From assembly GCF_026210795.1 (NCBI RefSeq), contig NC_089458.1, positions 2,000,001 to 2,064,000 on the forward strand: DNA of 64,000 nt, read 5' to 3'. The notes under the pieces were generated by a model that had not been told where the DNA came from, made no database searches, and saw only the letters and a list, made by a program, of their open reading frames with translations. Below are positions 1 through 64,000 of the stretch, in pieces; position 1 is the first letter of the stretch; each line of letters begins with the position of its first letter. This DNA comes from Rhizophagus irregularis (lineage: Eukaryota > Glomeromycota > Glomeromycetes > Glomerales > Glomeraceae). A program made the position numbers and the translations under genes.

Positions 1-2396
1 CCAATTGTTGATTTCAGATTTTTGCTAAAAAAAAGTACTTTTTATTTCTCTTGTGCTTATTTTATAATCAACTATTAATCTATTATTATATTCATCTAAA
101 TCTAATAGGTACGCATTAAGTCGAGAATTTAGAAATACTTTAGGTTAATTTCAAATTGCTTAGAGTGTTTTTTTTTCAACATTAATAAAGTGCATCACAA
201 TCTGAACATGTGTGAGTACCAAATGCGAAAACATGAATTATGTACTATCATGCCATCACGACTCATATTCCCTTTAAGATATTGGTTTAACTTCCTTGAT
301 CTAATAATTGATTTCAAAAAGAAAAATTATTATAAATCAATATTTACATAAATATTTAAAATTTTGCCAATTATACCGATTATACACATTCATCATCATC
401 TATCTCTTGTTCTTATGCATTGTAAAATGAAGTCATATCATAGTTCCCCCTATTCTCAACACATTTACATTCAATTTTGAATATATATATATATATATCA
501 AGACTTATTGGAAAAAACACAAATTGTTATTTTTTCATAAACAAGTATTAATGAATGATTTTTGTTAATGAACTGCACGTACCTAACCGATTTTCTTCAG
601 GATAACACAAAAATTCAGGAGAATTTAGAAGACCAGTATCTTTTACAAGGGTAATTATAAAGTTAACATTTGTTTAAAACTGTATGGGTTTTCATTCTTA
701 AACAAGTAAAGTATGTGTAGAGTTTGTCGCGCAAGAAAAAATGGTTCAAAATGACCAACATGTAAAAAAATAACCTGGCCTGCAGAAATAAGTGTCGTAA
801 GCCGTAACGTGTTATTTACTTTTGCACATACGTTTGACTTTTGTACGTAAATAAAACGCGAGATAAAAGGCCGATTTATATATGACGATCACTACTTTAT
901 ATACGGATCGCGAATAATTCTTTCCGATTAAAAAGTGTGAAAAAACTATTAACAAAAAGATTTCTGATAAGCATATGTTAATAAGTTGATTATTCCAAAA
1001 TCAGAATATGTTAAATCTTTTAAGAAACAAATTTTCTAATACGATTCTGGATGAAATTTTAATTGTAGAAAATTATTATTAGGTGCAAAAACGAGCCCAA
1101 GATAACTAAATTTTAAACGATCAAAGGAGAATTAGGAAGAATTACTCATCTTCGAATTCGTAAATGATATACTGGAGAAAATATTAATTAAAAATTAACA
1201 TGTTAATAAAATAACATATCGTTAGATTTCTGTAAAATACTGATTTTGCGATATATTTGATTTGTGATATATTTGAACAATTTTATCGATTCATATTTCA
1301 ATTACGTACTTTTTTTCTTGAACAAATAATAATTATCTTGGAGAGAAATTAATCAACAATCCTTTATTATAATTAAATCGCGAATTATTCCAAAATGGTA
1401 TTTTTATATAGTTTCGAAGTTAATTCAACATCCTAATACATACGAAATTAAACCAATCAACTTAGATATTAAGTTGGAATAATAATTTTTCGTGTAATCC
1501 TATATCAAATATCATTCGATAAGGAAACATATTGAAATATTTGAAATATAATTATTATGGTCAATATTGTCGTTTCACAACAAATTTCGAATATATACAT
1601 ATGCATATTATAAAATCAACGGGGTAAAAAAAAAAATGATAAATTTTAATATCGAGAATATTACTCGATCAATAATACTAAATATATCAAAGTCGTAATA
1701 ATTTGTGGGTCTTTAATAGATTTAAGAAAAGAAACATGCAACATTGACGTGTGGTAACAGCTAATTATTCTGAATTTACAACTAATATTGAACTCTGGTC
1801 GTGACTTTTCCTTCAAATAGTTCAGTAAGGATTGTCAGAGTATTATTAATCATTTCGAATCAATAATTTATTACAATTCTATGGTTTCGAAAAATTTTAC
1901 AATTTGAATAGGAACGGGAAATATCATCCATTGGGAAAGTACAAAATTTTGATGAAAAGTTCCTAAAAGAAAGCGTTAAAAATAAATTTTTAATGGAAGA
2001 ACTACTATTGAGCAACTCAAGAAATCTTTATTTTCTTTATACGAAAATTTTTTATTGCAGATGAAACGTTCGATCATCTATGTGAAAGAAATAATATAAT
2101 TAATATGACGGAGATGATGATAAAATTATTTGACACATTTGATCCGATCTTTGGAATGATTATAAGAAATTGATTTGATTAAAGACACTTATTCATATGA
2201 TCTATAAAATGATCGGTGGTGTGTTATTTTTAGAATAGGTGGGATCAAACTTAGTTTTACTTTTCCACTAGTTATAATAGTACTATTATTTACGATATTA
2301 AATTTGACTTTTATATTTCTGGTTAATAAAAAAAAAATCTAACAAGTAAAAAATTGGGATGTATAATAAAAAAATATAAAATCATCTTATTATTAC
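1..2396. other. AT-rich spacer, no gene recognised
   Basis: I see no open frame with protein-like composition on either strand, no splice-consistent exon chain and no structured RNA. The stretch has short (TA)n tracts, for example near 481-500, and many poly-A/poly-T runs. A long noncoding RNA or a fast-evolving small gene cannot be excluded by eye. Confidence 0.5.
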
Positions 2397-2477
2397 GACA
2401 ACAGCAGGATTTGAACCTGCGCGGGCAGAGCCCATCAGATTTCGAGTCTGACGCCTTAACCACTCGGCCATGTTGTC
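2397..2477 (-). tRNA. tRNA-Ser (anticodon CGA)
   Basis: Read on the minus strand, the 81-nt sequence starts GACAACA and ends TGTTGTC, giving a perfect 7-bp acceptor stem. It contains the D-arm, an anticodon stem-loop CAGACTCGAAATCTG with anticodon CGA (reads UCG serine codons), a long class II variable arm (TGGGCTCTGCCCG region) and a T-loop GGTTCAAATCC. The long variable arm is what is expected for tRNA-Ser. No intron is evident and the CCA end is not encoded, as usual for nuclear eukaryotic genes. A T-rich run for Pol III termination lies beyond the 3' end. Confidence 0.95.
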
Positions 2478-5400
2478 CAAGATACTATGTGCTACATTCT
2501 CGAAAATTTAAATAAAGAATAATGAAACATTTAATAAATAAATAAATATATTCTTTTTAAATAAATGTAAAACAATATATAATCATTTAGTTACAAATAT
2601 ATACACCTTTAACCTTTCATTCAAAGAAAACTTTTCGGTTCTTATTTTTTTAAAAAATTTCAATTAAGCTTATTATGAAAACATAATATCCAAAATGGAA
2701 TTCATTGAGTTCTTTTAATATTACTAAATTTGAACATCATTGAAGATTACATCATCAATCGAAAAAGAATTACTAAAGAATTATTCGTGGAAATAATAAT
2801 TCGGTAAAAGGGATTAATTGAATGAAACCAAATAAGTAATAATTAATGAATGTATAGAAAGAATAGAAGATTCTATTGTTTATAGAGTTATAAATGGAAT
2901 GTTTCATTTGTTCTTCAAAAGAACGAAAGTGGGCAACAGTAGAGAAGTAAATAGAGGATAATAATGATGAAAGTGGTTAAAATGGATAATGCGGGTAAAG
3001 TAATTAAAAGTGGTTAAACGTGGTATAGTTTCTTTTTATTTTCAAAGATTACCCGTTGATAATCCTGATCCACTCGAATAGTAGAGGATAAACCTATTGT
3101 TTGTACGCTAAAATGTAGGGATTGTTGTGTGAAAAATTGTATGAAAGAATGTGAAAATGCGTGCGATATGTGTGTTGCTCACGTATTTGAAGTACAGCAT
3201 TCAATTGAGTTACCTTTGATTTGATTAAGAAAAATTTGGTCGATTTTTCTAAATTTGTAACACTAGAAAGAGCGGAAAAACAATCCGATTAATAAAAGAC
3301 AACAGAATGAAGACACGTAAGGGAAATTATGAAAGAGAGAGAGAGAAAAAAAAAATCCAACAAATAAAAAATAATTTAAAATAATTTAAATGTATCGCGA
3401 TTATATTTTACCCATTTACAAAAGTTTGCAGCCAATCGGTCATCAATTGCCAACTGAAACCAAACGAAAAAGCAGATCCTGCGAATCGGGGATTATCCAG
3501 AATTGTAAGAAGATCTTAACTAATTATTGAAATAACTTTTTTTTTCAACTTAAAAAGTCAAATGAATAGATTCGAAGAACCTTTGACAATTTGGGACATT
3601 GATTTTTTTTTACAGGTTCCTTTGTTACAGGTAACTTCTGAAAATACTAAAATTTACTTTATTTCTTTTATTAGTAAAATTTATAATGGATAGATCACAA
3701 GAATTTTTCATTCATTTATTACTCCATTCATTCATTCATTCATTCATTCAATTATTTTATTTATTTTTGTTTTTTTTTTAAAAAAAAAAAAAAATAATTA
3801 AAATAATTGAAAAACTAGAAATAGTTCATTATTATACATTATTATATATTTAGACATTATTAAAAAAAAAGTAGACATTATTAAAAACTAGACATTATTA
3901 AAAAGACATTATGAAAAAAAATTAGTCATTATATTCATTATTATAATTCATACATAGTTTGTATAACATTTAAATAACCAATCTAAGTTTTGTACGTGTT
4001 TTGTTAAATATTCGCGCGCTTTTTTCTTTTTAAGTTAATTGACATTAACGAAAATAGTAATATGATAGATTTTTCTTTTTAATCACCGAATATTTAATAA
4101 TAATCACCTTTTTTTTTTAATAGCGAAAAGTTTTAGATCAAAAAGAAAATTTGGGCTAAAAAAAAAGAGATCAAAATATTTTGATCTTTTGATCAAAATT
4201 CATCTGCGGGTTAATCACAAGTTGCGCCAAAAACTTTATTTATGTCATTATAATTAATATAAAATTTTGGGTCGCCTGATCCGTTAAAAGTTGAACGCAC
4301 GTGTATAACTTGGAAGAAAATATTTGTTTATGTGATATTTAACAAAACGAAAATAGCTTACAAGAAGAAGTAAATATCGAAAGAAATATAAGTAAAAAAT
4401 TGCATGAATGAATTATTAAATAAACTAAACCTTTCGAAGATGAATTCATGTATTCGGGAGAATGCCGGGTGATTAATTAGTAATAATTGTTCATTGGATG
4501 ATTAAGTTGATGAATGATGGATGAGTCATATAAAATACCTATCATATAACGGATTTATACCTATTTTTTTTTTCTATTTTTCCTTTAAATAGATTTCTTA
4601 ATAATGGATTGGAATTTCTCTTTTCGTTTTATTATAACAAATAAAATTTGCAGTTACATTTTTCTTTGTTTCACTAGTCAAATTCCGAGGACAGGGCGTG
4701 AATCCTTTTGTAATATTTTTTTAGTTAAGCGTGTTTTTTTTTATTATTACATTTATTTTTTTTATTTTATTTTTATTTTTATTTTTATTTTTATTTTTTT
4801 TTTGTTGTGGTCCGTCATTCCATAATTTGCGTATTTGGCATGCTTTTTTGTTTGTTATTTGGTATAAACAATGAGGAAAGGGAATTATAATTAATTATAT
4901 ATGTAATAAAATTTATAAATGATAAAAATGTATACTGTAATGTATGCATGCCACAAACTTTGACACGACAGAATTTATTATAAAATTATGTTTCGTAAAA
5001 GAAAAAAAATAAAAAAATAAAAATAAAAAATAAAATAAATAAAAAAAAAATATTTGAAATTTCTATTCGAAAAAAAAATGGATCAAAGAAAATAAGAAAA
5101 AAGAAAAAGAAAAAAAAAAAATTTTTTTTTTTGTTTATATAAAATTTTTAATTGAACATTTTTTTATTGGAAGCTTTTTTTATGCCGAATTTGAAATCAA
5201 ATCAGATGACCTTTTCATTCGGGCAAATATTTATCCTGATTACACAAAATAGAAATATGATTTTTTCAATTTCAAGTAACTTATCAAAGAAGAAGGAAAA
5301 AAAAAAAAAAAAAGTCATTATATATATGTACCGTATATAATAATATTTATTTATTTATTATTTATTACAAAAAACATTCATTATATCATATCGCATGTCA

Positions 5401-7114
5401 CTAATTTTTTTTTGTTTTGCGGACCTTTTTTATTCTCTCAAATTATCCAAATTCAAAAGAGGGACATGTATCATGCGATCTTTGTGTTTTGCGAACTTTT
5501 TTTTTTTTTCGCCTGAGTTATATAAATCGTTTTTTAAAGAAAAAATCAATAAATAGATAAATAGTTCATTTTTGGTTATTTGTAATCCAATTCAGGGCTG
5601 TGGCTGGGTACTATGAATTAATGATAATTATGATAATTATAGGATAATTAGTAAGTAAAAGTAGGACACAAACCATCAATCACATACATCATCGTTCATC
5701 ATCATCACAATTATAACATTGGCTTATTTTATGATACACCAATGATATATATAAGGAAAATACAATTAATTTCTGTTGACAATTTCTGTTGGATTTTTTC
5801 TGCGTTGAATAAAAAAGAAAAAGTGAAAGAAAAGAAAAAAAAAAATAGATCAAAAAATCCAAAATAATAATAATAAAAAATGGATCGATTGTCATTTTAT
5901 ATTTAATTCATTATCTGGTCTCACCGCATATTCAAACAATTATTATAAAAAAAAAATCGGTCAGAAATTTTTTGAAAGAAATTGTTTTTAAATGAATTTA
6001 TTGTGGGTCCGTACATTCCGTACATTCCATACATTCCATACATTTTGATACATTTTGTACATTTTATTACATTCCGTAATTCCGTATTCCTTTTAAGGCT
6101 GATTAATGATTATGCAACGTTCAGGGTTTATTTTTTTTAAAAAAAAAATGTAAAAATCGTAATTGTAATTGTTAATTTTATTACATTTTTGATTTTGATC
6201 TGGTTTTGTATTTTTCTTTTTAATCTTAAAGAAGATTAAAACTTGAATTATAACCTGATTTTACTTGAATAATCTCATTTTTGATTAACTATTATTATGC
6301 TGTGTTATCTTTTTTTTTACAAAGAAAAATTTACAAGTTTTACTTTTTTCATTAGTATTATAGTGTTTCATGATATAATATATAATACATATACATATAT
6401 ACATATATATACATATATGTATAAATTCGGTAAAATAAATATTTGTCATTATCAATTGTAAATGCAACTTAGCGTCACCCGAATTTTTTATTACTTTATC
6501 AAGTTTCGAGAATTATTTAAAAATATCACAATAGTAATTACAAAAAAGTAATATACTATACCTAGAAGGTTGGAAAAATCTTTGGTAAACTGTTTACATT
6601 TATATATAAATGTATATATTTACTTTTTATATATAATATATGCGACGCAAAGTAAATCAAAAAAAAATTTTTTTTATATTAATATAATATTTAATATATT
6701 TTAATATGCTTGTTGATAGTTTATGATTGTCAAGTCGCATGAAACAAAACTACTCAATTATAAAATGTTTAAAAAAAATCCTCCGTGTATCCGAGATATT
6801 TTGCTTTTGCATCAAAATATATAAATCCATTATAACATTGATAGGAACCACTCAAAAATTTTTTTAAAAAAAAAAATTATTATTTTTGGAACACTACTTT
6901 TTATAAAAAAAAAAAAAAACCTCCTCCCCACCCCTTACTCTTTGTAACCAATATTATTATTATTTTTTCCTCTTCAAAGAAAGTTTTCTTCGTATCAAAG
7001 TAAGCTATTTTCACTTTTTTGAACTTTTTTTTTTTTTAATAAAAAGAAAGAAAAAAATAATAATAAAGAATTAAAGAATAAAAAGAAAAAAAGAAAAAGA
7101 AAAAAAGTTCATAA
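2478..7114. other. AT-rich spacer with microsatellites, no gene recognised
   Basis: Short open frames here (for example 4604-4825 and 5689-5895) are low-complexity Phe/Ile/Lys runs made by poly-T and poly-A tracts. Visible simple repeats are an ATTC run near 3722-3750, a (TTTTTA)n run near 4755-4800 and a degenerate decamer tandem (ATTCCGTACATTCCATAC type) near 6008-6070. The last part is the presumed 5' flank of the RRM gene at 7115. Confidence 0.5.
6008..6070. repeat. degenerate ~10-bp tandem repeat
   Basis: Five or six adjacent units of the form TACATTCCA / TACATTTTG follow one another with small changes. The array is non-coding and lies about 1 kb upstream of the RRM gene. It looks like ordinary minisatellite slippage. 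Confidence 0.6.
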
Positions 7115-9194
7115 ATGTCTCTAACACCTGAAAATAATTTTGAAGGGCCTCATTTTTCAAACGGACCTACAAGTAGAACTGTATGTAAACTTTAAGATCA
7201 AAAAAAAAAATCTAAATACTTTTACATGTAAAGTGTTTATTAACATATTTGTATTTCTTTAGACAATAGGACAATTTTCAAGAATGAATATTCATGAGCA
7301 ATTTGAATCGTTAATTCAAAATGCTGTTCAAGTAAGTTATAAATCAACAAAACCAATTTTTGTTCCCCATGTTATTATTCACCGTGTGTATTCATAGTAT
7401 TTATTGAAAATTATCACTCTTTTAGGAAAAGGATAAAGAAATAAAAACTTTAAAAGAACAAATCGACAAATTAAGAGAAGAAAATGAAAAATTATCAAAA
7501 CAAGTGCGTCACTCATTTCCTTTCAATGATTTCAATTTTTTTCTAATATTATGAACATCAAATTAAATTTTCTCTGTTTTCAAATTTACCCCTACCCCCC
7601 TTGATTTGGTAATATTAGATCGGTCATGGTGGTCATGGTGATATTAAGAATAAAGCCGAAACTTTGAAAAAAGCACTTGATGACTTTTTGGAGGTATATT
7701 TTGTATACTTTTAATTTTATTATTTTTATAGATCAAAAAATAAATGAATTGGGTATTAACATTATTTTGTTATTTCTTTGATAAATAGCATCCAAATTCA
7801 AATAGACACCCGACCTTTAGTAGTAGATTACAACAAGCTTCCCACATTCCTCCTTCTGTTTCAATCCCAAATTCCAATATTGATGGTATAGTTAATATAA
7901 GATTGGATTTATGTAAAATAAAAAATACTTTTTTATATTAAAATTTCTTATTTATCATAGTTAAACCATCAACTTCTACTCGACCAGATGAACTTTCAGT
8001 GAATAGTCAGAGATTTAATCCAAATCGTAATTTCAATTCCCACAATTCTCACAATTCTCATGAAGATTTTAGCGTATGTATCTATACGTATATTTTGCTT
8101 TGTTTCCCATAAAAAAATAATATATATATATTTTTTTTTTTAAAAAAAATATTTATATTCTATTTTTTTTTTCTTCTTTTTTTTTCTATTTTTTTTCTTT
8201 AGTCTAATCAAGGATTTAGAACAGTAACTGACACAGATATTGTAAATCAGGCAAATCCAGATCATCACTTTCATCCTAGTCATAATAGTCACTTACAGAC
8301 CACCTTGCCGACCACATATAATGTTCAAAAAAGATTCCAAAATGGATATCCGAATGGAATGAACAATAATAATAACAATAGAAACAACCGTAACAACAAC
8401 AATAATAATATGGGTCCTAAGGTGAGAAATTAAAATTGGAGTTAATTTTGAGAGAGAATTAAATAAAAAATTGACGACTATTTAACACTATTCTTTCAAC
8501 AATATTATTAGTATACTATTTTCGTATCATGGCCTGGTTCTGCGACAAAAGAACAATTACAAGAGTTATTTGAGAGTGAGGATATTGACGTATGTATATA
8601 ATACATATATATATATATATATATTTTTTAGAAATAAGATTATTTTAACTTTTATTATTGTATATAGGTTGCAGATATCCGTTATACAGCTCAAAAACAA
8701 TTTGCCCATGTTGATTTAAAAACAGAACTTGCACAAACTAAGGCTATTAGTCTTAACGGGGTGACAAAGAACGAGAAGCAAGGCACGTTAAGAGTTGAAG
8801 TTGGCAAACCTCGTTCTAGTAACCCTAACCCCACTGGTAAATATTTTAAAAGGCTTTTTTATATATATATATATATATATATTTTCACAATTTATTTATA
8901 TTCTTCTCCTTTTCAGAAAATGGGCAACGACCTCAAAATCAAAATAAAAATTATACTCGACCAAATAACAAAAACCCCAATGGCTATAATAACACAAGTT
9001 TACCACAAAAACAAAATAAGTACCCTAACTACAACCCCAATCATAATAATTACAACAATCACAACAATCACAACAATCACAATCACAATGGGGGATTTCC
9101 ACCTAGTTTTGTCCCTGCTGATTCAGAAAAAGATACTAATAATAATTTGAGTTGGCAAAACATTGAAGTTGCTAAACAACAAGAATCTAGTTAA
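7115..9194 (+). CDS. RRM-domain RNA-binding protein with coiled coil and Asn/His-rich regions
   Basis: Ten exons joined by GT-AG introns give an intact 413-residue frame: 7115-7180, 7263-7331, 7426-7503, 7619-7693, 7789-7885, 7961-8073, 8203-8421, 8512-8589, 8668-8836, 8917-9194. The start is the first ATG, opening MSLTPENN. Exon 3 encodes a highly charged heptad-like stretch (EKDKEIKTLKEQIDKLREEN), a likely coiled coil around residues 46-71. Exons 8-9 encode an RRM-like fold of about 80 residues: YTIFVSWPG as strand 1/RNP2-like, a helix (TKEQLQELFES), then KQFAHVDLK as RNP1-like and a final strand TLRVEVGKP. The flanks are rich in Asn, His and Ser. The likely role is RNA binding with a self-associating region; the target is unknown. 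No ortholog name is assigned. The first exons and the exact RRM class are the least certain parts. Confidence 0.8.
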
Positions 9195-12100
9195 TTTTGT
9201 GTGGTTATTTATTTTATGATACATGTATTAGTAAACACTTTATTACTTCATTTATAATTTTTGCATTTTCCCCCCTCTCTCGCCTTATGGAATTATTTAA
9301 TTTATAGCATTTTATTACTTTTTTAGAATTACTCAGATATATATTATTATTTACAAAAAATTATCTTTATAATATCAGAACATTATATATTACATTACTT
9401 TAGCATCTTTTTTCTGGATTTCCTTTTTTTTTTTTGGAATACTTTTTTACTTTCGATTTATTTAGTAGCGCACGTTAGCTATAATTTATCAGAATCTTTC
9501 AAGTTTCATCTATTTATATAAAAAAAAAAAAAAATATAATTTTTTTTTGTATTTATTATTACTATTTATAATACCGAAAAAAAGAGACATACAATAAAAT
9601 CGATTATCATAGAAATTGCGTGTCAATTGTTAGGTGTTAATTTTATTTATATTCAAAATTATTTTCGACGATTTTTTTTTTTTAGAAAAAAAAAATTTAT
9701 TTACAAAATACATTAATTTTTCTTTTCATATAATAGGAAATATCTGATATAGGAAAACAAAAATAGTATATAATAAAGTATATAATAATAATAAACTAAT
9801 AAATCCCTGAAAATTCCTGAAAATTTAAAACTTTTGACTTTAATTAATTAATTATAGATTTAAATGTTTTACGACATTTTGCGTGAAATTCTTATTTCAA
9901 ATTACAAAAGAACCCTGAATAAAACTAACTATATAAAGGCACGTTTTTTATTTAATTTGATCTTCTGCCTATTTTTAATTATAAATTTACAAGTTTTATT
10001 ATTCTGTTATTTATTATTCTGTTATTTATTATTCTGTTATTTTATTATTCTGTTATTTTATTATTCTGTTATTTTATTATTCTGTTATTTTATTATTCTG
10101 TTATTTTATTATTCTGTTATTTTATTATTGTTGGTTGTACATCTCCTGTACTTCCCAAAGAAGATCGATTCACATAGTTGTATTTAGGGGTTGATAATTG
10201 TTTATTGCTGTTGTTGTCTAATAGTTTTTTATTTTTACTGATATTATTTATTATTCATTATAAGAAAATTTTTTTTATATGTTTTACTAGTCATTTGTTC
10301 GGTTCTTGTTTCTGAAGTTTTTTTTTATTATTGAAATTATTGAAATTCGATTTTATTCGTACTCACATTCTCGACGGCTAATCTTTCGTGCGATCTCCCA
10401 TACGATTTCCCATTCCCCATACGTTCTTCCCGCCGATTTAAACAAATTTTCTACTTTTTACTAACTTCTTTTTCCATTGTTATTATTATTAATAACAAAA
10501 TGAGAGAGGAGACATCTGATCATCATTTAATAATTTTTACGATTTTTTTTATCGTAGTGCTTTAAAAAAAAAAAATATTCTATTTTCTTCCTAGAAAATC
10601 GTTCATCAGATTAGAAATATCTCACTGGTTGAAGGCCAAAGTCAAGAATTTTTTTTTTTTAAAAGGTGGAAAAGGTTCTAAAAAAAATTTCCTATATATA
10701 CAATTTGAAAAAAAAAATTCTTGCTATGGATTCCAATTCCTTACAAATCACTACCTTAATATTGTTTTCGAAGAGAAAAAAGGGTGAAAATATGAATTAA
10801 CTATATACAGTATGTTATTATTAAAATTACGATGGTCCGTGCGTTAGACTAAATAATTTTCACCCCCACGTGCACGTCCGCACTGACCAATTTGGCGCAG
10901 TCATATTATTTTTTTCCTGAGAGCTTTTTTGTATTATTTTTTTTAGATTCCGAATGGAAATTTCGAGTGTTTCATTATGTTATTCTCAAAGCCAACCCCA
11001 TTTCAATTATAAAATGTATGAATGTTCCCCACTACACTTTTTTTTAAAAAAAAGTATTTAAAGTATTTTTAAAAGGAAATAAAGATCTATTAATAGTTGA
11101 ATATAAAAAGAGGTTTAATTACAAAATGTTTGATTATTCTTTTTATATTAAAAAAAAATAAAAATAAAAAATATTTACCTTTTATCGTAATGCTTTGCTC
11201 GTTTCGTTTCTTTTTTCTTTTCTCACTTATAAGAGAGAAACTCAATAAAATCTATTATTATTAGTCTTCTATTAAAAAATTGGGCTTTGTCGGTTAAAAA
11301 AAAAATAGTTATATATTATAATAAAAAAAAAAGGAAAAAAAAGTGAACGGTATACTATTATTTTATCATTACACGTATAAGGTGCATACGGGTTCAAAAA
11401 AAAAAAATTGATCAAAAAAGTACACCGTAAGAAATATATAAACAAAAAAAAAACAGTAATATATGTATATATATAAAAAAAGATATGTATAAAAATTATT
11501 TATAATGATTATTCTTTCTTTGAATGGATTAATAATGTGTATAAATACGTTCGTTGTTTAATTGACGGAGTGGTATTGTGGTGGGTATTATAGTGTAGTG
11601 TAGTGGGGTTACTGAATATTTGACATATACTTTACGAAGGCTAAGATGATATTCTGGAGTCTAGACGAAGGAAGAATACTCTAATTTAGAAGAGAGAATT
11701 CTCCTATTCTTTATTCCGAAGGTTCGAACCAGATGAGTAGGTTTTTAACGGGGAATCTTTCTTTTCTCTTAATTTTTAAAAAAAAGATCCTGGACGAGTT
11801 TTACGAACCAGGAAAGTAAAGGACGCGCAATATAATTAAAAAAAAATTTTTTTTTTTTTTGTCAATTAAACAACCAAAGATAACTAAATGTGTGAGTGAT
11901 TCTGAAAACAGTCCAAGATTTTCCACATGGAATGTTGTATGGTAAATGAATTTTATTTCTCCTTTTGTCTGTCATGTTGTTGAATGGTGAGTGAATTTTA
12001 ATTTCTCCTTTTGTCTGTTATCTTTGGAACGTAAATATACACTAAATCTATATGATAACCAAAACTACGCGCATTTGAAGGGTTGGCTTCTTGAAAATTT

Positions 12101-12933
12101 TCGATACTGGATTTGAAATTTTCGATCTTGTGGAGAGGCTTTAGTACGATCACGTAATGGCACCGTAGTGCAGGTTGAAACTAAAAAAAGGAGAGTTGGA
12201 AAGTTTTAATGGATAAGAACGTAATAAAAGTTCTTTTACTTAACAGAAGGGTTAGGGAATTACTTACCGGCTCTATTTTGAGTTCTATAAACAGATGGGT
12301 TTAACTATGAACCAGATATTTTGTGAGTGCAAGTTACGTAGCAACCCAAAAATTGTCAGACTTCTTATATATAGAACCCGTTTAATGAAGAATATAGAGT
12401 GAGTATTAATTTCGTATGAAACTGCTAACAACTGTAGCAATTCATTTTTAAAGGAAAGAATAAAGTTAATTGGCGAAAAATGTATGAAAAAAAGGGATTT
12501 ATCGGATTTATTAGAAAAATGAAGTATGATTAAAAAAAAAAAGAAAGAAAAAAAAGAGAAAATAATCGGGTATCTTTATATATAAAAAAAAAAATCAGTT
12601 TTGAAAAAAATTTTTTTTATCAAAAAAAAAATTCTCACACCCCTTACGATCAAATGTCTTTACATGCTTATTGTTTACTGATTAAAATAAAAAAAAAAGT
12701 TCTCGCGGTCATTATGTTTATGTTTCGGTTTTTTTAATAAATCTAAATTTGTAGGTTTTTTGGTCAGCAGATTCTTGAAAATCAATCCATATCAAAAAAA
12801 TCAGCCACTTATATTGCATTATAACTTGTAAGTAAACCAGTTTTCAAAAAAAAAAAGGTCACAAAGTTGTTTGATCATATGTTTATGACGTTTATTACAC
12901 AATGTACATTTCTTTTTTTCGCAATTACAGTAA
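9195..12933. other. AT-rich spacer, no gene recognised
   Basis: This is the 3' flank of the RRM gene followed by about 3.5 kb with no credible exon chain. The longest open frame (9864-10187) is created by a tandem repeat. An imperfect duplication of about 45 bp containing TTTCTCCTTTTGTCTGT lies at about 11940-12022. The rest is poly-A/T and (TA)n sequence. Confidence 0.5.
9988..10130. repeat. tandem repeat, unit TTATTATTCTGTTAT (about 15 bp)
   Basis: About nine consecutive units differ by one base in the number of T residues. The translated Phe/Leu/Tyr-rich frame through it has no homology signal that I recognise, so I treat it as a minisatellite and not as coding sequence. Confidence 0.85.
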
Positions 12934-14296
12934 TTACAGCCACCCTCTAATCACGCTGCCTCTTCTTCCCATACCAAAGTAAACTTGTTCATTACCAAAT
13001 TGGTCTCTTCCTTCAACAAATAATACTCTATCATCGTCAAGAGCTTCTTGATATGTAGGCGGAGGCGGTGGAGGAGGAATATTTGAAAGAAAAGATGGAA
13101 AAAAATGTATTCTATCATTAGTAACAGATTGTTGATCTATTATTGATTGACGATTTTCCGAGATATTTATAGTTGTATTATGAGTTATATTAGAAAAGTT
13201 AGAGGAAATATAAAATGAATTATATGATAAAGAGTAAGCCGGTGGAGGCGATGTAAGGGATAGATTTTCATTTAACAAACCAATTGAAGTTGTAGAATCA
13301 TCAATTGAAATTGTAGAATCTTCATTTAACGAACCAATTGAAGTTGTAGAATCATCAATTGAAATTGTAGAATTTTCACTTAACAAAGTGGTAGAATTAT
13401 CAATTGAAGTTGTAGAATCAATTGTAAAATTTTCAATTAAAGAATTATTACTCGAATGAGATGAAAAACGAGACGATATATTATAATAAAAATATAAATT
13501 ATCTACTATATCAATCGTCAAATATTCCTATTTTTTTTAAAAAAATTGAAAACTTTTTAATTATTTACGATTAAATAAAAATACAAAAGTATATATAGTT
13601 TTAGTCATATCTTTACCTCGTATTTAGATAAAAATACTACGGGGAAAGTGGTTTTAGGATTATCACGCTCTCTAATTATTCTCCAATGCACGTGACGTGC
13701 ATAATCGTATTCATTAAATGTAGTAATTAAAAATTTAATCTCCCGTTTGATCTAAAGAAGGAAAATTCCTTAGCGGCTTAGCCCCATTTCATTAATTTAC
13801 CCCTCTTCTTTTTATATATATATATTATATTATATATATTTTTTACTTACCGTTTCTTTAAATTTAGTATTAAAAATACGATACCAAATAATGCAACCGA
13901 TAAAAATTAGAGGTAATATCACACCAATTAATCCAATAAGATATCGTCCATGAATACGATTTATAATGAAAATAGGTAATATTATTATAATATAAAATAT
14001 TGGCAAAAAAAATGGTAAAAATATATAATGAACATATTTTTCTTGATGCGTTTTATAAATTAGATTAAAAGATTTTATTCGAGATGTAAGCTCCTCTTTT
14101 GTAAACTAGGGGTGGAGGAAAGGAAAAAAACAGGTAAAATAAGGAATGAAAAAGGGTTAAAAATTAAAATTATTATAATAATAATAACAATAAATTATTT
14201 AAATTTAATTATACGTACATAACCGTTTAATAAATTATTATAAAAATTGGCATTTATTTTACCCTTTATTATCGGAATTTTTACGATTTGAATCAT
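12934..14296 (-). CDS. two-TM membrane protein with Ser/Thr repeats and two PPxY motifs
   Basis: Four exons on the minus strand keep one frame (353 residues): 14219-14296, 13851-14105, 13617-13751, 12934-13527, all with GT-AG introns. Exon 2 encodes two hydrophobic segments (about residues 54-75 and 81-100) separated by a short basic loop. Exon 3 is charged and looks soluble. Exon 4 is a long low-complexity tail with two near-identical copies of DSTISIDDSTTSIG, then SPPPAYS (PPAY) and a polyproline run ending PPTYQEA (PPTY). PPxY motifs bind WW domains, in fungi classically those of the Nedd4-type ligase Rsp5, and small membrane proteins with PPxY act as its adaptors. That role is an inference from motifs only. 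The N-terminus is uncertain: the frame is open upstream of the chosen ATG, but I found no better start or upstream exon. Confidence 0.65.
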
Positions 14297-16395
14297 TCCT
14301 TTATTATTATTATTATTATTTAATATAATATCTGATTCGCATAAAATTTCTCCACTTTTTAAATAATTTTTTTTTTTTCTTCTTCTTTTTAAATTTATAT
14401 ATATATATATAACTTAATGTTCATTGTTATGATAAAATAGAAATCAGAATATCTTACTGGTGTTTGTGCTTTTTATGCATTAAAACTTGAGAAAAATTCC
14501 AAGATTAAAATTGTTACGAAAGTTTATATTACAAATATTTGTGACCAGTAATCTCATCGGGTCACGATGCTCAAATTTTTTTATCGAATGCATTTTTACT
14601 AAAATAGGAATGAACAAATTTAGAGAATAATTTATGATTCTTCTTATTAACGTGTTTTTTTTGATGATGTTTTTTAATGATTGGTTACAGTAATTATATT
14701 GAAAAAAATTTTAGTATTTTTGTAATCAAAAAAAAACAAATCAAAAAAATAAAAAAAACAAAATGGTTTATGAAAAAAATATAAATTTTCAAATAAATAC
14801 GTAAAAAAGATTTATCGATAACTAATAATAGCTTTTTTTTTTAAAAAAAAAATTTTGATCTGGGTGAATCAGGTAAATACTATAATATACTATAATATAT
14901 AAATATATTAAATATATAGAATTGTTTCTATTTTTTTTTTATCTATTGATAATTGTTATAAATTTTTAAATTATTATTATTATTATTATTTTTAATAAGT
15001 AATAACGGAAAAAAAAAAAATATTTGTATTATTTGTATCTAAAAATTTAGTAACTATTCCACCTAGAAGCTTATTATTATAAGGATCGCATAAATAAATC
15101 TATTTTAAACCTATTCCAGATAATAAATTATTTATTTGAATTTGCGTATGATAAAAAGATATACTCAATGATATTTACTAGAAGATTGGAAGTATATTAT
15201 TCATCAAATTCAGTTGCCACCTCTCCATTTACAATAAAAATTTTAATATATACAAATAAACGATTATATATATAGTAGTCTGTTTACGTACACATTTGTC
15301 CCATATTTATAGAAGTTGCTTTAAAATTTCCTGATTATGTGATATATATATATATTATATATGTTTTTTTTTGATAATATGGTCTTATAATTATATATAC
15401 TAGGTAAATGGAAACCATCGCTTAGTACATAGCAAAATCTCGTTTAAACTTTAAAGTGTTACAAATTAAATGATGTGTCCCATGTGTCACAAACAAAGAA
15501 ATAAGCAGGGGTAGTATAAAAATTATAGTGACGTAGATGGAAGGAAGAAATGAAGGAAAAATACATGGTGCCGTACCATAAATAGTCCCTCGCCAATTAG
15601 CTTATAAATTTTAGCTTCAACTCTGGAATTATACAGTTATGTCATCATAATATGCATTATAATTCTTCCTGCTTGTTCATTACCTACTAATAAATCACTA
15701 GTAATAAGTAATAATATCCAATTCACCAATAACCCATACGCGTTGATTATTAATTTCTAATTCATATCCATGCCCAAGTTCTTGAATATCCTTAATAATT
15801 GGTTGAAGTACTTGAAAAATCAATTTAATAATATCTTTATTTTGTTAAATTTAACCAGCAAAAAAAAATATATTGTACTTTTGCAAAATGGCCTGCAAAT
15901 TGAATCTCTTATAAATAATATTTTTTATAGTAAATATACAGTTGCGTACAAAAAGTAATAGCAATACTTATATTAAAACAAATTCAGTTGAAATGTTAAA
16001 TTAAAAATTTTGTAAATTTAATAATATGTTTATATAATAAAATAAAATGGTTTAGTTTGATTCAACTTATCAACTTACAATATGAATATACAAATTTATA
16101 TATCAGATTAACTGGTTTACCCCATGAAAATTATTCAAATATTATTGTTAAAGTAATAATTTTTAGCTAAAAATAAGCATAACTAAAATATAAATAAAAA
16201 AAGATTTAAACCAACCTGAAATAGTCTATTTGCCATCTATATAAAATTATAAATCCCTTTATTATCTATTATTTTGATAAATATATGCTATTTTTTTTTA
16301 TATTTTTATTACAACACTTTTAAAAAACTAATAATAATTTATAAACTAAAAGTTTGTGTAATGCATTTAAATTGAAAATCAAATAAAAATATATA
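14297..16395. other. AT-rich spacer, no gene recognised
   Basis: This is the upstream flank of the two-TM protein gene and the left edge of the repeat-rich block. Open frames such as 15770-15958 are AT-driven. At about 15935-15960 the sequence ACAGTTGCGTACAAAAAGT resembles a Tc1/mariner terminal repeat, but no matching inverted partner was found nearby, so it may be a solo end. Confidence 0.45.
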
Positions 16396-16397
16396 TA

Positions 16398-16566
16398 CAG
16401 TTCACCCTTTATAAGTCAGAAATTAAAATTTATTATAATGAGAAATTCACTATATTAAAAGTTATTTTATTATATATAAAAAAAATCTGTACTTATCTAC
16501 CTAAACTTTTCTTTATTGTAGCAAATTATTCACTATATAAAAATTCACTATAGAGAAAGTAAACTG
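16398..16566. mobile_element. short Tc1/mariner-type MITE (169 bp)
   Basis: The ends are CAGTTCACCCTTTATA on the left and, in reverse complement, CAGTTTACTTTCTCTATA on the right, flanked on both sides by TA. Internally, sequences like ATTCACTATA repeat in opposite orientation. TA target duplication and a CAGT start are typical of Tc1/mariner-derived MITEs. It lies just beyond the last visible exon of the FYR-domain gene and may have removed or separated its 3' end. Confidence 0.65.
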
Positions 16567-16639
16567 TATTTTAATTTACTAGTTACTTTTTATGAAAATA
16601 GAAAGAGATTAAAGATAAAAGAAATTATTAAAATTATAC

Positions 16640-17458
16640 CTTCTTCGTAATCTAATTGAAAATCCAGTTTATTAACTGAAAATTCAACTGATTTTAATAC
16701 AATTTCGTCAGATTGGTGATAAACTCCTCTGATATCATTATTAAAACTAGCCAGCACTTTTGATGCAATTTTTTTTGCACGTTTTTCAAGCGTTGATGAA
16801 GTACAATTAATGGCTGGTTTAATTAAATTGCCTCTTTTCCTGGATTCACATGCTTTTTTTACACTTTTTAATTGTAATCCAAACACAAGAGGACCTGAAA
16901 GAGTAGCTTTTGTTTCTGGTTTTAAAGCCTGAAAAATGCAAGGAATAATACCTGCAATTAATTAATAATTAGTATTATATAGTAAAAAATTTATATAGTA
17001 CATACCCTCTCATAATTATATGCTGCATCAGATGGAGATTTGCTTGAAAAAACAACATATTGAAAGTTGGAGCCATATTTAATACGAAATTGTGGTATTT
17101 CATTAATATAATCAATTTCACAACGAATAGTCTTCTTTTTGGATGCACGTCCCCAAGTTGTTTCTACAATATAACCATGTGGAATCTTATATTGTTGAAC
17201 TGGTCTTTTTTTTCGTTTGTTATTGCTGGTACTACTACAAATTACTGAATCTTGTAGACTCTTTGGTCCAGTTTGAGTTCCATTAGGATAAACACCTTCT
17301 TTTATAATTACATAGTTGAAGCTACGTTTAGTGACTTTATTTACACGTTCACGATACAAAATATTATTGTTTATTGGATAAGTGGAAACTTTTTCAATTT
17401 GAAATTTGTCAATATTTTCTTGGTCAGTAATATTTTCTCTATCAGACATTATTTCCAT
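16640..17458 (-). CDS. FYRN/FYRC-domain protein (TBRG1-like), 3' end incomplete
   Basis: Two minus-strand exons join in frame: 17006-17458 (151 codons from the ATG opening MEIMSDRENI) and 16640-16928. The end of exon 1 reads HGYIVETTWGRASKKKTIRCEI, which fits the end of an FYRN domain (xxGYxxxRxYxS...YxCEI). FRIKYG, SDAAYNYER and the exon 2 motif SGPLVFGLQLKSVKKACE fit an FYRC domain. FYR domains occur in chromatin proteins such as MLL/KMT2 and TBRG1. Exon 2 ends at a plausible donor (GAAGAAG/GTATAA). Reading through would add a hydrophobic intron-like tail to a stop at 16590, and no clear third exon is visible before a MITE. It could be a truncated family copy. A fuller FYR protein lies at 59.2-61.4 kb in the same window. 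Confidence 0.6.
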
Positions 17459-17705
17459 TGTTGAAAATAAGATTTTTTTCAATTATTAGTGATAATCTTC
17501 ACGTGTTTATTTATATGGTTTACGTGTTTAATTTTCCAAATTATAAACCTGGTACTGATCGTCATTAGATGACCATATATATGGTGCATTCCTTCCATTC
17601 CGCAGATCGGTGGATATGTTTTCCTGTTTTTCAAGTTATATATGCTATTCTCCTTTTGCAACATTAAAATTCTATCATATATAATGCATTGATGTGTTAA
17701 TTATA

Positions 17706-18540
17706 TATGAAGTCGAAATTAAAGCCCAAAAGTAGAAATATTTCGACTTAGGAAGGTTAAAAGTCGAAATTAAAGTCGAAATGATCAAAATTACATCATA
17801 GTCATGTGATTTTTATAATTATAATTTAATATAAAATTTTAAACGTGAATAACTCTGTCAATATTGATGCTACAGATATAAAATACATATCATTGGAATC
17901 CTCTCGATAAGCTAAATCCAACCGTATAAAGATCATAAAAATCGAATCACTAGATGCGGAGTTCGTTAACTTTGAATTTTAATATTATTGTTTACTATAA
18001 AATCATATGACTACAGTGCATACAACTTAGTCCCAGCAATTAAATTTGATGAAATTTAAATCACTACTATTCATTCAAAAAAAAAAAGATAAATATAAAG
18101 TATAAACATACAATGATAAACCAGATTAAATTTAATAAAACTATGTTTTTAAATTTCCTATAAAGTATTTTTTAATAAAGTAGTAGCAATTCAAAGTTGG
18201 AATATTTTACTATTAAATTAATTATTTGGCCATTTTATTCTAACCAGAATTACATGTAAATCTGGCCAAAATTACTTTTGTTTAATTATTAATTATATAA
18301 ATTTAGCTAGAATTAAGAATTATAACTTAAATTAAATAAATTTGACCAATAAAATTACAGGATTAAGTATTATATAATGTAAAAAATTTGGCCGCTTAAA
18401 AATTTTTTTGTTGGGACTAGGTTGTATGCACTGTATGACGTAATTTTGACCATTTCAACTTTTGAAGGAGTTCAAGTCGAAATCATTTCGACTATTTTGA
18501 CCATTTCAGAGGTCAAAATTAACCAATTTCATATAGTGTT
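17706..18540. repeat. fold-back repeat (GTCGAAAT arms) split by a mariner-type MITE
   Basis: The left arm carries several GTCGAAAT units and ends CAAAATTACATCATAGTCAT. The right arm, read in reverse, carries the same units and the same sequence, starting at 18434 just after the inserted 420-bp MITE. The core at about 17880-17950 contains a diverged copy of the ATTGGATTC...CTCTCGA module seen in the fold-back elements at 20, 27 and 32 kb. The outer ends were not defined precisely and no target duplication was identified. Confidence 0.55.
18014..18433. mobile_element. Tc1/mariner-type MITE (420 bp) with long TIRs
   Basis: The left end is CAGTGCATACAACTTAGT and the right end in reverse complement is CAGTGCATACAACCTAGT, continuing as CCCA on both sides. 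A TA dinucleotide flanks both ends (18012-18013 and 18434-18435). No open frame is present. It is inserted in the right arm of the GTCGAAAT fold-back repeat; removing it with one TA restores the arm symmetry, which supports these boundaries. Confidence 0.85.
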
Positions 18541-20062
18541 AATGATCTTTTCCTTAAGTCTTATTTTTTTATTCTTTTAATATGTTCTCATTCTACTACT
18601 ACTTTATAGTATAATTGCCAAATAATACTGTAAAATTCATTAAGAAATGTTTCTAAGAAAAGGGTTGCTATAGTTAATGCTATTCTTTTTAATTTAACAA
18701 TAATCCTGAATTTTCTATATTTACTTTTTAGAAAGTAGCTTCTTAACATTAAGTGTATATAAGAAATAGAAAATCAAAATTAATACCAGTTGTATAGGTA
18801 AAAAAATTTTTATTTTATAAAAGTAATTGATATATATTTTTCCGACTTATTTTTTTATAATTATATACTTTATTAAAATACAATTTACTTTACCTTAAAA
18901 AAATATTAATTATTAAGAATTCATCACTTAATACACTTAATAGTAATAATAATTTACATACTATATATATATAAATAGTTATAAAAATATGACAAAATAT
19001 TATAAAATATGTTGCTAAAAATAAAGCGTTACAAAAATGTAATACAAAATTAAAAGAAATAAGTAGGAGCTAAATTATAATAACATAAATAAAAGAAAGG
19101 AAAATACATGAATTAAATCAGTACTATAAATTTATTTAGTTTTATACAATAAATAGACTTTTGCAGTACTTTTGCTATACTTTAGATAATTAGCAATTAA
19201 TAATGATAATTAAAAGTTGACTCAATAAATAGAACAATATATTAAAATTATAAAACAATTTAATAATTTTTTAATTCAGGTCAATTAATCCTAATCTATT
19301 TATTAATAATCATATTAAATGTAAACTTATCAAAAATGCAAAAATCAAATTAATTATAGAAGTACTAAAAAAACAGTTAGTAAAATAAAATAAAATAAAG
19401 AAATCTCTGATTATAATCCTCACTTTTATAATAATTGTAATAATACTTTTCATAAAATTTATATAACTTTGGTATAAATAAATTAATAAAATACATTTGA
19501 CTATATGTGAAATTTTAAATCTTTTTTATTTATAATACTATTTTATATTAATAACTTTTTATTTTTTAAGATTTTTTATGATAAATATTTATTACTTCCA
19601 TTAATTATATGATAGTAATAAATAGCTATTTATTACTACTATATTAATATAGTAATATTGTGATAAATAACTATTTATTACTATATAGTATTAATAAATA
19701 TTAAAATTGTTATTTTATTTATTTGATAATTATAATAATTTTTTACTATTAATAAAGATTTTTTTAATTTTTTTTTTAGATATTAAGGGAATTTACAGAT
19801 ATTATATAATTATTAAAGAAGAAGAGAAGTGCAATCAAAATCTTACATTATATTTAATAAAATTATATGATTTATAAATATTATAATTTGATTAATTATT
19901 AAATTTAATAAGAGAAAAAGAAGAAATAAGTTTATTTTAAACTAAATATTATATAATACAGTTAACCCTTATTATAAAGAAATGAGTATTTGAGTTAATC
20001 AAGCCTTCATTATAAAAAAATCTGGTAACATTATAGCAGGATTTCAGATATTTCTTATATAT
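18541..20062. other. very AT-rich spacer, no gene recognised
   Basis: No protein-like frame is seen. Near 19957 a sequence TACAGTTAACCCTTATTATA resembles the ends of the CAGTT-type MITE at 16.4 kb and the end at about 32.4 kb, and is probably a decayed transposon end without an obvious local partner. Confidence 0.4.
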
Positions 20063-20739
20063 ATCAGAAAATTTGTTTAGGCGTAATTTAGTGTAATATT
20101 TCAGAGGTGGTGTAAAATTTTGAAATATTACACTAAAAACGTAATATTACAAAAGTTTACGTTCTTAAATTTGAATAATTATAGTAATTTAAGAATATCT
20201 CGCTATCTACTGATCCAATCAAGACGATCTATAGCTTATTGGAATCAGCTCATCAAGACGAATCGAATGGTAGTAAAATCATATCTTTATATTTGATAGA
20301 TGACTTTCTATTAATTCAAAACTTTATTGCATACTATAGAGCGTTCTATCAACTGTAGAAATGCGAATTTACTACCATTCGATTCGTCTTGATGAGCTGA
20401 TTCTAATGAGCTATAGATCGTCTTGATTGAATTAGTAGATAGCGAGATATTCTTAAATTACTATAATTATTCAAATTTAAGAGCGTAAACTTTGTAAGGG
20501 CAGTGACATTTATTACATAATATTTTAGGGGGTGGGAGGGTATTTAAAGGTTATATAACATATAAGTGTAATGTAAGATTTTTCATATTACATGGGGGTG
20601 GGGGAGTATGGACTTATAGTAAATGGATATTACGTAATGAATGTCACTGCCCTAATATTACATTTTTAGTGTAATATTTTGAAATTTTACACCACCTCCG
20701 AAATATTACACTAAATTATGCTTAAACAAATTTCCTGAT
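20063..20739. mobile_element. fold-back element carrying one inverted pair of the GTCGAATGG module
   Basis: The two arms are near-perfect reverse complements from ATCAGAAAATTTGTTTAG on the left to its complement ending at 20739 on the right, including GTGTAATATTTC and a GGTGGTGTAAAATTTT segment. The centre holds two inverted copies of a module with GACGAATCGAATGGTAGT and, further out, TATCTCGCTATCTACT. A 155-bp MITE sits in the right arm. No coding frame is present. The ends differ from those of the hAT-like fold-backs at 27.5 and 32.5 kb although the core module is shared. I could not define a target-site duplication. Confidence 0.75.
20498..20652. mobile_element. PIF/Harbinger-like MITE (155 bp), TAA target duplication
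   Basis: The termini are GGGCAGTGACATTTATTAC and the reverse complement GGGCAGTGACATTCATTAC. The trinucleotide TAA is found directly on both sides (20495-20497 and 20653-20655), which matches the 3-bp TWA duplications of PIF/Harbinger elements. Comparison with the uninterrupted left arm of the host fold-back element gives the empty site, confirming a nested insertion. Confidence 0.85.
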
Positions 20740-21025
20740 GTAAGTCATAACTGACTTTTTGTCAAAAAAGGCCCAATTTGCTCTTTTTTTATTTTCAGTT
20801 TTTTGTGAATATTTTGACATTTAGTGATTCGGTTCATGCAGATTTTTTTTATTTTATAAAGCTTGATAAGAGTTATAAAACAAAAAAAAAATTACATAAA
20901 TTGGACTACTAGATGCCAAGATAATCACAAAAAATCCATTTTTTTTTTCTGAAATTTAGGGTTAATTTGTGAAAAGTCAACCTCTGAGTTATATATGTAA
21001 TGTCTGGGATCCTACAGGATCCCGA
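20740..21025. repeat. dispersed repeat R1, copy 1
   Basis: This stretch aligns with 28686-28925 and, at its left edge, with about 26660-26690 (AACTGACTTTTTG followed by CAAAAAAG). Shared landmarks are TTCATGCAGA, a T-rich run, CTACTAGATGCCAAGATAATC and GAGTTATATATGTAAT. It ends near the palindrome GGGATCCTACAGGATCCC. No coding capacity is recognised. Confidence 0.65.
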
Positions 21026-21235
21026 AAAATACATAGTCACATGTAAGTTTGCTTAACCATATTAGTAAAATTTCCAAAAGTCATAAAATTTTATTTGCAT
21101 AGATTTTGAGATTTTTTAAAAGGTTATATATATAGTTTGCGTAATAACAATCATTTTTATATATGTCATATATTTTAATTTGCGTAATCAACGGTATTTT
21201 TTAATAAAAAATATATATATATATAATTCCAGCAG

Positions 21236-21400
21236 TCTTATACTAATTAGCAGCATAACGCCTTGGAATTTCAGCAATTTTCTACTAATTAGCAGCATAA
21301 CGCCTTGGAATTCTAACGATTTTCTACTAATTAGCAGCATAACACCTTGGAATTCTAGCGATTTTCTACTAATTAGCAGCATAACGCCTTGGAATTCCTT
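21236..21400. repeat. 42-bp tandem repeat, about four copies
   Basis: The unit contains TACTAATTAGCAGCATAACG followed by CCTTGGAATTC and repeats every 42 bp with few changes. Because 42 is a multiple of three, both strands give repeated peptides (for example SSITPWNSSDFL and GVMLLISRKSLEFQ) that look like open frames. Neither frame has a convincing gene context. Confidence 0.85.
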
Positions 21401-22195
21401 AATAAGCAGCATTATACATAATATAATACATAAATTTTTGAAAATACATAATTGACGGCTAATCTGATTGATAATAAATAATTTTGTTTTCAATTTTTTG
21501 ACTTTTAACAGACCGTTTTATTGAAAGAAAAAAATAAAATAATTTTTTTTGGTCTGTAACAAACCGTTTTATTCAATAAAAATTTTTTTTTGGCTTTTAC
21601 TGTTATATTTTTTTAACAATAGGCCATTTTATTAAAAAAAAATATTTGGTTTAGAATGTTATTAATATTCCTTTTTATTATTTTTCTTTAAAAGTAACTT
21701 CTTAAATCTAAAATTTATTATTTTAGATACCAATATCTTGGAAAAATATGAGTTAAGAGAAAAGTATAGTCAATTTTTTTGGGAATATTACCATACTAAT
21801 ATTCCTTTTACTTTTTTCTTAGGAACTTGGAATTCAGACTAGAACTCCAATGCTCATTGTAAGTAAAGAATTTTTTAGCTTTATTTTGTTTATTTTATTA
21901 ACATTTCTATTGTTTTTTCTATTAGAAATGATTTTTAGATTAAAACTAAACTGAAATTTTTAGTAAGTTGAGAATAGGGTAGAATTTTTTTTGTTTTATA
22001 TGTGAAAGTAGTATTACCGTATAATCCTGAAATTAAGCACCCCCCGAAATTAAGCACCCCACATTATATATATATACTAAAAATAAGCATCCCCAAAAAA
22101 TTGAAGTTTTTTATTATTTAAACATTATAAATGTTATAATTACAAATCGATTAACTTTATTAACTTTATTAAATGATACAAAATTATTACTTTAT

Positions 22196-23798
22196 CTATT
22201 CATTTATACTAATGCCTGAATCATCACAGCTTATGTCATCCTCCAAATTGTCATCACTAACATCGTGTTCCAAATTATCGTCCTCCAGATCATCATTACT
22301 AATATCAATAATTTCATTATCAAAATCCTCTACTTCGTCCAAAGCATTTGAGATACCACAAGTTTTAAAAGAATCAATGATGATCTCATCAGAAATTCCA
22401 TCCCAAGAACATTTCACCCATGCGCACACATCACTGAATTTGGCACGTCGAAGGTTACCTTTATTTGTTTGTCCAGCACCACCAGCAGCCATCCACAGTA
22501 TATATACTGCCCAAATTATTTTGGGATGCCATAATTATAATTTGGGATGTCATAATTCATTCGGTTTATATATAATTTACTATGTAAAGTGCCAAAATAA
22601 TTTGGGATGCCATAATTGAATTTGGGATTTTACTTATAATTATGGCAGTCCAAAATAATTTGGGTGGCATGTATAATCCACAGGTGCCATTCCTTACGTA
22701 AGTTTGCTTTAAATGGTTTATTTATCGCAACATCAAGCGGCTGACATAAACTTGTTAAGCTACACGGAATAACGCCTAAATCAAATCCATAATCACGGAA
22801 CTTCTCTTTTACTGATTTTTCTAAGTGTTCTCGAAAAGAATCATAAACCATTAACTTGGAGCTCTGGCTCCAGTTCTCTTGTTAATTTTGTCACCTAGAT
22901 AATCAATATACCGGTTCATCAATTCGCTATCCATCCAACCTTTATCTTGAAACCATACTACTACTCCAGGAGGTATTTTTTCACCTTTTGATAATCGCTT
23001 ACCCTTAAAGATACAAATCGGAGGAAGCTTGGTTCCATCTGTAAATTGGAATCATGAATTTTTTGTAAAATTTAAAAGTTTCTTATCATAAAATTGAAAA
23101 AAAAAAGATACTATCCGCAGCACATGTCAAAACTACTGTAAATCGGTTTTTGTCATTGCCAGTACTGCGAATCTGAACAGTTTTTTCCCCTTTTTGATCA
23201 ATAGTAAAATTACCCACCATATTGAACCACACTGGGGGTTTGTCCATATTGAAAATATTGCATAAGTCAAAAGATTTTCTGGTTCTCAAGTTATTAATAA
23301 ATTGATGAAATTTAGCCAAAGTTTCTTCTGTTTGACGTGGTAGCTTCTGGGAAATCTTTGTGCGTCGTCTCCAGGATAGCTTATATCTTTTCATGAAGGA
23401 GGATATCCACTGACATGAAGTTTTAAATTCTTTTGCTGAACCACCATATAAAGTTATCATTTCACGCTCCTTCAGGATATTTTGCATTTTAATTCGTAGG
23501 ATTGTATAAGTAACAGCCAATCCTTGCTTTCTTTTGTTCAATAAGCCAAGTATACAGCTTTTCTTCAGCCTCAGGATAAAAGGCTTTTTGGCCTGAGCCA
23601 ATTCGTTTACTGTTTTGGTTAAGTTCAGAATCCCAGCCTTTCGCTTGCCGTAACCCAACGTCCTACCATATTGGCGTTAAGATCAAAGTGTCTTGCCGCT
23701 TTATTTCATCCGTGTAGCTTAGCGTAAGTGATAACCTGTTTCTTCTGATAAACAGAATATGAGAAACGCTTTTGCTTATTGCGCAAAGCCTTCGGCAT
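22196..23798 (-). pseudogene. pogo-like transposase, broken by a stop, frameshifts and a MITE
   Basis: The minus-strand reading starts at 23798 with MPKALRNKQKR and an N-terminal helix-turn-helix region, meets a TGA soon after (LHG* near 23710), and shifts frame around 23640-23530 (FYPEAEEKLYTWLIEQ lies in another frame from its neighbours). It continues with a CENP-B-type HTH (SCQWISSFMKRYKLSWRRRT). The DDE domain is spread over 23300-22690: first acidic site in NMDKPPVWFNM, WFQDKGWMDSELMNRYIDYL, then YDSFREHLE and LCQPLDVAINKPFK. The acidic C-terminus (GNLRRAKFSDVCAWVK to the stop at 22196) follows the MITE at 22499-22675. A further disruption lies near 23090, where the frame after TCAADS runs into a poly-A tract. 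No active product is expected. Confidence 0.85.
22499..22675. mobile_element. 177-bp MITE (family M1, copy 1) in the pogo transposase, 8-bp TSD
   Basis: ATCCACAG occurs directly on both sides (22491-22498 and 22676-22683). The termini read TATATATACTGCCCAAATTA and, in reverse complement, TATACATGCCACCCAAATTA, followed in both by TTTTGG. Internally, motifs AAATTATTTTGG and CCATAATT are repeated in both orientations. An 8-bp duplication suggests hAT-type mobilisation (inference). The family recurs at 26037-26456 and, degraded, at about 34005-34345. Confidence 0.85.
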
Positions 23799-24200
23799 TT
23801 TTTGTGAGAATTTTAAACAGGTTACGAAACGTGTTTTGCGTAAGTTCTGTGTTTATAAAAATCATTCGGTTGTACAAATTATCGATCGTAGTACTATCGT
23901 AGTATGAATTAGCAGTCTAAATCTCAATTTTGCGATGCAATTTTCGAAAATTTTTAAAGAGAAAAAAATCACCTGAAATTAAGCACCCCTATAGTAAAAA
24001 AAGGGTGCTTAATTTCAGGATTATACGGTAATATTTTTTTTCTTTAGAAATAGGATCTTCTTTTAGAAATGATTTTATAAATTATATTCTAAGTTTTTGT
24101 TATAATTTATAAAAAAATAATGAACAATCTTTTTGTTTTAGTGTTAATACTTGAATTATCAAATAATTAAATATAGTAGTATAAATACGTCAGTACAAAT

Positions 24201-24875
24201 TAATTTATGCAATTTGGCATTATGCTAGCATAGCGGACATCTTTACTTTATCACAATTTTGTCGATCATTTGTCAATCATTTATTCAATTTTATCACTTC
24301 GTTATAATTACTTTGGTTGAAAATCCTACATAATAATAATTTTACAGACAATTTAACATTCATTTAAATTTATTGCATATTAAATTTATCAAAAAAAATT
24401 CTTTAAACAGTTAATAAAGTTTTACAAATTTTGTCTATATGTGTATTTTAATAATATTCATAAACATTTGCTCAATGATAACTTTTTGATTACCTAAAAT
24501 TCTACATGATTATTTTGGCCATTAATTCTTGAATACCTAAATAATATATTTTGAAAATTTCAAGTTTCGCCCTAAACAGAATGTGGCTTCGCCCGAAGCT
24601 CTAAAGTCAAATTAGCAGATGATCGGCAAATAAAGGCAAATATCAAATTATTGAAAATTTCGGTTTAAGGTTAACTTTAACAATATAATTTTTTTTATTT
24701 TTCATAAATTATACTACTAAAAAGACATTAGTATAGTTTGGCTAAGAATTTTATGGCTTTAACCATAGCTTCAAAATTAATGTGACATGATATATTATAT
24801 GATCAACAAATGATCGGTAAAGTGATAAAAGCATGTCTGCTATGCTCATTATGCTAGCAATTGAAAATCAATTAT
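24201..24875. repeat. fold-back repeat with GCTAGCATA arms
   Basis: The left arm contains TTATGCTAGCATAGCGGACAT then TTTATCAC and GATCATTTGTCAATCA. The right arm, in reverse complement, reads GCTAGCATAATGAGCATAGC, then AGACATG, TTTTATCACTTT and GATCATTTGTTGATCA. The internal 400 bp show no frame. Boundaries are approximate and no target duplication was identified. Confidence 0.55.
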
Positions 24876-26028
24876 ACTGGAAGTATATTCTAAATACAAC
24901 TAATTAAATTAAAAAAAAAGCCATGATTTCATTTTTTTAATATACAAATGTCATAAAAAAAATTTGCTTATTCTAATATAAATTATAAAGTCAGAAGTCA
25001 ACTTTGCGTATTGATCTTAGTAAAAACATTTGCTTGTTTTAAGGCAAAATTTTACCGATCATCTCTGACTTTTATATGTATTTTTCGGTTAATTATATTA
25101 GGATAGTTTTAGTTTGTTATATATTTTATCTTAATAAAGATTTATTTGTACTGTAGCAAAAAAAAAAACTATTAAAGTTAGTTTGTCTTGCAGATAAAAA
25201 ACGTTATTTTAAAGCTTCTTTTTTTAGTTTTTAATAAATTTTGATTATATTAAAATAATCCTCATATTACTCCAAATATAAAATTACTTTTTCACATAAT
25301 TCAATAATTTCATTATAAATAATGAATAATAGAAAATCTAAAAGCTCTTATATTTTCTTTTTTTAATTATTATTAGGAAGGATAGCATTTAAAATTTTTT
25401 TATTAAAATACACTTCTATTGTAATTTCACTATTATTACAATAAATAAATTCTTCAGCATTAATTTGATTTTCAAAATTAAGTTTTCAATTAAATACTTA
25501 AACTTTTTTTAATTCTTATATATGTATAAAATAAATTTGTATATTAGTATTTATATCAATCTTGTTTTCGTTATCTTTAAGCAAAATATCTGCCTTCAAC
25601 TAGCAATTTTGATTGTACTTTATGTAATATTATCTTATGCACATGCAATATATTTAATGTATTTTTTAATATCAATTTTAATAGAATTAATTTTATATTC
25701 ATTATATTTATTAAAAACCTTAATTTTATTATATAAAAATAACTTTTAATATTATACCTAAATTTAAAAAAAAAATGAAATGCAATTTAAAAAATACTTT
25801 GTTATTTATTTTAAAACTATTAATAATCTTTTAATCATAAGATTATAAATGTGCAGTAGTATTTAAAAGCAAATACTCGATTATAATATTAGTAAGATGC
25901 ATTATTTTATATAAAGTATAAGTTAAAGCATTATCAATAAAAAGAAAAATATTTTGACTTTGTCATTTTATTTTAATATCAAATTTCTAAATTGATATCT
26001 GCATTCAATTTTTAGGATTTTAATAATA
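24876..26028. other. very AT-rich spacer, no gene recognised
   Basis: The 75-codon hydrophobic frame at 25522-25749 is built from Ile/Leu/Tyr codons typical of random AT-rich DNA here and has no recognisable domain. Nothing else stands out. Confidence 0.4.
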
Positions 26029-26036
26029 ATTAACTG

Positions 26037-26456
26037 TATACATGCTGTTTAAATTATTTTGGAATGCCATTTGGAATGCTATAATTCATTTAGTTTATAT
26101 ATAATTTACTATGTAAAATGCCAAAATAATTTGAAATGCTATAATTGAATTTGAGATTTTATTATAATTACAGCTAAGATTGCTTGTCTAAACCTCTTCA
26201 AAATTCTACGATTAGTTTCGTCAAAATTTTACTATAGATTTATTATAGTTTCATCAGAGTTTCAGCAGTTTCAGCATTTATAATAAGTTTTGGCAGTTTC
26301 GTCTTTTTCCAAAATTTCGCCAGTTTTTTTAATATAACTTTAATATAGTTTTGGCAAAATTTCACTTTTTGGCAAAACGCCATCTTGCTTAAACCCCTAG
26401 ATTTTGGTAAGCAACCTTAATTACAGAAGCCTAAAATAATTTGGGCAACATATATA
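26037..26456. mobile_element. MITE family M1, copy 2, 8-bp TSD, split by a nested insertion
   Basis: ATTAACTG flanks both ends (26029-26036 and 26457-26464). The ends TATACATGCTGTTTAAATTA and, in reverse complement, TATATATGTTGCCCAAATTA match the copy in the pogo transposase, as does the interior. Within it, an insert of about 250 bp begins near 26174 (CTAAGATTGCTTG) and ends near 26419 (AAGCAACCTTA). TAATTACAG lies on both sides of the insert, so it is a second insertion with its own 7-9 bp target duplication. Confidence 0.85.
26174..26419. mobile_element. nested short element inside MITE M1 copy 2
   Basis: The terminal motif TAAGATTGCTT on the left and TAAGGTTGCTT (reverse complement of the right end) form an 11-bp imperfect TIR. 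ATTACAG is duplicated at both junctions (exact length 7-9 bp is ambiguous). The interior contains several phrases such as TTTCGTC, TTTTGGCA and CAAAATTTC, but no open frame. The superfamily is uncertain. Confidence 0.65.
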
Positions 26457-26685
26457 ATTAACTGAAAGAGTTTTTTATTAACATTTTTAAGAGTTTACAA
26501 ATTTTCAAATTTATAAATAAATAATAGGTATAATTTTTCAGTTTCAGTTGCATTGCAGATAAACAGGACTATTACACAATCTTTTGATTATTTGGTTTCA
26601 GATATTAGACCATTAGATATTGTGTGATTAGGTAGGACCCTGGATATCTCTTATAGAACTCACAACTGACTTTTTGCCAAAAAAG

Positions 26686-27471
26686 ACCCACATATCCGCC
26701 AATCTGCAGAATTAACAAAATTCGTCTAAATTAAGGAATTTGACAATAATTTAATAAAAATTAGGTAAATTAAGTTTTGCAAAAATGATCAAACTTGTGC
26801 TACATGATCATATAATAAATATTAAGTAATTACTTCAACAAAAAATAGTGTTAAAAAAAATTTTTTCTTTTGTAAACTTCCTATTAAACTTCCCATTAAC
26901 TCCCCCATCAACTTTTTAAATAGTTTTTACATCAAGTAGTAAGTTGAAAATTTTTGCAAGTATATTTGTAATTATTTTATATTAGATATAACTTGGAGCT
27001 GTTTTTTTATTTTTTTTTTTATAGTTTATAGAAAAAATTTATTTAGAAAGCAAAATTATTCAAAAAAAATTTTTTCAATAAATAAATAACTCTAAATATT
27101 AATAATGATGTTTTAGAAAATTTAGATTATGTATTAATTAGTTGTTTAATTAAAATCTATTTGATTGATATTTATTATTAATTATTTTTCAGTTAATTTT
27201 TTTTCGTTAAATCATTAAATATTCTGAATTTTGTAAAGTTTTTCTTTTATTTTTTTTAATAAACTAACTTTATAATATTTTTTTCCTTTTTTTTCTAGAA
27301 ACTCCTTCTACTGGCTTTAGGTTAAAAAAATAAATATTTTGGGAGAGGTCTTAAAAGTTTTTTTATATATTTTTTGATATTTTTTCTTACGTAGGAACAC
27401 GTTTTGATCGATTTTAATCAGTACTGTGTTATATAACTGATGATCAGCAAATTCTGCAAATTGGCAGATAT
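26686..27471. repeat. inverted-repeat insertion splitting dispersed repeat R1
   Basis: The left end CATATCCGCCAATCTGCAGA and the reverse complement of the right end CATATCTGCCAATTTGCAGA match closely. Sequence left of it (AACTGACTTTTTGCC, about 26663) and right of it (after the 27.5-kb fold-back) together resemble one R1 repeat, so this looks like an element inserted into R1. No coding frame was recognised and the target duplication is unclear. Confidence 0.55.
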
Positions 27472-27479
27472 GAATTTAC

Positions 27480-28678
27480 TAAAGCTCTGAACGGTTCAGA
27501 CTAAACCGGGGAACTGATCTGAAACCGGCTCAAAATTCGGTTCAGTTCGGTTCGGGTATTAGAACCGAAAAACTGGCGGTTCAGTTCGGTTTAATCTGAT
27601 TTTTTATAAAAATGCGAAAAATCGAATAGCCGGCCATCTAGTGATCGTACAAAGTCGAGCCATATATCATTGGATTCCTCTCGACGAGACGCGTCGAATG
27701 GTGGTAAGACCATGTCTCTAGCATCGATAAATCACACGTTAACCCACGCTAAATGATTTATAAATAATTGGAATTAGCAAACTATCTATCAGTGCTAGAG
27801 ATATGATCTTAGCACCATTCGACGCGTCTCAGTGAGACGAATCCAATGAATATAAATTCGTTCGTGTACGACCACTGGATAGCGAATAATATCAAGTTTC
27901 GCATTTTTTTAAAAATTTTGAGCGTTAAAAATTAAAAATTCCGATACATGAATTTATTCGTCGTCCAATGGTCGTACAAATATGAATTAGGACTCATTGC
28001 ATTCGTCTCGATGAGACGAGTCGAATGGTGGTAAGATCACGTCTCTAGCATTGATAGATAGCTTGCTAATGCCAATTTTTTATAAATTATTTAGCATGAA
28101 TTAACTTACGATCTATTAATGCTAGAGACATGATCTCACCACCATTCGACTCATCTCATCGAGACGAATCCAATGAGTCCTAATTCATATTTGTACAACC
28201 ATTGGACGACGAATAAATTCATGTATCGGAATTTTTAATTTTTAATGCTCGAAAATTTTAAAAAAATGCGAAACTTGATATTATTCGCTATCTAGTGGTC
28301 GTACATGAACGAATTTATATTCATTGGATTCGTCTCACTGAGACGCGTCGAATGGTGCTAAGATCATGTCTCTAGCACCGATAGATAGCTTGCTAATTCC
28401 AATTATTGATAAATCATTTAGCGTGGGTTAACGTGTGGTCTATCGATGCTAGAGATATGATCTTACCACCATTCGACGCGTCTCGTCGAGACGAATCCAA
28501 TGATATATGGCTCGACTTTATACGATCACTAGATGGCCGGCTATTCGATTTTTCGCATTTTTATAAAAATCAGATTAAACCGAACCGAACCACCAGTTTT
28601 TCGGTTCGGTTCTTACGGATTTCGGCTCTAATCTGAACCGTCTATAATCCGGATCAAACCGACCCGTTCAGAGCTTTA
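27480..28678. mobile_element. hAT-like fold-back element, copy A (1199 bp), 8-bp TSD, palindrome of palindromes
   Basis: GAATTTAC is duplicated exactly at 27472-27479 and 28679-28686. The termini are TAAAGCTCTGAAC and its complement. The whole element is one near-palindrome centred about 28079. The outer 120 bp at each end are packed with CGGTTC/GAACCG motifs, like the subterminal transposase-binding sites of hAT elements (inference). Inside are three hairpins (about 27660-27860, 27985-28180, 28315-28510), each made of two inverted copies of a module with TCGTCTCGAYGAGACG, GTCGAATGGTGGTAAGATCA and GTCTCTAGCA: six modules in all. Small open frames here are by-products of the repeat. There is no transposase, so it must depend on one elsewhere. 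Confidence 0.9.
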
Positions 28679-28685
28679 GAATTTA

Positions 28686-28925
28686 CTTTTTTTTATTTTC
28701 CATTTTTTGTAATTATCTCGGTATCCAGTGATCTGATTCATGCAGAATTTTTTTATTTTGTAGAGCTCGATGAAAGCTACAAAACAAAAAAAAGTTAGTA
28801 CAAATTAAACCATTAAATGCCAAGATAATCGCAAAAAACTGATTTTTTTTTGTGAAATTTAGCTCAATTTGCGAAAAAGTTGCCACTGAGTTGTATATGT
28901 AATATCTGAAATTCTGATTAGGTTG
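28686..28925. repeat. dispersed repeat R1, copy 2 (right part)
   Basis: This aligns with 20790-21010 through TTCATGCAGA, ATGCCAAGATAATC and GAGTTGTATATGTAATATCTG. Its left part is displaced to about 26640-26690 by the inverted-repeat element and the hAT-like fold-back. A 71-codon minus-strand frame here (28713-28928) is a by-product of the repeat. Confidence 0.6.
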
Positions 28926-28929
28926 CATT

Positions 28930-29515
28930 TTCCAAAAAAAGATTTATTTTATTACAATTAAAAATATCCTTAATATCATAATTTTTTAAAATTTCGTAAA
29001 TATTTTCATGCATCATTTTAAGATCTCGAAATGACATACTTATTTCTTTTCCATAAATGTTGTATTGCCTTAAACTGTGACGCTTTTTAAAATTATTTAT
29101 TCATTCATATGATCACTTAAATTTATCTTTTTTATATAAAAAAGTGAATTTTAAAGTCTTATTAGAAAGAATACTATTACTAATAATAAGATCAACTTGA
29201 AGTACCTTTTCTATCCAAAAGGTTAATACTTCTTTAATAATAGAAAAAGATATTTTTTTCTTATATCACAAACTAGCTAAATGTGAATTAAAGTCTATAG
29301 TAATCTATTGATCTTTTTCCTTAAAATATTACTAATCATTTTTTCATTAATATCATATTTTTTGGTTAAGTCTTTTTATTTTAAAGGTATTAATATTTTC
29401 TTTAAACAAATTTTTTTCTTTTGTACAGTGATAAGAGTCTTTCATTTTTTAGGAATTTCATTTTGTTTTTGAAAAACTTCATTAAGTCATTTTTTGAAAT
29501 TTACTTTTAGCATAA
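28930..29515 (-). pseudogene. Tigger/pogo-like transposase remnant (N-terminal HTH part)
   Basis: Read on the minus strand from about 29515, a chain of short frames resembles the CENP-B-type DNA-binding region of Tigger transposases: KKKICLKKI, KDLTKKYDINEKMISNIL, then WIEKVLQVDLIISNSILSNK, TFLYKKDKFK, INNFKKRHSLRQYNIYGKE and EILKNYDIKDIFNC. It is interrupted by several stops. One TGA (29101-29103) sits where the family normally has Trp before INNFKKRH. It is cut off at the boundary with repeat R1, before the DDE domain. No TIR was found for this copy. Confidence 0.7.
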
Positions 29516-30100
29516 TGTAGTTAACTAATTTATACAGTTATACTAAAAATACAAAAGAACAAAGATAAAGAAATAAATCACAAAATATAAACTATTTATA
29601 CTAATCATTTATAATGTAAAATTATTTGAAAAGAAATTTTATGTAAGATAATAATTTATTGTCTTTTATATATACAGTCAGAACTTAATATAATAATTCG
29701 TGATAAACCGATTTTGGCTTATAACAAACTTTTTTTTCAAACTAAAACCACCTATAATTAATTTTATTACTATATAACAATTTTATTATAAATTTTACCA
29801 TATTATATATAACGAAGTCTAATTGTAAACCACTAATATGTATTTGTTCATGATTAGCTGATACTGATTTTTTTCTCAATTTACCAATTATCATTATAAA
29901 AAAAAGATTTTTACTTTATTTAATGATTATCAATATAAAAATAAAATATTTTTTCTATATAACAGATTATTCTTAATATAGTAATATAACAAGTATTAAT
30001 TGATTAAATTATAAATATTTATTACTGTAGATCAAAAAAAATAACATTTCTTTCAATCATACTTCACTATGTTTTTTGAAAAAAAAGTATTACATTATCT

Positions 30101-31834
30101 ATAGGACAAAAGAAAGAGCTTTGTTTTAAAAAAGCTGATAATTTATTCATATCAAATACCAAACTTGCTAAATATTACAATATCAAGCCTAATATGGTTA
30201 GTGATATTTTAAAAAGAAAATCTGAATATTTATCTATCTCCAGTCCTGAACAGAATAGAAAAAGGTTTTGAAAGCCAATGTATAAAGAAATAAATGAGGC
30301 AGTTAGTACACTAGTCAAAAACTAATATATCGGATAGCAGATATGTATCAGATATCAGATATGTACCTGATATGTGTAGTATTAATGCTGAAAATCGGGT
30401 ACCCGATATGTATAAGATATGTGTAAATATATATATTGTCTACATATTATTTACATATCATATACATATCAGTACCCAATATATATATGATATATATATT
30501 TACACATATCTTATACATATCGGGTACCCAATTTTCAGCATTAATACTACACATATCAGATACATATTTGATACATATATATCTGCTACCCGATATATTA
30601 GTTTTTGACCAGTGGTATTTAGATGTCTTAATTTTTATTTATAAATCGAACGTTACATGGAGATATATTACAACAAAAGGCCAAATTGTTTGTAAATAAA
30701 TTTGGCATTACAGGATTTAATGCATCTGCAAATTGATTAACTAATTTTAAAAAAAGAAATAATCTTCAATTATATATTAAATCAGATGAGGCTGCTAATG
30801 CATCTGATATTAATAAACTTAATGAATACCAGGCAACAATTGCTGAAAAATTATCTGAATATTGTGATGAAACAGGTAATCTAAACCAATTAATCTTAAA
30901 AAAAAAACTTTTTTATATTAAAGCTTTTATTATTTTTTATCCAGCTCTTTTTTGGTAATTAGAATCTTCAAAAATACTTGCATAAGGTTTTGTAGTTGGA
31001 ATTAAAAAATCTAAAAATAGAGTTATTATTTTACTAACATGCAATGCTAAAAGTGAAGATAAACTTAAGCCATTATTTATACATAAGTATAAAAATCCTT
31101 GACTTCTTTGTGGTATATCCGTCAAAGATAGTGTAGATTATTATTGGAATAAGACTGCATGAATGCAACAGTCAATTTGGTTAGACTATTTAAAAAATTT
31201 AAATAGTTTAATATGCGTTCAGATAAAAAACATTCTTTTATTAATAAATAACACTCCTACTCATGGAAAAGAAGATGAAATTTCTTCTTTTAGTAATATT
31301 GAATTATATTATTATTTACCACCAAACACCAACGTACATCTACAACCCTTAGACACTAAAATTATTAACTCATTTAAAGCCAAATATTAAAAACTCTTGG
31401 TAGAAAACAGAGTTGAAGCATATGATCTTACACAAGAGCTAAATAACCTAGTAGTACTAGTTATAATTTGTAATGCAATTGATTTTGTTGTAAAAGTGTG
31501 AAATCAAGTTGAATCAACTATAATTAAAAACTGCTGGATGAAAACTGGAATTCTACCATCTAAAGACGATGAATCAGATGAGAAAGATAATGGTGAGGAA
31601 GATGCTATTATTATTAAGTTGATTGACATTAGATTATATAAATGCTGATAAAATTAACAGCGATAATTGCTTTTTATTAGATGATGAAATTGTTGAAACA
31701 GTAAGACCAAACTCAAGTGCAGATGATTTGCAAGATGAAGAAGAAATTATTCCTATTATTTTCTTGACAGAAGTACTAATTAATGTAGAAAACTTGATTA
31801 ATTTACATAATTTCCCATTAGAAAATTTTAAGTA
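30101..31834 (+). pseudogene. Tigger-like transposase, inactivated
   Basis: Fragments in family order: GQKKELCFKKADNLFISNTK and YYNIKPNMVSDILKRKSEYL (CENP-B HTH), stop, nested MITE, then ILQQKAKLFVNKFGITGFNA, NFKKRNNLQ, KLSEYCDETG (first catalytic Asp kept), VGIKKSKNRVIILLTCNA, KLKPLFIHKYKNP, WNKTA*MQQSIWLDYLKNLN, LLINNTPTH (family LLIDN, so the second catalytic Asp is Asn here), YYLPPNTNVHLQPLDTKIIN (third Asp kept), NCWMKTGILPSKDDE, and an acidic C-terminus ending at 31834. At least six in-frame stops interrupt it. Three are TGA where the family has Trp (30734, 31160, 31499). The protein cannot be made as one chain or catalyse transposition. Confidence 0.85.
30309..30614. mobile_element. 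CACTA-like palindromic MITE (306 bp), GTA target duplication
   Basis: The ends are CACTAGTCAAAAACTAATAT and, in reverse complement, CACTGGTCAAAAACTAATAT, with GTA directly outside on both sides (30306-30308 and 30615-30617). The CACTA/CACTG start plus a 3-bp duplication matches the CACTA (EnSpm) superfamily. Almost the whole element is one hairpin: arms share GATATGTATCAGATAT, GGGTACCCGATATG and TATAAGATATGTGTAAATAT. Open frames through it are artefacts. It interrupts the Tigger transposase, so it arrived later. Confidence 0.85.
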
Positions 31835-32454
31835 ACCAATGAAGAACTGAGAATTTTAAAAGGTATTAGGTGTAAGGTGTTGAGATATAAATCAGAATCT
31901 TCAATTCAATTAAGTATGGATGAATTTATCAATTTTAATTAGAAATTTTTTTTTTTTTGAAAATAACTTACAATAATGGAACTTTATGGAAATATTTTAT
32001 AAGTGAAATGTAGGAATAATAAATAATATAATACAAAATAAACAAATAAAATTTTTTTTAATAATTTTTCTGTATAGTAAATTTTTACATTATTTACTAT
32101 TTAAATCGGTATATCAAAAAAAGATCATTTATTCAAATCTTCATTATAACGAACTAAAACTATCAAACTGGAGGGTTCGTTATATTAAGTTCTGACTGTA
32201 GTAAAAATTTATATTACAAAAATTTTGCTATATTAAAAATAAAGTTTGTTATAAAAAAAAATTCAGTATAAAAGGAATTATTTATATATGTGAATTTATA
32301 TATTTTTCTTTATTAAACGTTATACTATGTTTAGTTAGTAGAATTCAGTATAACAATTTTTTTTTCATATAATAAAATCTGTATTATATTAAAGATTCGT
32401 TATATTGTAAAATTTATTATATCAAAATTCACTATAAAAAGAGTTAACTATAGT

Positions 32455-33317
32455 TAAAGTTTCCGCGAATCAGTGGTCCGGATTATAGATGGTTCGGATT
32501 AGAGCCAAAATCCGTAAGAACCGAACTGAAAAACTGGCAGTTCGGTTCAGTTTAATACGATTTTTATAAAAATGCGAAAAATCAAATAGCCGGCCATCTA
32601 CAAAGTCGAGCCATATATCATTCGGATTCATTCTGACAAGACGCGCCGAATGGGCGGTAAGATCACGTTCTAGCATCGATGATACTGCATAACGCCAATT
32701 TTTTATAAACCATTTAGCATGAATTAACTTACAATCTATTGATGCTAGAGACATGATCTCACCACCATTCGACTCATCTCATTAAGACGAATCCAATGAG
32801 TCTTATTTCATATTTGTATGACTATTGGACGATGAATAAATTCATGTATCAGAATTTTTAATTTTTAACGCTCAAAAATTTTAAAAAAATGCGAAACTTG
32901 ATATTATTCGCCATCTAGTGGTCATACACGAACGAATTCATATTCATTGGATTCGTCTCACTGACGCGTCGAATGAATGGCGCCAAGATCACGTCTCTAG
33001 CACCAATAGATAGCTTACTAATTCCAATTATTTATAAATCATTTATGCGTAACGTTAATGTGCGATCTATTGATGCTAGAAATATGATCTTACCGCCATT
33101 CGACGTGTCTTGTCGAGATGAATCCAATGATATATGGCTCGACTTTGTACGATCACTAGATGTCCGACTATTCGATTTTTCACATTTTTATAAAAAATCA
33201 GATTAAACTGAACCAAACTGCCAGTTTTTCGGTTCTAATACCTGAACCAAACTGAACCAAATTTTGAGCCGGTTTCGGATTGGTTCTCCGGTTTAGCCCG
33301 AACTGTTCAGAGCTTTA
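32455..33317. mobile_element. hAT-like fold-back element, copy B (863 bp), 8-bp TSD
   Basis: ACTATAGT is duplicated at 32447-32454 and 33318-33325. The termini TAAAG...CTTTA and the GAACCG-rich subterminal zones match copy A at 27.5 kb in inverted orientation. It has four modules (two hairpins) where copy A has six. The missing stretch of about 336 bp equals the spacing between successive direct modules in copy A, so loss by recombination between two modules is likely. It is more diverged than copy A. It is inserted in the end of a CAGTT-type MITE remnant (AGAGTTAACTATAG). Confidence 0.88.
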
Positions 33318-33325
33318 ACTATAGT

Positions 33326-36300
33326 ATATGTAACTTTTCTAATACAGTAACTAGTTTTTATTTTATTTATAAAAAAGAGATTTTTTGAAAACATTTTTTT
33401 TTTCTTTTGTTTATTCTTTTTTTATTAACTTATAGTTTTATTAAATTTTTTTGCAATTTTTTAAAAATAGTAAAGTATTTATTATTTATTATTTTTTTAT
33501 TTTTTTTATTAACTTTTATTTTAGATTCTTACAATTCTTATAAAAATAATAATTAGTTTATTTTTTTTATTATTATTTTTTTTAATATTAATTACTATTT
33601 TTTGGGAAGGGGTTTTTTTTTAAATATGTATATTATTACTTTATTGCCATTTTTAAAATGATGTATGCAGTTTATTTGTGATTATATATTTGACGTCTAG
33701 TTTTTATCTGTTTTTGTCTATATTTTATCGAGGTTATTCCAGTTTTCAGTTTTTTTTTTTATTTAAATTTAACTGCATACATTATTTTGAAGATGGCAAC
33801 AAATTGTTTAAATATATTAGTAAATATTTTTATTTATTATTTAAGATTTATTAATAATATTACGTATACTTTAATAATTTTTTTTATAATTTTATATAAA
33901 ATAATTTATATAGTTTATATAGAATTTTAATAAGTAATTTAAAAATATTTATTTAATATATTTTTTTATATTTCTTTAATTAAAGTTTTAATTTCTCCTT
34001 TTTTTATATTATGATAGTCCAAAATAATTTAAATAGTATATATACTAGAAATTATCTGATTTGATAAAAGAATTATTTAAGTAAAATCCCAAATTTAATT
34101 ATAGTATTCTAAATTATTTTGGTATTTTTTTTTTTTTTTTGCAAGATAGTGCAATTTATGAGTTTATTAGTTATATGGAATTACGGATTTTTCTGCTATA
34201 AGCAAAACTAATCTATTAAAACTCTGAACCGGTTCCCCATCCTATAGAATTATTTTGGTATTTTATATAGTAAATTATATATAAATTAAATGAATTACAA
34301 CATTTTAAATTATAATTATAATATTCTAAAATAATTTAGATAGTATATATAATTTTTAATATACTTTTTATATAAAATAAAAAATAAAATAAAAAATATC
34401 AATATTATCATTAATGATTTTTACTAATTTGATTTTTTAAATTAAATTCTATAAAATTAATATTAAATTAAATAATTAATTACACATTTTTTTTTTTGAA
34501 AAAGAAGAATTAGTTATCTTTTATAATACTTTGTAATAAAATATATATTAAATTTTTTTTATTTTATATAAATTTATTTTTATTTTTATATACTTATAGT
34601 ATATTTAATAAGTTTATTAAAATATATAACAAATAGAAAGTATAAAAGTCAACTATTATAATACTTTAATATTATTAACTATCAAATTACTTATTGTACT
34701 CTATATATACTGTTAGATGAAAATTTAGTAGACAAGATTTGTTTGATTGGTAATATTTTTATCTTAAAACATCTGGTTTTTCACTTTTTATATCTATTTG
34801 AAATTTTACAAAATCTATTGTACTATATAGTTTTCCACTATATCTGTATTACTATTATATTATAATTAAAATCTAAAAATAATATTAATTAAATTCCTTT
34901 ATAATTCTTATAGGATTTTTCACTTTTTGTAAAATAGTATATTAGTTTTATTAAATTGCATTCAGGTTGTGAAAGCCATTTAAATCTTTTGGATATTTAT
35001 TATAAACTACTTATAATCCTTAAAAAAAGATAGTACTATCTACTATTGAATATAATATATTTCAAAAAATTAAATATAAAGAGTAAGACAGATATATTAG
35101 ATCTAACTAATAATATTCAAAATAACTAATTATATATTAGACCTAATCAATAATATTCAAAATAATTAATAGCAGATTTCTGTTAATTATTTTAAATTAA
35201 TAATATTTTAAAATAAAAAAAATACTAATTATATCAACCTTTTTGGCTTTTTATTTGACTAATTTATAAAGTTTAATAATACCAACCTTTAAATCTAATT
35301 GATTAATATTTAATACTCTTAGCTAAAGATAGAGAAACAATTCTAAACTAGTTTTAGAGTTGATTTTAATTTTAGCAGATTTTAAACTTGAAATAACTTT
35401 TAAAACTATTTTAAAAATTAAACAGGAACTAATTTTAAACTAATCTGAAGAAATTACTTCAAATTGAGTTGGCATTAAAATTATAATGATCATGAACTAA
35501 CTATCATTTAATTTCCAATCAAAATTTTTTTATTACATATTTTATTTGTTTTAAATTTAATGTATGTAACTTATATTTTACTTAGTAAAATTAATAAAAT
35601 AAAACTGATGAACTGATTTCCATTCTTATTTTCAGCAGAATTCTGCTTATTACTTATAAGATAGATTACTAAAAATTTAAGGTAAAATTTATAATTGAAA
35701 ATTTTTAAAGATTTTATTACATATAAATAAATTACATTTAAAAAAGAAAATGTTACATTAAATTATTATGATTTTTTTCCTTTTTAAATCAATTAACCAC
35801 TAGAATTGCTAGTAAAATTACTAGTAAATTTGAAATTTTTTCTAGAAATCTCTATTAGAATCCCTGAAAAATAACCAAAAAAAGAAATCCTAAAATGCTA
35901 GAAAAAAAAATAAACTAAAAGGAAAGTTATAATACTTTCAGAAAATCTGAAAAAAAAACTGGGAAAAATAGAAAAAATACTAAGTCTCTACTTCTCAAAT
36001 ATCAGCTGATAATAATGAAAAAATCCACTTCACAAGTAGCCATCCTTATTTCAACTAGTACTTTGCAGAGAAACCTTTACAACAATTCCAAAAATAAAAA
36101 AACTAATAGGAAAACTTTACATTAATGCAGTATTTAATGCCCAGTAGCCACTCAGTATTTATATAAATTTAATATATGTGTAAAGAAAGTAATATTGTAA
36201 TATAATAAAGTCACATCTATAAAAAAATAATAATTATAAAAATTAACTATACATATTAAACAATTATTCTATATGTAAATTTATAAGAAAAAGATATTTG

Positions 36301-36872
36301 TCTAAGCCTTTAAGGTTAAAAAGGCTAGTTTTCAGAAAAATGCAAAATTTTGATTTTTTAATTTTTTTCAGTTCACTTTACTAAAAGTTTTTGACAAAAT
36401 TTCAAAATTTTTCATTAACATATTTATTACCGTATTCAAAATTTTTTGCAATCATTATTTTTTAACTCCGGCCAAAATTATAAACCGGCATGTTAAACTC
36501 TGGCCAAATTGTAGAGACAATCAACAGTGGTGATATCACTAGTGAGATTTAGTAATACCCAAACTGAAATTTTATAATTTATAATTTGTAATAGCATTTT
36601 TTTATTACGCCATACATTAACAAGAAAGATATCAATTTACATATATATGTAATAAAGTAAAGAATTATTATCAAACGGAAGCTTGTAGAAATTTTCATAC
36701 TTCATAGAAAGAATACTTTTAGTCAGCTAATTATTATCATTAATGAATGGAATAATAGAATTATAAATATTTTAATTCAACGAATATATATACAGTCACA
36801 TGATTTAACTTTTTTTTCTAATAAATATAAATAATATTCCCGATAATATTTTGCTCACAATTTACAAACATA
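33326..36872. other. AT-rich repeat-derived spacer, no gene recognised
   Basis: No coding exon chain is seen. Recognisable pieces are a small inverted repeat at about 33639-33797 (TTGCCATTTTTAAAATGATG against its complement), a degenerate split copy of MITE M1 at about 34005-34345, and a CACTAGTG-containing fragment at about 36460-36550 (GGCCAAAATTATAAACCGGC ... ATATCACTAGTGAG) related to the fold-back MITE at 63.67 kb. The last few hundred bases are the 3' flank of the HPT1-like gene. Confidence 0.5.
34005..34345. repeat. degraded MITE M1 copy 3, split by an insertion
   Basis: Left part: TAGTCCAAAATAATTTAAAT to about 34125 (TCTAAATTATTTTGGTATTT). Right part: from about 34245 (AGAATTATTTTGGTATTTTA) to ATTCTAAAATAATTTAGATA. 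Together they follow the order of motifs of M1 copies 1 and 2, including TATATAGTAAATTATATATA. About 120 bp in the middle, with a T-run and AACTCTGAACCGGTTCC, do not belong. The match is weakened by AT drift. Confidence 0.5.
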
Positions 36873-37751
36873 TTATTGTAATTCTTCTTGTTCTTGTATC
36901 AAACTCTTTTTTGTATGTTCCTCGATGTCATTGGCTTCCCAAGGATAAACCAACCAGCGATCAGGTGTTTCTCTAGCTGCATAATATCTACCTTCCTCTA
37001 TTATGGAAGGGTCAGGAAATTCCATTCTTTTCTCTTTCTTTTTATTATGAAGAACGAATACAGCAAATTTTGTTTCAGGAGCAATGCATCCAGGATTTTT
37101 TTGTAAAAATTTACGTTTCTCTTCTTCTATATCCTTGGAAAGTTCTTGTACTGCGTAAGCAAGTGTGGTTCTAGTATCATCGACTTCATCTACAATAAGA
37201 ATATTCTTGCCTAACAATGGAGAGGTTGTTGCATGAGAAGGTCCAAAGTGAAGCCATTGGGTTTTTATTACTTGGGTACCAATTATTGCTTGAGAATCGT
37301 CAGTTGACAAGTTATAGGAACCAAGATCCTCATAAAGAGAGAGGCCAATTGCTTGAATCGGAATATTTTTATTATTGGCTCGTTTTAAAAATGTACGCTT
37401 TTTGTCCCAAAATAAGAATGAAAAAAAAATGTAAGAAATTGACAATGAAACATAGATTCATATACTTAACTAAATAAATACGAACGCAATAGCAAAAGTA
37501 ATGTTATAAAGAAACGAACAAATTTAAAAAACGGTCTGTTATAATAAATTTTTTTTTTAAAATTAAAAAGTCATATTATCATAAACAAATATATATATTA
37601 CCAATATTCTAGCGGGTATGAAACCACCACCGCCTATTGCAATCATGAGGTCGGGCTTAAAATCGTCATTTATTCGATAACGTTCAACTGATTCTTTTAC
37701 GAGTTGGTGAACCCGGTTGTAGGAGATATAAAGCTTGGTGTCCTTTGCCAT
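36873..37751 (-). CDS. HPT1: hypoxanthine/guanine (or xanthine) phosphoribosyltransferase, yeast Hpt1-like
   Basis: Two exons, 37602-37751 and 36873-37397, with a GT-AG intron in phase 0, give 224 residues (yeast Hpt1 has 221). The enzyme transfers phosphoribosyl from PRPP to hypoxanthine and guanine in purine salvage in the cytosol. Visible motifs: DLMIAIGGGGFIPARIL (residues 34-50), NIPIQAIGLSLYED after the junction, and ILIVDEVDDTRTTL, the PRPP-binding signature with its paired acidic residues. The C-terminus YYAARETPDRWLVYPWE fits the fungal subgroup. The start ATG is the only one ahead of the conserved YISYNRVHQLV. It is divergently arranged with the nucleostemin-type GTPase gene, with 247 bp between the two start codons. 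Xpt1-type xanthine specificity cannot be excluded by eye. Confidence 0.92.
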
Positions 37752-37998
37752 GCTGTTTCCTATACTAGGAAAAGAAAATTATATCGTTTTTTAACCTATA
37801 TCCTATAGGAGGTAAAAGAGTAAATTTTACGATAAAGAAAAATATAATTTTGAAAAAGTTGAGTAAAGATCACTGATTAGTGATTACTGATAAAAATTGT
37901 GTTAATTAAGATCTTAGATCGATTACGTAAGGAAAAAAAAAAATTGTCATCCATATAAAGTTAAGAAAGATTTGCCAATCAGGAACTGAAATTAGAGA

Positions 37999-39781
37999 AT
38001 GGTTCGCAAGAGTAAGTTTTGAATTTTTGAAAAGCATGAGAAATTGTTAATTTGGAACCTTAATTTAATAATTCAATTATGCAGAGGCCAAAAGTAAGCG
38101 CATGACATGCGCAAGACGGTATAAAAATCAAAAAAATATTAATGAACATAAAAGGAAAGAAAGGAGAGAAGCAAGAAAGAATCCTAAATCTCGTAGTATG
38201 TAATAAAAATAGTACATTTTATTTAAATTGCATAATAATTTTGATTGTGTTATAGAACTGAAAAAGGATCCTGGTATTCCAAATCTATATCCGTTTAAAG
38301 ATCAACTCTTGAATAAAATTGAGCAACAGAAAAGAAAAGTATGAAAATTCCTGAATTATTTTTTTAATGGTCTGTCTTATGTATTAAAGTATATCTCTAC
38401 ACTTCAAGCTTGAAGATGAAAAGCAGCGACAAAAGGATGCACGAAATTCCTTATTCAATAAGAATCGTAAATTAAATTTTGCATCACTATCTGAAGATGC
38501 ATCTAAGCGAGATGCAGAATTCGACAATGATCATGTTTCTGAAGAAGAGGGAATATCAACAGCTATAGATGCGGCCGTCGTTGGACAGAAAGATAATTCT
38601 CGCAAAGCATATTACAAAGAATTTCGTAAGGTTCTTGAGGCAGCTGATGTCATTTTAGAAGTATTGGACGCTCGTGATCCTTTAGGTTGCAGAACTAAAC
38701 ATATTGAAAAAATGATACTAGAGAGTGGATCTACTAAAAGGGTCATTTTAGTGTTAAATAAAATCGGTAAGTTTAGCATGCATATTATAAAGCAAAATTA
38801 TTTTATTTATTTCAAAAAGTTCAATTCACAAAGCGTCCTTAAATGTTAGATCTTGTTCCCAGGGAAAATATAATGCAGTGGCTTATATATCTCCGTAAAG
38901 AACTTCCAACAATTGCTTTTAAGTCCTCTACTCAATCACAGAGAAAAAATCTTGGTCATGTTTCTGCCTCGGTATCTACTGCATCAAATAAAATGTTACA
39001 ACACAGCAATGAGTGTTTGGGTGCTGACATGCTCATCAAGCTTCTTAAAAACTACTCTCGAAATTTAAATATAAAAACTTCAATTACTGTTGGAGTAATC
39101 GGAATTCCGAACGTTGGAAAATCTTCTATTATTAACTCCTTAAAACGTTCTAAAGTTTGTGATATAGGCGCAACTCCAGGTTTAACAAAATTCGCACAAG
39201 AAATTCATTTGGACAAGAATATTAAATTGTTAGATTGTCCTGGAATTGTATTCACTCGTGACAAAAATGCGGAAATTTTATTAAGGAATTGTATCAAAAT
39301 TGAATTGTTAGATGATCTCATTTCACCTGGTATGTATATACGTTTAAGATAAGTGGAAATTTTATAGTTTAATCATTCATTAATAACTTTTTTTGTAGTT
39401 GAATTGATTGTTTCACGTTGTAAACCGGAACAACTCATGATAAGGTACAATGTCCCAATGTTCAGGGATGTTAACGAATTCCTTTTACATCTTGCCCGCC
39501 AAAGGGGTAAATTAAAGCATGGTGGTATTCCCGATATTGATTCGGCAGCAAAGATCGTTTTGCAGGATTGGAATTCTGGTAAGATACCATATTATACTAT
39601 TCCACCAGTGATTGACAAAAATAATGCTATCCTTGATAGTACTATTGTTTCAACATGGAGTAAAGAATTCAATTTGAATGAAACGTGCAATGAAGTAGAA
39701 GATCAAAATATTTTAAGTGGTTCAAAGAGCGAGAGTGATTTTGACAGGGTAATGGTAGACTCGGATGAAAGTAACAATTAA
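37999..39781 (+). CDS. nucleostemin-family (GNL3/Grn1/Nug1) nucleolar GTPase
   Basis: Six exons, 37999-38011, 38085-38195, 38256-38338, 38409-38766, 38850-39329, 39399-39781, sum to 1428 nt (475 residues). The protein is a circularly permuted YlqF/YawG-type GTPase acting in 60S ribosome assembly and export. The N-terminus is basic ([11 protein letters not shown] and [15 protein letters not shown], the GN3L-type nucleolar targeting region). The permuted G motifs are visible: DARDP (about residue 156), NKID spanning an intron (about 186), GIPNVGKSS as P-loop (about 273-281), ATPGLTK and DCPG (about 317). The tail ends in an acidic, Ser-rich stretch ([20 protein letters not shown]). The family also includes yeast Nug1 and fission yeast Grn1; the KRMTC signature favours the nucleostemin/GNL3 branch. 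Confidence 0.93.
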
Positions 39782-41735
39782 TTTATGAAAATTCTGTTCA
39801 AAATTTAAATTTTTAATAAACTAATATATATATATATATATATAGAGAAATAAAGTCAGTAATAAATAATTAATAAGTAGGGATAAATAATAATCTGCCA
39901 TATATTAGATAAACCAAAACTTTTGCTAAATGAACAATTCCAAAAAAGCTAAAGTTTGAAATCCTAATATAAGTATGTCTTAAATGTTTCTGGTTATTTT
40001 CAAAGTAGATATTTTGATATTTAAAGTCCATTTTATCATCTTGCGGAGCAGGTAAAAATATACTTATCACTCTTTTTTTTACTGCATTACAAATAACTAG
40101 CTGCATTACCTATAAAATTGTTTTTCATTAAAAAGCTAAAACTTTAATTATAAAATGATTTATTATTTATAATATTAAACAAAGTATTGCATAGAATAGG
40201 ATCTTACAACCTTATTGCTCCTTTAATTAAGTTTACTAAGTTTCCTAAGTTATAATTAGCCAATTAAAATTGGTCATTTAAATTTGTAATATTAATAAGT
40301 TAGTTAATAGATTGGTAAGTTATATAATTAATATTGAAATTAATTGAACTATAAATTTGAAATAATTTGTATATATAAATTGCAAATAAAATTTATAAAA
40401 TGCAAAATCATAAATAACTTTTAATCTAATAATTAGATATAAAATTTATATCATTCAAAAAGATGAATCAAATGGTTGTATTGTTGTAAAATCATCTCTT
40501 TATAATTAATGTTAATAAAGTTGTAACTTAAAAAGATTTAACAAATATTAATTTTAGAAATTGATTTAGTAATTAAATTTTAATAAAATTTATATTATTA
40601 GATTTATTTTAATAAGACAAATTAAATAGTAGTAAAATCATTTCTTTATAATTAATGTTAATGGAATAATTATAGCTTAAAAAATATTTAATAATTATTA
40701 ACTTTAAAATGATCTAATATTAAAATTTATTATTAAATTTAATTTATTAAAACAAATTGAATAATGGTAAAATTATTTTTCTATAGTTAATATTGATAGA
40801 GTTAAAATTTTTAATTATAGTTTATATTAATTTTGACTAGAATTGCAATTTATACATGTATTATTAAAATGTAATTATAAGATATTTTTTATATAATTAT
40901 ATTTCTTTATAGTTATTTAATATAAACTATTCTAGAGTTGATTGTATTTGTATATAGCTAAACTGTTATATTAAATTATTAATATATAATGGATTTTAGT
41001 AGATTGTAATGCTAGTTAATTATTTAATTTTTAATTTACATATGCTAAATAAAATTCAGTATAAGCTACTGAACCTAAAAATTGTAGTTTATTTTTGCAA
41101 GAAAATTTTCCTAAACTTCAAGTTAATTTGGCTAACATTATAATACTAATCTGAATTATAATATTTTCATATTTATTACTATAAAAGAAACAGATCGGTA
41201 TACATTATATCATGAAATAATATAAAAATTGGTATATTAGGATTTTTTAATAATTGTAAAATGGAAGAATAAAAACATCATTATAGGTATGTTATATAGA
41301 AGTTTTAACTATAAAGTTGCTTAAATAAAAAAAAATGATAATGATGATATTGAATAGTAATATAGAATTTTTTTTTATTCTAGTTGGAATTAAGGTGAAT
41401 ATTACTATAATTACCCGAAAAAGCAGATAAATAAACTTGACTAAATAACAACCATTAAATGTATATATATCCGACATTCATTATCCCGACACTTATTATC
41501 CTTTTTAAAAAAGAAAATTGCTAAAACTCACCAGTACTTAGAAAAGCAGATCATGTGTAACAATGTGATCATAATTTATTATTAGATAGTGAAAAGTAGG
41601 TTGGCGATCGGTTGTGTAACGGGAGAGTGCCACAGCAATTTCTATCCCAGTGTTACTGAATTAAAGTTAATTTTAGGAAGCAAACCATAACTAGATAATA
41701 TATTAACAAACCATTAAAAGTTCCTACTTATAAAT
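39782..41735. other. AT-rich spacer containing a decayed module array
   Basis: Nothing coding is visible; the 78- and 61-codon minus-strand frames are AT-driven. A (TA)n run follows the GTPase stop codon. The stretch 40455-40805 is a separate repeat (listed). The final 150 bp are the presumed promoter region of the bromodomain gene. Confidence 0.5.
40455..40805 (+). repeat. degenerate direct array (3 units, ~135-155 bp period) related to the fold-back module
   Basis: Units start near 40462 (GATGAATCAAATGG), 40616 (GACAAATTAAATAG) and 40751 (AACAAATTGAATAATGG). Each continues with GTAAAATCAT(C/T)TCTTTATA or a close variant and then TTAATGTTAATR. This follows the order of the module in the 20-kb fold-back (GACGAATCGAATGGTAGT, AAAATCATATCTTTATAT, TTGATAGATGAC) after loss of G and C. 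Orientation is direct, not inverted. Confidence 0.5.
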
Positions 41736-44700
41736 ATGGGCAAAAAGTCAAAGGATAAGAAATCTCATAAACATAAGCGCAAGCACTCGCGTAAAGATTC
41801 TTCTCACATTGGTAAGAAGTCATTTCTATTATTATAAAGGCTTAAATTAGAAACTTCGCGCGAGAATTGGAAGAATTGCAACGAATATAAAATTGCTTCG
41901 CGTACACTTTTAAAGTATCAGTAATTTCGATCAAAACATGTAGACCAAAGAAAATACTATTATGAAATTTTAGTCTTGGTAACTTTAGGAAAAAAAAAGG
42001 TTCTCTACTGATTTACAAACTTAAGTGCTTATTTGAATATTTCCAAAATATGTTTTAGAGCCTAATGAACAAACAAGAAACGAACAGTCCCGTTCTGAGC
42101 AACCTCGTACGAAGCTTAGACTTTCGTACAGGCGAGATGATAGTTCAGGGGTAACAAATAGTTCTACAAATAACGATGACACTGAAATTCAAAACGTTAA
42201 CGGGGAATATCAAGACAATGACCAAATTGACGTGGATAACGCAACTGTCTTTGCGTCAAGACTAGAAGAACCTCCTCGAAGAACAATATTAAGATTGAAA
42301 TTTAACCCAGATTCATCAGTTAAGAAGAGTAAAAAGCGTAAACATAAGCATAAGCGTCGCGAAGTGATTGATGTTGCTTCGTCGCATTCTCATGAGAAGG
42401 TCGACAAAGGGAAACGCAAAATACGAGATTCAATTGAGGAATCAATTCATGAAGAGAATGTTAGTCCTGATGATAATGATAGTTTTAGATCTCATCCTCG
42501 GAAGAAAATCAAACGTCAAAAGGATAATTACGCAAATATTGAAAGTGCTAACAACAAGAAACTGTCAAATGATGCAATTGTGGGTACGAATGATGAATTA
42601 GATATAAACTTAACAAGTGGCATTAATGCAACTACTGAGAAAGCTACAATTTTGAGTAAAAGGAAATTAAAAGGAGTAGATAGTGTGAATTTTAGTAAAG
42701 TAGATATCGAGAAAGCCGTTTACATTGCAGGGTCAAATAAAGTTGACGAGAAGTTATCAGCTCCGAATTCAGCTAATCAAGAACAGAAAAGTGATGAAGG
42801 TACTAATAAACCAAAAGAGGCTGTTGGTGAGAAGCCTCTTGAGCACGTGGAAGCAGGACCTTCAATAACTATGCAAGATCGCAAGGAGGCTTCTGTTGTC
42901 ACGTCCACATATCAACTTAGAGAAAAGCGTTCGTATCCACCTAGTTTCAAAGATTCTAATAAATCAGATGATTCACGCCCTTCAAAAGTTCACAAGGTCT
43001 CTTCAAAGACTGTACAATCACAAGAGAATTCTTCCGTTATAGCATCGTATAAAAGTTCTGAAATCAATATGCCATTACAAGTCACTGCAAATAAAGATCC
43101 TGATATTACCGAAAACTTAAATGGCAAATCAATAATAAAAGATGTAACTATATATCCTGCACCATCATCTACAAAATCTGGTCCCGTACGTAAGCTTGGA
43201 CGGCCTCCAAAATCACAAGAAACTCAACGTACCAACACTCAACGTAATTGGACATGGCAGAAAAAGAAGAAAGACCTAAAGACGATTTTAAATAAGTTAT
43301 TGGACTCTTTCGAAAAGTAATGTATAATTTGAATCTTATTTTAAATTTCTAATAAATATATCATCAACGATCATTTTTTTGGTAAACCAGGAAAGATGCG
43401 TACGGGTTTTTTTTAGAGCCGGTTGATACAAGCATTGTTACAGATTACTCAACAATTATTAGTAATCCCATGGACCTTGGCACGATGCGTAGAAAGGTAA
43501 ACAACAACGAGTACACAGACATTGACACATTCAAGGTTGGTTGTATTACAATACTTTTTTTAAAGTCTCAACATTATTTACCCATTTTTAATGAATTATT
43601 ATTGACACTTTGCAGAACGACCTTGCACTTATTTGTAATAATTGCAAGACATACAATTCTCCCGAAACTCTATACTATAAAAGTGCTGAGAAACTTTGGA
43701 CTTTTGGCGAAAAAGCTATTGAGCGAGAAAGGGACAGCATCTTATTAGAAGAGGAAAAGGCAAAGGCCTTGAAAGGGTTTATTAGTGTCGAAGATGGTAA
43801 AAAGGTAGGAAAATTTCATACAATGATATTCCGCAATTGTTCTATGGTCTCTGATTTTAATTTTACACGAATAGGCTACCACTAATTTTGTCACTAATGC
43901 TGTGTCCAGTAGAGGTACTCCTTGATTCATTATGATTTGCGTAGCGTGATTAATATAAATATTTACGAGTTAATATAATTTTAGGATCCTCTGTTTCAAG
44001 ACCTATCAGACAACCTCGAAGAACAAGGCGAGGAGAACCTCGCAAGCTATTTGCGCCAGATGGTTCAGTTTTGCCTTGTGAATATATACATATTTCATTT
44101 ATTCTTTGATCATATTACTCTTTATTATTTTTTTTTAACAATGGTTTATTGTTTTAGCTGGAAATCCCGAGGTTCTTTTGCCAAAGGTACGACCTTTTGG
44201 TGAGACTCCGTTGCTTACCGTTATATCATCAAAAGCCCAACGTCCAGGTAAAATTTTCAAATCTTAATTTTATTTTGCTAATAGGTTTTCTATAATCTAA
44301 TAACTGATTTTCAATAATTTAGCACGATTTGAAGATTACGGACCGTTTGCAACATTGGGAGTGGAGGCACCCTATTATTCTCCTTCTGAAAAAGAGTATT
44401 TCTATAATATATATGGTGACGAAAGAGGATATGCGTACGCTCAAAGTATAAAAAATTTTGTTAAGGATATGGGTGATGAAATGAATGCGCAAGTTGACAA
44501 TTTCCTTAACAAATTAACTCGGGGAACACACAATATTGACCAGTGTGTTGCGAAAATGGTTTCAGGAGTAGAATCTGTTGATACGTTCGCTATTTTAGAC
44601 ACTGAACTTGGCCCAGTTGATGTGAGACAAGAACTCAATAGAATCCAGCGTCTCCCTGAACTTAGGAGACAAAGGGACGAGTTGGAAATGTGGCAAAATG

Positions 44701-45497
44701 AAAAAATCGACTTGAACTCTTTAGTAAACGATAAGGAAGCCAACTCTATGTTGACCGTTCTCGAAAACGCAAGTTTTCAGGAGATGTTGGACCTCAATGC
44801 CAAGTCTCTTGCCGAGTTAATCTCGGCCAATGAAAATGCTGTTGACTTGCAAGGCTCACAGGAACAGAAACAACTTGGTATGTTTATAATAAAATTTAAT
44901 TTATTCGTTATTAATTAACACTATATTTTTATAATTCAGTCGATGATATACAGCATCGTTTATTTCAACTTGCTCAACATGCACCGAAAGACGAAATCAA
45001 ATCGGGTGCAACGCCTCCTATGCAATCATATGTGATGCCGGCTTCCATGGCTGGTCCGCAGGCAACAAAAACATTGCTGCCAAAACATACAATGTCGGGC
45101 GTGGAGCAAAATGATCCAATTAGTGCATTGGCGCCGTCTTTGCCAGAATTTCCTGCAATTAGCAAAAGCAGAACAAAACCGTGCAATTATAATCCTGGTA
45201 TGTATTTTTTCATCATAGGATTAAAGTTCAATACGAAATTTGAACTCCTATCTTTATTTTTAGCCGGAAAATGTGCCAATTGTCAAACCACCGATACTCC
45301 TGGGTGGCGAGCAGGAGAAACCCCCGACCAAAAATTGTGTAATGGTTAGTATATTATTTGCTTACCTTATATATCATTTTTTATTTCTCTAAATATTTTT
45401 TATATAACGTTTTTATATTTTATTAGCATGCGGATTATATTATGCAAAAAATAAGTCTCACAGGCCTTCAAACCTGTGGGCAACTTCATCACGTTGA
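41736..45497 (+). CDS. BRD7/BRD9-like bromodomain protein with C-terminal GATA zinc finger
   Basis: Eleven exons keep one frame over 2856 nt (951 residues): 41736-41811, 42059-43316, 43391-43535, 43616-43804, 43875-43914, 43985-44077, 44158-44247, 44323-44877, 44940-45197, 45264-45344, 45427-45497. The N-terminus is a Lys/His-rich basic tail (KDKKSHKHKRKHSRK, repeated later as KKSKKRKHKHKRR) followed by about 350 disordered residues with an AT-hook-like KLGRPPKS. A bromodomain spans about residues 430-540: FFLEPVDTSIVTDY, NPMDLGTMRRK and CNNCKTYNSPET, whose Asn (about 507) is the acetyl-lysine contact. The next region (YGPFATLGVEAPYYSP, YGDERGYAYAQSIKNFVKDM) resembles the DUF3512 part of BRD7/BRD9, subunits of SWI/SNF remodelers. 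The last 50 residues form a GATA finger, C-X2-C-X18-C-X2-C (Cys 905, 908, 927, 930). The likely role is chromatin reading/remodelling with added DNA binding. Confidence 0.88.
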
Positions 45498-45922
45498 AGT
45501 GGTTTTTTTTTTTGTTTCTTTACAATTCGACCTTTGTAAATTTTTTTTTTTTTTTTTTAAAAAAAAAAGTAAATAATAAAAGACTAATTTCGTACAAGAA
45601 TAAAATTGTAGATAGTATATTTTAAACCTCTAGAGATTGTGTAACAACTTAAAGATTATGCATAGTTATAAATGCGCTAAGACATGATGCGCGATGCGCG
45701 AAAACGAATTATTAAACTCGTGCATAGAAGATTGGGCACGAGATTCCACGATTGCTTTTAAGTTTTAACTACTTTCTCAGCCTTACATCCTGTCGTGCGA
45801 CATTTGAGAGGACAAATGTAGTATGTGTGGCAATTTATTGTGACCTGTATAATTTCCTAGATTCACTGTGAGAATCAATCCTTTGGGTTGTAATTGAAAA
45901 ACTTATTCTCGAATAAACCGAT
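45498..45922. other. intergenic region between two plus-strand genes
   Basis: This holds the 3' flank of the bromodomain gene, with T-rich and A-rich runs near 45538-45568, and the upstream region of the acidic-protein gene. The palindromic AGACATGATGCGCGATGCGCGAAA lies near 45680. No gene was recognised. Confidence 0.5.
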
Positions 45923-47150
45923 ATGGAAACCACTAAAACCGCTGATGCTGGCTCTAAGAATTGGTTAAAGGAGAGGGCTGCTATATGTAAGTTTTTGATA
46001 ATTGCTGCCCTCTTCCTTGGCCAAACTTTTGGCCCGTTTTTTACCCAAGATAACGCGAATTTTGAAACCCCAATGCTAATTATAATTTATAATAACCAGC
46101 TGCTGCTCATAGACGTCAGAAAACCGACCCTGCTGCAGCTCGTCTTATCGAAAAAGCCGATCAGTTACATAAGGAACGTACACAGAAAAACTTACGTGAA
46201 ACGGTAGATGAGGATGATGAGGCAGTGGATGAAGTCCCGGAAACTACTGTGAAAAAGAATGAAGGTAGAGACCGTCGTACGAATGTGAAAAGTTCATTTC
46301 GCCGCAGTGTAGTGTTTTCATCCCCACTAAATTATTCGTCGACGCCAGCTGAGGACGAAGATCTCGAGGATATTGATGCAATTGTCAGTGTACCCCCACC
46401 TGAAGAAATAGTTGTTAAAAGTAAGTACAACATTTTAAGCAATTGATTGAATATCATTCATGCAGGGCGTTCTGTACGACGATTAATTAATATTTTATTT
46501 AAAAACAAAGTTGCCCAGAAACCTGCCGAGGAAGATACAATTGCATCAAATCATGGCAAAGAAACAAGCGAAGATGTATACCGTTCATTTGCCGAGTCAG
46601 TTCTAGAACAAGGACTAACAACAAAATCTGAATTGGAATTATCATTTGATCTAAAGCCCGAAGATATAAAAATCAAGGAGGAGGAAGAGGAAGAGGAAGA
46701 AGAGGAAGAAGAAGAGGAAGAGGAGGAGGAGGAGGAGGAAGAGGAAGAGAAGGGAGAGGAAGAAACTCAAGAGGGTATGATCAAAACTGAACATGCCTAA
46801 TCTGTAATTATGTAAATTATAGAATGATTTCGATCGGTCTTATCTTGGTTACTTTTTGATAAAACAAGCAGATTTGAATGAAGCTGATATTACAGAAGAA
46901 AAGGTACAAGAGAAATTAAAGGATGCAGATGTAGAAATTAATCATAATGAAGAAAATAAAGGTGATGTAAAAGATCAAGGTAAAATGAATTAAAAAATTT
47001 TCTCTATTTATATTTTATAATTCATAAATTCTTGCGAATTATTTTATTCTGGATTTTTTAATTCTTAAATTTATAGAGGATGATAAATCAGAAGAATCAA
47101 CATTAACGAAAGAAGTAGATGTAGATACGGTTCCAAAAAACAATGACTAG
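45923..47150 (+). CDS. acidic, charged protein with long poly-Glu tract, function unknown
   Basis: Five exons, 45923-45986, 46100-46420, 46466-46774, 46872-46979 and 47077-47150, all GT-AG, give 291 residues with intact phase. I do not recognise a domain. The N-terminal third is helical and charged (HRRQKTDPAAARLIEKADQL). The middle has basic-Ser stretches (SSFRRSVVFSSPLNYSSTP) next to acidic ones (AEDEDLEDIDAIV) and a short RRSVRRLINILFK patch. Exon 3 ends in an uninterrupted run of more than 20 Glu residues encoded by GAG/GAA codons, followed by an acidic Lys/Glu/Asp tail. There is no signal peptide or membrane segment. The composition suggests a nuclear or histone/ribosome-handling protein, but that is only a guess. 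The GAG/GAA run is prone to length change. Confidence 0.75.
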
Positions 47151-47956
47151 TAATAATATACTTTTTTTTAAATGTATTGTATTGTAATTTTGTGTTTAAC
47201 TAGACACCATTATGTTTATATAGAGCGTTGGGTTTTTATTATGTATTATTTTATTATTTTATTTTATTTCACTTTTCGGATGTATCGAGTGCGAGAATCA
47301 TGGATTGTTTCTTCTCAAATTTTATCTTTATCTCGAGCTATATATTATGAGTCATTTATTAATTTAATATAATGACATATTTCTCTTATTTTCAAATTTA
47401 TGTAATAGTCAAAGCATGCTCTAATCATTTTAAATGTCAGTGATATTAAAAATTTTTGTTCAGATTAAGATATTTGTATTTTGTTCCTAAAAAGTTTATA
47501 GCATTTTTAGATAGGAAAATGAAAATGAAATATGTCAAATACAGCAATAGTTATACATATTTTAGCTAAAATTTTACATTTTATTTTTCACCCAGATAGC
47601 AAAAAATGGTATGACCTGCACTTTATTAAAAAATCTAATCTTAATTAGACCTGTTTCGTGCTATCTAAAAGATTGAATCTAACCTTGTCTGAAATCTATT
47701 TTAATAATTAAGCGATAAGACGATACGATTCTGAATAAATAATATCTATTCTATCTTCGAAGAAAATTTTCTTATTATTTTATTAAAAATAGGGGGAAAT
47801 GAAACAGTATTACGATATCACTTTACATTTAGGTATTTATATTTTACTTGAAAAAAAATTATTTATTACTGCGGTTAAAGTAATAATAAGGCTGCCTGCA
47901 GTTTTTATTCTATATTTTACATATCAATACATTATAAATTATTAATATACAACATA
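47151..47956. other. convergent intergenic region
   Basis: This 3'-3' spacer between the acidic-protein gene (+) and the VTT-domain gene (-) is AT-rich. The 66-codon frame at 47172-47372 has no credible context. Nothing else is recognised. Confidence 0.5.
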
Positions 47957-49589
47957 TCATATTATTAAATTATAATAACTATTTTGTTCAATTGATCGAA
48001 AATAAAAATACAGTGGTACTGATATTGCAAGATTAAGGAGCGCGACGATACCAATAAAATAAAGAATAATTTTTTCTGTGCGTGTAAATTCTCCAGCATT
48101 TGAATTTAATGGATTTTCTTCTTCAACTGCAACATCGATCGCCCCTTTGATTATTTAAATATATAAGTATGTTTACAACTTTTTTTAGAAAAAAATGGAC
48201 TAAAAAAAACAGCTTTTACCTTGAGATGATGAAGAGCTAACAGAATCTTGATTGAAGTTGGATTCTGCAGTTTTTGAGGCTTGCAATCTAACCATTGCTT
48301 TCCTTAATGATCGTTTGCCAAGTATAGACAAAGCAATCACACAACATGTTACGAAAATAATATTCATTGTAATAATGACAATATCTAATCAAATAAAATA
48401 ATAAAGTTAGATAGTTTGCAAATTGCGAAGTATGAACTTATTTTTTTCGCCTATACCTTTATTTTCTAATTTTGGTTTATCGATTAAACTCAAATTCTTT
48501 ACCAACGATCCGATCCAAACAGCATTAAAAGTTCCAGGCAAAACACCAAGAACAGTTGCCCAAAGGAAGGGGAAGAGCTAAATTATGAACAATTAGGAAT
48601 TAAGGTTTGTTCCACAATCATAATGCTAATTTCATAAATTCTTTTTTTGATTTGTGAAAATTTCTTGATTTACTTACGTCTATAGAACTCACTGAAAAGA
48701 AATAACTTATCAGATTAAATGGTATAGGAGTCAATCGTAGCATTACAACAATTTTCCATCCTATGTGAATTAAGGTGAATTAAAGTACCGTCAGATTAAA
48801 TAGTTAATTTATAATTTCAAAATAAAACGTGTACCTTCGTCTGCTATAACACTATTAAGTGCTGTAAACATTGGTCTCTTTTCGATTTGAGTTTTTACCC
48901 AATCCGAGAAAATGTATCTTCCGAAAATAAATGTACCGAAAGCTCCTAAAATATCTCCAATTATAATGATGGCACCTGCTAATATTGCAGGTTTGAACAA
49001 AAATCCTGCTGCAATGCTTATTATAGATCTTAAAATATAATACAACTGATTTAATAATGCGTTATGATATGCTTTATTTCAAAGAACCTTAAATACTTTA
49101 AAGTTAGATCAATTTACCCCGGCAGGAATAACCATACACAAATAGTGTAAATAGTCAAATAAATCAAGATTCCATATTTCTTATGTTTTTCGATAAGTTC
49201 TAGATAATCTTTGATATGATCTTGAATTCTAAAAACCTAACATATTAATCGATGTTAGAACAACAGGGAAAAACTAAAAACGAAAATACTAAATATTCAA
49301 TAATACTTACAATCAAAAGAACAACAATTAACACAATAAACGCCACCAATAAAACTGATCTAATAAAAGCTTTCGAAGTAAAAACTCTTCCTCGTTTATT
49401 TTTTAAACCTGAACTAGAAGTAGTTTGTTTAACTTGCTGTTGCTTTTGTGAATTTTCGTCTGGTGGCAATAAACGGCTTGTTTCATCATAGTTTTCGTTA
49501 TCTTCTTGATAGTCTGTTTGTATATCATTAATTACCGGTGACTGAACCTGAATTGAAAGATCGTCAGTCGCTTCTTCGTTTTGCGACAT
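47957..49589 (-). CDS. VTT-domain (SNARE-associated Golgi/DedA-type, TMEM64/Tvp38-like) membrane protein
   Basis: Seven exons on the minus strand sum to 1149 nt (382 residues): 49311-49589, 49118-49236, 48835-49028, 48678-48760, 48457-48577, 48220-48384, 47957-48144. A cytosolic acidic N-terminus with a dileucine-like ETSRLLPP is followed by a first TM (VLLVAFIVLIVVLLI). The VTT core follows: WLFLPGSIISIAAGFLF, with the conserved FxPG and AAGxxF features, GDILGAFGTFIFGRYIFSDW, then MLRLTPIPFNLISYFFSVSS and LPGTFNAVWIGSL. A long hydrophilic loop separates two further hydrophobic stretches. VTT proteins act in the secretory pathway, and relatives (TMEM41B, VMP1) are lipid scramblases; which activity this one has cannot be told from the sequence. 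It is divergent from the TLDc gene, 561 bp apart. Confidence 0.88.
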
Positions 49590-50150
49590 TTTTGAAATAT
49601 TGCGTAATGTAGCAAATTACAACTCTATAAATAATGTTTTTTAACCGCATGTAATTGCCTTTTTTAGATTCTGTGATTTAGTCTGTAATACTCTGTATCC
49701 ATGTTATACAAAAATATTTACAGTAAAAATATAGATTTTTATTATGAAAGTAATGATCAGAAATCTGAATTTTTATAATTTTGTTTAATTACAGAACACT
49801 ATTAATTGGAGTACTTTCTACGATTGTAATATATATATTGAAACAAGAGTGTATAAAAAATCAATGCAAATCTAATTAATTACCTTTCTCAATTTATTTG
49901 AAATGAAAGTGCAGAATTAGTCATTTTTTTTAGTTTTTTAGGGTACAAGGCGCAAAATTCCACTTAAAAAAGGATAAATAATCTGATGCCCCTGTTTATT
50001 ATTATGACAAATAAGGATAAAAAGCCAAGAAGTACGTCACGCACTGGGATTAAAATTTTTAAAATAGTTAGAATACGACTTCGCTAACAACAAAATGTAA
50101 TGTATAAGCCGGTTTTTAAAGTTTCATAAAAGAAAAATAAATCTTTTCCG

Positions 50151-51545
50151 ATGTCTAATAACTTGCATAAATCAGAATCATTATCTTCAAATACTAATTG
50201 CAATAATAACCTACCTAATTATAATAACCCGCCTAAATATCGTAGAACTCAGTCTGATTTTTACTCTACTCAACCAGGTTCCACGTCAAATTCTCGAGTA
50301 AAAAGTGTTCGAAGAAGCACAACCGGATCGTTTTACGATAAAAGTTCCACTACTCTTTTTTGGGATTTGGTTGGTAGGGAAAATTATACTACTTCACTGA
50401 ACAATTCTCCTGTTCTCTGTAATAGCTCCACACCAACAGAGGAAGATTATTTTGGTATTGCTACGTATTTTGTAAATAAAATTGGTTCATGGTCTTGGCG
50501 ATCCAAACTATCTCCCCGAACTGTACCCACTATGATTCCCAAAAGCGGCGATAACTCAATTAATTTATTAACAACAAAATTTAAAGGATTGCGCTCTTCT
50601 CCTACAAGTATTACTAGCATGTTTTTAGGTAGTTTAGATAAAAATACACAGAAAAATAGCACCCCTTCTGTACCACCACAAGAACCAGAACCAAATAAAT
50701 CATTGATGACTCCTATTGAACTTCATGGTAGAAAAGCAGACACTGAACCGGTTTTAGATACTGATATGGCTGAACAGGTATATTAATTAACAGGTAAATA
50801 AACTTAATAAATAAATAAATCAACGCTTAATGTGTTAAAATTTAGATACGTCAACGACTTCCAAGACGTGTACGATTGGCTCCAAGTTGGAATTTACTGT
50901 ATAGTCTCGATCAGGATGGCACAAGTATGACTACAATGTATCATAAAGTGAAAGATAAAGGACCCTTAATATTGGTAATCAAAGACATGGATGAGCAGGT
51001 TGATATATAAACCAATTTTCTTGCCTATTTTGGAAATCTCTTGATAGTTTATTTTTCTAATTACGTAGGTTTTTGGTGCGTTTGTCAGCGAACCATTAAA
51101 ACAACGTCCTTCTTATTATGGAAGTGGAGAATGGTAAGAAACTTTACGTGTTTTTTTTCAAATGTGATGTATATTTATGATAATTATTTTCCTCAGTTTC
51201 TTGTGGAAATATGTAAATGAGGGTGAGACATTACCACCCAAAGTTAAATTTTATATGTGGACTGGAAGGAATGAATATATGATATTAAGTGAACATGATT
51301 ATTTGGCGATTGGTGGAGGGTAAGTAAATAATATTAATTTTGTTGACATGTCTATCTCTCCGGTTAATATTTAAAATATTCTTAAACTAACAAATTAATT
51401 TTATAGCGATGGAAGGGTTGGTTTGTGGATGGATTCAGATCTTGAAAGAGGATCTTCAGCAAGATGTGACACTTTTGATAATGAAGTCTTGTCTTCAACT
51501 CCTGAATTTATTTGTATGGGGTTTGAAGTATGGGGTTTCAATTGA
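50151..51545 (+). CDS. TLDc-domain protein (OXR1 family)
   Basis: Five exons, 50151-50777, 50846-50998, 51069-51133, 51197-51319, 51407-51545, sum to 1107 nt (368 residues). The first 200 residues are low-complexity (Asn/Ser-rich, with PPKYRRTQSDFYST). The C-terminal ~160 residues form a TLDc domain: LPRRVRLAPSWNLLYSLDQD, the sheet motif GPLILVIKDMDEQVFGAFVS, YYGSGECFLWK, KFYMWTGRNEYMILSEHDYL, then AIGGGDGRVGLWMDSDLERG and the ending FICMGFEVWGF. OXR1/TLDc proteins protect against oxidative stress, and several, including yeast Oxr1, bind and regulate the V-ATPase. The length and lack of a LysM domain fit the short fungal form. It is convergent with the xylulokinase gene, with only 185 bp between stop codons. 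Confidence 0.92.
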
Positions 51546-51730
51546 ATTGGATTTTCTACTTCTCCGTATTAATATTTATTATATAAAACAGTAAATTATT
51601 TAACAAAAGTACCAATTGTATTTTGTAGATTAACTTTATTATATTTGTATAAAATTTATTATTAAAATTATTTTTTAGCTTGTAAATAATAAAACTTTAA
51701 TCCATTAGCAATCACGTGAGCATTAACCAA

Positions 51731-53632
51731 TCAAATATATTTCTCGGTACTTGACAGTTGAATCACTAATTTTTCCAATTCTTGATAATTTTCAATCATA
51801 CTATCATAAATTTTTGTATTTTCAAAGTCAGGTTCAGCAACAAGTGAGAAATTCTCTTCGTTATAATTTGAATTAATTATACTTTTGCACTCTCGTTTTA
51901 AAAAAGCCGTTCTGGCTTTGATGGCAGCACCCATAGAAGCAGAATTTTCTCCTTGGTTTCTCCAAACCTGAGCTCCAAAAACATCCGCTAAAATTTTCAC
52001 AATTTGATCGTTTTTACTCGCACCTCCCACAACAATTATTCTTTGTATCTTTTCCTTTTTCTCATCATCATCTTTTAATAACTTATCTATTCTAAGTTTC
52101 ATTGAAAGAAATTGTGATTCAATAACTGCTCTTACATTATAATTTTCATCTACGAATTCTTTTACTAATTTGTTACTATCAAATTTATAAATTCCTTTTG
52201 CAAATGGAACTATTTCTTGAAAAAGGAAATAAAATCCTATTTGTGATTTAATTGGCTTAGATGAATTTAAAACATTGTTAAATCTTTCCCACGTCACATC
52301 TTTGGTATAAATATCACGTATATGTTCACGTGTCAAACTTCCATTTTTATAGCATAGCATCGAAAAATAGGACGCTGGTATTATAGGGTGACATAATGTG
52401 TGAGATTCTGATGTTGGACATGGTTTAGAAGTATAAAGTAAAACTGTATCCGAGGTACCAAGAGAGATTACAATATTTCCGGGTTTAATATTAAAAGATA
52501 TTAGTGTGGCCGGGTTGTCGCCAGTAAACGGAATTATTTTACAATCTAGTAATATATATATATATAAACAAATTGGGCAGATTAGATAATATTCAAACAA
52601 AAATTTACCTTCACTGAATCCGTATTTTTTAACAAAATATTCGTGCACGTTCCCTAAAATTTTTAATCCGTCGATTTCGGGTTCGTCAAGTTTTTCTTTT
52701 AATTTTCCTTCAGCACCACAACTACATATATTCAACAATTTGTCTTCCCATTGTTTAGTGTGAATATTTAATAGATTCATTCCAGAACCGTCTGAAATGT
52801 CTATAGGCGCATAATGACCAAGAAATAAAGTAGCGAGAAACGAACTAACTAAAGAAATTCGCGAAGTTTGAGAAAATGCGTTTGGATTTGCTTTGCAAAG
52901 CTTAAATAAAGCAATATATAATCACCTTAGTTAAATTCAAACTATATTACGAAAAAAAAAAACTACCTTTGCAATTTGATTTCCAGTAAATCTTTCATAT
53001 GCCTTGGATCCCGTTAAGTTTGCTAAAACTTCCGCACCACCGATTAGCTTTTCTAGCTCGCGACATTGTTCTGATGTACTTGAATCTTGCCAAGTTGGAG
53101 ATTGTTGAACTGAGAAAGCGTTTTTTAATTGGTCTACGAGAGGTTTAGAGTGATCAAGTGAAGATAATAAAAATGGAGCATTATGCGACCAATAAATGCT
53201 TCCGTGTTGCTATCATTGATAGAAAATGAATTATTGGGAAATTGAATGATAGAGCAACACGTTCCGAAATAATAAATTTACTTGACCAGCTCCTGATATT
53301 ATCCGAACTTTATGAAATGGGAATTTTTTAGTTTTGAGCTTTTGAAGAAGTATGTCTAATGATTCCACCCACAATAATGTTGGGCAAGCTACAGTCTCTC
53401 CATTTGATATTACCCCATTAAGAGTTCTGAATACAGAATTAAGATTGAAAAATCATCTTTTAAAAAAAGAAATATCTTAAATAACATACCCATAATGTGG
53501 CAATTCTTTGTCAAAATGTACAGTCTCTTCAAAGACAATTTGATATGTATCTTCAATTACTGTAAGTTTCAATTGTTGAGTTGATAAGTCGAAACCAATA
53601 TATAAATTGGGTAGATTATCAAGTTTTGACAT
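51731..53632 (-). CDS. XKS1: xylulokinase (D-xylulose kinase, FGGY family)
   Basis: Five exons on the minus strand, 53490-53632, 53282-53426, 52967-53209, 52609-52900 and 51731-52545, sum to 1638 nt (545 residues; yeast Xks1 has 600). It phosphorylates D-xylulose to xylulose 5-phosphate, feeding pentoses into the pentose phosphate pathway. Motifs: YIGFDLSTQQLK (N-terminal phosphate-binding Asp), ISGAGQQHGSIYW (substrate loop), SDGSGMNLLNI, FTGDNPATL, VISLGTSDTVLLYT and IIVVGGASKNDQIVKILADV (second FGGY-type signature). The start was taken at the ATG giving MSKLDNLPNLYIGFD, since an in-frame upstream extension has no good start. The divergent Adp1-like gene starts 377 bp away. Assignment to xylulokinase over other FGGY kinases rests on the QQHGS and SDGSGMN motifs. 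Confidence 0.92.
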
Positions 53633-54009
53633 ATTTACATAATACGAAAGAAATTCTCTAGATGTGAGCGTCCAATCGGTAATCAAATCAGCGAGTTTCT
53701 ATATTTAGTAATTTATGCGTGATCAGATTAATTTTGAATGATAAAATGACACAAAATTAGCCTTATTGAAAATTAATAATATGTTATTTCTCGGTTGATC
53801 TTGTTACGAATGTGTCTATCTTTGATTGCTACGATCAAACATTTTCAATAAATATTTTTTTTTTCACTTTTACAATTATTTAATTATTTTTTCTTTTTAT
53901 TACTGTTACCGCATTCCTTTTATAATTTAGAAATAGAAATAAAATTTTTGGCCATTTGTTGAATACAAACGGTTTAGATTTTTATTTATTTAATAGTAAA
54001 ATTTCCGTA

Positions 54010-57000
54010 ATGTTCTCTTTAAATAAGTGCTGGCATAGCCCAGCCATTTTCATTCTAATTTGGTTAACTTGTGTTATAATGCCGATATGCTTGGCATCAA
54101 GGCCAACACAAGAAGAAGCACAGAAATTTGTAAAGGCTTTGCGTGCTATTTATTTCCCTCGGCCAAATTCGTCTCTTGAAATAAAAGACGAACCTAAACA
54201 ACCAGAATGCCCACCCTGTTTTAACTGTCACCTTCCTGTTTTTGAGTGTTCTCATTTTACCAGCTGCAATGATTATAATGGGAAATGCACGTGCCTACCT
54301 GGTTTTGGTGGAGAGGATTGTTCTAAGCCTGTTTGCAATTCTCTAGCCGACGGAACTAACCGTCGTCTGCGTGGAAAAGATAAAGTGTGCGAATGCTCTG
54401 AAGGCTGGGAAGGAATCAATTGCAATGGTTGGTTATGAGCTTTATCAATATTTTATTAAATCAATTATTAACTTGGTAAGCTGATGAGTTTCTTGATTAT
54501 TTAGTTTGTAAAACTGATTCCGCTTGCGATCCGATGGTGTCTACTAAACAGAATGGCACATGTTATAAGGGAGGGTTGACCGTTTATGAGAATTTCCAAA
54601 TGTGTGACGTAAAAAGTTTGTAAATTTTTTTTTTTTTGAATACATTAGTATATAATGTATAACTGAATAAAATATTTTAAACTTCTAGATAAGAAAATTC
54701 TTGACATGCTTCCTGATCAACCTCCTCAAGTCACTTTTTCTTGTCACCGCAAGAAAGAGACTTGCGATTTTCAATGTAACTATATTAAAATTTTTTTTTT
54801 TAGGAATTTTTTAACTAATTTATTTTTTATTTATTTATTTATTTATTTTTTGTTAATAGTTTGGATTAATCAAACAGAATCATTTTACTGTCACTTGGAT
54901 GAGTGTTCTTTTGATCAAGAAATAACTCAGGATCAAAATATAACTCAATATAATTGTAAAAATATAAAATGCAAATGTATGGCTGGGGAAATGTTGTGCG
55001 GAAAGGATGGTAGCATTGGTATGTGATAATATATTAATTATTTATAAATGAGCTTTGATATAATGTTAATATTTATGAATTTATGCAAGATCTATCCGAG
55101 TGGTTAGTAGAAGAAATTAAAGGTCCTGCAGAATTTAAATGTTATAATCCCAGTGACTGTCGATTTTCTGGTATAAACATTGCCATAGATTTGTTTTGAT
55201 TTGTTTTATCTGACCCGATCTAAATTGATAATTTTATTATTATTAGAACCAAATATGAATGCACTTATTTTGTCAATTTTTGGTGATAAATATATTTCCC
55301 TAGATTGTAAAAGTGGTGAATGTCTTCATTATAGCGAAGTTCCAGGGTTTGAAGTAAGTTCCAAAAGTTCAATTTACTAAAGATTGGGCAAGTAAAAATT
55401 ATTTTTAATGTTTAATTATATGTTAATAGAGACCACGCCAACCAAACAATACAAACATGATAATAGTATCTGTGTTTGCAGTGCTTACATTTGTTGCTGG
55501 TATTTTCGGAGGTGAATAATAATATTTATTGGTTTTGACAGAATTGAATGATTTAACTTATTGAGATAAATTTATTTATTTTATTAAGCTGTATTTTACT
55601 TGTCTCGTAATTGGGTAACACCATCGTCTAATATTTCTCTTCCTGATGATGAGAGTTCGCATCTCATGGCTAATCATATACCAGCTGAATTACTCTTCCA
55701 AGACATCAGTTATTACATTGGTGATAAACAAGTTCTCCACTCAATTCATGGAGTAGTGAAACCAGGAGAGGTCATGGCCATTATGGGTGGATCCGGAGCT
55801 GGTAAAACAACTTTCTTGGACATTCTTGCACGAAAGAATAAAGCTGGTAGAATCAGAGGAAAAACGTTAGTTAACGGGCATTTGGTAGATGATGAAACGT
55901 TCAAAAATGTGGTTGGGTATGGTATAAGTTTTCGTTATAAATGGTTACTTGCTGTTTTTTTTCTAAATATATCATTATATTAGTTACGTAGATCAAGAAG
56001 ATCATCTTTTACCTACTTTGACTGTTTATGAGACTATTTTATATTCTGCACTGTTACGGCTTCCACGCGAAATGAGTTTCGAAGCCAAAAATTTTAGGGT
56101 TATGGAAACTATGAGTGAATTAGGAATATTGAGAATTAAAGACTCTAGGATAGGTGATGCTGGTAAGAAATAACCAGGAGTTTAACGTACTTCACTTCTT
56201 GTGATTTTTGTTGAAATATTGTAAACCTCATTTCAACCTCAACAGTACCAACCGGTTTTCATAAAAACAGGTGCGAGATCAATTTCTGGTGGAGAAAAAC
56301 GTCGTGTTTCAATTGCCTGTGAATTAGTTACTTCTCCTTCGATTTTATTCCTTGATGAACCAACTTCTGGATTAGATGCATATAATGCATATAACGTAGT
56401 TGAATGTCTTGTTACCCTTGCAAGAAATTATAATCGTACGGTTATTTGTACAATTCACCAACCTAGAAGTAATATTTTTGCACTATTTGATCAGTTAGTG
56501 TTACTTGCTAATGGTCATATGGTATATTCTGGGGAAGTAAGTAAATGTCACACATATTTTGAAAGCATAGGGCATAAATGTCCTCCTGGTTTCAATATTG
56601 CAGACTATTTAGGTAAATAAATTCTTTTATAATCCATTATCATTATTCGAATTTACTAATATTTGTTGTATATTATTAGTCGATTTAACCATGTATGCGG
56701 TTAAACCGCGCAATTCTAGCGAAGATCAAGACGAAGATGATGACTCAGAAATTATTGACGGGATCTCCTCAGCTCGTCCGCCTCCAATCTCTTCAGCCGA
56801 AAGACGTCCAATGCTTAGAAATCGTGTTTCTATTCATGATATTCAAGATTCAGAATTGTACAGGCCGCAATCACGATTATCAGATCAACAAGAGAATAAC
56901 GGTGTTTTTGAATTAAATAATCGTGATGTACAAAGTGATGATAGCATTAACATTAATGTGCATAGCGATAGAATGACTGATCACTTGAAAATGTTAGTTG

Positions 57001-58321
57001 ATGGGTACAATAGAAGTATGATCTCTCTTGGCATAAAGGATGAAATTGATCGTGCTGAAATGAAGTGAGTAGAATGATTATTTATTTGTAATTCAACGTT
57101 ATATTCGCACTTTAATAATTTAATAATTTCGCTATAGTGAACGACGTCAACCTCTATTAGCTTCAAGTGGAGTAAATACTACAATTAGTTCTCATCTTCG
57201 CGCCTCATGGTTTACTCAGTTCCGTATTCTATCGGATCGCACATTTAAAAATTTATATAGGAATCCCATGTTAATGCTTACACATTATTGTATTAGTGTT
57301 TACTTAGCACGTAAGTAGGGAGCATTGATTTTTAAAAAATTTCTTTAGTTATTTAATCTTTCATTTTTTTTTAGTTCTTTGCGGTTCATTGTTTTATAAG
57401 GTTACCAATGATATTGCTGGGTTTCAAAATCGAATGGGTGTGTTATTCTTTATGTGTGCACTATTCGGGTTTGGGTGCTTGAGTTCATTACATGTTTTTG
57501 CAGCGGAAAGAATATTATTTGTAAAAGAACGAGCAAATGGATATTATGCTCCGATTACATATTTTTCGTCGAAGGTACATAAGAATAGTTTGTTTCTTTG
57601 TATTTGTAAATGGACAACTAATTTATATTTATAATTGGCTTTATTAGGTTTTATTTGATATTATTCCATTACGTGTAGTGCCTCCTATCCTTATGGGAGT
57701 TATAATATATCATATGGTAGGATTAGTTGATGGTACCGCAGAATTTTTCAAATTCTTGCTAGTTCTGGTTTTATTCAATCTCACTGCAGCAAGCATATGT
57801 CTATGTATCGGTATTCTCTTTAAGGAATTGGGAGTGGCAAGTTTATTGAGCAGTTTAGTTATGTTATTCAGTATGTTATTTGGTGGTTTACTTTTAAATA
57901 AGGGTATGTTAAATTTTTATATAAAATTATTTGCATGTTAAATCATAAAAAAAATATTTATATCTTTTGCTTGTTTTGATCAGATTCAATTCCAGAATAT
58001 TTGTCTTGGTTAAAAGATCTTTCATTCTTTAATTATGCATTTGAAGCATTAATTGTTAATGAAGTAGTTTATTTAACTTTAACTGAAGAAAAATATGGAT
58101 TACAAATTGATGTAAGTAATGAGTATGTTTGATGGGAAAAATGAGAATTATTCTAACCAATAAAAAATTTCTGATAGGTACCCGGAGCTACTATTCTATC
58201 AACATTTGGATTTGACGCATCAGCATATTGGATAGATGTAGTAAAATTGACCATTATGTTTAGTTCGTTTATAGTACTTTCATTTACCTGTTTACAACTT
58301 TTTGTAAAAGAAAAACGTTAA
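54010..58321 (+). CDS. ADP1: ABCG half-transporter with cysteine-rich EGF-like ectodomain (yeast Adp1-like)
   Basis: Sixteen exons, each with GT-AG borders, sum to 3180 nt (1059 residues; yeast Adp1 has 1049). Order: a hydrophobic signal/TM segment ([18 protein letters not shown]); a Cys-rich region with EGF-like [17 protein letters not shown] and [13 protein letters not shown] and more Cys clusters to about residue 320; a TM ([17 protein letters not shown]); and the nucleotide-binding domain with Walker [10 protein letters not shown] (about 415-423), signature SISGGEKRR (about 521), Walker [13 protein letters not shown] and the switch His in TIHQPRS. A variable acidic linker follows, then the ABC2-type membrane domain of about six helices ending in KEKR. 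The reverse NBD-TMD order places it in subfamily G. The substrate of Adp1 is unknown. The first intron donor (AATG/GTTGGT) is the least standard junction. Confidence 0.93.
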
Positions 58322-59233
58322 ATAATTTTTTTTTATTTATAATTCTCTTTAAAATTACTTTTTAATGCATCAACCACCTGTATAATTTTATATAATCAAC
58401 AAATAAAATTTTTAAAAAAATCTTTTATTTGCATGTATAACTTTTTTAGACATTAAATACCTTTTTAACCTCTAAGATAAATAAATATATTGTTTATTAA
58501 TTAATTATAAAATATATTATGTATTATTCGTTTTAGATGTATACAGTATACAATAATAAATAAATCCAAATGAAAACTATAAAGCAATAGATAAATAATA
58601 CAACAATAATAATGATATATATATAAATAAATAAATATAAATAAATAATAAAATACTTTAAAACTAAATTATATATTTTTGAATAAAATATATATTATAT
58701 ATTATTATATAATGAAAATAAATGATTGATGATATTATTTCACTGTCCTTTGACAGCTAAAAAATAGTTAATGTACTAGCTAATAATAATAGATGAATAA
58801 TTTTGTGATTGATTTTTTTTTTGTTTTTTTGTTTTTTTTTTTAGCTTTTTTTAGCTTTTTTTAGCTTTTGAGTAAAGAATATTGCACCACTAATAAAATA
58901 CCCTAAATCTGTTAATATCTATGTACATATGATGAGGAAAATCGTAATTTTTTTAGATTCCTAAGCTAACCCTAAAGATATAATTAATATGATATCCATA
59001 TATTTTTGCTACTAATATAATTGATTTAAAAGAATGTCAAAGAATGTCGTGAATAAAGAAAAGAAAAAAATCAATTAGTAAAATATATATATAAACAAAA
59101 TAAAATCGAAGAGAAATATAACATAAAAAAATTTCAAGTTTGCTGAATTTATATAGCATTAATGGATATTATATTTCTCGTGAAAATAATAAAGAAAGTA
59201 AATATAACCAAGTAAAATAAGCCGAGGCAAATT
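58322..59233. other. convergent intergenic region
   Basis: This AT-rich 3'-3' spacer lies between the ABCG gene (+) and the TBRG1-like gene (-). It contains poly-T and a short TTTTTTTAGC repeat near 58838-58868, and (TAAA)n runs near 58620-58650. No gene was recognised. Confidence 0.5.
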
Positions 59234-61381
59234 TTAAGAACTGCCAGTTTCCTGTTTTATTTGGTGTTCAATAAAATGAGCATGACCATTCGTCACTCCC
59301 GGTCTGTTATCATCCTCCTCATCCTCATCCATCTTAGGTTGTTGAATTTGCATGGGTTGATCGTCGTCTATCCAACGTTGCATAACATACTTTGTACATT
59401 TTTCCGCACCAGGCAATTCCTATTAAAAAAAACAACCAATAGATATAAGAACATTATATAAATCAATCAATCAAAGGGTCTTTACATTTTAGATTGATTT
59501 ACCTGAATGTATTTGGTAATACCTAAATGGCTTAACCCCAACATTTCAGGACCACTAGCGTGCGTCTTCGAAGGAACTCCTTGTACATTGATTTCATCAA
59601 GGATCTTTTTCCATACACCGCTCGATGAACTGGCAACGAACTTACGACCAGGCTGATCTTCTGCAGTAACTTGAAACTGAAATGTTCAAAATATAACCGT
59701 TAAAATCATACATAACAATCATATGCGTAAAAACATAAGGTCAATTCACTTACGATCGGAGTATCACCGCCATCCAAGATTTCACTGGTATAAGTTGTCC
59801 TCCTCGTAACATCGACAGCACTCAAATATTGTTTTTTGCTCATAAAACCAACAGGAAATATATAACGATTGGTATGATATGCTTCTCTATCCCATACTAT
59901 TTCACCTATAGATTTAGGCAAGGATAAATACCTAACCGTTAAATATATTTATAAAATAAAAAATAAAACCACCAATAAATGTAATATATTTATTATACCT
60001 ATCCTATAAATCGTCACCTCATTGGTTCCTTTACCAATTGTAACCGGTAATTTCAATGTGCCATCAGGATTCATAGGTAAAGGCTATGTAAAATATAAGA
60101 CCAATAAAAAATAACCAGTTAAGAAAAAAAAATGAATATTTAAATTTATTAAGAAATTACAAACCTCTATTCTTTTGGCATCTGTACGATCATCTCGCTT
60201 CTTTTTCTAAACGTTATATACGTTAATATTATATTTTAAATAAATACCTTTTTCATCAACGAAGAAAACCAATGGTACTTACCACACCCGGTGGCTTTCG
60301 ACGACGTTTCTGCGGTAACTCATCAGCACCTCCATCATCAGCCTACAAATTGATGTGGTTCATGTTACATACATATATATGAGCTAACCGAAAAACATAT
60401 AAAAGATCAATAATTCACCTTTCGTTTACCAGGTTTGTTCGAGTTCGATGCTTGAGGGGATGTATGACTTTTTCGTGATGATGGTGGTGAAACTTTTCGT
60501 CGATATTCTTTAGTAGTTTTTGGTGGTTCTGAAAAATTTTAAAAACATTACGATATTCGTAGATTATTATAATTATAAAAAGAACAATAAGGCGGTGAGA
60601 AATAATTTTTTGAAATAGTTAATTACAATTACATTTAAATATTAACCATATAATGATGATAGATACCGTATCGGCTCATAACAGCAATACTAGCATCATC
60701 TTCATCAGAGGAAGCATCGGACAATATCATGTCTTCGGAGGAGCTACTATAAGAAAAATTAATAATGTTGATTAAACGTGCACATAAGGATTTGAATAAA
60801 AAAAAGGAAAATAAAATGAAAGGAAATAATTAATTGTACATTTTATAATCAATGAAATGGATTAACGAAATAGAGGGAAAAAGACTAACTTTGATGATAC
60901 GTCATCGACAAGACTAGGATTCATGTCCATCATTAAGTCAAGTAAGTGACTAGTAAACGCAAAAAAAGTATTAAAACACGAGTTAATAAATGTAATTTGC
61001 AGGACTGAAGATATAAAAAGAAAGAAGAATACTGGATCTGTAATAAAAGAATCGTGCTATGTATAACAAACTTACTTATTTTCCTCCTTTAACTTCCGCG
61101 CCTTATGCTTGGTTATCTCTAGACTATGTTTCAAGTCGTCCCTTTGCTATAAATTGTAAAGAATTAGTTATTACTAGTCTTTAAAATAAAATAAAAATTC
61201 GAGATAAATAATTCAGAGAAAAAGAAGCAAAGCGCGTTATATAATCACCCTTCTCAAACATGAAGAATGGTAATAACATATGCGTAAACATTAAATTATT
61301 TCATTCACAGACCTTGTTCAGTGCTTCGTACTTTTCTCGTAACCTATAATATTTTTCTTTGAAAGATCGTGAATCGGCCAT
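59234..61381 (-). CDS. FYRN/FYRC-domain protein, TBRG1-like
   Basis: Eleven small exons on the minus strand give about 362 residues. The start is the ATG at 61381 (MADSRSFKEKYYRLREK), a charged coiled-coil-like N-terminus. An acidic Ser region (SSSEDMILSDASSDEDDAS) and a basic nuclear-type region (KRRRKPPGVKKKRDDRTDAK) follow. FYRN: TIYRIG, then GEIVWDREAYH, TNRYIFPVGFMSKKQYLS and TTYTSEILDGG. FYRC: FQVTAEDQPGRKFVASSSSG, SGPEMLGLSHLGITKYIQ, ELPGAEKCTKYV. This order and spacing match TBRG1, a nuclear regulator, and the FYR pair of KMT2 proteins; no SET domain is present. The FYRN exon most likely begins after TCTATAG at about 59906, because an earlier acceptor would break the frame. The tail is acidic and Gln-rich. 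The gene is convergent with the ABCG gene. Confidence 0.85.
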
Positions 61382-63665
61382 GAGTCCAGCCCTGTTCGAG
61401 TGGGTAAAAGCACAGATAAACTATAAGCGTAAGTGGAAAGCGAGAGCTTGAACTTGTAAAGAAAACGAAAGAAACGTCCAAAAACTTAAGAAAACTGTCA
61501 ACAGTTTTTTATTTTGGTATTGGCACGGGTCTATTACGCTTACTACAATAATTATTAAACTAAACTAATGGTTTTTTCATTTTATAGAAGGTTACGCAGC
61601 CACACTGACGTCACATAAGTTGAGCATACCTGATATTAGTAATTTAGGAGTTGATGATTTAAAAGCTGGGCTTTTGTTGCCTGGTTGTAGGATATCTTAA
61701 AATGTATTATGTAAGAAAGAGAATAATTTCTCGTCTGTTAAAAAAAAAATTATATAATTTTTGTTTTTTTTTCTTTTTTCCTTTTTTTTTTTTGTGAAAT
61801 TATTTGTTTATTTATTTATTTGAGAGGAGAAAAAAGAAGAAGAAAGCTGAAAGGGGAAGATAAATAATCTTATTATGAAAAAATCGGAGCAATTACCAAT
61901 TGTGGAGCGATAATAGAAAATTAGGCGTAGAATTTAGTGTATGTATTTATTAATTCTTTTTCGCTCTACTATGGAAAATCGAAGGAAATTAACCGACAAG
62001 CCAATACCACAAGACAAAAATTTTATCTAAACTTAATGCAGCGGTTCTTTCCTTCGCCGAAGTAAAGTTTTTATTAACAAATTATATTAAGATCAACAAG
62101 CTATAATCGTTTTCTTATCTATTTAACATGTGAAACCCAAAAAACTATCGCAAGAAAACCACGTTGACATTCCGCTCTTCCCAATACTCATTTGTGACAC
62201 ATTAATTTCTTCTTTATTGATATGTACGATACAAAAATATCGCTGCTTTTTCTTATCACACATTTATTAAACCATTTAAGAAAAGAACCAATCAATTAAT
62301 TTAATATATGCTAGTAAAGCGAGAAATACAAGAAAGAAAAGAGAGGAGAATGATATAAAAAAAATATCCGATATATCCGATATAATTATCAGTGAAACAT
62401 TATGAGACACAACATAAAATTTGACACGCGAGAATTTCATATTCCGAATATATATATTTTGTGTATCATTAAATCTTCTATAGTACTATTTACCCGCGCA
62501 AACTACCTACAGTCTACAATTTATCCACGTGTTAAAGAATGATGTTGATTCTTAGATTACTTTTCCAACGTGAAATGTCAAATGTCAACATAAGAATAAT
62601 TTTATGATATACGAAAAAAATAAATTGATTTATAGCAAATTTCGCACTGATCATAATAACGTCAATAATGTCGGATGATACATAATTTTAGAATAAAAAA
62701 AATATTTCATATTTATTACATCAGTGACCTAAATCATCATTGGGGGGATAGAGTATTTATACGCAGTAAGAATGTAAGCTCTGTTTGGCCGAACATAATG
62801 AAATTATCGTGTAACATGCATTTGATCAACGTACGTTAGCAAGGGAAATACTTAATACTTTTAAGGAAATTTCATTAAACCCAAATTTTTTGATATAAAG
62901 TATTAGACCGTTTTTGGTTTTTGTTATAATTAAAACTTTTCCTTGCGTCGGGATTGTATTTAAGCCGAAAATTGGTGTAATCTTTTGAGATTACCTTATC
63001 TTATTAAGTTATTGCTCTCGCTACGACTTATTATGGTCTTGTAATATGGTTCTGTAAGTTTCAGAAAGTTACATTCTTATCTATTAAGACTCATTGTTTT
63101 ACCCATTTGCTTTAATAATTTTATCATATGATAATAAACAGTATGACTTAATTAACCAATTTAAGTAAAATCCAGCCAAGTATAACCTGTCAAATTTGTA
63201 CTGTGTATATAATAATGTTTCATAAAATTTATATTTATTAAATTTATTAAATTTGTAAATGTATTATTTTTATTTATAGATACAAGAATAATACCTATAT
63301 TTTCTAAAGTTACATTTCTAAATTACTTTCATTAATTTAAATCAAAATAAAATATATTATTATTATATTATATTATTATTAATTAATTACTAATACTTTA
63401 TTAGAAAATAACTACATTTAACCAGTGGGCAGAATTATATAATTCCTAGTTAAACTTCAAAACTGGATTGTACTAGAATTAACACAATTCTTTGCCTGCT
63501 TAATTTTCCCTTCTGTTAAGATTAATAATACTTATTTTGTTAAATATCTATATTTTAGCATAATATTTACTTAATTTGGCTTAATTAAATACAATTTTCC
63601 AAATGGTAAAAAAACTAGAATAATAAAAATATTAATTACAAAATTTACTATTTTATTTTAAGGGT
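61382..63665. other. AT-rich spacer, no gene recognised
   Basis: This is the upstream region of the TBRG1-like gene followed by about 2 kb without a credible exon chain or RNA gene. Beyond about 63.2 kb the composition becomes as AT-rich as the repeat block at 15-36 kb. Confidence 0.45.
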
Positions 63666-63802
63666 ATTGCTAAATATCACCAGTGGTGACAGTCACCAGT
63701 GGTGGATTTATGATGTAATGCCGGTTAGTATTTTATTAAATTTTAATTCAGGCCAAAAGTGCATCTTAATGGACAATCACCACTGGTGAGCTTTAGCAAT
63801 TT
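63666..63802. mobile_element. small fold-back MITE with CACCAGTGGTGA termini
   Basis: The left end reads ATTGCTAAATATCACCAG followed by TGGTGA. The right end in reverse complement reads ATTGCTAAAGCTCACCAG followed by TGGTGA. CACCAGTGGTGA is itself a palindrome and appears twice in tandem at the left end. The interior contains ATGCCGGTT and GGCCAAAAG. A related, more decayed sequence is at about 36460-36550. A target duplication could not be fixed. Confidence 0.6.
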
Positions 63803-64000
63803 TCTTATTTTTAAAAGGAGAAATAGACTTTCGAAAACTAAATATTAAAAGGAGAAATAAGATTTATCAAATCATATAACTATTATACATAAAGTTCAAA
63901 CCATGTCAAATATTATGGCACATTACATCAATTTAATATTATACTAGTATATTAAAGATATAATATGTAATTATTTTTAAAAAGTTTATATATATATATA

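Follow-up and report, generated by a model that had tools for sequence, protein, structure and literature searches.

The window analysed here, 64,000 nucleotides of the Rhizophagus irregularis genome, contains two insertions, copies A and B, which are non-autonomous, hAT-like fold-back transposons and members of a large R. irregularis family (F1). Inside each, a 102-bp module with imperfect dyad symmetry (U) is repeated in alternating inverted orientation. Further units of U lie in the repeats F6, F2 and F3 of the window, and the features are as follows.

17860–17956, minus strand: F6, a single module U between inverted arms (E 8e-12 with the first profile, not a seed)
20062–20740, plus strand: F2 fold-back, 679 bp, TIR of the CATCAGGAAATTTG family, 2-bp TSD TA/TA
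20204–20302, plus strand: module U inside F2 (profile seed), E 4e-23
20344–20441, minus strand: module U inside F2, E 5e-20
27472–27479, unstranded: TSD GAATTTAC, left of A
27480–28678, plus strand: copy A, 1199-bp six-module fold-back, family F1 (subfamily A1), TIR TAAAGCTCTGAAC at both ends
27635–27732, plus strand: module U, A m1 (profile seed), E 8e-23
27783–27881, minus strand: module U, A m2, E 2e-23
27964–28060, plus strand: module U, A m3, E 7e-20
28110–28206, minus strand: module U, A m4, E 1.5e-20
28289–28387, plus strand: module U, A m5, E 4e-24
28439–28535, minus strand: module U, A m6, E 8e-26
28679–28686, unstranded: TSD GAATTTAC, right of A
32447–32454, unstranded: TSD ACTATAGT, left of B
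32455–33317, plus strand: copy B, F1 element of 863 bp with four modules and an altered left end (TAAAGTTTCCGCG)
32599–32680, plus strand: module U, B m1, weak match, E 1e-6
32734–32829, minus strand: module U, B m2, profile match
32912–33012, plus strand: module U, B m3, profile match
33064–33162, minus strand: module U, B m4, profile match
33318–33325, unstranded: TSD ACTATAGT, right of B
40424–40793, plus strand: F3, three decayed direct-tandem units of U, profile matches outside the model (40424–40511, E 1e-4; 40564–40657, E 6.5e-11; 40710–40793, E 5e-4)

The profile seeds were chosen and trimmed by eye. The F6 unit became a row of the model in the second profile. The F3 units did not pass the E 1e-3 threshold with the first profile and were recovered by the second only. 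The right arm of F6 is broken by a 420-bp insert (18014–18433).

Copies A and B and the F1 family

Perfect 8-bp duplications flank both A and B, as the initial annotation had stated. Its claim of shared ends holds for three of the four: TAAAGCTCTGAAC forms both ends of A and the right end of B, but not the altered left end of B. The proposal that the whole of A is one palindrome is borne out, since its arms (27601–28070 and 28100–28569) extend over 470 nt with 94% complementarity and its single-stranded DNA folds into one long hairpin. The inverted arms thus make up almost the whole element, as is typical of Foldback elements. The six modules and the smaller hairpins described within A were also recovered, and B contains four modules, one of them weak. 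The repeat first drawn is real, but its true unit is wider: the 66-nt repeat covers approximately columns 34–99 of the 102-bp U.

Genome-wide, TAAAGCTCTGAAC has 76 + 79 exact matches, compared to 0 + 1 for the control. Thirty of these end loci were read. Fifteen led to a paired element with a TSD (13 perfect, two with one mismatch), and the 8-bp length is that expected of the hAT superfamily. Eight of the remaining 15 lie in a common, unrelated repeat that looks coding, so the true number of F1 ends is below 155. Two are single ends (L022 and L025), and three loci hold 398-bp copies without a TSD, two of these loci (L029 and L030) belonging to a single element. L026 lacks a matching TSD, and L033 is interrupted, with its TSD found later. 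The ends of A and of the 398-bp form are common to both in a comparison with U masked (E below 0.01).

No gene for a hAT transposase between F1 ends, which the initial annotation had suggested looking for, was found among the 100 of 155 end positions listed, the 30 loci read and the 150 of 835 hAT-domain candidates scored; a module-bearing hAT with other ends was found instead (see below). The 3953-bp element in L070 (TSD TAGGAAAT on both sides) resembled such a partner but was rejected: its transposase belongs to a second, nested hAT with ends TAGAGGTGCAGCC (bases 1096–4062 of L070; its own duplication matches at 6 of 8 positions), whose host is a four-module fold-back. A genome search with the single end L022/L069 gave one copy only, and no hAT frame was recognised by eye beside it. 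A hAT hit (C18) lying outside an F1 copy, at a distance of about 380 bp, was taken as coincidence, being the single near pair found by eye between the 100 listed end positions and the 150 scored hits.

Module U and its carriers

U is not restricted to A and B, but recurs across the genome in several repeat groups. Its 20-bp core has 899 + 902 = 1801 matches with up to two mismatches, compared to 1 + 0 for the reversed control. Ten representatives of seven groups align over 102 bp without internal gaps and with 26 invariant columns, although some copies of U contain a one-base gap. The dyad is evident in all seven representatives compared, with 51–69% symmetry at one axis and a maximum of 39% across 16 other offsets.

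U is carried by at least four DNA-element groups, each with defined ends of its own: F1, F2, F5 and a hAT with a transposase gene. It is also present in looser contexts, in further repeats whose ends could not be defined here; L095 has one U and no inverted repeats, and at L116 a partial U lies outside any recognisable element. F2 is a fold-back of 522 bp in most of the copies read (the window copy is longer owing to an insert, 20498–20652), and all 16 of the copies read for their TSDs have 2-bp ones. A first look gave 992 F2 candidates, of which 40 were scored, the other 39 being 95–97% identical. The inverted arms of one F2 copy, L073 (252 nt, 94%), make up almost the whole element, as in copy A. 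F5 is a tandem-array element, with an 8-bp TSD in its single copy with both ends; its U units are mostly direct repeats, and it is thus not a Foldback element. Direct-tandem U, spaced by about 140–150 bp, occurs in F5, F3 and L108/L113/L114. The F4 block has an 8-bp TSD with 7 of 8 positions matching.

The transposase-bearing hAT has the sequence features of the superfamily: a Dimer_Tnp_hAT domain, a BED finger, TIRs and an 8-bp TSD. The C3 frame of 651 aa matches Dimer_Tnp_hAT (1.4e-19) and zf-BED (2e-7), and the open frames at the domain in C8, C9, C1 and C31 are 651, 651, 579 and 327 aa. In all four copies fetched with both ends (C8, C9, C31 and C1), the 19-bp ends are exact and the 8-bp TSDs identical; for C3, only the left end lies within the stretch. 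Four units of U are present in C8, C9 and C31 (the fourth cut at the stretch edge) and also in C3, and three pattern matches to U occupy the corresponding place in C1. By eye, subterminal repeats are GAACCG-like in F1 and GGTCC-like in this hAT.

Outside U, the carriers have little in common. Comparisons between groups used strict scoring and masking of U, as permissive alignments extended past it. With U masked, the residual similarity with E below 0.01 amounts to the ends common to A and the 398-bp form, a 25-nt stretch in F4 and F5 (E 0.008, strict scoring) and an 88-nt stretch in F2 and F5 (67%, E 1e-4, lenient scoring). F1, F2 and the transposase-bearing hAT all have TIRs and TSDs, and are thus distinct from Helitrons and Helentrons, which have neither. 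No description of U was found in the literature covered, including passages of PMC10234402, PMC11075540 and PMC8647823; a literature search with the letters of the module and ends gave what looked like chance matches only. R. irregularis hAT families, which share 8-bp duplications and short TIRs with the U-bearing hAT (the latter encoding BED and Dimer_Tnp_hAT), are mentioned in PMC11075540, which puts the unclassified share of this fungus's transposable elements at about two thirds.

The presence of U in such unlike jumping genes suggests either a common docking site or a passenger. It was proposed initially that the module may be a binding site for a transposase or a host protein. A binding site still fits, but one transposase alone does not explain carriers with both 8-bp and 2-bp TSDs. 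We therefore regard it as improbable that U is an internal site of one hAT transposase lineage, acquired secondarily and left unused by F2 and other non-hAT carriers. The 8-bp TSDs of F1, the transposase-bearing hAT, the F4 block (7 of 8) and F5 (one copy) are in line with such a site, as are the long, internally repeated TIRs of Galileo with their multiple transposase sites (PMC3688188, in part). However, F2 is numerous and has 2-bp TSDs throughout the copies read, and the end-proximal repeats are family-specific (GAACCG-like and GGTCC-like, respectively), which makes them better candidates for transposase sites.

Rate of evolution of U

Between F1 subfamilies, the U core changes at about one third to somewhat over one half of the rate of other element DNA. 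The consensuses of A1 and A2 (from 20 and three copies) differ by 8% in the TIR, 12% in the 65-bp U core, 22% in the outer spacer, 32% in the spacer, 33% in the subterminal region and 35% in the loop, and none of 10,000 permutations reached the difference between core and rest. The two arms of A evolve in concert: of the 118 arm positions at which A1 and A2 differ, 92 carry a change in both arms and are still paired. The interior of the fold-back also sometimes flips, and is reversed in 4 of 24 copies (by 1–2 points of identity). As the arms are not independent, the test was run on one arm alone; the core again differs by 12% in both arms and the other interior by 29% and 33% (P 3e-5 and 3e-6).

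The slow part is the right two thirds of U, while the left third diverges like the spacers. In columns conserved in at least five of six other groups, 11% of cells differ between A1 and A2, compared to 26% in other U columns (P.003 and.0004 for one arm alone). The inner modules m2–m5 of A1 and A2 are 75–81% alike, no more than non-matching modules, so that orthology of the inner array is unsure.

Among copies of A1, this difference disappears. Diversity is.064 in the module,.062 in the loop,.059 in the spacer,.055 in the outer spacer,.095 in the subterminal region and.097 in the TIR. Conserved U columns have no fewer private changes per non-CpG site (.279) than the DNA outside U (.182), and variants shared among A1 copies are equally frequent (.064 in conserved U columns versus.056 outside U), which counts against constraint, since constraint is expected to lower them. 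The slower rate is clear only in the F1 group, between A and A2 (3 of 3 copies); for A against the relatives L070, L063 and L111, P is.03,.005 and.19. When F5 was compared with three tandem relatives, core and rest diverged alike (.308 each), and copies of the 398-bp form showed no slowing of U among themselves.

Thus, the initial view that modules vary less than loops and spacers is correct between A1 and A2, where a module evolving as fast as its spacers would have argued against a function, but not within A1, the 398-bp copies or F5. The same division applies to the suggestion that the module is more than filler, which gains from its genome-wide spread and slow F1 core. These comparisons of sequence suggest a constraint on U during transposition that is relaxed after insertion, although conversion among abundant copies could mimic it.

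It is quite possible that U is instead a passive passenger, an old and abundant satellite-like sequence captured by chance, or by recombination or snap-back, its likeness reflecting abundance and conversion. The great abundance of U makes capture likely, direct-tandem forms exist, the homogenised arms and flipped interiors of A indicate active recombination, U evolves like the rest in F5 and its tandem relatives, and oyster Helentrons carry comparable satellite-like central repeats, according to passages of PMC7492417. Against such a passenger, the F1 core changes at less than half the interior rate, although homogenisation of the arms extends over both U and non-U sequence; the slow F1 columns are those retained by other groups; and five copies of the transposase-bearing hAT, one of them (C1) by pattern matches only, retain the array.

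A possible protein-binding site

A third possibility, also raised initially, is that U is kept for its structure as a source of hairpin RNA, fold-back transcripts giving double-stranded RNA and Dicer small RNAs. Copy A does fold as one hairpin with arms of up to 470 nt, and young regions of the R. irregularis genome are rich in small RNAs, as described in part of PMC10234402. Single-unit RNA folds better than shuffles in two families, the 398-bp form (z −3.9) and F4 (z −5.3), whereas six of the nine representatives give an ordinary fold (z between −1.9 and +1.0); the value for F5 (z −13.8) was discounted, because its consensus mixes matches of both orientations. Covariation inside U lends no support (14 pairs with double changes versus 15.2 in shuffles; ten sequences, low power), and all 19 Rfam matches in 19500–41500 at E up to 1 fall below gathering scores. 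Rfam, covariation and folding z-scores thus give no consistent case for U as a structured RNA, and a selfish element would presumably be unlikely to favour a silencing hairpin. We consider this source of RNA improbable; the lack of covariation leads us to prefer a DNA site bound by protein to a hairpin RNA under conservation.

Our tentative preference is that U is a sequence-specific site, probably for a dimeric protein, that aids mobilisation or expression and is kept while elements transpose but decays after insertion. A dimeric protein would bind the predicted site, and the carrier element would thereby be helped in its mobilisation or expression. U would be retained as long as the lineage transposes and would decay freely after each insertion. 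Since the carriers differ in ends and duplication length, a host factor or shared trans-acting factor is a likelier candidate for binding U than the transposase of one family. Snap-back copying or conversion between the arms, with the dyad as a possible seed, may have produced the nested palindromes.

Several known systems resemble U in part. SINE central domains are likewise short internal modules in otherwise unrelated mobile elements, and the V domain has been reported inside the DNA-transposon MITE MER6 (both from sections of PMC6887750). U differs in that its carriers are DNA elements with TIRs from one fungus, in which it is repeated one to six times in palindromic or tandem order. Oyster Cg_HINE Helentrons also join repeated cores to varying flanks (PMC7492417, in part), but their cores are direct tandems, whereas carriers of U have 8-bp or 2-bp TSDs and their main arrays alternate in orientation. 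Galileo/Foldback elements of Drosophila share very long, internally repetitive inverted arms with A, and multiple transposase-binding sites were shown inside the Galileo arms (text excerpted from PMC3688188). Galileo, however, belongs to the P-element superfamily, and U is common to elements with different ends.

A more specific proposal, possible but doubtful, is that one dimeric protein or trans-acting factor of the fungus recognises U to the benefit of any carrier transposon, and that families with different transposases and ends therefore converged on the core and trade it by recombination. If this were true, U would correspond, among DNA transposons, to the conserved core domains of SINEs. 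A core common to several R. irregularis DNA transposons, one with a transposase, offers a handle on how repeats spread in this fungus, and U provides a testable case of why unrelated mobile elements have internal domains in common. The contrast between constraint across transposing lineages and its absence after insertion provides a simple test, applicable to other such domains as well.

Module U and the repeat groups that carry it

The module reported in copies A and B, two non-autonomous hAT-like fold-back elements of family F1, is real and recurs throughout the genome, but it had been drawn too narrowly, being only part of a 102-bp unit, U. Ten representatives of U align without internal gaps, and one-base gaps occur in some single copies. 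A sequence-only model identifies 16 copies in the window at E < 1e-3, although matches to the 17860 copy (first found by an earlier profile that excluded it) and to A and F2 copies are partly by construction, as this copy and the A and F2 group consensuses are included in the model. These 16, among them all six modules originally described in copy A, lie as follows:

17860–17956: single U copy
20062–20740: F2 element, two U copies
27480–28678: copy A, six U copies
32455–33317: copy B, four U copies
40424–40793: three decayed U copies

A search of the 146.7-Mb assembly (32 contigs, with the window on contig C30) gave 899+902 matches to a 20-bp core of U at up to two mismatches (control, 1+0) and 307+309 exact matches to a degenerate 20-mer (control, 0+0). 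The module is thus not confined to the two insertions, and is found in several groups:

F1: copies A and B and their relatives, including a 398-bp form
F2: fold-back of 522 bp bearing ends CATCAGGAAATTTG, flanked by a 2-bp duplication
F4: block at locus L091, 3004–3734; this 731-bp palindrome holds four U units and lies 3' of a transposase frame of 651 aa
F5: three U units, mostly in direct tandem, with ends beginning TATAGTTGT
F6: a single U flanked by inverted arms (window copy)
Tandem forms: L108, L113 and L114; also F3

Ends are defined, and differ, in F1, F2, F5 and the hAT that carries the F4 block. The 2-bp duplication of F2 varies in sequence and matches in all 16 copies read, the window copy included; 39 others are 95–97% identical to that copy (40 scored of 992 first-look candidates). 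Both F5 ends are present in L092 alone, where GTAGTGGC flanks the element on each side. The F6 arms align with a score of 74; the best of 200 shuffles scored 31. Twelve extra loci, a non-random sample picked for not resembling A copies among the 100 degenerate 20-mer matches listed, comprised two F2, four F5 (one partial), three tandem F5 relatives, one F1-like, one F6-like and one with a partial U alone. With U masked, the between-group similarity left at E < 0.01 consists of the ends common to A and the 398-bp form and a 25-nt F4–F5 stretch; under lenient scoring, an 88-nt F2–F5 stretch remains at the same threshold.

The window also contains the following neighboring features:

18014–18433: 420-bp insert inside the F6 element, CAGTGCATACAACTTAGTCCCA...TGGGACTAGGTTGTATGCACTG, flanked by TA, presumably Tc1/mariner-like
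20498–20652: 155-bp insert inside the F2 copy, GGGCAGTGACATT...AATGTCACTGCCC, with TAA on both sides, a putative PIF/Harbinger-type MITE
20784–20947 and 28688–28851: 164-nt repeat, 78% alike, just right of the F2 copy and copy A; part of it is similar to the left edge of U and matches the sequence-only model weakly
21225–21434: 42-bp tandem repeat within an open frame
23086–23676 (−): 196-aa open frame, by eye a candidate pogo/Tc1-type transposase fragment
30353–30573: short palindrome with 96-nt arms, 93% complementary, and no U match by the sequence-only model

Family F1 and a hAT carrier with a transposase

Perfect 8-bp duplications bound both copy A and copy B, in agreement with the initial annotation. 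The ends, described there as shared, are TAAAGCTCTGAAC at both sides of A and at the right of B, but the left end of B is altered. Copy A is indeed one palindrome, with 470-nt arms that are 94% complementary, and folds as a single strand into one long hairpin. Nearly full-length relatives, 91–96% identical, were found at 39 other places (40 scored of 864 first-look candidates). We read 30 loci out of 155 exact F1 ends genome-wide, a total that is inflated because the F1-end 13-mer also occurs within one repeated, apparently coding sequence (L014, L016, L017, L024, L028, L031, L036 and L037). Paired elements with target-site duplications were present in 15 of the 30 (13 perfect, two with one mismatch); 12 measure 1185–1215 bp, and the others 872, 1335 and 32 bp. 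F1 ends also bound the 398-bp two-module form, seen at L029/L030 and, with its right end diverged, at L034, and a four-module form at L070 that is interrupted by another hAT. The 32-bp palindrome (L009, 1501–1532) consists of two F1 ends only, with the 8-bp duplication AGTATATG, and a 27-bp pair of F1 ends lies end to end at C10:1619248–1619274. Both may be fold-back deletion remnants or minimal elements.

A 651-aa frame on contig C3 contains Dimer_Tnp_hAT and BED domains. Copies of this hAT on C8, C9, C31 and C1 begin and end with exact TAAGGATGGTCATCGGTCC repeats, and have 8-bp duplications identical on the two sides (GTAGAAAC, CCCGTAGG, ATCGGTAT and ACAAACAC, respectively) and open frames at the hAT domain of 651, 651, 327 and 579 aa. 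Judged by these features, the C8 and C9 copies are complete in their ends and hAT-domain frame length. A U block lies 3' of the transposase frame in C3, C8, C9 and C31, and is placed there in C1 by three pattern hits only. Because the block in L091 is bounded by its own inverted ends, TAAGTGGG / CAAGTGGG (CAGAGTTGC / TAGAGTTGC), with near-identical 8-bp flanks, it may be an old nested fold-back, once independent and later part of the element.

Arm homogenization and divergence of U

Copy A belongs to the F1 subfamily A1, which was compared with a second subfamily, A2. Of 118 arm positions at which the two differ, 92 have changed on both arms and are still paired, in U and non-U sequence alike. 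Partner modules are 94–99% identical within a subfamily, whereas inner modules of different subfamilies are just 75–82% alike. These patterns indicate that the fold-back arms are homogenized, by conversion or renewed snap-back copying. The interior is inverted relative to the ends in four of 24 A1 copies, each call resting on 1–2 points of identity.

Rates were compared at the consensus level between 20 unflipped A1 copies and three A2 copies (L019, L021 and L027). Divergence is 8% in the terminal inverted repeat, 12% in the 65-bp core (the right two thirds of U), 22% in the outer spacer, 32% in the spacer, 33% in the subterminal region and 35% in the loop. Since the arms are homogenized, the test was repeated one arm at a time: the core differs by 12% in each arm, and the rest of the interior by 29% (P 3e-5) and 33% (P 3e-6). 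When the full 102-bp U takes the place of the core, the two figures are 19% and 31%; its left third does not show the slow divergence. U columns kept by at least five of the six other groups differ in 11% of A1–A2 cells, versus 26% for other U columns (P 2e-6 with the two arms combined;.003 and.0004 when each is taken singly).

Diversity within A1 is.064 in the module,.062 in the loop,.059 in the spacer and.055 in the outer spacer. In the conserved U columns, private changes of single A1 copies are more frequent, not rarer, than outside U (.279 versus.182 per non-CpG site). Shared A1 variants in these columns (.064) are half as frequent as in other U columns (.127, P.015), yet do not fall below the level outside U (.056). 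We read these rates together as probable constraint on U in the transposing lineage only.

The slower U recurs for A against each of the three A2 copies, L070 (P.03) and L063 (P.005), but not against L111 (P.19). It is also absent when F5 is compared with three tandem relatives, or 398-bp copies with one another. The initial observation that modules stay more alike than loops and spacers is borne out between A1 and A2, and not within A1 or in the F5 and 398-bp comparisons. The main rival to a protein-binding site is that U is a passive, abundant core captured by transposons; the two readings stand close, because the evidence favors binding only in the F1 group.

Dyad symmetry and candidate function of U

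U is an imperfect dyad in seven of seven representatives, 51–69% self-complementary at one axis and at most 39% at other offsets tried. Across ten sequences, the dyad lacks covariation (65.7% paired cells versus 66.9% in shuffles; 14 double-changed pairs versus 15.2), a result that favors a pair of related half-sites recognized in the DNA over a conserved stem. The RNA fold of a single unit is ordinary for six of nine representatives, but not for the 398-bp form (z −3.9) or F4 (z −5.3). An F5 value (z −13.8) was discarded as an artefact of a mixed consensus. The suggestion that U is a source of hairpin RNA is the least supported reading.

The nearest relatives in kind are the conserved domains of SINEs, including one that has entered a MITE (PMC6887750), the central repeats of Helentrons (PMC7492417), and Galileo, with transposase sites in repeated arms (PMC3688188). 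In the open-licence papers searched, we found no description of U itself. We propose, as a reading narrowly preferred to the passive core, that U is a DNA site for a dimeric protein, probably not the transposase of one family, which would help its carriers to move or be expressed.
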